Shown here: positions 1 through 37,870 of the stretch, in pieces
Layout of the letters: each line of letters opens with the position of its first letter
How positions within the stretch are numbered: position 1 is the first letter of the stretch
Assembly (NCBI GenBank): GCA_012728995.1
Contig: JAAYEB010000204.1
Location: forward strand, 1-37,870
Length of the DNA: 37,870 nt
Source of the DNA: Fibrobacter sp.
GTDB taxonomy: Bacteria; Fibrobacterota; Chitinivibrionia; Chitinivibrionales; Chitinispirillaceae
Direction of reading: 5' to 3'
Notes under the pieces: generated by a model
Told to the model about the DNA's origin: nothing
The model's database searches: none
Seen by the model: the letters and a program-made list of their open reading frames with translations, nothing else
Program-made: the position numbers and the translations under genes

Positions 1-1035
1 ACTTATTTCATACCTTGAATCCGGTAATTTTTTAAAAACGGTTTCTGTATTTTTAAAGCTCAGTTGTTTCAACTTGTCTGCAGACAGCAGTTGTGCAAAG
101 GCTATCTGAACCGGTAAATCGGATATTTCCAGAAGAGAAGTTTTTAAAGATCCCTCAATTTTCAGAGAATCAATAAGCAGAGGTGATGAAGCAAAGTTCA
201 GTTTAAAATCGGCAATGCCGCTTAAATTCCCGGCTTTACCATATTGTTCATAGATTTCTGAAATATTTAAACCGGATCCAGCAACATGCAGATCGTTTAA
301 TCTCATTTTATCTATAGCAATTGCTCCGTTAATATTTACCAATCCCTGTTTATAGCCTGTACTGCAATTTTCAATAATGATCTTGCCATTTTCATATAAA
401 AGTGAAAAACGTATATGTGTTAATCTATTCTGAAAAAAATGGCATTCATCTGATGAGCATGAAACTTTTAAGGATTTGGAACTGTCTGAATTAAATTCTG
501 TTTGTGAATAAATATTTTTAATCGTGAATAGAGAACTGTCATTTTTTAGAAATGTAATATCCAACCCGGCAAATTCAATTGATATGCATTGATCAAATGC
601 TTCCTTAAAACGTATTATTGATAGATTCAGATTGTCTGTAAAATCATGAAAATTGTCACTTGAATTTGGAAGATATTTTTTTTTCCATTTTTCCCAATTA
701 ATATAGGCTTTTATTACATTGCAGTTTAAAAAAACGGATCTTATATTACTTTTGAAACCTGAAGTTTTATCAGTTTTTGTGGATAAAGTTAAACCCTGTA
801 ATGAAATTCCTTTCCAGAGAATAATACGAACATTATCAGCCGATTCTATGTTTACACCTGACAAACTTAGCTGCGAAAGAATGTAATTTTCTAATTCGGG
901 ATGTTTTAATGGAAAAAAGCCAATTAAAAGAACAGTAAACGCAATTAAAATTGCAAAAACGACAAATAACTTGAGGAAGGCAAATAGCCTGGCATTGTAA
1001 AAATGTATTTTGGAAAAAACTGTTCTCTTTTTCAT
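1..1035 (-). CDS. AsmA-like envelope protein (C-terminus cut by window edge)
   Basis: The reading frame runs from an ATG at 1035 to the left edge without a stop, giving 345 visible residues. It opens with a short basic segment, one hydrophobic helix (about residues 19-44, including LFVVFAILIAFTVLLIGFF), then a long polar region of alternating short beta strands with phrases such as GLTLS, IEGSLKTS and VNINGAIAIDK. A single N-terminal anchor followed by a large beta-rich domain is the plan of AsmA/DUF748-type proteins of diderm bacteria, linked to lipid transport or outer-membrane homeostasis. The family call rests on architecture and repeat character, not a diagnostic motif. No clear ribosome-binding site precedes the ATG. 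It diverges from the NtrC-type regulator across a 225-bp spacer. Confidence 0.6.
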   Translation of the reverse strand, partial: MKKRTVFSKIHFYNARLFAFLKLFVVFAILIAFTVLLIGFFPLKHPELENYILSQLSLSGVNIESADNVRIILWKGISLQGLTLSTKTDKTSGFKSNIRSVFLNCNVIKAYINWEKWKKKYLPNSSDNFHDFTDNLNLSIIRFKEAFDQCISIEFAGLDITFLKNDSSLFTIKNIYSQTEFNSDSSKSLKVSCSSDECHFFQNRLTHIRFSLLYENGKIIIENCSTGYKQGLVNINGAIAIDKMRLNDLHVAGSGLNISEIYEQYGKAGNLSGIADFKLNFASSPLLIDSLKIEGSLKTSLLEISDLPVQIAFAQLLSADKLKQLSFKNTETVFKKLPDSRYEIS

Positions 1036-1260
1036 AATTTTTCAATAAGTTTGATAGTTTGTGTATTCTGTTCCTGATATTATTTTTTAACATTGATTAT
1101 AATCAAATGTGCACGCTTCTTTAGCGTTTTCCATTTAACAGTAATAATTTCGGTTAGAGAACGGAACTTTCACCGATCAAATTTATTTTATGGATAAATA
1201 AACCGGAAATTACTGATCTAAATAAAAGTAACATTTTTCATAGTAGCTTCATAGGGTAAT
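1036..1260. promoter_or_regulatory. Divergent control region with a 14-bp perfect palindrome
   Basis: This spacer separates the AsmA-like gene (minus) from the NtrC-type gene (plus). It holds the perfect palindrome TTGATTATAATCAA at 1093-1106, with TATAAT at its core, so it could act as an operator, a two-way -10 element, or both. The sequence AGGGTAAT immediately before the ATG at 1261 is the only ribosome-binding candidate for the regulator gene. The regulatory reading is inference. Confidence 0.35.
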
Positions 1261-2640
1261 ATGTCAACAATCAAAAAAAATGATAACGAAAAAACTGTAC
1301 TTGTTTTATCTTCCGATTTTCCTTTCAGAGCCAAATTAAGAGAAAATCTATCATTACAGGATTTTAAAATAATTGAAGCAGATTCACATACAGAAGCACT
1401 GACTGTTCTTGATAAAAATCATGTAAACATTGCATTCGTAGATATCGAACAGATGCCGCTTCTGGAACTTGATATAATAAGTTATATCCGAACGCGACAT
1501 AATGCAGAAATTGTTGTTCTTACTACTTTAAACGAGCTTGAAAATGCAACTATTGCGCTTAGAAATGGTGCTGCATTTTATCTGCTCAAACCGATACGAC
1601 TAACTGATTTAAAATCTGTTTTAGATAAACTTGCCCTTCGTATAGAACAGCAAAAAGATCATATTGAACTTGAGCAACGCTTTCTTTCAGATCTGATGGC
1701 AGGTTCACAAACAATGCAAAAACTTTTAAAGTTTTCCATGAAAATAGCTCCTACAAGTTCAACTGTCCTTATTGGCGGAGAAAGCGGTACAGGAAAAGAG
1801 TTTTTCGCCAGAATAATTCATCGTATGTCTAAAAGGTTTGATGGGCATTTTGTTGCCATGAATTGTGGTGCTATTCCGGAAACTCTATTTGAAAGTGAAC
1901 TATTCGGACATAAAAAAGGATCTTTCACTGGTGCCGACCGCGATAAACCTGGTCTGGTCGAAGAAGCTCATCTGGGCACACTTTTTCTTGATGAAGTAGG
2001 TGAACTCTCCCCTGCTGCACAGGTAAAACTCCTCCGTTTTCTTCAGGAACGAGAATTCAGGCGGATTGGAGATAATGTAACAAGATCTGTAGATGTCAGG
2101 ATAATTGCAGCTACCAATAAAGATCTATCGCGACTTATCCAGATTGGAGATTTCAGGGAAGATCTTTACTATAGACTTAATGTGTTTTATCTTCATATGC
2201 CCCCCCTTCGCCAGAGAAAAGAAACAATTCCAAATCTGATTCGTCTCTTCGTTCACAGGTACAATGAATTGTTCAACAAACAAATCAATAATATATCAAA
2301 AAGTGCCGAAGCAATCCTAGCAAATTATGATTACCCCGGTAATATTCGTGAACTAGAAAATATTATGGAACACGCAATAGTTCTTGCAGATGGTACAGAA
2401 ATCACAGAAAAAGATCTTCCTGAATTCATGTTCAAAAACCGGCTTTTGCTGTCGGCACCGGAAATTAAGGCAGACAAACCATATGAAGATGTAATGACAC
2501 TTTCAGAACTGGAGAAACATCACATAAAAAATGTGTTGTCCATTACAAATTTTAATTACACCGAAGCATCCAGAAAACTGGGAATCTCACGTTCCACACT
2601 TTGGCGTAAAATCAAAGAATTCAACATAGAAACCTCCTGA
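1261..2640 (+). CDS. NtrC-family sigma-54-dependent response regulator with atypical receiver
   Basis: 459 residues in the classic order: receiver (about 12-125), AAA+ sigma-54 activator domain (about 145-375), Fis-type helix-turn-helix (about 428-456). The AAA+ part has Walker A GESGTGKE (173-180), the sigma-54 contact loop GSFTGA (220-225), a Walker B LFLDEVGEL and the R-finger region FREDLYYRLNVF. The receiver keeps a phospho-acceptor Asp (D61), T88 and K110, but the acidic pair before it (usually DD) reads SSD at 17-19, so Mg2+ binding and phosphorylation may be weak or absent. Known family role: opening sigma-54 promoters. No cognate histidine kinase is next to it. The thioesterase gene starts one base after its stop codon, implying co-transcription. 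Its target promoters could not be identified. Confidence 0.95.
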   Translation: MSTIKKNDNEKTVLVLSSDFPFRAKLRENLSLQDFKIIEADSHTEALTVLDKNHVNIAFVDIEQMPLLELDIISYIRTRHNAEIVVLTTLNELENATIALRNGAAFYLLKPIRLTDLKSVLDKLALRIEQQKDHIELEQRFLSDLMAGSQTMQKLLKFSMKIAPTSSTVLIGGESGTGKEFFARIIHRMSKRFDGHFVAMNCGAIPETLFESELFGHKKGSFTGADRDKPGLVEEAHLGTLFLDEVGELSPAAQVKLLRFLQEREFRRIGDNVTRSVDVRIIAATNKDLSRLIQIGDFREDLYYRLNVFYLHMPPLRQRKETIPNLIRLFVHRYNELFNKQINNISKSAEAILANYDYPGNIRELENIMEHAIVLADGTEITEKDLPEFMFKNRLLLSAPEIKADKPYEDVMTLSELEKHHIKNVLSITNFNYTEASRKLGISRSTLWRKIKEFNIETS

Positions 2641-2641
2641 C

Positions 2642-3022
2642 ATGAAAATAAGAATTTATTATGAAGACACCGATTGCGGCAATGTAGTCTATTATGCAAA
2701 TTATTTAAAGTTTATGGAGCGAAGCAGAACCGAATTCCTTCGAGAAAGAGGAATAGACCTGGCGAGTTATCATAAAAAAGGATACCTGTTTGTAGTAGTT
2801 GACGCTCATATAAAATATCGCGCACCGGCTTACTATAACGATCTTTTGGATGCTGTCAGCTTTGTAACAGAATTGACATCGGTTTCCGTTTCTTTCACAA
2901 CAAATATAACCAGTGAAAAGGGACGACTGTTAGTTAAAGGGGATATTCGCCTGGCCTGTGTAAATTCTAATGGGCGTGCATGCAGAATTCCGCATGAGAT
3001 CAGTGAAGCTCTTGTAAAATAA
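2642..3022 (+). CDS. YbgC/FadM-like acyl-CoA thioesterase (hot-dog fold)
   Basis: 126 residues, normal length for the 4-hydroxybenzoyl-CoA/YbgC thioesterase family. The N-terminal signature YYEDTDCGNVVYYANYL (residues 6-22) is diagnostic; D11 matches the catalytic Asp of E. coli YbgC, while the His of the YHANY motif is Tyr (Y18), a change seen in other family branches. These enzymes hydrolyse acyl-CoA thioesters in the cytosol; in proteobacteria YbgC lies with tol-pal, but no tol-pal gene is here. The ATG comes one base after the stop of the NtrC-type gene and lacks its own good ribosome-binding site, so it is probably translationally coupled. It converges with trmFO, only 13 bp separating the two ends. 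Confidence 0.9.
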   Translation: MKIRIYYEDTDCGNVVYYANYLKFMERSRTEFLRERGIDLASYHKKGYLFVVVDAHIKYRAPAYYNDLLDAVSFVTELTSVSVSFTTNITSEKGRLLVKGDIRLACVNSNGRACRIPHEISEALVK

Positions 3023-3035
3023 GTATCAAACTTCT

Positions 3036-4361
3036 CTACAAATCTGTTTTCCACCTCTTTAATGATTCAATTGCCCTTGAACATATCAGTTCTTTCTTTT
3101 CAGCTTTACCGATTTTTCTTTTTCCATTATTTTCAAGTGGCGGGAAAAGACCAGAATGAATATTTGTTGGTGTAAATTTATCGTTGTCAGAAACAGTAAT
3201 ATGTTTTATTAAGGCTCCAATAGCAGTTTCTGGTGATGGCGGTGATATCTTTTTACCTTTAATCCGACTGGCTATGGAGAGAGCTGCATAATGCCCTGTT
3301 GCAATACTCTCTGTATAACCTTCGTTACCACAAATCTGACCTGCAAGAAACAGATTTGGAAGATCTTTAAAAGATAGATCTGACGTCAGCAGTTGTGGAG
3401 ACTGCATATAAGTATTTCTGTGAATACTCCCAAAACGAAGGAATTGGGCATTTTTCAATCCTGGTATTAATCGGAAAACCCGTTTTTGTTCGGGAAAAGT
3501 TAAACGTGTTTGAAAACCAACCAGATTAAAACTATCGGAGTTTATGTTTTCTTTTCTTAGCTGGCAAACAGCAAAAGGTCTTTTACCAGTATGAGGGTTA
3601 ATTATTCCAACCGGCCGCAGAGGGCCAAATGCAAGAGCTTTGTACCCGCGCTGCGCAGCAACTTCAACCGGAAGACATGCTTCAAAGAATTTTTGATTTT
3701 CAAACGAGCGTGCATTAACCTGATCCGCTTTTTTCAGTTCTTCGTAAAATAACTTATACTCCTGCTCATCAAAGGGACAATTAAGATAATCACCAGACCC
3801 TTCCTCCCATCTTGAAGCAAAAAAAGCAATATTATAATCAATAGAATCAGCCGAAACAATAGGTGCTATTGCATCATAAAAATGTAGTGATGAAGTCAGG
3901 AAGCTGGATGTAAGCCATTGAACAAGGTTTGGCGAAGCAAGGGGACCTGCTGCAATTATGCAAAATGGCTTTTTCAATGGTGGACTGCAAACTTCCTCAT
4001 GTACAACAGAAATCAGTTTATCATCAGACAATCTATTGTTTACAGTTGAAGAAAAAACTTCACGGTCAACAGCTAACGCACTGCCTGCCGGAATTGATGT
4101 TTGTTGCGCAATACCAAGTAATGGACTTTGAAGTAATCTCAATTCCTCTTTCAGAAGCGCATGTGCAGAAGGCAATTTAATTGACTTAAATGAATTAGAA
4201 CACACAAGTTCTGCAGGTAAATCTGTTTTGTGTGCAGGGCTTCTCCAAATCGGGCGAGCCTCATAAATTTTTACAGGTATACCGGCCCTTGCCAAAACAA
4301 GGGCTGCTTCACAACCGGCCAATCCAGCCCCGATTATTGCTACTTCACTGTTTTGAGACAT
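3036..4361 (-). CDS. trmFO: TrmFO, folate/FAD-dependent tRNA (uracil-54-C5)-methyltransferase
   Basis: 441 residues, full length. The FAD-binding Rossmann motif GAGLAG is at 11-16. The family motif VCSNSFKS carries C54, and FFEACLPVE carries the second conserved cysteine. The C-terminal FAD segment GNEGYTESIATGHYAAL is typical. TrmFO makes ribothymidine at position 54 of tRNA using methylenetetrahydrofolate and FADH2, in place of the SAM-dependent TrmA. It lies 23 bp downstream of topA in the same direction, an arrangement also known from Firmicutes (topA-gid), so the pair is very likely one operon. The ribosome-binding site is weak. Confidence 0.97.
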   Translation of the reverse strand: MSQNSEVAIIGAGLAGCEAALVLARAGIPVKIYEARPIWRSPAHKTDLPAELVCSNSFKSIKLPSAHALLKEELRLLQSPLLGIAQQTSIPAGSALAVDREVFSSTVNNRLSDDKLISVVHEEVCSPPLKKPFCIIAAGPLASPNLVQWLTSSFLTSSLHFYDAIAPIVSADSIDYNIAFFASRWEEGSGDYLNCPFDEQEYKLFYEELKKADQVNARSFENQKFFEACLPVEVAAQRGYKALAFGPLRPVGIINPHTGKRPFAVCQLRKENINSDSFNLVGFQTRLTFPEQKRVFRLIPGLKNAQFLRFGSIHRNTYMQSPQLLTSDLSFKDLPNLFLAGQICGNEGYTESIATGHYAALSIASRIKGKKISPPSPETAIGALIKHITVSDNDKFTPTNIHSGLFPPLENNGKRKIGKAEKKELICSRAIESLKRWKTDL

Positions 4362-4384
4362 TATGTTACCAGAAAAAAGGACAG

Positions 4385-6664
4385 TCAGGAAACATTTTCA
4401 GAATCATTTTCGTTTTGAGTTACAGCTTCTGATTCATATCTGCATGAAAGGCATCTGTACATTGGCCCTTTACGTTTAGTTTCTTTGTAAACCATCATCG
4501 GATACCCGCATTGTGGACATTTACGGTTAACAGGTTTATCCCATGTTGCAAAATTACAATCGGGATATTTATCACAACCGTAGAATATTTTCCCCCGTCT
4601 GGTTTTTCTTTCAACAAGAGTACCGCTACAATCAGATTTAGGGCATTTAACACCTGTTGATATTGATTTGGTATTTTTGCATTCGGGATACCTGGAACAC
4701 CCTAAAAATCGGTTTCCATTCATGTTTAAAATCAACATGGGTGCACCACATTTGTCGCATTTTTCATCTACCTTGACGGCATTAACTTTTTCTAATCGTT
4801 CGGTATATTTACATGAAGGGAATCCCTGACAGGCCAGAAATTTTCCGTTTTTACTCCATTTGATTACTAGTTTATTTTTGCCGCACTCAGGACAGATCCT
4901 GTCGGTGACTTCCTGGTTTTGTGCCCTGAGATCTTTAATGCTGCTTTTTACTTTTGATAATCTTCCGGAAAAGGGTTCGTAAAACTCTTTTAATACCTGA
5001 ATCCAGTTAGCATTGCCATCTTCAACCCTGTCCAGTGATGATTCCATGCCAGCAGTAAAACCAACGTCAAAAACCTCAGGAAACTCTTTTACAAGAATAT
5101 TTTTCACCATAAAACCGATTTCTGATGGAATGAATCGTCGTTTTTCAAGTATAACATATTTACGACGCTTCAGCGTATCAATAATCTGAGCATAGGTACT
5201 TGGTCTTCCAATGCCTTTGTCTTCCAACTCCCTTACCAGTGATGCTTCAGAGTATCGAGGGGGCGGCTGAGTAAAATGTTGAGCTTCAGTGAGTTTTAAA
5301 ATATTTACAATATCATTGGCCTGCAGTACCGGAAGCCTTACGTTTGTATCGTCACCTGTATCATTTGAATTTTCTTCTACAGTTTCATCGTATAAAGCCA
5401 AAAAACCCTCAAATTTCATGATCGATCCTGTTGCACGAAACAGACAATTATCACCTTCGATATCTACTCTGGTTGAATCAAATAATGCATTTTCCATCTG
5501 AGAAGCTAGAAAACGTTTCCATATAAGCTCGTATAAACGAATCTGGTCTCTGGATAAATACGGTTTGATACTGTCCGGAGAAAATTTCATGTCAATTTGT
5601 GAAGGTCGTATCGCTTCATGCGCATCCTGAGAGTTTTTCTTTTTTCCATATTTTCGTGGTGCAGATGGCAGATGTCTATTATCGTATAATGTTTCGATAA
5701 CTTTACGTGCAGCACTCAGGGCTTCATCTGCTATTCGAGTTGAATCGGTACGCATATAAGTAATCAATCCCATTGATCCCAATTCACCCAGTTCCAGCCC
5801 TTCGTATAATTGCTGTGCGATCATCATCGTTTTTGCAGCTGAAAACCCCAGTTTCCTCGCAGCTTCCTGCTGAAGTGTACTGGTAATAAATGGTGGATAC
5901 GGTTTGCGTTCCTTTTTTGAACGATGAACATTTTTTACAGTATAATTGACATCGCTTAGCCGGTTGATAATTGCTTTTGTTGTTTCTTCATCCGGAAGAA
6001 GAGGATTTTCATTGTCACCTTTTCTTCCATCTATGGAAAAAAGCTTTGCAGAGAACTGTGATTTTTCAAATGAGAAATTTCCCACAACAGACCAGTATTC
6101 TTTTTTCTGAAATGCATTGATCTCCTCTTCACGTTCGCATATCAGACGTAAAGCAACTGATTGTACGCGTCCGGCACTTAATCCTCGAAATATCGTTCTC
6201 CAAAGAATTGGTGAAACCTGATAACCAACAATTCTATCCAGAATGCGACGAGCCTGTTGAGCATTCACCTTATTCATATCAATTTCCTGTGGATGTGCAA
6301 ATGCAGCCAAAACAGCCCGTCTGGTAATCTCATTAAACATCACTCGTTTAATGGAGGTATTTTCATTTTTAATTGATTCGCAAACATGCCATGCGATAGC
6401 TTCCCCTTCCCTGTCAGGGTCAGGAGCTAAAAAAACATCTTCAACCTTTGACGCTTCATCTTTAAGAGCACGCAAAACACGACGTTTTCCTTTTGATATG
6501 GTGTATTTAGGCTTGAAATCCTGATCGATATCAACCCCAAGCTCTTTCTCTGGAAGATCTATAACATGACCCATAGTCGCCCTGACAGCAAACTCCTTAC
6601 CTAAATATTTCGAAATCGTTTTGCATTTTGCAGGAGACTCAACTATCACTAAATGTTTTGCCAT
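4385..6664 (-). CDS. topA: DNA topoisomerase I (type IA) with four C-terminal zinc ribbons
   Basis: 759 residues. The Toprim domain occupies about 1-125 with VESPAK (E9) and DPDREGEAIAWH; the active-site tyrosine is Y303 in GLITYMRTDSTR. The catalytic core ends near 590 and is followed by four Cys4 zinc ribbons opening with CPECGKNK, CDKCGAPM, CPKSDCSG and CPQCGYPM. The enzyme relaxes negative supercoils by single-strand passage. The start follows AAGGA, about 11 bases upstream. It heads the topA-trmFO pair. The number of zinc ribbons varies between lineages; four is within the normal range. No catalytic residue is missing. Confidence 0.98.
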   Translation of the reverse strand: MAKHLVIVESPAKCKTISKYLGKEFAVRATMGHVIDLPEKELGVDIDQDFKPKYTISKGKRRVLRALKDEASKVEDVFLAPDPDREGEAIAWHVCESIKNENTSIKRVMFNEITRRAVLAAFAHPQEIDMNKVNAQQARRILDRIVGYQVSPILWRTIFRGLSAGRVQSVALRLICEREEEINAFQKKEYWSVVGNFSFEKSQFSAKLFSIDGRKGDNENPLLPDEETTKAIINRLSDVNYTVKNVHRSKKERKPYPPFITSTLQQEAARKLGFSAAKTMMIAQQLYEGLELGELGSMGLITYMRTDSTRIADEALSAARKVIETLYDNRHLPSAPRKYGKKKNSQDAHEAIRPSQIDMKFSPDSIKPYLSRDQIRLYELIWKRFLASQMENALFDSTRVDIEGDNCLFRATGSIMKFEGFLALYDETVEENSNDTGDDTNVRLPVLQANDIVNILKLTEAQHFTQPPPRYSEASLVRELEDKGIGRPSTYAQIIDTLKRRKYVILEKRRFIPSEIGFMVKNILVKEFPEVFDVGFTAGMESSLDRVEDGNANWIQVLKEFYEPFSGRLSKVKSSIKDLRAQNQEVTDRICPECGKNKLVIKWSKNGKFLACQGFPSCKYTERLEKVNAVKVDEKCDKCGAPMLILNMNGNRFLGCSRYPECKNTKSISTGVKCPKSDCSGTLVERKTRRGKIFYGCDKYPDCNFATWDKPVNRKCPQCGYPMMVYKETKRKGPMYRCLSCRYESEAVTQNENDSENVS

Positions 6665-7111
6665 AAATGCAATTTTCCTTATCTTGATAACTCAATTTTG
6701 TTATACAATATACTTTAAAGTTTTAAAAGCTGAAATGATTCGCATGAATACGCAATCAAAATGCCATTATTGAATATTGATTCCTGAGTTTTAATAGTTC
6801 CTGTACATGAATCACAGTGATATATTCGTAAAGAATATCAAAACCAGTTCTGAACAGCTTTTTTTTGATACTGTACCACAGGCTGTAATTCAAATACCAA
6901 AGCTAATGGGCACTTTTTCAGTTCAAAATATTCTCTAAAAGGGTCAATTATAATATCTTTTCCATCACAGTTATTAAAAATATATTCTCATTAAAAAACA
7001 TTAACATTCAGCTTATAATTATCCGGATCATTTTTCATACACTAATTTCGTATCAGATACCATTTTCTTGAATTGCAGTTCGAAATTCGAAAAGTAATTA
7101 GGATATAAATC
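6665..7111. other. 447-bp spacer; possible decayed coding sequence
   Basis: No intact gene is seen. On the minus strand, one frame from about 7045 to 6722 has only a few stops and reads protein-like stretches such as DIIIDPFREYFELKKCP and YHCDSCTGTIKTQ. At this base composition such a frame can also occur by chance, so a decayed gene is only a possibility. The end nearest topA must hold the topA promoter; a TTGTATAAC stretch is a weak -10 candidate. The end nearest purH contains an AT-rich hairpin described separately. Confidence 0.3.
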
Positions 7112-7127
7112 TTATAAATTACTTTTT
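7090..7127 (-). terminator. AT-rich hairpin at the end of the purH-like gene
   Basis: AAAAGTAATT at 7090-7099 is exactly complementary to AATTACTTTT at 7118-7127, separated by 18 bases. The hairpin spans the last codons and stop codon of the gene. On the minus strand the second arm ends in a run of T. The stem has little G+C, so it may be only a weak terminator. Confidence 0.35.
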
Positions 7128-7738
7128 TGGTATCCATAATTTTTAGAAAGATACTCAGATATTGCAGTATCATAATCTGCAGTATGACAAAAAGCTTTTA
7201 CCGCCATCTCTTTTCGAGTTTCAAATGAAATTGTACCATCTTTTTCGATCTCGGCAATTATTCTGTCGTAATCATCCGGATCAACAACAACTGTTACGTA
7301 GGCATGATTTTTTGCAGCACTACGAATCATTGTCGGTCCTCCGATATCAATATTCTCTATAGCATCCTCAATTTTTACATCCATTTTTGATATTGTCTGT
7401 TTAAAAGGATATAAATTCACCACAACTAGATCAATTGGTTCTATTCCATTATCTTTCATTTCTTTACAATGATTTGAGTTATCACGAATTGCCAAAATTC
7501 CACCATGAATCCGCGGATGAAGTGTCTTGACCCGTCCATTTAAAATTTCCGGGTGACCTGTATATGAATCTACGGATCTGACATTTATATTATTATCCAA
7601 CAGAGTTTTGGATGTTCCACCTGTTGAGAGAATCTCTACACCCTTTTTTGCCAATTTTTTTGAAAATTCAATTATGCCGAATTTATCCGAAACACTGATC
7701 AGTGCTCTTCTGACAGCTAAATGACTCAAACAACTCAT
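7112..7738 (-). CDS. purH: Stand-alone IMP cyclohydrolase (N-terminal domain of PurH)
   Basis: 208 residues from the ATG at 7738, which has AAGGAAG five bases upstream; an upstream TTG at 7756 would put that Shine-Dalgarno inside the gene and is less likely. The protein matches only the MGS-like IMP cyclohydrolase half of Pur[37 protein letters not shown] and [15 protein letters not shown], ending at the usual domain boundary after DTAISEYLS. Full-length PurH is about 510 residues and also carries AICAR transformylase, whose LRYGENPHQ motif is absent here. It would close the IMP ring, the last step of purine synthesis. Stand-alone forms occur in some lineages, so the gene may be functional with the transformylase encoded elsewhere; a truncated PurH is the alternative. 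Confidence 0.85.
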
Positions 7739-8289
7739 ACCAACTTCCTTTTTCAAAAACCATTAAAGAAGTTAGAATATGATTAATTGCATAGGGTAAT
7801 GCCAATAGAACCAACTATAAAGATGCAGATATTTCATTTGTCGGACAAAAATCATGAATGTGCTTGATCTACATAGATTATACTTTAACCTGCATTTTAA
7901 TTATGCTCTCAATAAAACTTATAAATTATTTTAGTAATGATATACAAAAATTGATTAGATCCAGTCTCAATTTGGGATTTGTTGTTTTGTTTGCTGGTAA
8001 TATTTTGATATTTCTACTAAAAAAGATAAATCTCAATTTAATATGGTTATGAATGGAGGCATATTTTATTAAGATAATCCACATTGAAGACATTCAGTAA
8101 ATGCTAATCAAGCATAGTGCTGTTGATACCTGCTAACAACCATATTACTGTTCTCCGGATATGTTATGCAAGATTTTTACAACAGCAGGTCTTACTGTAA
8201 CCCGTATAAAATCATTGGTATCCCTGGTGGTTAATTTCTGCGGGTATCTGGAATGGTGGGAAAAACCAATAAAAGGAAGGATTCTCAAT
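7739..8289. other. 551-bp divergent spacer with one doubtful small ORF
   Basis: It separates the divergent purH-like and epimerase genes and should contain both promoters. Apart from the 64-codon frame at 7858-8052, no gene is supported. The frame of the epimerase stays open upstream to 8161, but that part lacks a ribosome-binding site and precedes the Rossmann motif by more than 40 residues, so it is treated as untranslated. Confidence 0.4.
7858..8052 (+). CDS. Doubtful 64-residue hydrophobic small ORF
   Basis: The frame could encode a small protein with two hydrophobic stretches (about residues 5-20 and 38-54) separated by a polar loop, as in two-helix membrane peptides. Against it: there is no Shine-Dalgarno before the ATG, nothing recognisable in the sequence, and AT-rich non-coding DNA readily gives hydrophobic frames. 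I do not recognise it. Confidence 0.15.
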   Translation: MCLIYIDYTLTCILIMLSIKLINYFSNDIQKLIRSSLNLGFVVLFAGNILIFLLKKINLNLIWL

Positions 8290-9276
8290 ATGAATATCCT
8301 GATAATCGGTGGTACAGGAAACATCTCATCTGAAGTTGCAGACGTTCTTTATAAACAGGGTCACTCCATCACTGTTGTAACCACAGGAAAACACCATGTA
8401 CCTGTAAAGTACAAGCAAATAAAAGCAGACAGGCAAAACCAGAGTGAATTCAAAAACGCATTATCTGATGTTATTGCCGATATTGTAATAGATTTTTTTG
8501 CGTTTGTACCTGAACACTGCCGTACAGATTTCGAGATCTTTAAAGGAAAAATCAGACAGTTCATATTTATCAGCAGCGCAACAGTTTACCAGAAACCACA
8601 CAAAAAACTTCCGATATCAGAAGAAACGGTTTTAGATAATCGGTTCTGGAAGTATGCTCAAGACAAAATAGAATGTGAGCGTTTTTTAAATAGCGTAAAT
8701 AACAGTTTTTTTCCTGTAACAATCGTAAGACCATCTCATACATTTGGTAGAACCTGGATACCGTCTCCTGTAAATGGATCTGATTTCACAATCGCAAACA
8801 GGATTCTTAATGGGAAACCTGTGATTATCCATGACAAAGGTGAATCACTCTGGACATTGACAGCTTCATCTGATTTCGCTTCAGGTCTGGCCGGTCTGGT
8901 TGGTAATATGGATGCAATAGGGGAATCATTTCACATAACCAGTGATGAATCATTAACATGGAACTCAATATATAACATTATTGGATATGCATTGGGTAAA
9001 AAACCTCAGATTGTTCATATACCCAGTGATTTTATAGCCAGAGTTTATCCGGAATCCTATGGCATGCTTATGGGAGATAAAAAAGAACATGGAGTGTTTG
9101 ATAATTCCAAAATCAAAAAATTTGTTCCAGGATTCAAATGTAATAAGACCTTCAGCATCGCCATAAGGGAATCAATCAATTGGTTTATGAAAGATGAACA
9201 AAGAATGGTTATTGACATTGAACAGGATCGATTAATTGACTCGATTATAAATCAATGGCTTAACTACAATAATTAA
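8290..9276 (+). CDS. NAD(P)-dependent SDR epimerase/dehydratase family protein
   Basis: 328 residues from the ATG at 8290, chosen because GGAAGG lies eight bases upstream and the nucleotide-binding strand starts at once (MNILIIGGTGNIS). The extended-SDR features are the Rossmann glycine motif GGTGNI (residues 7-12), the SSATVY strand carrying the catalytic Ser/Thr, and the YxxxK pair as YAQDK. The rest resembles sugar-nucleotide epimerases and the CSP41-like branch. The substrate cannot be read from the sequence; neighbours give no sugar-nucleotide context. It is monocistronic, ending at a strong hairpin shared with the convergent gene. Confidence 0.85.
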   Translation: MNILIIGGTGNISSEVADVLYKQGHSITVVTTGKHHVPVKYKQIKADRQNQSEFKNALSDVIADIVIDFFAFVPEHCRTDFEIFKGKIRQFIFISSATVYQKPHKKLPISEETVLDNRFWKYAQDKIECERFLNSVNNSFFPVTIVRPSHTFGRTWIPSPVNGSDFTIANRILNGKPVIIHDKGESLWTLTASSDFASGLAGLVGNMDAIGESFHITSDESLTWNSIYNIIGYALGKKPQIVHIPSDFIARVYPESYGMLMGDKKEHGVFDNSKIKKFVPGFKCNKTFSIAIRESINWFMKDEQRMVIDIEQDRLIDSIINQWLNYNN

Positions 9277-9297
9277 ATTACTGTATTAAACATGGGA

Positions 9298-9331
9298 AAA
9301 GAAAGATCTGCATAAATGCAGATCTTTCTTT
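9298..9331. terminator. Bidirectional intrinsic terminator, 15-bp perfect stem
   Basis: The arms 9298-9312 (AAAGAAAGATCTGCA) and 9317-9331 are perfectly complementary around a four-base loop (TAAA). The plus strand continues with a T-rich tract (ATTTGTTTTT), terminating the epimerase gene. On the minus strand the stem ends in TTTCTTT-like sequence ten bases past the stop of the acidic protein gene, so it can serve both. Confidence 0.88.
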
Positions 9332-9340
9332 ATTTGTTTT

Positions 9341-10792
9341 TCAGTTTTTGAACCCAAAAAATGAATCTATCTTTTTTGCAATATCATCACCGGTAATTGC
9401 AACATCCTGATCATGATTATCAGATAAACTATTCTGGTTTTCAGCAAATGACTTATCAACTTTGGAAACTGCAGGTGTGCTGGTATTACTTTTCTTTTCT
9501 TCAGGTATTTTTTGAGATCTATCAGTCGATTTATTCTTATTAATTTCGCTCTGTATGGAATCATTCTCGTTATCATACGGTTCAAATTGAATTGTTTCAC
9601 ATAGAATCTCTTCCCTACCCGGTTCACCAGGAAATTTTGAGTTATCCGAATTATCATCTGAAACTGTTATCTGCTCTGAATCAGCATTTTTTTCATAAGC
9701 AATATCTTTTATATTGCTCATGTCATAATCCATTATCGTTTCCATAGAAAATTCTTCATCACTCGAATCAGACAGAATTTCATCTGAACTTTTTTCTGAT
9801 AAAATCTCTGATTGATCAGAAGAAACACTGAATTCGGGCTCACTTTCAGTACTCTCTATTTGCTCTTCCTGATCAAAAGATTCTGCCTGAAAATCTTCAA
9901 CAGATATCTTTTGTGATTTTAAATCAAAAGAATTTTTATCTTCAAACAGACTTTTCTGGTCAGAAATGTTTTGATCCGCTATTTCAAAACTGTCTTGTTC
10001 TTCGTTAAAATCACCTTTTTCCGTCTCTGTAACGAAAAATTCTTCCGGGATATTTGCTTCAAAGCTATCTATCTCATGCTCTTTTTGATCAACAACAGCT
10101 TGATTTGATTCACTTTTATCACTTTTCTCATCAGGTAATTTTGAACCTGAATTATCTGGTTGCATGGTCTTGTCTGTTTCAGGAAGGGTATTTTGTAATG
10201 AATCTGCAGTATGTTCATCAATGCCTATTTTGTCTTTTTGATTTTCATCTTCAGTTAGTTGAATAAAATCAATATCTGTTTCATTAACTTCGGCTGCATT
10301 CTGTTCAATAGGGGGTTCTTCAACTTGTACTAATTCATCTGAAGAGGTTGTTTTTGCAACTGGTTCATTATAATGATCAGTGATATCTTCATGACTTGAA
10401 GATTCTGCAGGCAAGTTTTTAGCATCAGATTTTGAAAAGGCCATTTCGCCTGAAACTGTTTTATTCTGCAGCTCCAGAAACAGTTCAACATATTTAACAA
10501 AATATATGTCAAGCAGATGCATGCTTGATTTAAGAGAACGGTTTATTGACTCGTATTTAGATTCAAATGTTTTGTTAAATTCGGTTCTGTTTATTTTTTT
10601 GCTGATATATAACCTGCTTATATTTTCAATATCTGCTAGCAGATCAGCAATAGAAGTTACAATTTCATTTAATTCTTCATTTGATTTTTTGCTTCGGTTT
10701 AAACGCAGACTTATTACGACTCCCCAAATTATTGAAGCCATAATAATTCCGCCAATAATTCCAACTACCAAATTAATTCCATTAAGCCCCAT
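9341..10792 (-). CDS. Single-pass membrane protein with long acidic disordered tail, unknown function
   Basis: 483 residues; GGAG lies just upstream of the ATG. Residues 5-29 form one transmembrane helix (VVGIIGGIIMASIIWGVVI), followed by a basic stretch (RLNRSKKS) that, by the positive-inside rule, puts the bulk in the cytoplasm. Residues 38-115 look alpha-helical (SIADLLADIENISRLYISKK onward). From about 120 to 465 the chain is dominated by Glu, Asp, Ser, Gln and Asn, with almost no aromatic core and one Cys, so it is probably disordered. The last 15 residues (DDIAKKIDSFFGFKN) form an amphipathic end that looks like a short binding motif. I do not recognise a family. The architecture suggests a scaffold or tether. 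The gene is monocistronic. Confidence 0.75.
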   Translation of the reverse strand: MGLNGINLVVGIIGGIIMASIIWGVVISLRLNRSKKSNEELNEIVTSIADLLADIENISRLYISKKINRTEFNKTFESKYESINRSLKSSMHLLDIYFVKYVELFLELQNKTVSGEMAFSKSDAKNLPAESSSHEDITDHYNEPVAKTTSSDELVQVEEPPIEQNAAEVNETDIDFIQLTEDENQKDKIGIDEHTADSLQNTLPETDKTMQPDNSGSKLPDEKSDKSESNQAVVDQKEHEIDSFEANIPEEFFVTETEKGDFNEEQDSFEIADQNISDQKSLFEDKNSFDLKSQKISVEDFQAESFDQEEQIESTESEPEFSVSSDQSEILSEKSSDEILSDSSDEEFSMETIMDYDMSNIKDIAYEKNADSEQITVSDDNSDNSKFPGEPGREEILCETIQFEPYDNENDSIQSEINKNKSTDRSQKIPEEKKSNTSTPAVSKVDKSFAENQNSLSDNHDQDVAITGDDIAKKIDSFFGFKN

Positions 10793-11189
10793 AAAAACTC
10801 CTTCAATTATGCGGTTAAGTAACCAGTTAATTTAACATTACTGTTTTATTATAATAATCAAAGAGAGGATGTGTCAAATGCAGACTTCTTATTCTTTTCA
10901 ATACTGTTGTAAGAATATTTCAACCCCCTCCTGAAAAGAATTAAATATTCAATTCAAACAAAAAAACTTTTATCACCTGTAATTAACCAGTTTTATAAAC
11001 TGTTTATTGGTAAAATGATATAGCGATTGATACAAAACAAGTCCAGTAAGTTTGATACTCTCTATCAATTCATTAAATCACGTTCAATTAGCGCACTATG
11101 AAAATCTTGATTGATAACTACTATTCAGATACATACAAGATAATTTCTTTGCACTCAAAATATATCATTTATTATGACATCCCCAAAAC
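10793..11189. other. 397-bp spacer
   Basis: It lies between the end of the glycosyltransferase gene and the start of the acidic protein gene and should hold the latter's promoter. A short inverted repeat CAGTTT-TAT-AAACTG occurs near 10990-11003. A plus-strand frame of 17 codons starting near 10876 follows a GAGAGGA sequence but is too short to call. No other structure is evident. Confidence 0.35.
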
Positions 11190-12956
11190 TTATACTCCTC
11201 TGTACGATGCAGTATCATAAATTATCTGATATTTTTTAACAGCATCCTCCCATGTAAATAGTTTCAGCATATTGATACCATTAAGAATCATTTCAGCATA
11301 AATTTCTGGTTTCGAGTATATTTCAATAGCATCGCAAAGAGCATTATGGGCACTGCTGACCATAGAACTATACAACCGATTTTTTGGACGCTCGCTTAAA
11401 GGATATCGCAATAACTTCTTCCATTCTTCATCCAACTTTTTACCTTTATATGCTTCTCTATATAGAATACCTGTAGGACATTGTTTTTGATTTTTTAATT
11501 TTAACAAATTATTGTAGTACTCAGGTATCTTGTTTTTTGTTATGGAGCTTATTTGTGTCCATAATCCCCCTGTACCTCTGGCCAAAACCGGCGTGCCATG
11601 GATATAGCCTTCTGTTGCAGCACCAAATGGCTCATAAAAAGAGGGCATAATTAAATAACTTGCTCCTTTTAGAAATATGTTGTAATCAGTTCTAGGAACT
11701 CTGAAAGGACATACTACTATATCACCATTGCATTCTTTTGTAATCTGTTCAAAAAATTTAATCTCATTATTTCCTGATGAAGGGCAAAATACGAGTTTAG
11801 CACTTCCGGTTGGTAATTTTTTAAATGCATGGAATATAACATCAAAGCCCTTTTGCATAATATCCAGACGACCGGACATAAAGAAAACAGGCGTTTTCGG
11901 ATTCTTAAAATTTATTTTGCCTATTACACGTTTATCATGAAGCGAACGCAATCTTGTTAAAAACAGGTTTTTGTGGTGATTTTTTTCCTTTAACAGAAGA
12001 TTATAATCTTTATTTTCAGCTGCAATTATTATCTCTCTGTTAAAAGGAACCCTGAAATTACCAAACAATCCATTCTCAATACCAATTGGAGGATTTTTTG
12101 AAAATTCATACTGCAGATGATCGGTAAAAGTGCCTCTCTGTAATGGATCACATCTTAGTTCATGGGCAAAACAGGAACTGACCGTTGTTAGCGGCCCATT
12201 CAAAAAAGGTATGGAACATTGCAATACTGTATCACCAGGAATATTTTTACCAAAAAACATCAATTTATGTGCAGCCGAAACACCTTTGTCAAAACTATTA
12301 TGCAATGTGAGAATTGTCCTTGCCTGTTTTAAAACATTGCTTAATACAGATAATTTCGATGTAATTGCAATTGGAGCTGTCTCCCAGTCATTGGCATGAA
12401 TAATCAGACTTGAATCATATCCCAGTTTTTTAAGGGCAAAAGGAACAACTGCACAAAAACTTAGTGAATCCAACAGAAGTTGTTCAGAATCCTGGTACTC
12501 ATATGGATTCTCTCCGGCAAAAAAACGTCCGCTTATCTGCAGAAAATATGAAGGAATTGCAGAGCCGGTATCTTCATAACAGTTCATAACTAACTTGCAA
12601 TTACAAAGATGAAAAATCAAATTGCAAAACTTTTTCTTTAGAATACCCTTTTTTAGGGCATTTTTGGTATTTCGATTGGAATGAAATGGAGTTAAAAAAA
12701 TTACTTTTTCGCCAGAATCTTTAAGTCCTGAAGGAAGAAAGTGTGAAACAGCTGCTAAGCCACCCAATGATGCAAAACGATTTTCAAAAGAAAGATATAC
12801 TATTGTACGTTTTTTAATGCTGAATCGACATTCAGCTTTGTTAATAAGATCTATCTCTCTTTGTTCAAACAAAAAATGAAGATTCCTTCGCATCAACAAC
12901 CAGTTGTCATTCTTGATATAAAAATCAGGATCGTAATTATTGATAATATTCCTCAT
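11190..12956 (-). CDS. GT5 glycogen/starch-synthase-like glycosyltransferase lacking the KxGG lysine
   Basis: 588 residues, longer than the roughly 480 of bacterial GlgA, with about 48 extra N-terminal residues. The GT-B fold is evident: N-terminal loop ASLGGLAAV (62-70), IIHANDWETAP, TLHNSFDKG, GIENGLF, the donor-binding segment GRLDIMQKGFDVI with the Arg and Lys pair, and PSFYEPFGAATEG with the catalytic-region Glu. In canonical synthases the first motif is KxGGL and its Lys contacts ADP-glucose; here that position is Ser (S63). The enzyme likely builds an alpha-glucan or related polymer, but donor and acceptor specificity are open. No other glycogen gene is nearby. The ATG has only a weak AGG upstream. 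Confidence 0.82.
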   Translation of the reverse strand: MRNIINNYDPDFYIKNDNWLLMRRNLHFLFEQREIDLINKAECRFSIKKRTIVYLSFENRFASLGGLAAVSHFLPSGLKDSGEKVIFLTPFHSNRNTKNALKKGILKKKFCNLIFHLCNCKLVMNCYEDTGSAIPSYFLQISGRFFAGENPYEYQDSEQLLLDSLSFCAVVPFALKKLGYDSSLIIHANDWETAPIAITSKLSVLSNVLKQARTILTLHNSFDKGVSAAHKLMFFGKNIPGDTVLQCSIPFLNGPLTTVSSCFAHELRCDPLQRGTFTDHLQYEFSKNPPIGIENGLFGNFRVPFNREIIIAAENKDYNLLLKEKNHHKNLFLTRLRSLHDKRVIGKINFKNPKTPVFFMSGRLDIMQKGFDVIFHAFKKLPTGSAKLVFCPSSGNNEIKFFEQITKECNGDIVVCPFRVPRTDYNIFLKGASYLIMPSFYEPFGAATEGYIHGTPVLARGTGGLWTQISSITKNKIPEYYNNLLKLKNQKQCPTGILYREAYKGKKLDEEWKKLLRYPLSERPKNRLYSSMVSSAHNALCDAIEIYSKPEIYAEMILNGINMLKLFTWEDAVKKYQIIYDTASYRGV

Positions 12957-13317
12957 GTGTTAGCCTATTCATTTTTTTTCAACTTTCCTTTTCTACGATG
13001 TAAAAAAAGGTTTTCTAATTATTCTACATGATTAATTGATTTATCACAATAAGAAATCAGGTAAAAATTTCAGTTTCCTACATTATTTGAACCAAAATCG
13101 GACGATTAATAATTTACAGCTTGTCCCGCAGTGCGGGAATGAGCTGCACAGCGGCATTTAACATAAAGGGGTCTGACTGTAAAGGTCATATCTAACTTTC
13201 ACCGTTGTCGTAATCGCTATCCCCATGACTGCATTTTAAGCGTTCAGGGTCTATTCTTTATACCGATGTCCGAGAAACAGATAGAGTAAAGGAATAGTCT
13301 GATTCTGGTTGAATATG
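12957..13317. other. 361-bp spacer with GC-richer island
   Basis: The part nearest the glycosyltransferase is AT-rich like other spacers. From about 13115 to 13300 the DNA is visibly richer in G and C and contains a compound palindrome (separate entry) followed by GGGGTCTGACTGTAAAGG, a phrase resembling sequences flanking REP-associated transposases. No coding frame is seen. It could be a remnant of inserted DNA. Confidence 0.4.
13118..13146. repeat. REP-like compound palindrome
   Basis: The sequence folds as outer stem CAGCT/AGCTG (13118-13122 with 13142-13146), an internal loop, then inner stem TCCCGC/GCGGGA closed by a three-base loop AGT. A second small palindrome GCTGCACAGC follows directly at 13143-13152. 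The high G+C in an AT-rich genome and the two-part stem are typical of REP elements. Only one copy is present in this window, so membership of a repeat family is unproven. Confidence 0.45.
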
Positions 13318-14397
13318 TTATCCGGTTTTCGTTCGATTAGATATCTCCAGACAATATTTAATAATTTTATTACCAATGCGGTCAGAAACACCCCAAATCA
13401 GTCCAATAAACGCTGGAAATACAATATTAATTAAAAGTATCACAGTAGAAATGGCAAACGCCGTTGCTGGTATGAGTAAATGAGGAAAAAATGTACTAAA
13501 TTCATTTAAAAAGAACATGAATGAATATTCTCTAAGTCCAATATTTGCTATAAAAAATGGAAAAAACAACATAAAAAGATATGACTCTGATGCAATGATG
13601 AGGTTTATCACAAATTTCGTAGAACCAAACATTCCCAATACGATTGCCGTTTGTAGTATGAGCAAAATGTAAGATATTAGTGAGTAGAAAAAAACTCTTT
13701 TTGAGTTAACATATTCTATACCTTTAATATGTTTTGAGATAACACTTAGAAAACCATTTTTAAAATGACCAAAAATGGTTGGATAGGATTTTAATAATAA
13801 AAGAAAAAGCAGGAGGACAAGAGAAGAAAAAACTATCAGTATTTTCAACTTATTTACATTGGCAGAGTCAAAAACATACAGATGAACAGCAATTGCAATT
13901 ATGCCAAAAACCAAAATTGGAATGATTGTATAAAACCGATCTGTTAAAACCGAAACTACAGAACAGATTTTTTTTTTATCACTTAGCCCCCATGCCCTCA
14001 TCAATTCTCCAAAACGACCAGGTGTAATAAATGCCAGCAGGTGTCCCCACAGAAGCGTTTTGAATGCGATACGAACTGATGATGGGAATTTTTGTGAATA
14101 CAGAATCTCTTTCCATTTTAGCATCTGGAAATACAGGCCGGCAATACCAAGTACTATTGTAATGGAAAATTGCCATACGCAAACTCTTTGAGCCAGTAAT
14201 TTAATCTGGGTTAAACTGATATTTTTGTTTATTATTATGAAAAACAAGAAAGTGATTATCAAGCGAAAGATAAAACTGAAAGTTTTATTATTTCTAACGA
14301 AATGCATCAGATACAGAAGACATTTTGGACTATTATTTTGGAGCCTGACACAAATTCCTTGATTTTCATTCTCTATTGAGGAACTCTCATATCCCAT
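13318..14397 (-). CDS. LPG-synthase-TM/flippase-type multi-pass membrane protein
   Basis: 359 residues with about eight hydrophobic segments. The motif WGHLLAFITPGRFGELMRAWGLS is the hallmark of the lysylphosphatidylglycerol synthetase transmembrane family (UPF0104, AglD/MprF-like integral domain). Family members without a catalytic domain are thought to move or flip lipids or lipid-linked sugars, with the exact substrate usually unknown. The start is uncertain: the ATG at 14397 lacks a good ribosome-binding site, and a second Met at residue 31, just before the first hydrophobic helix, is possible. It follows priA by 96 bp in the same direction and may share its transcript. Confidence 0.8.
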   Translation of the reverse strand: MGYESSSIENENQGICVRLQNNSPKCLLYLMHFVRNNKTFSFIFRLIITFLFFIIINKNISLTQIKLLAQRVCVWQFSITIVLGIAGLYFQMLKWKEILYSQKFPSSVRIAFKTLLWGHLLAFITPGRFGELMRAWGLSDKKKICSVVSVLTDRFYTIIPILVFGIIAIAVHLYVFDSANVNKLKILIVFSSLVLLLFLLLLKSYPTIFGHFKNGFLSVISKHIKGIEYVNSKRVFFYSLISYILLILQTAIVLGMFGSTKFVINLIIASESYLFMLFFPFFIANIGLREYSFMFFLNEFSTFFPHLLIPATAFAISTVILLINIVFPAFIGLIWGVSDRIGNKIIKYCLEISNRTKTG

Positions 14398-14493
14398 TCT
14401 ATTACCAATCAGAGCGAAATACTTGTTGAAAAAAAGAGGTTTGAAATGATACTGTAAACCTGCAGACCTGAAAATAGTTTACCGGAAACAATG

Positions 14494-16728
14494 CTACAAC
14501 ATATTTACAGGATCCACATCTATGATCACCTTTATTGTTTTTGTTGTTTTGAGGCTTTTTTGGCGGATAAGTTCCAGTGCTGATCCTATTTTTGATGGTG
14601 AAACACTCTTAATTAATAATGAGTATCTATATTCAAGAGCAATTTTTTGAAGAACAGCCGATGAAGGACCAAGTGTTTTAAAATCTGATCCGCAGAATTT
14701 TTTTGCAATCGAAAAAATTGAGTATATGGTTGATTTCACCTTTAACTCATCTTTCCCCTGAACAACAATTCGTGCCAGTTTTCCAAACGGAGGGTATTGG
14801 AGTTCTTTTCTTGAGCTTATTTCGGAGTTAAAAAAAGATTCGTAATCATGATTTTGAGCCGCAAGAATAGCACTATCTTCAGGAAAATAGGTTTGAATTA
14901 CGACTTCCCCACTGTTATCTGATCTTCCCGCCCTGCCGGCAACCTGAGTTAAAAGCTGGAAAGTTTTCTCTGCAGCCCTGAAATCGGGAAAATGTAAACT
15001 TATATCAGCCTGTATCACTCCAACAAGCGATACTGATGGGAAATCAAGACCTTTTGATACCATCTGTGTACCTAACAGTATATCTGCTTCATTATTTGCA
15101 AATTTATTCAGAATATCAATATGAGCTCCCTTACGGCGTGTAGTATCCTGATCCATCCTTAATATCCGAATTTGTGGAAATTCATTTTTCAGGTATTCCT
15201 CGATTTTTTGAATACCAGTACCTTTATATTTTATTTGCTCACCTTTACATGACGGACATACATCAGGAGCTTTTTCTTCATAACCACAAAGATGACATTT
15301 CAATGTATAATCACTTAAATGATATCGCATATTAACAGAACAGTTCGGACATGTACAGGTTTTACCACAATTTTTACAGATAAGTACTGTTGAAAAACCT
15401 CTTCTGTTTAAAAGAATAATTACCTGCCTTTTGTTTTCAATGCACATTTGAATACGGTTTAATAAAAATCTCGATACCGGAGACCAATTGTTATTACGAT
15501 GTTCCTCTGCCATATCGACTATTTTTACCTCAGGCAAAGCAGCAGCTCCAAATCGTTCTGTAAGACTAATCTTGTTATATTTTTTCCGAATAGTATTATA
15601 ATAACTTTCCAAACTTGGAGTTGCACTTCCTAGCACAACCAGTGATTTCTGAAAATATCCACGCATGACAGCAATATCACGTGCATTATATCTGGGTTCC
15701 ATATCACTCTGTTTGTAGCTTGTATCATGTTCTTCATCAACTATTATCAGGCCGACATTATCCATGGGTGCTATAATTGCACTTCTAACGCCTATTATTA
15801 CTCTTTTGTTCCCGGAAACAATCTCCTGAAGACTATCCCTTCTTTCTCCTTCCGACATATGGCTGTGAATTACCGCAATTACATTGCCCAAAGTACTTTT
15901 AAATTTTCTTATTGTTTGAGGTGTTAACGAGATTTCAGGGACAAGAATTATTACACCTTTTCCCTGTTTTAAAGAATATAGAGCAATTTCTATATATATA
16001 TGTGTTTTACCACTGCCAGTAATTCCATGAAGCAGAAATGGTTTATCGGGAGAATGAAAAGCTTGTTTTAATTGCTTAACAGCTTCGAACTGTTCGTCAG
16101 TAAGTTTAATCTCATTATTCTGTTCTGCTTCAACTTCAAGCTCCTTAGCTTCCCTGACTACAGTTTTTGATGTTTTTGTAAGAAACCCTTTCTTATAAAG
16201 GTAAGTTATTGATGACCTCTTAATATTTAAACTCTTTTCAACCTGTTTAACAGTAAAGCTATTGATATTTCTAAGTTTAACCATTATTTCCTGATATGAT
16301 ACCTTAAGGGTAGAAAAATCACACTCCTTAACAGAATATAATGTAATAGTTTTTGAAACAGAAGAAACCAGGCTTTTTCTTACTATGGAACGAAAAACTC
16401 TACCTATATCGCATTTATAATAATTTGCCATCCATTCATATAATTGTATTAAAGACCTTTTACTATCTGTCCAATGTGTTGTTTTTATATCAATAATTTC
16501 TTTGAGATTTGCAAATTTTGATGCTGCTTTTAATTTTACGGCAACTCCCCATGTCCTGTTTTTTTTAACTTCAACAAGTACAGGTGTACCCGGAATAATT
16601 ATATCACGAAATTTTTGTGGAATCTTATAATCATATAAACCAGGTATTGCAATAGGGAAAGCTACACTCACAACAGCCTTCGATAAATTACAATCTTCAC
16701 AAACATATTGACCGTTTTGATAATCCAT
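14494..16728 (-). CDS. priA: Primosomal replication restart helicase PriA
   Basis: 744 residues. An N-terminal 3'-end-binding domain (about 18-115) is followed by the helicase core: Walker A GITGSGKT (235-242), DEEHD (331-335), SATPSLESY, and VAGRAGRSDNSGEV. The zinc-binding insert CKNCGKTCTCPNC...CHLCG...CPSC is complete with eight cysteines. PriA rebuilds replication forks away from the origin. Start choice is uncertain: the ATG at 16728 has no Shine-Dalgarno, whereas a GTG at 16671 (residue 20) has AAGG five bases upstream and begins right at the family's usual N-terminus (VSVAFPIAIPGLYDY). It is divergent from fapA. Confidence 0.97.
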   Translation of the reverse strand: MDYQNGQYVCEDCNLSKAVVSVAFPIAIPGLYDYKIPQKFRDIIIPGTPVLVEVKKNRTWGVAVKLKAASKFANLKEIIDIKTTHWTDSKRSLIQLYEWMANYYKCDIGRVFRSIVRKSLVSSVSKTITLYSVKECDFSTLKVSYQEIMVKLRNINSFTVKQVEKSLNIKRSSITYLYKKGFLTKTSKTVVREAKELEVEAEQNNEIKLTDEQFEAVKQLKQAFHSPDKPFLLHGITGSGKTHIYIEIALYSLKQGKGVIILVPEISLTPQTIRKFKSTLGNVIAVIHSHMSEGERRDSLQEIVSGNKRVIIGVRSAIIAPMDNVGLIIVDEEHDTSYKQSDMEPRYNARDIAVMRGYFQKSLVVLGSATPSLESYYNTIRKKYNKISLTERFGAAALPEVKIVDMAEEHRNNNWSPVSRFLLNRIQMCIENKRQVIILLNRRGFSTVLICKNCGKTCTCPNCSVNMRYHLSDYTLKCHLCGYEEKAPDVCPSCKGEQIKYKGTGIQKIEEYLKNEFPQIRILRMDQDTTRRKGAHIDILNKFANNEADILLGTQMVSKGLDFPSVSLVGVIQADISLHFPDFRAAEKTFQLLTQVAGRAGRSDNSGEVVIQTYFPEDSAILAAQNHDYESFFNSEISSRKELQYPPFGKLARIVVQGKDELKVKSTIYSIFSIAKKFCGSDFKTLGPSSAVLQKIALEYRYSLLIKSVSPSKIGSALELIRQKSLKTTKTIKVIIDVDPVNML

Positions 16729-16768
16729 GGTAATAATTTATTAATATACCTTTAAATATGGAATATGT

Positions 16769-16798
16769 TATAATTTTTAAAACAATCTCAAATTGAGA
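16769..16798 (+). promoter_or_regulatory. fapA extended -10 promoter with downstream palindrome
   Basis: TG-T-TATAAT at 16766-16774 is a perfect extended -10 element on the plus strand. About 12 bases downstream lies the inverted repeat TCTCAA-A-TTGAGA (16786-16798), which would fall around +5 to +17 of the transcript, a common place for a repressor site. No good -35 box is visible, as expected with an extended -10. The GTG start of fapA is about 40 bases further, with AAGGAG. The regulator is unknown. Confidence 0.5.
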
Positions 16799-16837
16799 AT
16801 TTCATCAACACTATTTTTAGTTCTTTAAGGAGTTTTT

Positions 16838-19024
16838 GTGGTCATATCGGTAGAAAATGCAAAACAAGGTATGATTCTCTCCAAAGATGTGTTTCTTTCT
16901 AATGGTAACATGCTTATCAGGAATAAGAAAACGCTGACACCCGAAATAATTCAACTTCTGAAAAAACATCGTATTGAATACATTGAAATATATGAAAATA
17001 GTGACACCGAAAACAAAGGTAACAAACAAAAAGATTTTAGTATGCCCAAAAAGTTTCCACGAATTAAAGTTATAATTAATGAAGATGCCATGGATGCATC
17101 ATTAATTATTGAACCACCCGATATTGATACTGAAGATATTTCATATGAATATCTTGTCCAGATCCTCAAAGAAAATGATATCTGTTTTGGCATCAAGGAA
17201 CCTGTTTTAAAAAACATTGTTGAACAGTGGAATAAAAATAAAAAAAGATCTGAATTTGAACACATCGCACAAGGTATTTATCCAAAGAGTTACCCTCTTG
17301 AAAACAATATTGATCTTCTTGTACAGTGCGTTTCAAATAAAGACGATTTTGATAAAATTCGAAACTTTAAAAATTACTGGGAAATAGCTGAAATTACACC
17401 AAATGTTCAACGAGTTAAACCAGGTATGGTTATTGCACAAATACAAAGTCCCAATCCCTCATATGCAGGGAAAAACATTAAAGGGGAACAGATTTTTTCC
17501 ACAGATTCCACTTATACCAGCCTGGTATTTGAAAATGGAGTTGAGTTATCTGCAAACAATGATCAGATTATTGCAAAATCAGACGGGTTAGCTTTCTTTT
17601 TTAATAATACTATAGGTATTCGGGAGTTAAATTTTGACGGTTTCGTTGATGTTGTTGTAAGTCCGGATAAGATGAAAGCATATCTGAAGGTTTATCCTGG
17701 TGGCATTGGTGGCAAAATGCCGGATGAAATGTCTATCCGTAAACTTTTAAAACAAAAAGGCGTAGTTTTCGGAATTATTGAAGATAATTTAAAAAAACTA
17801 TTAACTGATTTTGAGAACAGTATTTATACCTCAGAGAATTTTCTGATTGCTCAAGGTACAGATGCAGTAAAAGGTAAAGACGGAATTGTCGAATTTCTTT
17901 TTAAAAGAGAAACATCATTAAAACCCCAACGCAATCCGGACGGTTCCGTTGATTACAAAAATGTAAACATAATCAACGCTGTTTCTGCAAAACAGAAGTT
18001 GGCTATACTACACCCACCACAAAAAGGTGAACCTGGTAAAAATGTGCTGGGCCAGGAAATGCCTTGTCTGGATGGAGTTGCAGCAAAATTACCATCCGGA
18101 AAGAACACTTTACCTGCCCCCCAAAACTCCGATTGGCTGATCGCTGCTATAGATGGAATCGTGAGTTTTAATGGATCAAATGTTGAAGTGTTTGAAGGTT
18201 TTGTTGTTCCGGGAGACATAGATTATTCAACCGGTAATATTGAATACGAAAAATCGGTAGTTGTAAATGGTGATGTAAAATCCGGTTTTTCTATAAATTG
18301 CGGGGGAGATCTTCAGGTTAAAGGGACAATAGAAGATTGCAGTCTGACCATTGGCGGGAATGTATTGTGTAAGCTCGGATTTATTGGTCAAGGGAAAGGA
18401 ATTATTGATTCAAAAGGTGATGTAAATCTTGGATTTATAAAGAATCAAACTGTCAAATCACGAAAGAATGTCAATGTAGCCAAAGAAGCTTTAAATTGCA
18501 ATATTTTTGCCAAATATTCAATTGCAATACACGGAAGACCTATATCCGTAGCAGGTGGAAAATTAATGGCACGCGATTCAATTACAGTTTATTCTGTTGG
18601 CAATCACAGCAACATTCGTACAACACTTGAAATCGGAACCGATTTCTCCCTTCTTGAAGAACTTCAAAAAACCCAACAGCAGCTTGATGATCTATCTTCC
18701 AACTTTCAGAAATTATCTGAAAGTTTTAAAAAATTTGAAAACATAATCACCAATAAGAAAAATTTTCCCGAAAAGAATCACACTCTGTTTTTAAAACTTA
18801 CAGAAAGCATTCAGAAACATAAGCAGCAAATGGACTTACTAAAACAGAGAGAAAAGATAATACAAAATAAAGTTTACTCTTTTGGTTCAGCTTTCATTTC
18901 GTTTAAACATGCAATATACCCGGGAACTATTATTAAGATTGGTGAAAGAGTTTTAATAATTAAAGAAGAGGTTCTGGGACCCAAAAAAGTATATTTTATC
19001 AAAAATGAAATAAAAATTATTTAA
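16838..19024 (+). CDS. fapA: FapA (DUF342) family protein with HD-GYP-like N-terminal domain
   Basis: 728 residues from a GTG with AAGGAG five bases upstream. Residues 1-52 (ending RIEYIEIYE) resemble the small beta-rich domain at the N-terminus of many HD-GYP and related signalling proteins (pattern GMILSKDVF...NGNMLIRNKK). From about 65 to 600 is the FapA/DUF342 region, with a repetitive beta-helix near 480-590 full of glycine turns (VVVNGDVKSGFSINCGGDL). Residues about 605-685 form a coiled coil, and a short beta domain ends the protein. FapA-type proteins bind polymers or localise proteins and were linked to flagellar assembly, but they are widespread in bacteria without flagella, and no flagellar gene occurs here. 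Its own promoter is described separately. Confidence 0.9.
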   Translation: MVISVENAKQGMILSKDVFLSNGNMLIRNKKTLTPEIIQLLKKHRIEYIEIYENSDTENKGNKQKDFSMPKKFPRIKVIINEDAMDASLIIEPPDIDTEDISYEYLVQILKENDICFGIKEPVLKNIVEQWNKNKKRSEFEHIAQGIYPKSYPLENNIDLLVQCVSNKDDFDKIRNFKNYWEIAEITPNVQRVKPGMVIAQIQSPNPSYAGKNIKGEQIFSTDSTYTSLVFENGVELSANNDQIIAKSDGLAFFFNNTIGIRELNFDGFVDVVVSPDKMKAYLKVYPGGIGGKMPDEMSIRKLLKQKGVVFGIIEDNLKKLLTDFENSIYTSENFLIAQGTDAVKGKDGIVEFLFKRETSLKPQRNPDGSVDYKNVNIINAVSAKQKLAILHPPQKGEPGKNVLGQEMPCLDGVAAKLPSGKNTLPAPQNSDWLIAAIDGIVSFNGSNVEVFEGFVVPGDIDYSTGNIEYEKSVVVNGDVKSGFSINCGGDLQVKGTIEDCSLTIGGNVLCKLGFIGQGKGIIDSKGDVNLGFIKNQTVKSRKNVNVAKEALNCNIFAKYSIAIHGRPISVAGGKLMARDSITVYSVGNHSNIRTTLEIGTDFSLLEELQKTQQQLDDLSSNFQKLSESFKKFENIITNKKNFPEKNHTLFLKLTESIQKHKQQMDLLKQREKIIQNKVYSFGSAFISFKHAIYPGTIIKIGERVLIIKEEVLGPKKVYFIKNEIKII

Positions 19025-19345
19025 TCTGACAACCAACAACTTGAACTCAATGCTTCTTTAAACAGTTGCAGTAATGTCCTGAAAATACAGATGATTGGTA
19101 ATCCTGAACCTTAACCTTATACAAACAACTAACCGTCATTACTGATAGATTTTTCAATGTCTCTTTTGGGAAATATTTGAAAATCCCTCCCCTTTCCTGC
19201 AACGAAGTTGTTTTCCCAGATATTCAGGAAAAAAGAAAACAAGGATATAATACTATTATCTGCAAATTTAAATAAATTATTGGGTTAACTCTCAATGCCT
19301 GAAAAGGTTGCTTTTTAAATCAATTTCAAAGTCGGGGAACTATTC
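19025..19345. other. 321-bp convergent spacer
   Basis: fapA and the SpoIIE-type gene end here from opposite sides. I see no strong intrinsic terminator; short T- and A-rich tracts near 19215-19245 are weak candidates. No coding frame is supported. Confidence 0.4.
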
Positions 19346-20638
19346 TCATTTTTTTCGGCGATACTTTTTACCTGTAATTCTGTTTCCTTTTTCATTAAAT
19401 TCGATTTCATCAAAATAGTGCCTTACAATAAAAATTCCCCTCCCGTGGTCTTTGATTCTATTTTCAGGTAATAACGGATCTGGTAATTTGGTATAATCAA
19501 AACCATCACCTTCATCTATAACACTTATTGAAGCAGCTTCAGGTGAAACTTTGTAAAAGATCTTGACAATTTTTGACAAATCATTCCTGTTACCATGAAT
19601 AATTGCATTTGTAATCATTTCAAATATGCATATTTTGATCTGTCTTATACTGCTGTCCTCGAATCCATTTTTGTCCATTTCTTTAAGAATAAACGAACAG
19701 GTATTTTCAATTTCATCCATGTTTTTTAAAACCAATACTCCAGGTTTTTCTTCGGTACTGAAACCAGAATCTTTCAGTAAATCATCAGGATCGCCAACTT
19801 CAATGCAGAGCATTGTAAAATCATCTCTTAATGAAGCCCCATCTCTGAATACCTGATGATCAGCGGTAATGCTGTCCAGAACATTTTGTGGAGTCTCTTT
19901 AGCAATTTGCATAAATATCTGTTCTAAACGTTTAATTCCATATAGATTTCCTTGGGAATTACACCCCTCAGTAACACCGTCCGTATAAAGCAATATCTTG
20001 TCACCAGCATTAAGCGACACTGTTTCATCTTTATATTCTACAATTGGAAGAAGAGCTGTATGCCCAACAAAAAAACCTTTAGAATCAAGTCTGGCTATCT
20101 GTCTATTTTTCGATTCAAAAAGCAAAGGAGCTACATGACCGGCTCTTGAATATACCATAGAGTTTTTAACAGGATCTATCAGACATAGAAAAGCAGTAAG
20201 ATATTGTTCAGTTTTTACAAAATGGCAAATCTTTTTATTAACTTCACAAAAAACTTCAGATGGAGATTCGAATTTCTCAATATAATGTGCAAACAGCATT
20301 TTTGCCATGGCAGCAATAAGAGCAGCCGGAATACCATGGCCAGAGACATCGAAAATAAGTACAGCTATTTTTTGCCTCTGAGTAACAATGATATCATAAA
20401 GATCACCTCCAATTTTATCTGCTGGAATATAAACTGCAGAAGTTTTCAAATTTGCAGTTTCGGGAAGCTCTCTGGGTATCAAACTTTCCTGAATCTGTTT
20501 TGCCAGATCCATTTCCTCTTTGATTTTATAACGGATTTGCTCAAGTTTTTGTTTGGTATTTTCAAGCTCCTGCTCTTTTATTTCCAGCAAATCAATCAGA
20601 GAATACCTGTTATTTTTGTGATCTGTAATTTTGGCCAT
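19346..20638 (-). CDS. SpoIIE/RsbU-type PP2C phosphatase fused to RsbW-like HATPase
   Basis: 430 residues. A coiled coil (about 14-45) leads into a SpoIIE-type PP2C domain (about 60-275) with its metal-binding motifs IGGDLYDI, DVSGHGIPAAL, LYTDGVTEG and DDFTMLCIEV. Residues about 295-430 are a HATPase_c domain of the anti-sigma kinase kind: N box EMITNAIIHGN, then DEGDGFD and GRGIFIVRHYFD. Such fusions can both dephosphorylate and phosphorylate an anti-sigma-factor antagonist (STAS protein), working as a two-way partner switch. No STAS protein or sigma factor is in the window. There is no receiver or sensor domain. It follows the rhomboid gene by 40 bp and likely ends the kdsB-pil operon. Confidence 0.92.
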   Translation of the reverse strand: MAKITDHKNNRYSLIDLLEIKEQELENTKQKLEQIRYKIKEEMDLAKQIQESLIPRELPETANLKTSAVYIPADKIGGDLYDIIVTQRQKIAVLIFDVSGHGIPAALIAAMAKMLFAHYIEKFESPSEVFCEVNKKICHFVKTEQYLTAFLCLIDPVKNSMVYSRAGHVAPLLFESKNRQIARLDSKGFFVGHTALLPIVEYKDETVSLNAGDKILLYTDGVTEGCNSQGNLYGIKRLEQIFMQIAKETPQNVLDSITADHQVFRDGASLRDDFTMLCIEVGDPDDLLKDSGFSTEEKPGVLVLKNMDEIENTCSFILKEMDKNGFEDSSIRQIKICIFEMITNAIIHGNRNDLSKIVKIFYKVSPEAASISVIDEGDGFDYTKLPDPLLPENRIKDHGRGIFIVRHYFDEIEFNEKGNRITGKKYRRKK

Positions 20639-20678
20639 ACTATTTACTTTGAAATGCCCTATGTCAATTAAGTATTGG

Positions 20679-21527
20679 TTACTTTCGTTTAAAGGGATCG
20701 AACGGAATTATTTTTTTTCTTTTTACCTGTTCCCGCTCGCTTTTTTTCATCTTTTTCAGTATTTTTTTTTCAGACTCAGTTAAAGATTGAATTCCTTGCC
20801 GTCCAATTTTGTTCAGAATAGGATCAATAGTATTTTCAAAATAATTTTTCCTATTCAGTTCTTCTTTTATTCGTTTCCTGTTATTCCTTTCAGAATAAGT
20901 CTTCAATATATCTTCAGTAATAGAAGAAATAATGGGATACAGTTTTATGTAAGTAAAAGCTATAATAATTCCACCTAAATGAGTAAGATGTGAAACAATA
21001 CCCCCAGGGGATAATACACCAAAGAGTGAAATTATTGCATACCCAATTACAACAATTCGAATATTAATCGGTAAAATGAAAAATAAAAGTACCTGCCGGT
21101 AAGGAAAGTAAAGGGCATAAACAGTTAAAACACCAAGGACAGCTCCTGATGCACCTATAACCGGAATAAATCTCATATCTCCATTGAAAAGATTGATTAA
21201 ACTGAAAAAACCGGAACCGGCCCCACAAATCAAATAAAAAATTGCGAATCTTTTTGTTCCCCATCTCTCTTCAATTTCTGTTCCAAACATCCATAACATC
21301 AACATATTGAAAAGAATATGAAAAGGATAAGAGGGTGCATGGAGAAAAACATAAGTAACAAGGCGCCATAATTGAAAATGCATGAATGTATACCAGGGAA
21401 TCAGGGCACCCCATTGTATCAATAACCTTGATGTAAAAGGAAGAATCTGAAACAGGTAAACGCAAAACGTAACAATAATTATGATTTTAATTGCTTTTGT
21501 AATACTCCTGTACCCCAAGGACATCAT
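20679..21527 (-). CDS. Rhomboid family intramembrane serine protease
   Basis: 282 residues from the ATG at 21527, which has AAGGTG six bases upstream; a GTG at 21536 overlaps that site and is rejected. Six or so membrane helices precede a basic cytoplasmic tail rich in Lys/Arg (EKKILKKMKKSEREQ). Catalytic features are present: the Ser in GASGAVLG (S127), the His in SHLTHLGG (H183) and the helix-2 HILFN motif. Rhomboids cleave transmembrane segments; the substrate is unknown. It starts 16 bp after coaD and runs into the SpoIIE-type gene. Confidence 0.92.
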   Translation of the reverse strand: MMSLGYRSITKAIKIIIIVTFCVYLFQILPFTSRLLIQWGALIPWYTFMHFQLWRLVTYVFLHAPSYPFHILFNMLMLWMFGTEIEERWGTKRFAIFYLICGAGSGFFSLINLFNGDMRFIPVIGASGAVLGVLTVYALYFPYRQVLLFFILPINIRIVVIGYAIISLFGVLSPGGIVSHLTHLGGIIIAFTYIKLYPIISSITEDILKTYSERNNRKRIKEELNRKNYFENTIDPILNKIGRQGIQSLTESEKKILKKMKKSEREQVKRKKIIPFDPFKRK

Positions 21528-21543
21528 TAAAAGCACCTTTGTT

Positions 21544-22035
21544 TCAATTACATATTTCGTTGTTGAATTTTTTATGTACCTTTTGCATTACATATTTCGG
21601 AACAAAAGATGAAATATCACCTCCCAATTTTGCAATTTGCTTGACAATTGTCGAGTTAAGATAAATATATCTCGAACTTGGCATAAGAAATACAGTTTCC
21701 GCAGTTGAACGAAGGTTACGGTTTGTAAATGCCATCTGGAACTCGTAGTCAAAATCAGATAAAGCTCGCAACCCTCTTATCAATACAGTAGCACCAAAAT
21801 CATTTAAGCAGTTAACCATTAATCCAGAGTAGCTTTCAACCTGAATTTCTGGTATCTCACTAAAAGCCTCTTTTACCATTTCGAGTCTTTCACTTATTGA
21901 AAACAGTGGCTTTTTTCCGGGATTCTCTGCTACAACAGCAACTACTTTATGAAAAATTTTTGATGCACGAACTGCAATATCAATATGTCCAAAAGTTATT
22001 GGATCAAAAGTACCTGGATACAAAGCTATTTTCAT
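21544..22035 (-). CDS. coaD: Phosphopantetheine adenylyltransferase
   Basis: 163 residues, normal length. The nucleotidyltransferase motif TFGH (14-17) follows YPGTFDP; LIRGLRALSDFDYE and FLMPSSRYIYLNST are family signatures. It transfers AMP from ATP to 4'-phosphopantetheine, the next-to-last step to coenzyme A. AAGGT lies a few bases before the ATG. It follows rsmD by 14 bp, the very common bacterial rsmD-coaD pairing. Confidence 0.97.
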   Translation of the reverse strand: MKIALYPGTFDPITFGHIDIAVRASKIFHKVVAVVAENPGKKPLFSISERLEMVKEAFSEIPEIQVESYSGLMVNCLNDFGATVLIRGLRALSDFDYEFQMAFTNRNLRSTAETVFLMPSSRYIYLNSTIVKQIAKLGGDISSFVPKYVMQKVHKKFNNEICN

Positions 22036-22049
22036 TATCTTACCTTGTT

Positions 22050-22610
22050 TTACAATCTGGCTGATCGTTTATAAAAATCAATTACAGTATTTCCATAATA
22101 TCTTATATCGTATGGTTTGAATTCAATATCTGAGAAAATATCCTTGCTCTTATAATCCAAGCTGTGCTCGTATATCAGGATGCCATTTGTCGATAGCAGA
22201 AACGAAATATCAAATATTAAATCCTTTAACTTACACAAATCATATGGTGGATCATAATAGATAATATCATAACAGCCATCTTTATTATTAATAAACCTGT
22301 TAACATCCTGATTATAAAACCGACATCTGTCTGTCACACCCAGAATTTTGGCATTCTTTTTCAAGTAATCAAGTCTGTTTCTGTCTTTCTCAACGAAATC
22401 TGCTCTTGATGCACCTCGACTAAGCATTTCGAACCCCAATGCTCCGCTTCCAGAACAGATATCTGCCGTAACGGCATCTTGAAGTTTTGGTTTGATGATC
22501 TCGCAAACTGATTCGCGTGTACGTTCCAGGGTAGGACGAAAAGATTTCCCACGATCCGGAGTGTACAATATCCGGCCTTTGAATTCACCGGATATGATCC
22601 GAAATTTCAT
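22050..22610 (-). CDS. rsmD: 16S rRNA (guanine-966-N2)-methyltransferase
   Basis: 186 residues. The N-terminal signature ISGEFKGR...RPTLERTRESV, the SAM-binding segment DICSGSGALGFEMLSRGA and the catalytic YYDPPYD are all RsmD hallmarks. It methylates G966 in helix 31 of 16S rRNA. Its ATG is one base after the stop of the pilN-pilO fusion gene, so ribosome biogenesis genes are embedded in a pilus operon. Confidence 0.96.
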   Translation of the reverse strand: MKFRIISGEFKGRILYTPDRGKSFRPTLERTRESVCEIIKPKLQDAVTADICSGSGALGFEMLSRGASRADFVEKDRNRLDYLKKNAKILGVTDRCRFYNQDVNRFINNKDGCYDIIYYDPPYDLCKLKDLIFDISFLLSTNGILIYEHSLDYKSKDIFSDIEFKPYDIRYYGNTVIDFYKRSARL

Positions 22611-22611
22611 A

Positions 22612-23526
22612 CTAGTCTTTCACTGTTAGCAACAACTCAGCATTTATTATTATACTTGATCTGGTTTTAGCTTTAATTTTTATTTTTTTGAATGCACAGA
22701 CAACCTGTTCATTATACAGATCAAGAACCAGACTTACAAAATCTTTATAAATACCAGATCCATCCACCTGATAAATAAACCGGCGGTATTGACCGACCCG
22801 TTCAGCAGATATCTGCCTGGGCTCCGAAAATTTTATTCTGTTTTCATCGGCAATTTTAACAATATGTTTTAAAATTGAAGACAATTCATCACGTGAACCA
22901 AGATTATCCACAGCCTGAAAAGGATCAGAAAAGTTTAAACCGAAATCGGTTTTGCATGTAACGACAAACTTGAATCCGTTTTTTGCATCTGAAGTAATAT
23001 AGGAATAAGGTGGCTGCAGTAAGTTAATTTTTTCTTTTTTAAGATCATTAAATGTTGAAGCAATCAACTCTTTTGTTTTTCCGACTCCATGCGCATAAAC
23101 AGTCTGGAAATTAGTTAACTCCAGGGTCTTTAATCCTATTCCTGATGGTACTACGCGACTTAGCATTGTAACTACATTTTTGCCAAAAGCAACTTCATAA
23201 TTGACTTTTTCTACAAAAGACATATCCTGGTAAGGAATGTTTAGAATACCCTCTTTAATGGATTTCTCTCTTGAATCATTGATCTCGTGGACAATATCTT
23301 CAATCATTCCGGGCTTCAGATGTGAAGAAGGGCTATAATCAGTTACAACTTTCTCCCGATTCATTTTTGGAGTAGACGGCTTTCCAAGGTGCATAAAACC
23401 AATAATCCCACCTGTAACAATAAGACATAAACCTGCGAATATGGTTATTGCAGTTATTTTTTTATTGTCCAAAACGGGTTTTTGTTTTTTTCTGTGTACT
23501 TCTTTAAGAAGATTAATTCGTATCAT
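22612..23526 (-). CDS. pilN: Type IV pilus platform protein, PilN-PilO fusion
   Basis: 304 residues from the ATG at 23526 (the in-frame TTG three codons earlier is ignored because PilN proteins start MIRINLL). The order is: PilN cytoplasmic tail IRINLLKE, one membrane helix (about 26-46), a first periplasmic ferredoxin-like half containing MLSRVVPSGIGLKTLEL (PilN type), then a second half with YQVDGSGIYKDFVSLVLDLY, the hallmark of the PilO C-terminal domain. Normal PilN and PilO are separate proteins of about 200 residues, each with its own helix; here one helix serves both. They link PilM to the outer-membrane secretin complex through PilP. It starts five bases after the pilM stop codon. No separate pilO, pilP or pilQ follows. 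Confidence 0.82.
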   Translation of the reverse strand: MIRINLLKEVHRKKQKPVLDNKKITAITIFAGLCLIVTGGIIGFMHLGKPSTPKMNREKVVTDYSPSSHLKPGMIEDIVHEINDSREKSIKEGILNIPYQDMSFVEKVNYEVAFGKNVVTMLSRVVPSGIGLKTLELTNFQTVYAHGVGKTKELIASTFNDLKKEKINLLQPPYSYITSDAKNGFKFVVTCKTDFGLNFSDPFQAVDNLGSRDELSSILKHIVKIADENRIKFSEPRQISAERVGQYRRFIYQVDGSGIYKDFVSLVLDLYNEQVVCAFKKIKIKAKTRSSIIINAELLLTVKD

Positions 23527-23531
23527 GATTA

Positions 23532-24446
23532 TCAATCATTCCCGCGGAGTGCAAGCCCTACTGAAACAGACAGTTGTGGTATATATGTTTTTAACCGTTC
23601 ATCATCTATACCCACTCTACAAGCAATTTTTCTGAAAGGATTCAGTAACTCTCCATTGTTTGTTTGATTAATTATGGAATCGGAATATTCTATCTGACTA
23701 AAGACAGATCCACATAAAAATAATTTTGCTGATTTAAGTTCATACCCATTAATATAAAGTATTCTGGAGATTTCTTTGAGGACCTTTTGTGAATACATAC
23801 CTGGTTCCAAAGCACCATATTTGTACTCGAAACACTGAAAATCAATAAATTCACCATTTAAACTAAGAATCAACTTCGTTTTTTCCATTTCCCCGTAAAC
23901 AATAATTACTGGTACCGACAAATACTCCTCATAATTAGCTTCAAATACATTTATCAAAGCAAAAATATCCAGATCCATAATAACAGGTTTCAACTTCATG
24001 TTTTTGAGAATTCCAAATACCGGTTCTATACTCTCCCTGCGATAAGCAACGGCAAGATACTCTTTCTGTGATTTCTCTGAAACAATAGCTAATTCTTGAT
24101 AATCCAGCATATATTCATTAATTGAATCATTCAGATTCTGTTCTAATTCCCACTTAACAAGTTCACTAACAGGAGATTTTTCATCGATATCCACCTGAAT
24201 ACGTTTAACAACAGCATATTCAGAAGGTACGCTGATCACTAATTCCGGACTGTGAAATTTAAATTTTCCCTTTAAACTTTTAAGTTCATCTATACTGTTC
24301 TCCCAAAAGCCAGAACCTTTACTTTCCTGTGAAACAGGTTGAATTGCAATTAAAAGAACAGCACTTTCTTCTGGAGAATACTGTGCGATACTAATATAAT
24401 CTTTCTGGATATCTAATCCACTGATATACCTGGATTTTGTTTTCAT
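23532..24446 (-). CDS. pilM: PilM-like actin-fold type IV pilus assembly protein
   Basis: 304 residues from the ATG at 24446, where the family pattern begins (ISGLDIQKDYISIAQ); the frame is open for 29 more codons upstream but these are Cys- and aromatic-rich and unlike PilM. The actin-like fold is suggested by the phosphate-1 strand GLDI, VISVPSEYAVVKRI (as in PilM), the central MDLDIFALINVF strand, and the closing SVSVGLALRG. PilM binds the PilN cytoplasmic tail and couples it to PilB. It is somewhat shorter than typical (about 350). It lies downstream of the HhH gene and just before the pilN-pilO fusion. Confidence 0.85.
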   Translation of the reverse strand: MKTKSRYISGLDIQKDYISIAQYSPEESAVLLIAIQPVSQESKGSGFWENSIDELKSLKGKFKFHSPELVISVPSEYAVVKRIQVDIDEKSPVSELVKWELEQNLNDSINEYMLDYQELAIVSEKSQKEYLAVAYRRESIEPVFGILKNMKLKPVIMDLDIFALINVFEANYEEYLSVPVIIVYGEMEKTKLILSLNGEFIDFQCFEYKYGALEPGMYSQKVLKEISRILYINGYELKSAKLFLCGSVFSQIEYSDSIINQTNNGELLNPFRKIACRVGIDDERLKTYIPQLSVSVGLALRGND

Positions 24447-24564
24447 AATTGTATATATTTCAGAAATGTCCTGATTTGCGATGCAAAACAATAAAATATA
24501 GTAAATACCATGTTGAGAATAAAAGCTAAGCAATTATTAGATACTGTTTTTTGCATTATTCCCA

Positions 24565-24936
24565 TTAAAAACATGTAAATTCCTGTATTTTAAAAAGTTT
24601 CACTCTACCAATTCCTTTCACATTAATAAGATCGTCGCCTTTTTCAAATTTTCCGAAATTTTGACGGTAATCAATAATGTTTTTTGCCAGAACCGGACCG
24701 ATACCTGGAAGCTTTTGCAGATCAGTTTGATCTGCTTCGTTAACATTAACGCAATTATCAAGAGAATGTTGTGTTAAACTTAAATTTACAGTATCGGCTA
24801 TTAAAATATTTTCTGATAGGTCTGTCAAAGCAAAATAGTGGTTATCTTTTTCATTATAAAATTGAGCCGATAGAAAGATCCATAACCCAGCACAAATAAG
24901 CCATAAAAGAATTAACATACCCCGTTTGTTCTTCAT
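24565..24936 (-). CDS. ComEA-like membrane-anchored helix-hairpin-helix protein
   Basis: 123 residues: an N-terminal hydrophobic anchor (about 6-25, MLILLWLICAGLWIFLSAQF) and a C-terminal HhH domain (about 62-123) with VNEADQTDLQKLPGIGPVLA and the second hairpin INVKGIGRVKLFKI. This is the layout of ComEA, the periplasmic DNA receptor in natural transformation, though similar HhH proteins have other roles. Its ATG overlaps the stop of the HD-GYP gene by one base (TAATG), indicating translational coupling. Location between a c-di-GMP regulator and pilM supports a pilus-linked DNA-uptake role, which is inference. Confidence 0.82.
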   Translation of the reverse strand: MKNKRGMLILLWLICAGLWIFLSAQFYNEKDNHYFALTDLSENILIADTVNLSLTQHSLDNCVNVNEADQTDLQKLPGIGPVLAKNIIDYRQNFGKFEKGDDLINVKGIGRVKLFKIQEFTCF

Positions 24937-26381
24937 TACTCACCTGTAGAATGGACAATATCCAGAAATGCATCTATTATGTTTGGATCGAATTGCTTCC
25001 CTTTCTCTTTTTTCAAAATACTGAATGCGACTTCCTGTGACAGAGATTTTCTATATGGTCTGTCTGATGTCATAGCTTCAAAAGCATCAGAAACAGAAAG
25101 TATTCTGGCCCCAAATGGTATTTCGGTTCCTGATATTCCTGTAGGATAACCGCCCCCACAATAAAATTCATGATGATGAAGGACCATAGGAACAAGAGAC
25201 TTTAAAAAAGGAACATCAGCAATTATTCTGGCACCAAGTTCGGGATGTTTTTTAATCTCTTCAAATTCCCTGTCAGTTAATTTCCCGGCCTTGTTAAGAA
25301 TCTGCTCACTTATTCCTATTTTTCCAATATCATGCAATAAACCAGCATATTTCACCAACTCAATTTCCTGGTCAGGAAGTCCCAGATGTCTGGCTAACAC
25401 AACAGTATATTTCATGACATTTTCAGAATGTCCATGTGTATATTCGTCTTTGGCTTCAACGGCCAGCGCAAAAGCACGTATGGTTTTAAGATAATTATCT
25501 CTTATATTCTGATACAAACGGACGTTTTCAATGGAAATACTTGCCTGCGATGCCAATACATTTATAATCTCAAGGTCAAGATTCGTAAAAGGTTGTCTAT
25601 TTGCAAATCTTACAAGGCTTAAAACACCCACAATTCTCGACGGCGTTTTCAAGGGGAAAGAAATAAAAGACTTGAATTCAGGTGGAATGGGAAGAAGCCC
25701 AGAAGGAAGTACATTAACTCCCGATTCGATTACGATTGGTTCTTCTCTGGATAACACCCATCTGGCAGCATTTGTGAGAGCCTGATTAACCCACAATTTT
25801 TTTTCAACCTTGCCACAGGTTTCAGAAATTGAAAGCCGGCCGCTTGAATCATTGATCAGTAAAGCTCCACCGTCAGCCTTGGACATCTTTATGGAATAAT
25901 TCAAAAACTTTTTATCAAGTTCTGCAATATCCAGAGTAGATGTAAGGACTTTCGTAACTTCATGTAAAGATACCAGTTTAGAAAAGAGAAGATTTTCCTC
26001 CTCCAACTGTTTACTGATTATCGCCCTTCGTACCTTTTCTCCAATCTCTTCAAGATGAAAAGGTTTTGTAAGATAGTCATATGCACCAAGTTTTAAAGCT
26101 TCAATTGCAGTATCCAGTGTCGGAAATCCGGTAGTTATGAGAACTGGAATGGTACTGTTATTTTTTTTAATTATTTTTAAAAGATCAACACCTGTTATAC
26201 CCGGCATTTTAATATCTGTAATCACAAGATCAACACTTTTATCTTCAAGAACTTCCAAAGCCTGTTCAGCACATTGCACAGTAAAAACTGAGTATCCCCT
26301 CTTTTTAAGATACTGCCCTAGAATGTTACATATTGAGACCTCATCATCTACTATTAGAATATGTGTAAACTCAGAATTCAT
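24936..26381 (-). CDS. Response regulator REC-GAF-HD-GYP, c-di-GMP phosphodiesterase family
   Basis: 481 residues. Receiver 7-122 with acidic pair D12-D13, phospho-acceptor D56 and K106; GAF domain about 150-290; HD-GYP domain about 300-475. The HD-GYP core has GLLHDIGKIG (H350, D351), H379, the HHH at 402-404, and SDAFEAMTSDRPYR. The signature normally reading HHExxDGxGYP is HHEFYCGGGYP, with Cys at 408 in place of Asp. The protein probably hydrolyses c-di-GMP under control of phosphorylation and a GAF ligand, though the altered residue leaves activity to be tested. It overlaps kdsB by 11 bases and the HhH gene by one. Confidence 0.93.
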   Translation of the reverse strand: MNSEFTHILIVDDEVSICNILGQYLKKRGYSVFTVQCAEQALEVLEDKSVDLVITDIKMPGITGVDLLKIIKKNNSTIPVLITTGFPTLDTAIEALKLGAYDYLTKPFHLEEIGEKVRRAIISKQLEEENLLFSKLVSLHEVTKVLTSTLDIAELDKKFLNYSIKMSKADGGALLINDSSGRLSISETCGKVEKKLWVNQALTNAARWVLSREEPIVIESGVNVLPSGLLPIPPEFKSFISFPLKTPSRIVGVLSLVRFANRQPFTNLDLEIINVLASQASISIENVRLYQNIRDNYLKTIRAFALAVEAKDEYTHGHSENVMKYTVVLARHLGLPDQEIELVKYAGLLHDIGKIGISEQILNKAGKLTDREFEEIKKHPELGARIIADVPFLKSLVPMVLHHHEFYCGGGYPTGISGTEIPFGARILSVSDAFEAMTSDRPYRKSLSQEVAFSILKKEKGKQFDPNIIDAFLDIVHSTGE

Positions 26382-27105
26382 ACCCGGCTTCTACCTGTTT
26401 ACGAAAATTTCGCAGATCTTCTGGTGTATCTATGCCAACAGAATTAAAATTTTTTATTAGACATTTAATTTTCATTCCATTTTCAAGCGCACGAAGTTGT
26501 TCCAGATTCTCTCTTTTTTCAAGCTCTCCCTGAGGAAAACAGCAGAATTTTTCAAGCCCTCCTGCTGTAAAACCATAGATTCCTTTATGTTTTAAAAAAT
26601 AACCCTCTTTTGTCAAATCGTATGGTATCGGTGATCTTGAAAAGTATAGTGCTTCACCCTCTCTGTTTAATACAACTTTTACAGTATGAGGACAATCAAT
26701 TTCTTTTATTGTAGCATGGGAGACAACTGTTAGCAAGGTATTATTGTCAATTTTTTTTAACTCACTTACCAGATTGCGTAAAATTTTCGCAGGTATACCT
26801 GGTTCATCACCTTGCAAATTTACGACGTGCGTACAGTTTTTTTTGTGTACAACTTCATGTACTCTGTCAGTTCCCCTGGAGTGATCTGCAGAAGTCATAA
26901 CTGCATTCCCTCCATTTTTCTCAACTATATTAAGTATCCTCTCGTCATCAGTTGCAACAATAACCGAATCAAATGCTCCTGAACGATAAGCACAATTGTA
27001 TACCCACACAATCAACGGAATTCCATTAATCTCACAAAGTGGCTTTCCAGGTAATCTTGTTGATCCATATCTGGCAGGTATAACACACATAACATAATCT
27101 GACAT
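26371..27105 (-). CDS. kdsB: 3-deoxy-manno-octulosonate cytidylyltransferase
   Basis: 244 residues, full length. Signature motifs are IPARYGSTRLPGKPL (nucleotide binding), ATDDERI, VNLQGDEPGI and YFSRSPIPYD. KdsB activates Kdo with CTP for lipopolysaccharide inner-core synthesis, which shows that the organism is a diderm with Kdo-containing LPS. GGAGA lies close before the ATG. It heads a run of closely spaced or overlapping minus-strand genes down to 19346; its 3' end overlaps the HD-GYP regulator. No other LPS gene is adjacent. Confidence 0.97.
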   Translation of the reverse strand: MSDYVMCVIPARYGSTRLPGKPLCEINGIPLIVWVYNCAYRSGAFDSVIVATDDERILNIVEKNGGNAVMTSADHSRGTDRVHEVVHKKNCTHVVNLQGDEPGIPAKILRNLVSELKKIDNNTLLTVVSHATIKEIDCPHTVKVVLNREGEALYFSRSPIPYDLTKEGYFLKHKGIYGFTAGGLEKFCCFPQGELEKRENLEQLRALENGMKIKCLIKNFNSVGIDTPEDLRNFRKQVEAGYEF

Positions 27106-27689
27106 ACTTTCTCCAAATCATTTTAGAAATTTCCACATTTCCAGACTCATTATGAAATACTCATCAGATCAGAAATTAAATGAGCCAAAAACAGTAATTT
27201 TATAACCATTATAAATAACTTCTAAACAGCCGCTCCATATTCTCCATTTTAGATGAATTGCATTACCCCTAAAAACTCCTTTTTTGCAGCAAGTGAACCC
27301 AACGATTTCATACAAAAACTTTTAAGTGAAGCGTTTAACTAATTATCACCACTTGGGTGAAAAAACCTTCGTTCACTGATCAATTCTGGACTGTTGTAAA
27401 CATCCAATAAAGCGATAAAACTGTTTACTAACGTTTTCTAATATCTCCAAATATTTATTGATATTCAAATCGAATCAGTTTATAAACAATAACTGTTCGA
27501 ACAATCAATCGTTATTTGTAAAAGGTATTCGGTGTGGGAATATCATATCTGCCAGCAGTCCCTCCTGATCTACCTTTTTTTCATGGAAGAATTGTTAAAT
27601 AATATTGAGAGACAATAATCACAGAAGGTCCCCCTGTTAGTAGTAAACCAATCAATGTTATTCAGTTATACTTCTTACAGAAACAATTA
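27106..27689. other. 584-bp spacer upstream of the kdsB-pil operon
   Basis: No gene is supported on either strand. A possible minus-strand promoter for kdsB is TTTAGA (27226-27221) and TATAAA (27204-27199) spaced 16 bases. A perfect palindrome TGTTCGAACA lies at 27494-27503 and the short hairpin TCACC-ACTTG-GGTGA near 27340-27355. No convincing terminator for gatC is seen. The length is unusual for this compact window. Confidence 0.35.
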
Positions 27690-27977
27690 TCAGTAATCAA
27701 TAATTTTTGGTACTGCAAAATAATTGTTTTTTACATCAGGCCCATTCTGTAAAAGCATATCAGAAGTAAGTGACTGTGCTTCAGTATCACTTCTTAAAGG
27801 ATCATGTTCAGGAGCAATAAAACATGTAGGCTCAATATTGTTTGTTTCAACGCTGTTCAGTTGTTCTACATAATTCAATATCGATCCCAAACTTACTGTA
27901 AATGTTTCAAGTTCCTCTTGTGATAATTTCAGTCGTGCCAGTTTTGCGATATGAAGTACATGCTGCCGATCAATCAT
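27690..27977 (-). CDS. gatC: Glutamyl-tRNA(Gln) amidotransferase subunit C
   Basis: 95 residues, normal length. The pattern HIAKLARLKLSQEEL near the N-terminus, ILNYVEQLNSVET and the C-terminal FAVPKIID are GatC hallmarks. GatC holds the GatA amidase and GatB kinase together in the complex that makes Gln-tRNA from Glu-tRNA. GAGGTG lies just before the ATG. It follows pcrA by 11 bp. gatA and gatB are not in the window; only a long spacer follows, so the subunits are encoded separately here. Confidence 0.95.
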   Translation of the reverse strand: MIDRQHVLHIAKLARLKLSQEELETFTVSLGSILNYVEQLNSVETNNIEPTCFIAPEHDPLRSDTEAQSLTSDMLLQNGPDVKNNYFAVPKIIDY

Positions 27978-27988
27978 AAATCACCTCA

Positions 27989-30223
27989 TTATACAGATTC
28001 AAAGTTTGCAAATTTAGCCATCAATTTTTTTCGAGAACCATTATTAAAAAGTACAGTTAATTTCATATCATCACCAAAGCCGCTAATACTCAGAATTCTC
28101 CCACGGCCATAAGTTTTATGTTTAACATGCTGTCCCATTCGAAACTCTATTGTATCCTGAGAGAAATCATCAAATCCAGGATCATTAAAAACCTTCCGTT
28201 TTTTTTGTGGTTTTTCTCTTGTTTCAGTTTCAAACCGCGGCTTAAATCCATTAGATCCATTTTCGATAAAAATACTGCTATCTATATAATTGTAGAGTTC
28301 GGAAGGGATGGTGTTTAAAAATCTTGACTGTGTACTTGGGAGCAAATCACCAAAACGCCATCTGTAATCTACATATGAACATTCAAGATTTTCCATTGCA
28401 CGGGTAAGGCCCACATAAAAAAGCCTTCTTTCTTCTTCAATTGCAGAATCATCATCAAAATTTTGTCGTGATGGTATGATTCCATCCTCAAGACCAACTA
28501 AAAATATGTGTTTGAACTCAAGTCCTTTTGCGCAGTGAAGAGTCATGAGATTAACTGAATTTTCTTTTTTTTCCCAACAATCAACATCACTGACTAAAGA
28601 GATCTCTTCAAGAAAACTTGAAAGCTTTCGATTCTGGCCCTCACTGGACCATATTGTCAAGGCATTAATCAATTCGTTGATATTTTCAATTCTTGCTGAT
28701 GCTTCTTCCGTATTCAGACTTGTTAACATATCCATGTATCCGGAAAAGTGCAGCAATTGTTTGAGAATTTCATCCGGAGATTCACCAGACTTTTCCATTT
28801 CAATTAAAATTTCAAAAAGGGATTTCAAATCAGAAAAGCCCTTCTGATAACGGCTGCCAAGTGCAGAAATATCAGATCTCATTAAAGCTTCAAGCATTGA
28901 GCAATTCAATTTTCTGGAGCTTTGTATCAAAGTGTCCCTTGCTTTATCCCCCAGTCCTCTGGCTGGAACATTCATTATTCTGCCAAAGCTCTCATCATCA
29001 CATGGATTTATTATCAATCTAAGATATGCTATACAGTCTTTTACTTCTGCCCTTTCATAAAATCCTGTTCCACCAACCAGTACGTAGGGAATTCTATGTT
29101 TTCGGAATGCTTCCTCAAAAGATCGGGACTGTGCATTTGTCCTGAATAAAATGGCAATTTCACCCAGCATTGTTTTTGTGTCATTAATAGAACAGATTTT
29201 TTTTGCAATTGATTCAGCTTCCTGCCTGTTATCGCGATATCTGGTTAGAATGACTTTTTCGCCCGATGTCCGATCAGTCCACAGTTTTTTTGAAGCCCGT
29301 ATTTTATTATCCATTATTGCAGCATTTGCAAAATCCAGTATGTGTTTTGTTGATCTGTAATTTTGCTCCAGCTTGAAGACCTTTGTATCTGGATATTGCC
29401 GCTCAAAGGAGAGGATATTCTCTATTTGTGCACCGCGCCATCCGTATATGCTCTGGTCATCATCACCAACAACAAAAATTTTATTATTATTACCTACAAG
29501 CATTTTCAAAAAAAGAAACTGGGTGTAGTTCGTATCCTGATACTCATCAACAAGGACATATTTGAACATGTTTCTATATTTAAGGAGAACGTTTTCATTT
29601 TTACGAAATATCAATACAGTCTGCATTAAAAGGTCATCAAAATCCATTGCCTGTTGTTTGTGTAGCATTTCCTGATAAGATTTATATACCCTTAAGACTT
29701 CCTGTTCATAATATCCTTTAACACTGTTTTGAAGATCTTCTGGCAGAAGGCATAGATTTTTATATTTTGAAATTGCATTATGAATCTGTTTTGGCGGCAT
29801 ACTGCGATCGTCAATTTCCAGATTTTTAAGAACTTTTTTCAACAAGGAGATCTGATCACTTCTATCATAAATAGTAAATGAAGGTGTGTAATCAATATTT
29901 AGGCATTCTCTTCTTAAAATTCTTGCACATAATGAGTGAAAAGTGCCAATCCATAGACCATCAACCGAAACATTTACCAGATTTTCTACTCTCTGTCTCA
30001 TTTCTCCGGCAGACTTGTTTGTAAATGTTGCTGCAAGAATCTGCCATGGATTAATCCCTTTTTCGATTAAAAAAGCAATTTTTGCCGTTAAGACACGTGT
30101 TTTTCCTGTGCCGGCACCCGCAAAAACCAATTGAGGTCCATTGCAGTATTCTACAGCTTCACGTTGAACCTTGTTTAGTATCATTCTGTTTATAACCGGC
30201 AAATTTTGAAAATTTTCAATCAT
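27989..30223 (-). CDS. pcrA: UvrD/PcrA-family superfamily 1A DNA helicase
   Basis: 744 residues with the full set of UvrD motifs: AGAGTGKTRVL (Walker A), FTNKSAGEMRQRV, DEYQDTN, GDDDQSIYGWRGA, EQNYRST, TLHCAKGLEF and VGLTRA. The C-terminal tail (about 690-744) has VKHKTYGRGRILSI, the Tudor-like domain of PcrA that contacts RNA polymerase. Roles in the family are nucleotide-excision repair, displacement of RecA and RNA polymerase. Its start overlaps the end of pilB by eight bases, and gatC follows; PcrA next to GatC is an odd functional mix but typical of this compact operon. Confidence 0.95.
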   Translation of the reverse strand: MIENFQNLPVINRMILNKVQREAVEYCNGPQLVFAGAGTGKTRVLTAKIAFLIEKGINPWQILAATFTNKSAGEMRQRVENLVNVSVDGLWIGTFHSLCARILRRECLNIDYTPSFTIYDRSDQISLLKKVLKNLEIDDRSMPPKQIHNAISKYKNLCLLPEDLQNSVKGYYEQEVLRVYKSYQEMLHKQQAMDFDDLLMQTVLIFRKNENVLLKYRNMFKYVLVDEYQDTNYTQFLFLKMLVGNNNKIFVVGDDDQSIYGWRGAQIENILSFERQYPDTKVFKLEQNYRSTKHILDFANAAIMDNKIRASKKLWTDRTSGEKVILTRYRDNRQEAESIAKKICSINDTKTMLGEIAILFRTNAQSRSFEEAFRKHRIPYVLVGGTGFYERAEVKDCIAYLRLIINPCDDESFGRIMNVPARGLGDKARDTLIQSSRKLNCSMLEALMRSDISALGSRYQKGFSDLKSLFEILIEMEKSGESPDEILKQLLHFSGYMDMLTSLNTEEASARIENINELINALTIWSSEGQNRKLSSFLEEISLVSDVDCWEKKENSVNLMTLHCAKGLEFKHIFLVGLEDGIIPSRQNFDDDSAIEEERRLFYVGLTRAMENLECSYVDYRWRFGDLLPSTQSRFLNTIPSELYNYIDSSIFIENGSNGFKPRFETETREKPQKKRKVFNDPGFDDFSQDTIEFRMGQHVKHKTYGRGRILSISGFGDDMKLTVLFNNGSRKKLMAKFANFESV

Positions 30224-32102
30224 CCTGTGTTGCTCCCAATACCTGCTCTATAGATGTAAGGCCATTAATAACTTTCAACAGCCCATCACGCCGAAGAGTG
30301 TTAAAATTTCCTCTCTTTAGAAGATAATCTTTGATCTGCTCAGATGGAACCCTTTGAAGAACAAGTTTTGTAACATTTGGATCCGGAGTTAGTAACTCAT
30401 ACAATCCTATTCTTCCTTTAAACCCGGTTCCATTACAGTATTTGCATCCTTTTGCCCTGTAAAATGTAATTTCCTGTCCAATACCCAGTTTTTCCAGCAA
30501 TTCCGGTTCAGCTATATAAGGTTCCTTACATTTTGCACAGAGTTTCCGGACCAGCCGTTGTGCCATAATTCCAATAACTGTTGAAGTTATCAAATATGGT
30601 TCAAGTCCCATATCCAGCAAACGTGTGAAAGCACTGGCTGAATCGTTGGTATGAAGAGTAGAAAATACAAGATGTCCTGTTAATGATGCCTGAATTGCCA
30701 TTTCACATGTTTCAAGATCACGCATTTCCCCTATCATTATAATATCGGGATCCTGCCTTAGAATCGATCGCATACCCTCGGCAAATGTAAAGCCGGATCT
30801 TGGGGTAATCTGTCCCTGACTTATTCCATCAAGATTGAACTCAACCGGATCTTCCATTGTCACAATATTTTTTGAAATATCATAAATTTTCTGAAGTGCG
30901 GAATAGAGTGTTGAACTTTTTCCACTTCCGGTGGGTCCTGTTACAAGAATAATCCCATCAGGCTTATGAATGATTTCATCAAAATCTTTAAGTGTACCAG
31001 GCAATAAACCAAGCTGATTTAATGTGAGATTGTTTGCATAAGGATCAAGAATACGCATTACGATTTTTTCATTAACACCGCGGTTTCTTGTCATAACAGG
31101 ATAAGAAGAAACACGAAGATCAACTTCACGTCCCTGAAATCTTATCTGAAACCTTCCATCCTGCGGTTTCCTTTTTTCTGCGATATCCATACCCGACATG
31201 ATTTTTAAACGTGAAATTATCTGGGCCCTCAATTGCAACGGAATAGGGTTTTTCTCCTTTAGTTCTCCATCAATACGATAACGAAGCCTCAGATATTTTT
31301 CCAGTGGTTCAATATGTATGTCTGATGCCCCTTCAACGATTGCCTGATTTATAAGAAGGTTTACAATTTTTACGACCTGTGCACCCTCTTCATCGGTTAA
31401 ATTTTCAACATCTTCCTCTCTTTTAATCACATCAAGCTCTTCATGACCCGAAATTTCTCCAAGCAGTTGGGTCATGTCTTCCAAACCACTGGCATAGTTT
31501 TTATCGATTGCATTAAGAATATTTTTCTCTGTAGCAATAACGGGTTCTATTTCTTTTCCGGTTTTAAATTTCAAATGATCAATTGTGCGTAAATTTGTAG
31601 GATCAGCCATGGCAAAGGTAATCACACCATTTTTTTCATACAATGGAATTACTTTATTTTTTCTTGCCATTTCTTCAGGTATGATCTGCAGAAGTGATTG
31701 TGAAAAAACAAAATTGTCGAGAATAACATGTTGAATGTCAAGTTGTGCACTGAGAATATCTGCCAGCTTTGATTCCGAAATAAAACCAAGTTTTGTAAGA
31801 CATTTCCCCAACCTCAGACCGGTTTTACGCTGCTCTTCAAGTCCAGCTTTCAATTGGCATTCAGTAATCAAACCCTGATCTATTAATACCTCACCAATTC
31901 TTTTTTTATGATCCAGATGAATCTGTTGTCCAAGAACGCTGGAAAGTTCCTCATCACTTATATACCCAAGTTTTACAAGGATAGTACCAAAGCTTATTCC
32001 TGTTCTCTTATGTTCCTGAAGAGCAAACAGTAATTGTTCCTGAGAAATCAGGCCTTGCGCAATTAAGATTTCACCCAGTTTCTTTCGGCGTTTTTCTATC
32101 AT
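30216..32102 (-). CDS. pilB: Type IV pilus extension ATPase PilB with tandem MshEN domains
   Basis: 628 residues. Two consecutive MshEN repeats lie at about 9-62 and 69-122; the second follows the c-di-GMP-binding consensus closely (RIGEVLIDQGLI, LEEQRKTGLRLGKCL), while the first has small deviations (K for R, FG for LG). A GSPII_E N2 domain follows, then the ATPase: GPTGSGKSSTLYS (Walker A), EDPVEF (Asp box), MIGEMRDLET (Walker B) and STLHTNDS (His box). A zinc-binding CAKC...CKYC pair is present. PilB hexamers power pilus assembly. It lies between thiL and pcrA, away from pilM/N; pilT and pilC are absent. Confidence 0.95.
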   Translation of the reverse strand: MIEKRRKKLGEILIAQGLISQEQLLFALQEHKRTGISFGTILVKLGYISDEELSSVLGQQIHLDHKKRIGEVLIDQGLITECQLKAGLEEQRKTGLRLGKCLTKLGFISESKLADILSAQLDIQHVILDNFVFSQSLLQIIPEEMARKNKVIPLYEKNGVITFAMADPTNLRTIDHLKFKTGKEIEPVIATEKNILNAIDKNYASGLEDMTQLLGEISGHEELDVIKREEDVENLTDEEGAQVVKIVNLLINQAIVEGASDIHIEPLEKYLRLRYRIDGELKEKNPIPLQLRAQIISRLKIMSGMDIAEKRKPQDGRFQIRFQGREVDLRVSSYPVMTRNRGVNEKIVMRILDPYANNLTLNQLGLLPGTLKDFDEIIHKPDGIILVTGPTGSGKSSTLYSALQKIYDISKNIVTMEDPVEFNLDGISQGQITPRSGFTFAEGMRSILRQDPDIIMIGEMRDLETCEMAIQASLTGHLVFSTLHTNDSASAFTRLLDMGLEPYLITSTVIGIMAQRLVRKLCAKCKEPYIAEPELLEKLGIGQEITFYRAKGCKYCNGTGFKGRIGLYELLTPDPNVTKLVLQRVPSEQIKDYLLKRGNFNTLRRDGLLKVINGLTSIEQVLGATQDD

Positions 32103-32125
32103 GCAAACCTGCCATTAAATTAAGT

Positions 32126-33133
32126 TCAAATACCGGTTCTGTTGATATGATCCCAGCTTCCCGCAGACAGTTCTTTGTACTCACCAGCATCATTACAGAC
32201 CAACACTCCATGATGATTATTCGTGAATTTACCCAGGTACAGAGATTCCACTCCCGAACAAATCTCTTTTGGATTTAAATCTGGTGATACTGCATAAAGC
32301 AGATGGTAATCTTCACCCCCATGCATGAACCACTCTTGCCATCCTGTACCCAGTTTTTTACTTAATTGTATCATTGTATCAGGTATTTGTATATTTTTGG
32401 TTTCTAAATCAAGCCCAAGATTATTTTCATAGGCAAGCGTTGCACAATCTTTGGACAAACCATCAGAGAGATCCATCATTGCATGAACATGTTGATTTTC
32501 AGCCAGGATGCGTCCCAGCGTTACCTGTGGAACAGGTCGTACATGATTATTTACCAAAGTCGGGAATAAAGCAGAAGCGTCTTTTCTTCCCCATTTTTTC
32601 AACGCATCCAGTCCAGCTGCACTTAAACCCGGAACTCCGGAAACCCACAAAAGATCGCCATTCTGTATACCTTTTCTAGTAACAACACGTACAGAAGCTC
32701 TACCGATAAGTGTTATCCCGATTATCCACTGATTTCCAACAGACAAATCGCCACCAACTATAGAAAATTCCCATTTTTTACATGCTTTCGAAAAACCATT
32801 ATACAGTTGAAAGATAGATTCTTTGATGTTTTTACATCTGTCTGGGAACACCAGTTGAATTAGTGCACTGTCGGGCACTGCACCCATTGCTGCGCAATCG
32901 CTGATATTTGAAACCATCGCGCGATACCCTACTTCTTCCATACACATTGTATTTAAATCAAAATGTGTATTTTCCACACTCGTATCAGCAGTGAATATCA
33001 GCTTTTCATTATAGCACAAACGAACTGCAGCATCATCACCAATACCTGTTTCCCATACACTGTTTTTTATGTTCAAATTATCTTTTAGTTCAGCTAAAAG
33101 CTCATATTCACCTGATGGAAACTTTTTTCTCAT
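32126..33133 (-). CDS. thiL: Thiamine-monophosphate kinase
   Basis: 335 residues from the ATG at 33133, which has CGGAGAG five bases upstream; the in-frame TTG at 33151 would bury that site. ThiL motifs: GIGDDAAV, TADTSVENTHFD, GYRAMVSNISDCAAMGA, SIVGGDLS and MHGGEDYHLLYAV. The enzyme phosphorylates thiamine monophosphate to the active cofactor. It heads the thiL-pilB-pcrA-gatC set. No other thiamine gene is nearby. Confidence 0.96.
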   Translation of the reverse strand: MRKKFPSGEYELLAELKDNLNIKNSVWETGIGDDAAVRLCYNEKLIFTADTSVENTHFDLNTMCMEEVGYRAMVSNISDCAAMGAVPDSALIQLVFPDRCKNIKESIFQLYNGFSKACKKWEFSIVGGDLSVGNQWIIGITLIGRASVRVVTRKGIQNGDLLWVSGVPGLSAAGLDALKKWGRKDASALFPTLVNNHVRPVPQVTLGRILAENQHVHAMMDLSDGLSKDCATLAYENNLGLDLETKNIQIPDTMIQLSKKLGTGWQEWFMHGGEDYHLLYAVSPDLNPKEICSGVESLYLGKFTNNHHGVLVCNDAGEYKELSAGSWDHINRTGI

Positions 33134-33548
33134 GAAAACTCTCCGATTCAAGTGTGAAAATATAGGTTCTGAAACTGATAACCATTTAGTATTTTTGTTT
33201 AATATCGGTTAAACAATATATTGGAAACTCTTTTTTCAATTATTATTATTGCAGTAATCGCTTTGGAACCAGCATTTTTCACAAAAATATAAAACTTTTT
33301 TGAAAAAATGATTTCTTTCTTTATATCCTTTGCAAATCAGGTACGAACAAGGACACATACCAAATTTATGATTATGACTTTGGTTTCAGACTGCTTGCAT
33401 ACCAAAACCGCTATTTATTTTTTATGTAAGGTTGTCTGGTTGATTTTTTACAATAACTTCAACAGCTCACAAACAAACTGCAAAGGTTAGTTTGCTGCAG
33501 TAACCCTTTAATTTAACAATTATTATCTCTATTTATCCGGAGTAATTC
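33134..33548. promoter_or_regulatory. 415-bp divergent spacer, thiL/PfkB kinase
   Basis: It must contain promoters for both divergent genes. On the thiL side is the dyad GTTTAA-TATCGG-TTAAAC (33197-33214), a candidate operator. On the kinase side, CAAACT and AGTTTG near 33474-33495 can pair as a weak leader hairpin before the CCGGAG ribosome-binding site. No coding frame is supported. Confidence 0.35.
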
Positions 33549-34544
33549 ATGAACAATTCTCTTTCAAAAAATGCAAACGGTAAATACATCGCGGCAGCAG
33601 GTTCAGCACTTGTTGACATGTGTCTGATCGAGAGTGATGATTTTTTACAGGTTACTGGTGCTCCCAAAGGCGGAATGACTTTAGTGGATGGACACACAAT
33701 AAAACAGATACTCAGTAACACAACAAAATCTCCTGTTATTGTTCCTGGAGGCAGCGCCTGTAATACAATTCTAGGCATAGGCAAACTTGGTGGACAAGCC
33801 CGTTTTATCGGAAAACTCGGCAATGATGAACTTGGTTCAAAATTTCTTCAAGGACTTATAAATCATAATGTTGAACCTGTAATCCTGAAATCGGATTCAC
33901 CTACAGGACATGTTTTATCAATCATTACTCCTGATGCACAGCGTTCGATGTTTACCTATCTTGGTGCATCTTCAGAAACACGGCCTGAAGAAATTACTTC
34001 TGATCTGTTTTCAAATTGTGCTCTTGTTCATATTGAAGGGTATCTGCTTTTTAATAAAGATCTTATGACTGCCACCCTCAAAGCTGCAAAAGAAAATAAT
34101 GCATTGGTATCCCTTGATCTTGCCAGTTTTACAGTAGTTGAATCCGCCAGGGATTTCATCGAAGAAATATGTACAGAATATGTGGATATTTTGATAGCGA
34201 ATGAAGATGAAGCCAGGACATTTACGGGTTGTGATGATGAACAGAAAGCACTGGACAAACTATCACAAAAAGCCGATATCGCCGTATTGAAAGTCGGCAA
34301 AAGAGGAAGTTTTATTGCACACAAAAATAACAGAATTAAAATTGATCCTGTTGGTAATTGTGATGCAGTTGATACAACCGGCGCTGGCGATTTGTGGGCT
34401 GCCGGATTTTTATATGGACTTTTTAATGGTTTTTCTCTGGAAAAATGCGGAAAACTGGGATCCTGTTGCGGCTATGAAGTTTGTCAGGTAATTGGAGCCA
34501 CTATTCCTGATGAAGGCTGGGATAGAATAAAACAGATAATTTGA
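33549..34544 (+). CDS. PfkB-family carbohydrate or nucleoside kinase
   Basis: 331 residues; GGAG lies six bases before the ATG. The ribokinase-like fold shows in GGSACNTILGIGKLGG (substrate loop), GKLGNDELG, and the anion-hole motif DTTGAGDLWAAGFLYGL with the catalytic Asp. Sequence character (SALVDMCL near the N-terminus) is close to the adenosine-kinase-like/ribokinase branch, but the substrate is uncertain. It stands alone with spacers on both sides. Confidence 0.88.
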   Translation: MNNSLSKNANGKYIAAAGSALVDMCLIESDDFLQVTGAPKGGMTLVDGHTIKQILSNTTKSPVIVPGGSACNTILGIGKLGGQARFIGKLGNDELGSKFLQGLINHNVEPVILKSDSPTGHVLSIITPDAQRSMFTYLGASSETRPEEITSDLFSNCALVHIEGYLLFNKDLMTATLKAAKENNALVSLDLASFTVVESARDFIEEICTEYVDILIANEDEARTFTGCDDEQKALDKLSQKADIAVLKVGKRGSFIAHKNNRIKIDPVGNCDAVDTTGAGDLWAAGFLYGLFNGFSLEKCGKLGSCCGYEVCQVIGATIPDEGWDRIKQII

Positions 34545-35013
34545 CGATTTTTCTTGCATTCATTCATGTAAAAGTGTATTTATCTGTTAATTGAGGTAAA
34601 TACTTGTCCAAAACCGAAACCTGGTTTTCTTCAGGTATGATTAAACTGTGACGCTTAAATGAAGCAGTAAGATTATAAATTGCCTCGAAAATACAGGTCT
34701 TTTTATCAAAGTGCCAGAAATAAAACAATAAGCCGAACAAAGTTTTTCCAGGTTAAATTGGAGTTTTATTTCAATGTGCAATAATTTAAAAAACCTGTTA
34801 TTGAGACAGTTAAAATCTGTATCTGATTAAATCAGTCAAAATTATGAATGTTTCGAAACCATTTTCCAATATTTTCATAAAATCAGAGGAAATTGTGAAT
34901 TTCTGACATTCAACAGTATTCTGTTCTGGAGTGTGTAGTATTTACTCAAAATACCGGTAATACCGGTAATCCTAATCCTTAATCATCTGCAACATTTCTC
35001 ATGGAGGTTCTTT
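34545..35013. promoter_or_regulatory. 469-bp spacer with tandem TACCGGTA palindromes upstream of the RRM gene
   Basis: No gene is supported. Two copies of the perfect 8-bp palindrome TACCGGTA lie at 34952-34959 and 34961-34968, one base apart, so their centres are 9 bp apart. They sit 46-62 bases before the GTG of the RRM gene, either near its promoter or in its leader RNA. The GGAGG just upstream of the GTG is one of the strongest ribosome-binding sites in the window. Confidence 0.45.
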
Positions 35014-35313
35014 GTGACCAGTAAACTTTATGTAGGAAATCTCCCCTTCAACGTTACTGAGGATCAGGTAAGGGAGCTTTTCTCTCAGGTTGGTGAAGTC
35101 GATTCTGTAAAAATTATCACAGATCGCGAAACAGGAAGATCACGCGGTTTCTGCTTTGTCGAGATGAATAATGCTGATGAAGCAGTATCGGTTTTAAATG
35201 GTAAAGATTTTGGCGGCAGAAACTTAACCGTAAGTGAAGCTCGTGAAAAGGAGCATAATCAATACTCCCGGACAAATCATGGAGGGTATAAAAAACGGTT
35301 TAATTCTCGTTGA
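35014..35313 (+). CDS. Single-RRM RNA-binding protein
   Basis: 99 residues from a GTG with GGAGG six bases upstream. One RNA-recognition motif fills residues 3-80: RNP2 LYVGNLPF and RNP1 RGFCFVEM are intact. A short basic, Gly/Tyr/Arg-containing tail follows (GGYKKRFNSR). Such proteins in bacteria (cyanobacterial Rbp type and others) often respond to cold or stress and bind mRNA; the role here is inference. It converges with the RaiA-cold-shock gene, and three hairpins lie between them. Confidence 0.93.
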   Translation: MTSKLYVGNLPFNVTEDQVRELFSQVGEVDSVKIITDRETGRSRGFCFVEMNNADEAVSVLNGKDFGGRNLTVSEAREKEHNQYSRTNHGGYKKRFNSR

Positions 35314-35319
35314 TTATAC

Positions 35320-35378
35320 CAGTTTTTGACAATCAATTGATAAAAACTGCAAATTTGAACCTGTCAGATTCAAATTTG
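35320..35378 (+). terminator. Two successive hairpins after the RRM gene
   Basis: The first stem is CAGTTTTT/AAAAACTG (35320-35327 with 35342-35349), eight perfect pairs. The second is CAAATTTGAA/TTCAAATTTG (35350-35359 with 35369-35378), ten perfect pairs, followed by a T-rich TTATTTTA. The second is a good intrinsic terminator candidate for the RRM transcript; the first may protect the RNA 3' end or aid termination. Confidence 0.65.
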
Positions 35379-35421
35379 TTATTTTAAAGGATGTCTTCAA
35401 ATTTAAAAGTTCATGGATAAA

Positions 35422-35438
35422 GGGGCTGTAACAGCCCC
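35422..35438 (-). terminator. GC-rich terminator of the RaiA-cold-shock gene
   Basis: GGGGCTG (35422-35428) pairs with CAGCCCC (35432-35438) around three bases. On the minus strand it lies four bases past the stop codon at 35442 and is followed by TTTAT. Its G+C-rich stem stands out in this AT-rich region. Confidence 0.72.
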
Positions 35439-35441
35439 TAT

Positions 35442-36011
35442 TCAATATGATTCAGGAATATTTACAACTTGCACAGAAGTTGCCTGTGGTCCTTTTTCTC
35501 CCATCTCCTCAGTAAATCTTACTCCCATTCCGATTCTTAAACTTTCAAAAGGTGTATGTAAAACGCTGTTACGATGAAAAAAGATCTCCCTGCCATCATT
35601 CGTCCTTATAAACCCTATTCCGTCACCTGTCATAATATGCTCAATAACCCCCTGTACATTTTGATATTCATGGTACTTGATATCACCACGCTGCTTTTCC
35701 ATTAACTCCCGTAATTTTCTTGCGGCCACATCAAAAGCCCAACGAATTTCTGCTGCAACATCAAGATGTAGATTCCCTTTTGAAGGGTCACGGCTTATTA
35801 CCAGTTCATGACCCGGCGGGATCTTCATATCAATGCGCACTTTATAAGGTTGACCAGACCTCTGGTGTTTCTGTACCTTTTCTACCGCTACACGACAACT
35901 GCTGATATAACTGCAGATCCTGTCCAGCTTTTGCGCTTTTCTTCTTATCAATTCTTCAAGTTCAACTGTTTTCTCAACTTCCCGAAAAGTTATTTCAATT
36001 GGGATTTGCAT
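35442..36011 (-). CDS. Ribosome hibernation factor (RaiA/HPF) fused to cold-shock domain
   Basis: 189 residues with AGGA before the ATG. Residues 1-110 are a RaiA/HPF-type domain (IPIEITFREVEKTVELEELI, RVAVEKVQKHQRSG, VAAEIRWAFDVAARKL), which in the family binds the decoding centre of idle 30S subunits. Residues 120-185 form an OB-fold cold-shock domain with the RNA-binding pattern GIGFIRTNDGREIFFHRNSV. The usual long-HPF C-terminal dimerisation domain is absent and replaced by the RNA-binding domain. Such fusions are known but little studied. It lies 48 bp after the radical SAM gene. Confidence 0.9.
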   Translation of the reverse strand: MQIPIEITFREVEKTVELEELIRRKAQKLDRICSYISSCRVAVEKVQKHQRSGQPYKVRIDMKIPPGHELVISRDPSKGNLHLDVAAEIRWAFDVAARKLRELMEKQRGDIKYHEYQNVQGVIEHIMTGDGIGFIRTNDGREIFFHRNSVLHTPFESLRIGMGVRFTEEMGEKGPQATSVQVVNIPESY

Positions 36012-36059
36012 AACAAAATCCTGATAATTGTTAATTTACTATTTACCTCTCATTATACC

Positions 36060-37187
36060 CTACTTAAAACATTGCAGGCACTCCATTCTAAAAGCCTGAT
36101 ATGGATCAAGTCCCTGTTCTATTCCAATGTTGTACGCATTGCCCCTGCACCCTATACACTCCTCAAGAAATAGACAATCTGAACATTTCCCTTCTAAATA
36201 TTTCTCCACATTCCTGGCATAACAGAATATTTCCGAACTGTAAATATCTTTCAGGTTTCTGTGAAAAACATTATAAGGATATAAACCATTTTTAAAAAAC
36301 GATCTGTTTTCATCAAATCTTACAATGGGGCAAGGTCTGACATTCCCATCAACGGTAACATACAGACTACAGGAGGGATAGAAACAACTACAGGCAAATA
36401 CGGGAGTATAGGGCAACCAGTCAAAACCATAATGTTCGCGATCAATTGTAAGCATTTTGGTTTTACACCTTTTGATACTTTCATTATCCAGATAATAGTT
36501 ACTCAGATATTTTTTGGCCATTCCGACAGGTTTAAGTATCCTGATATCAGGAAAAATATTGTGTCGTCTACAAAAATGCCATATCTCTTCAACCTCATCA
36601 ACATTCATCCTGTTGCACACAACAGAAATACCCATTCTCAGCAATTCCGGATTATTTAATTGAGTAAAACCAGCCTGAATCAAATTGTGTAAACCAGCCT
36701 GAATTTCTATATATGCTCCAGATAAACCAGCACAATAATCCTGCACAGAAGGCCTTAATGAATCCAGTTTTGCAATAACAGACACATTTTTTTCATACAG
36801 ATACGAGGCCACATCGTTAGTTACCAGCAATCCATTGGTTAACACAACAGGTATCATTTTTTTATTGTTTATAAAACAGATCAGTTCCTGAAATTTCGGA
36901 TACAGTAAAGGTTCTCCTCCACTAATGACAACTGAACCTGCGCCAAGATCATACGCCTGATCTATTATGCCCTGTAATACAATAAATTCGATTTCATCCT
37001 TTTCATATTCATGATCCTTATGATAGCAGTATTTGCATCTAAAATTACATATGTTGTTTATCTCAATTCTTATTGATAATAATTTACTTTGACAGCCAGC
37101 CATACGCGCCTGTTCAGGCCTGAAAGTGTATCCATGAAGCAAGGGTGGTTTTTTAAATCTGCTTCTATTCTCGAATCCCTGATTCAT
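36060..37187 (-). CDS. Radical SAM/SPASM domain protein, substrate unknown
   Basis: 375 residues; GAGGG lies six bases before the ATG. The radical SAM cluster motif is C47-x3-C51-x2-C54 (CNFRCKYC), followed by the SAM-binding GGEPLL. The C-terminal third is Cys-rich in SPASM fashion: CSCFYPSC, VRPCPIVRF, CSDCLFLEECIGC and a final CLQC, enough for one or two auxiliary iron-sulfur clusters. SPASM enzymes modify peptides or proteins, or act on other substrates. No obvious precursor peptide, recognition (RRE) protein or transporter is adjacent, so the partner is unknown. It lies between rpiB and the RaiA-cold-shock gene. Confidence 0.88.
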   Translation of the reverse strand: MNQGFENRSRFKKPPLLHGYTFRPEQARMAGCQSKLLSIRIEINNICNFRCKYCYHKDHEYEKDEIEFIVLQGIIDQAYDLGAGSVVISGGEPLLYPKFQELICFINNKKMIPVVLTNGLLVTNDVASYLYEKNVSVIAKLDSLRPSVQDYCAGLSGAYIEIQAGLHNLIQAGFTQLNNPELLRMGISVVCNRMNVDEVEEIWHFCRRHNIFPDIRILKPVGMAKKYLSNYYLDNESIKRCKTKMLTIDREHYGFDWLPYTPVFACSCFYPSCSLYVTVDGNVRPCPIVRFDENRSFFKNGLYPYNVFHRNLKDIYSSEIFCYARNVEKYLEGKCSDCLFLEECIGCRGNAYNIGIEQGLDPYQAFRMECLQCFK

Positions 37188-37355
37188 GGATAACCCTCAT
37201 TTTTTCACATTTTACGGTTTTCATGTATTTATAATATCGAAGTCTGTTATTTTAGATGTAAATTCCAGTAGAAACAAAAACTTGTGTTATAACAGATAAG
37301 AAACAAGCCTTGATGCGATCTGTAATTGATCACATTGATGATTTCCTGTTAAAAC

Positions 37356-37431
37356 GAGGTGACATTTCACCCCAATGATTCGGGACAATTGCCGGCTTGT
37401 CTGGCGAAATCATTTGAGATGTTGTCACCTC
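37356..37431. repeat. 76-bp nested palindrome bounded by 9-bp inverted repeats
   Basis: GAGGTGACA (37356-37364) and TGTCACCTC (37423-37431) are perfect inverted repeats. Inside them AATGATT (37374-37380) pairs with AATCATT (37408-37414), and GACAA with TTGTC around GCCGGC. The element is richer in G+C than its surroundings and has TGACA/TGTCA at its ends, as IS-derived miniature elements often do. Its right arm overlaps the rpiB stop codon. It could also act as a terminator for rpiB (GTTTTAAC follows on the minus strand). Confidence 0.5.
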
Positions 37432-37870
37432 TGTTTGTTTTCCATTTCCTTTATCTTGTTTATTCTTCGCTGATGTCTTTTATTACGGGTGAATTTCGCA
37501 TGTAAAAATGTATATATAAGTTCCAGTGCATATTCACGCCCAACTACCCTTGCACCCAGACAGATCATGTTCAGATCGTCATCTTCAACCCCCTGATGTG
37601 CTGAATAGACATCAGAAATCAATCCTGCCCGAATCCCATAAACCTTATTTGCTGCAATACACGCTCCAACCCCACTTCCACAGACAGCTATTCCCCTATC
37701 AATATCCATCCGTGATAGTGCATTCGAAAGTGCAAACACATAATCCGGGTAATCATCATCTGGAATATAATCATAAGCACCAAAATCTTTTATCTGGTAT
37801 CCCCATCTATTAACAGATTCACAAACTGCCTGTTTTAAAACATATCCTCCATGGTCAACAGCAATACCTA
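37425..37870 (-). CDS. rpiB: Ribose-5-phosphate isomerase B (N-terminus cut by window edge)
   Basis: The frame is open to the right edge; about 147 residues are visible and only a few N-terminal ones are missing. It begins GIAVDHGGY (the family's SDHAGF motif with changes), then DYPDYVFALSNAL, the catalytic-cysteine strand AVCGSGVG, AANKVYGIRAGL, and CLGARVVG, ending RHQRRINKI. RpiB interconverts ribose-5- and ribulose-5-phosphate; LacA/LacB sugar isomerases are close relatives. A GTG at 37739 is internal and not the start. The last codons overlap one arm of a palindromic element. Confidence 0.9.
   Translation of the reverse strand, partial: GIAVDHGGYVLKQAVCESVNRWGYQIKDFGAYDYIPDDDYPDYVFALSNALSRMDIDRGIAVCGSGVGACIAANKVYGIRAGLISDVYSAHQGVEDDDLNMICLGARVVGREYALELIYTFLHAKFTRNKRHQRRINKIKEMENKQR

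Follow-up and report, generated by a model that had tools for sequence, protein, structure and literature searches.

A PilN–PilO fusion with a single predicted membrane anchor, encoded beside PilM and ComEA-like genes in Fibrobacterota and retained in genomes in which filament genes were not found

In bacterial type IV pili, PilN and PilO normally form a pair within the pilus base, and genes for PilM, PilN and PilO are commonly taken to prove that such a pilus exists. Neither the fusion of PilMNO-type proteins nor their re-use apart from pili is unheard of. According to the accessible part of one report, FcpMNO, a PilMNO copy unconnected with type IV pili, belongs to the flagellar motor of Campylobacterota, where it is fused in Arcobacter (fcpMNO) and Nitratiruptor (fcpMN), and most pilM–pilN genes of that phylum are fused (PMC11870540). 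PulL is likewise described, in the portion available, as a PilM–PilN fusion (PMC10191384), and the available text on Chloroflexota proposes PilN/PilO without PilM, PilP or PilQ beside an archaellum (PMC13319060). In Akkermansia, the PilM-like Amuc_1101 is encoded next to Amuc_1100, which has a PilO-related fold. In the literature searched, as far as its accessible text extends, we found no description of a stand-alone PilN–PilO fusion.

The window analysed here (the whole stretch of 37 870 nucleotides) encodes such a fusion, which we call PilNO. The genes discussed below are the following.

22612..23526, minus strand: pilNO, the PilN–PilO fusion (ATG start, 304 aa)
23532..24443, minus strand: a pilM paralogue (about 303 aa; Pfam PilM_2, 68.7 bits; a longer form from a TTG start at 24533 is possible)
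24565..24936, minus strand: a ComEA-like gene (N-terminal hydrophobic segment and helix–hairpin–helix DNA-binding domain; PF12836, 65 bits)
22050..22610, minus strand: an RsmD-like rRNA methyltransferase gene, the conserved downstream neighbour of pilNO
30216..32102, minus strand: a PilB/GspE-type ATPase gene (T2SSE, 429 bits; MshEN)

PilNO shares with the PilN and PilO of type IVa systems (Pseudomonas aeruginosa, Myxococcus xanthus and Thermus thermophilus) the INLL-type tail and membrane helix of PilN, the succession of a PilN-type and a PilO-type ferredoxin-like domain and the position of its gene directly after pilM. It differs from them in being one chain with one anchor and no second helix, in having no pilP or pilQ after it, in coexisting with a separate canonical set and in persisting where filament machinery was not found. 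Its closest precedent is FcpMNO of Campylobacterota, fused in Arcobacter: both are PilMNO copies apart from type IV pili with gene fusions, but FcpMNO is, in the text at hand, flagellar (PMC11870540), whereas here the order is ComEA–PilM–PilNO and the common fusion is PilN–PilO rather than PilM–PilN.

The N-terminus of the protein, MIRINLL, is a PilN-type cytoplasmic tail. A single hydrophobic segment was detected at residues 23–48, the transmembrane helix spans about residues 21–48, and a stretch at about 49–82 is disordered and of low confidence in the AlphaFold2 model. The PilN-type ferredoxin-like domain then covers about residues 104–195 and the PilO-type domain about residues 205–304. 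The motifs MLSRVVPSGIGL and GSGIYKDFVSLVLDLY, on which the initial annotation had relied, both occur in the protein. Among 44 family sequences, 43 have NL inside their first eight residues; the sole exception is an ORF piece of genome G054, in which PilM is fused on, and in this one case the loss of the tail is what would be expected if the tail holds PilM. One hydrophobic segment was detected in 43 of the 44 and none at the cut-off in the remaining one, and a second membrane helix between the PilN and PilO domains was found in none of them (0/44). The PilO half of PilNO thus lacks an N-terminal transmembrane helix of its own. Between the membrane helix and the first domain the model has only short helices and no confidently predicted coiled coil, which suggests that the PilN–PilO coiled-coil arrangement may have been lost in the fusion. 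As the initial annotation pointed out, having PilN and PilO in one chain fixes their ratio at 1:1.

Searches with the lone 304-residue sequence proved too weak to identify the two halves: it reached 12.5 bits against Pfam PilO (PF04350), below the cut-off of 22, and did not match Pfam PilN (PF05137), and single-sequence searches of Pfam, NCBIfam and, with phmmer, the PDB returned no PilN and PilO only below threshold. Family profiles were therefore needed. Using an alignment of 35 PilNO members (A1), we compared an N-domain segment (residues 92–197) and a C-domain segment (200–304) by hhalign with 46 PilN and 44 PilO templates, canonical proteins of the same phylum gathered by profile. The N-domain matched PilN (probability 76.3, score 36.4) and not PilO (0.2), whereas the C-domain matched PilO (probability 94.2, score 48.5) and not PilN (0.7). 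None of 60 column-shuffled templates reached the real score for either the N-domain with PilN or the C-domain with PilO, while the scores of the two crossed pairs were reached by 23/60 and 3/60. When the A1 profile was searched with hmmsearch against 177 635 PDB sequences, M. xanthus PilN ranked first (E 0.001, profile positions 1–162, including the tail) and M. xanthus PilO second (E 0.0015, positions 205–292). Two relatives point in the same direction with Pfam profiles: a single ORF of G013 scores 32.8 bits for PilN (cut-off 22.8) and 20.8 bits for PilO, just under its cut-off of 22, and the N-terminal half of G016, scored together with its neighbours in frame, reaches 22.9 bits for PilN PF05137 (cut-off 22.8).

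The AlphaFold2 model (mean pLDDT 84.2; most of each domain exceeds 90) consists of the transmembrane helix followed by two α-β-β-α-β-β units. The best structural match of the C-domain is PilO 2rjz_A (Z 8.8, rmsd 3.4, 111 aligned residues), in line with the PilO assignment of the initial annotation; PilO of 3jc8 (Z 8.0, rmsd 2.3, 99 aligned, with the PilNO model) and PilO 5uvr (Z 6.5, rmsd 2.2, 88 aligned, with the C-domain) follow, PulM is also among the best matches of this domain, and the best four Foldseek matches of the model are all PilO chains. Residues 112–194 of the N-domain superpose on PulL 5hl8 (Z 6.3, rmsd 2.3, 78 aligned), so that the C-domains of PulL and PulM match the two domains of PilNO. 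The junction in PilNO is nevertheless PilN–PilO, unlike that of GspL/PulL and GspM/PulM, and only a triple fusion in G054, described below, is GspL-like at its front. Amuc_1100 (6kny) also matches the model (Z 6.8, rmsd 3.7, 110 aligned); we set it aside as a two-domain precedent on the strength of its description, in the part of the paper available, as a four-stranded sheet forming two α-β-β motifs, which we read as one ferredoxin-like domain (PMC10688800).

The ferredoxin-like fold is common, and the regulatory domain of threonine dehydratase, which looks unrelated, reaches Z 6.8 against the PilNO model, so that Z values below 8 are not specific by themselves. The protein might then be a PilN whose second ferredoxin-like domain, duplicated or unrelated, resembles PilO by fold only. 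The two domains, however, do not match each other (hhalign 0.6), the C-domain profile fits PilO and not PilN, and only PilN outranks PilO among the PDB sequences. We therefore find this explanation very improbable and regard PilNO as, almost certainly, a genuine PilN–PilO fusion with a single anchor, as first annotated.

The fusion is an old one and occurs widely across the phylum. A first contig scan with the 304-residue protein alone found nothing, and a scan with alignment A2 and a single peptide pattern gave 18 loci, all in this phylum (Fibrobacterota, Chitinispirillia and Chitinivibrionales). As a query against 60 relatives, the lone protein matched 49 at an E-value of 1 or below. A broader profile built from 26 sequences (A3) matched 161 of the 167 genomes of the phylum, in 39 of 40 genera, and 87 of the 89 genomes with at least 90% completeness and at most 5% contamination. 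These counts, together with a single ORF at every locus read and the absence of a second membrane helix from all 44 sequences, speak against an artificial joining of two genes through misassembly or a frameshift error, a possibility in favour of which we found no point and which we consider negligible. At their cut-offs, the standard PilN and PilO profiles miss PilNO in most members. Published counts for the phylum, in the table available to us, give one PilM, one PilN and one PilO per genome (PMC4704652, Table 4), and these figures apparently leave out the fused copy.

A search of the window's own genome found two separate PilO genes besides the fusion, one in each of the following sets.

Contig C290: canonical set, pilM–pilN–pilO–583-aa gene–secretin (pilQ)
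Contig C452, L005:7629-12074: T2SS-like set with a GspE-type ATPase, a secretin, PilO (43.7 bits) and further T2SS-like genes

The initial annotation had remarked that no separate pilO follows the fusion. This holds locally, as the RsmD-like gene comes next, but not genome-wide, and full-length separate PilO proteins thus coexist with a C-terminal half that does model as PilO. Its implied reading of the fusion as the PilN/PilO of the cell's pilus is not supported, given the canonical pilMNO–pilQ set, the T2SS-like PilO and the persistence of the fusion in relatives in which filament machinery was not found. The fused pilNO is a third PilMNO-type system, apart from the pilus and T2SS-like sets. 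The GspL-like protein of C452 has 406 residues and ends in a PilN domain. The same cluster also encodes a 171-residue protein without a Pfam match. The C290 gene that separates pilO from the secretin (L004:2551-4302) encodes 583 residues with an SH3_3 domain, a product presumably far bigger than a typical PilP. In some relatives there is an additional, separate pilM–pilN–pilO set (L136:2268-4446; L135–L148), which is distant from the canonical as well as the fused set. A closer relationship of the fusion to this additional set was rejected: the fused domains match canonical PilN and PilO, and the full-length PilNO profile matches the PilN of the further set with a probability of only 11.

In the window, pilNO starts a few bases past the stop of pilM, and the gene that we take to be rsmD begins within two bases after pilNO. 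An HD-type response-regulator gene lies upstream of the ComEA-like gene, and the genes further upstream are presumably KdsB-, GatC- and UvrD-like, as named from their sequences. The conserved row is ComEA–PilM–PilNO–RsmD–CoaD–rhomboid. We read the gene order in 42 loci, the window included, several of which have too little upstream sequence for ComEA. By a distance rule, PilM lies directly upstream of pilNO in 37 of the 42; in one locus it is fused to pilNO, and in L054, L057, L058 and L062 a PilM match is present but overlaps, a longer start having been taken. RsmD lies downstream in 40/42. The RsmD-like gene is a housekeeping gene and is not thought to be part of PilNO function. A ComEA-like gene was found upstream of PilM by profile in 28 of the 42 loci and not found in 14, and in ten further loci, selected from other families and G051, ComEA adjoined in nine and PilM in all ten. 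The neighbourhood is otherwise housekeeping, so that the adjacency may be frozen gene order.

The PilM paralogue differs from canonical PilM in its family consensus: GIDIG has become GIDIQ, NIG is lost, SGGGA has become xGSLF, and there is a gap of some 30 columns. We take these motifs to be nucleotide-binding, from what is seen in the actin-like family. From its sequence, the paralogue has likely lost ATP binding, as in GspL.

The PilB/GspE-type ATPase gene is conserved in the same region, and yet pilNO persists without the ATPase. PilC/T2SSF was found in 156 of the 167 genomes. Two genomes (G035 and G061) have neither pilNO nor PilC, and nine have pilNO with no PilC match. We did not count five of these nine as evidence (G062, G065, G067, G071 and G129, 62–87% complete). 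The other four are all the genomes of genus g27 (G051, G052, G054 and G164; 4/4), whereas the sister genus g39 of the same family has PilC in 6/6. G164 was searched for PilC only; in G051, G052 and G054, which are 98–100% complete, we searched for further filament genes and found no secretin, no T2SSE (PilB/PilT-type ATPase) above the cut-off, with only weak matches below it, and no separate PilO or PilN (PF04350, PF05137) at E 1 or better. The same three genomes keep ComEA–PilM–PilNO in order, plus ComEC. PilB, PilC and a secretin are all present in the window's own genome. ComEC occurs in 12/12 genomes searched, and its presence therefore does not discriminate. The loss of filament machinery is in effect that of one lineage, g27. 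That pilNO is retained in genomes in which we found no pilus machinery makes a role other than pilus assembly probable.

One g27 genome carries the fusion a step further.

L074:6815-8416 (G054): PilM, transmembrane helix, PilN and PilO in one ORF (533 aa), next to ComEA

Its model (mean pLDDT 75.8, pTM 0.46), built from a mixed alignment (A4) with partly misaligned rows, shows a PilM-type front lobe, a transmembrane helix and two ferredoxin-like domains, and its PilM part is shorter than usual. Foldseek retrieved P. aeruginosa PilM (E 3.4e-8), PilM–PilN 2ych (E 1.2e-7) and GspL (E 2.0e-7), a list topped by the PilM/GspL part that confirms the front of the protein and not the ferredoxin-like domains.

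We may wonder what such a unit does. PilM, on the cytoplasmic face, would bind the INLL tail of PilNO, whose single helix would cross the inner membrane and whose PilN and PilO ferredoxin-like domains would stand in the periplasm at a fixed 1:1 ratio. The unit would be a static scaffold that does not respond to ATP, and would work without a type IV filament. Judging from gene order, the best-supported partner of PilM–PilNO would be the neighbouring ComEA-like protein: the scaffold would serve, possibly by physical contact, this membrane-anchored DNA receptor, and might handle or take up DNA at the inner membrane together with ComEC. Taken as a whole, this mechanism, a filament-independent PilM–PilNO scaffold of the inner membrane linked to ComEA and DNA uptake, is in our judgement evenly poised between right and wrong. 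With neither a pilus nor a secretin, DNA would have to cross the outer membrane in some other way.

An alternative is that the cell's own type IV pilus or competence pilus uses PilM–PilNO as an accessory alignment complex, which would act with the nearby PilB and the canonical PilC and PilQ; the persistence of PilM–PilNO in g27 would then be a relic or a secondary use. The PilB-type ATPase in the same conserved region and the presence of PilC in most genomes are compatible with this, as is the requirement for PilM, PilN and PilO of Thermus for the DNA transporter and/or pili, as given in the available part of PMC6325625. The cell, however, already has a separate PilM, PilN and PilO set, all four g27 genomes keep pilNO without a PilC match, three of them also without a secretin or T2SSE over the cut-off, and the neighbouring PilM has lost its nucleotide-site motifs; we consider a pilus accessory unlikely. 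A scaffold of the flagellum, comparable to the FcpMNO cage in Campylobacterota, has the precedent cited at the outset and the description, in the accessible text of PMC4704652, of flagella as ancestral in the phylum. The same text describes Fibrobacteraceae as without flagella, and pilNO is present in all searched genomes of family f8, which we infer to be Fibrobacteraceae, except G099 and G156 (both 71% complete). No flagellar gene occurs among the labelled neighbours either, and a flagellar role appears improbable.

The filament-independent scaffold linked to ComEA can be put in a stronger form, in which ComEA–PilM–PilNO, across the phylum, would be a complex of the inner membrane dedicated to handling DNA, freed from any type IV filament and progressively fused (PilN–PilO throughout the phylum, PilM–PilN–PilO in one genome of g27). 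This form is tentative and we lean against it; if it were true, the PilMNO platform would have been re-used for a DNA receptor and not for a pilus. What is new here, as far as the accessible text of the literature searched shows, is a stand-alone PilN–PilO fusion beside ComEA and PilM that is near-universal in a phylum and kept without filament genes. A natural PilN–PilO fusion offers a unit of fixed stoichiometry for testing PilN–PilO pairing, and a near-universal PilM–PilNO that outlasts the pilus genes separates the role of the PilMNO platform from pilus building.
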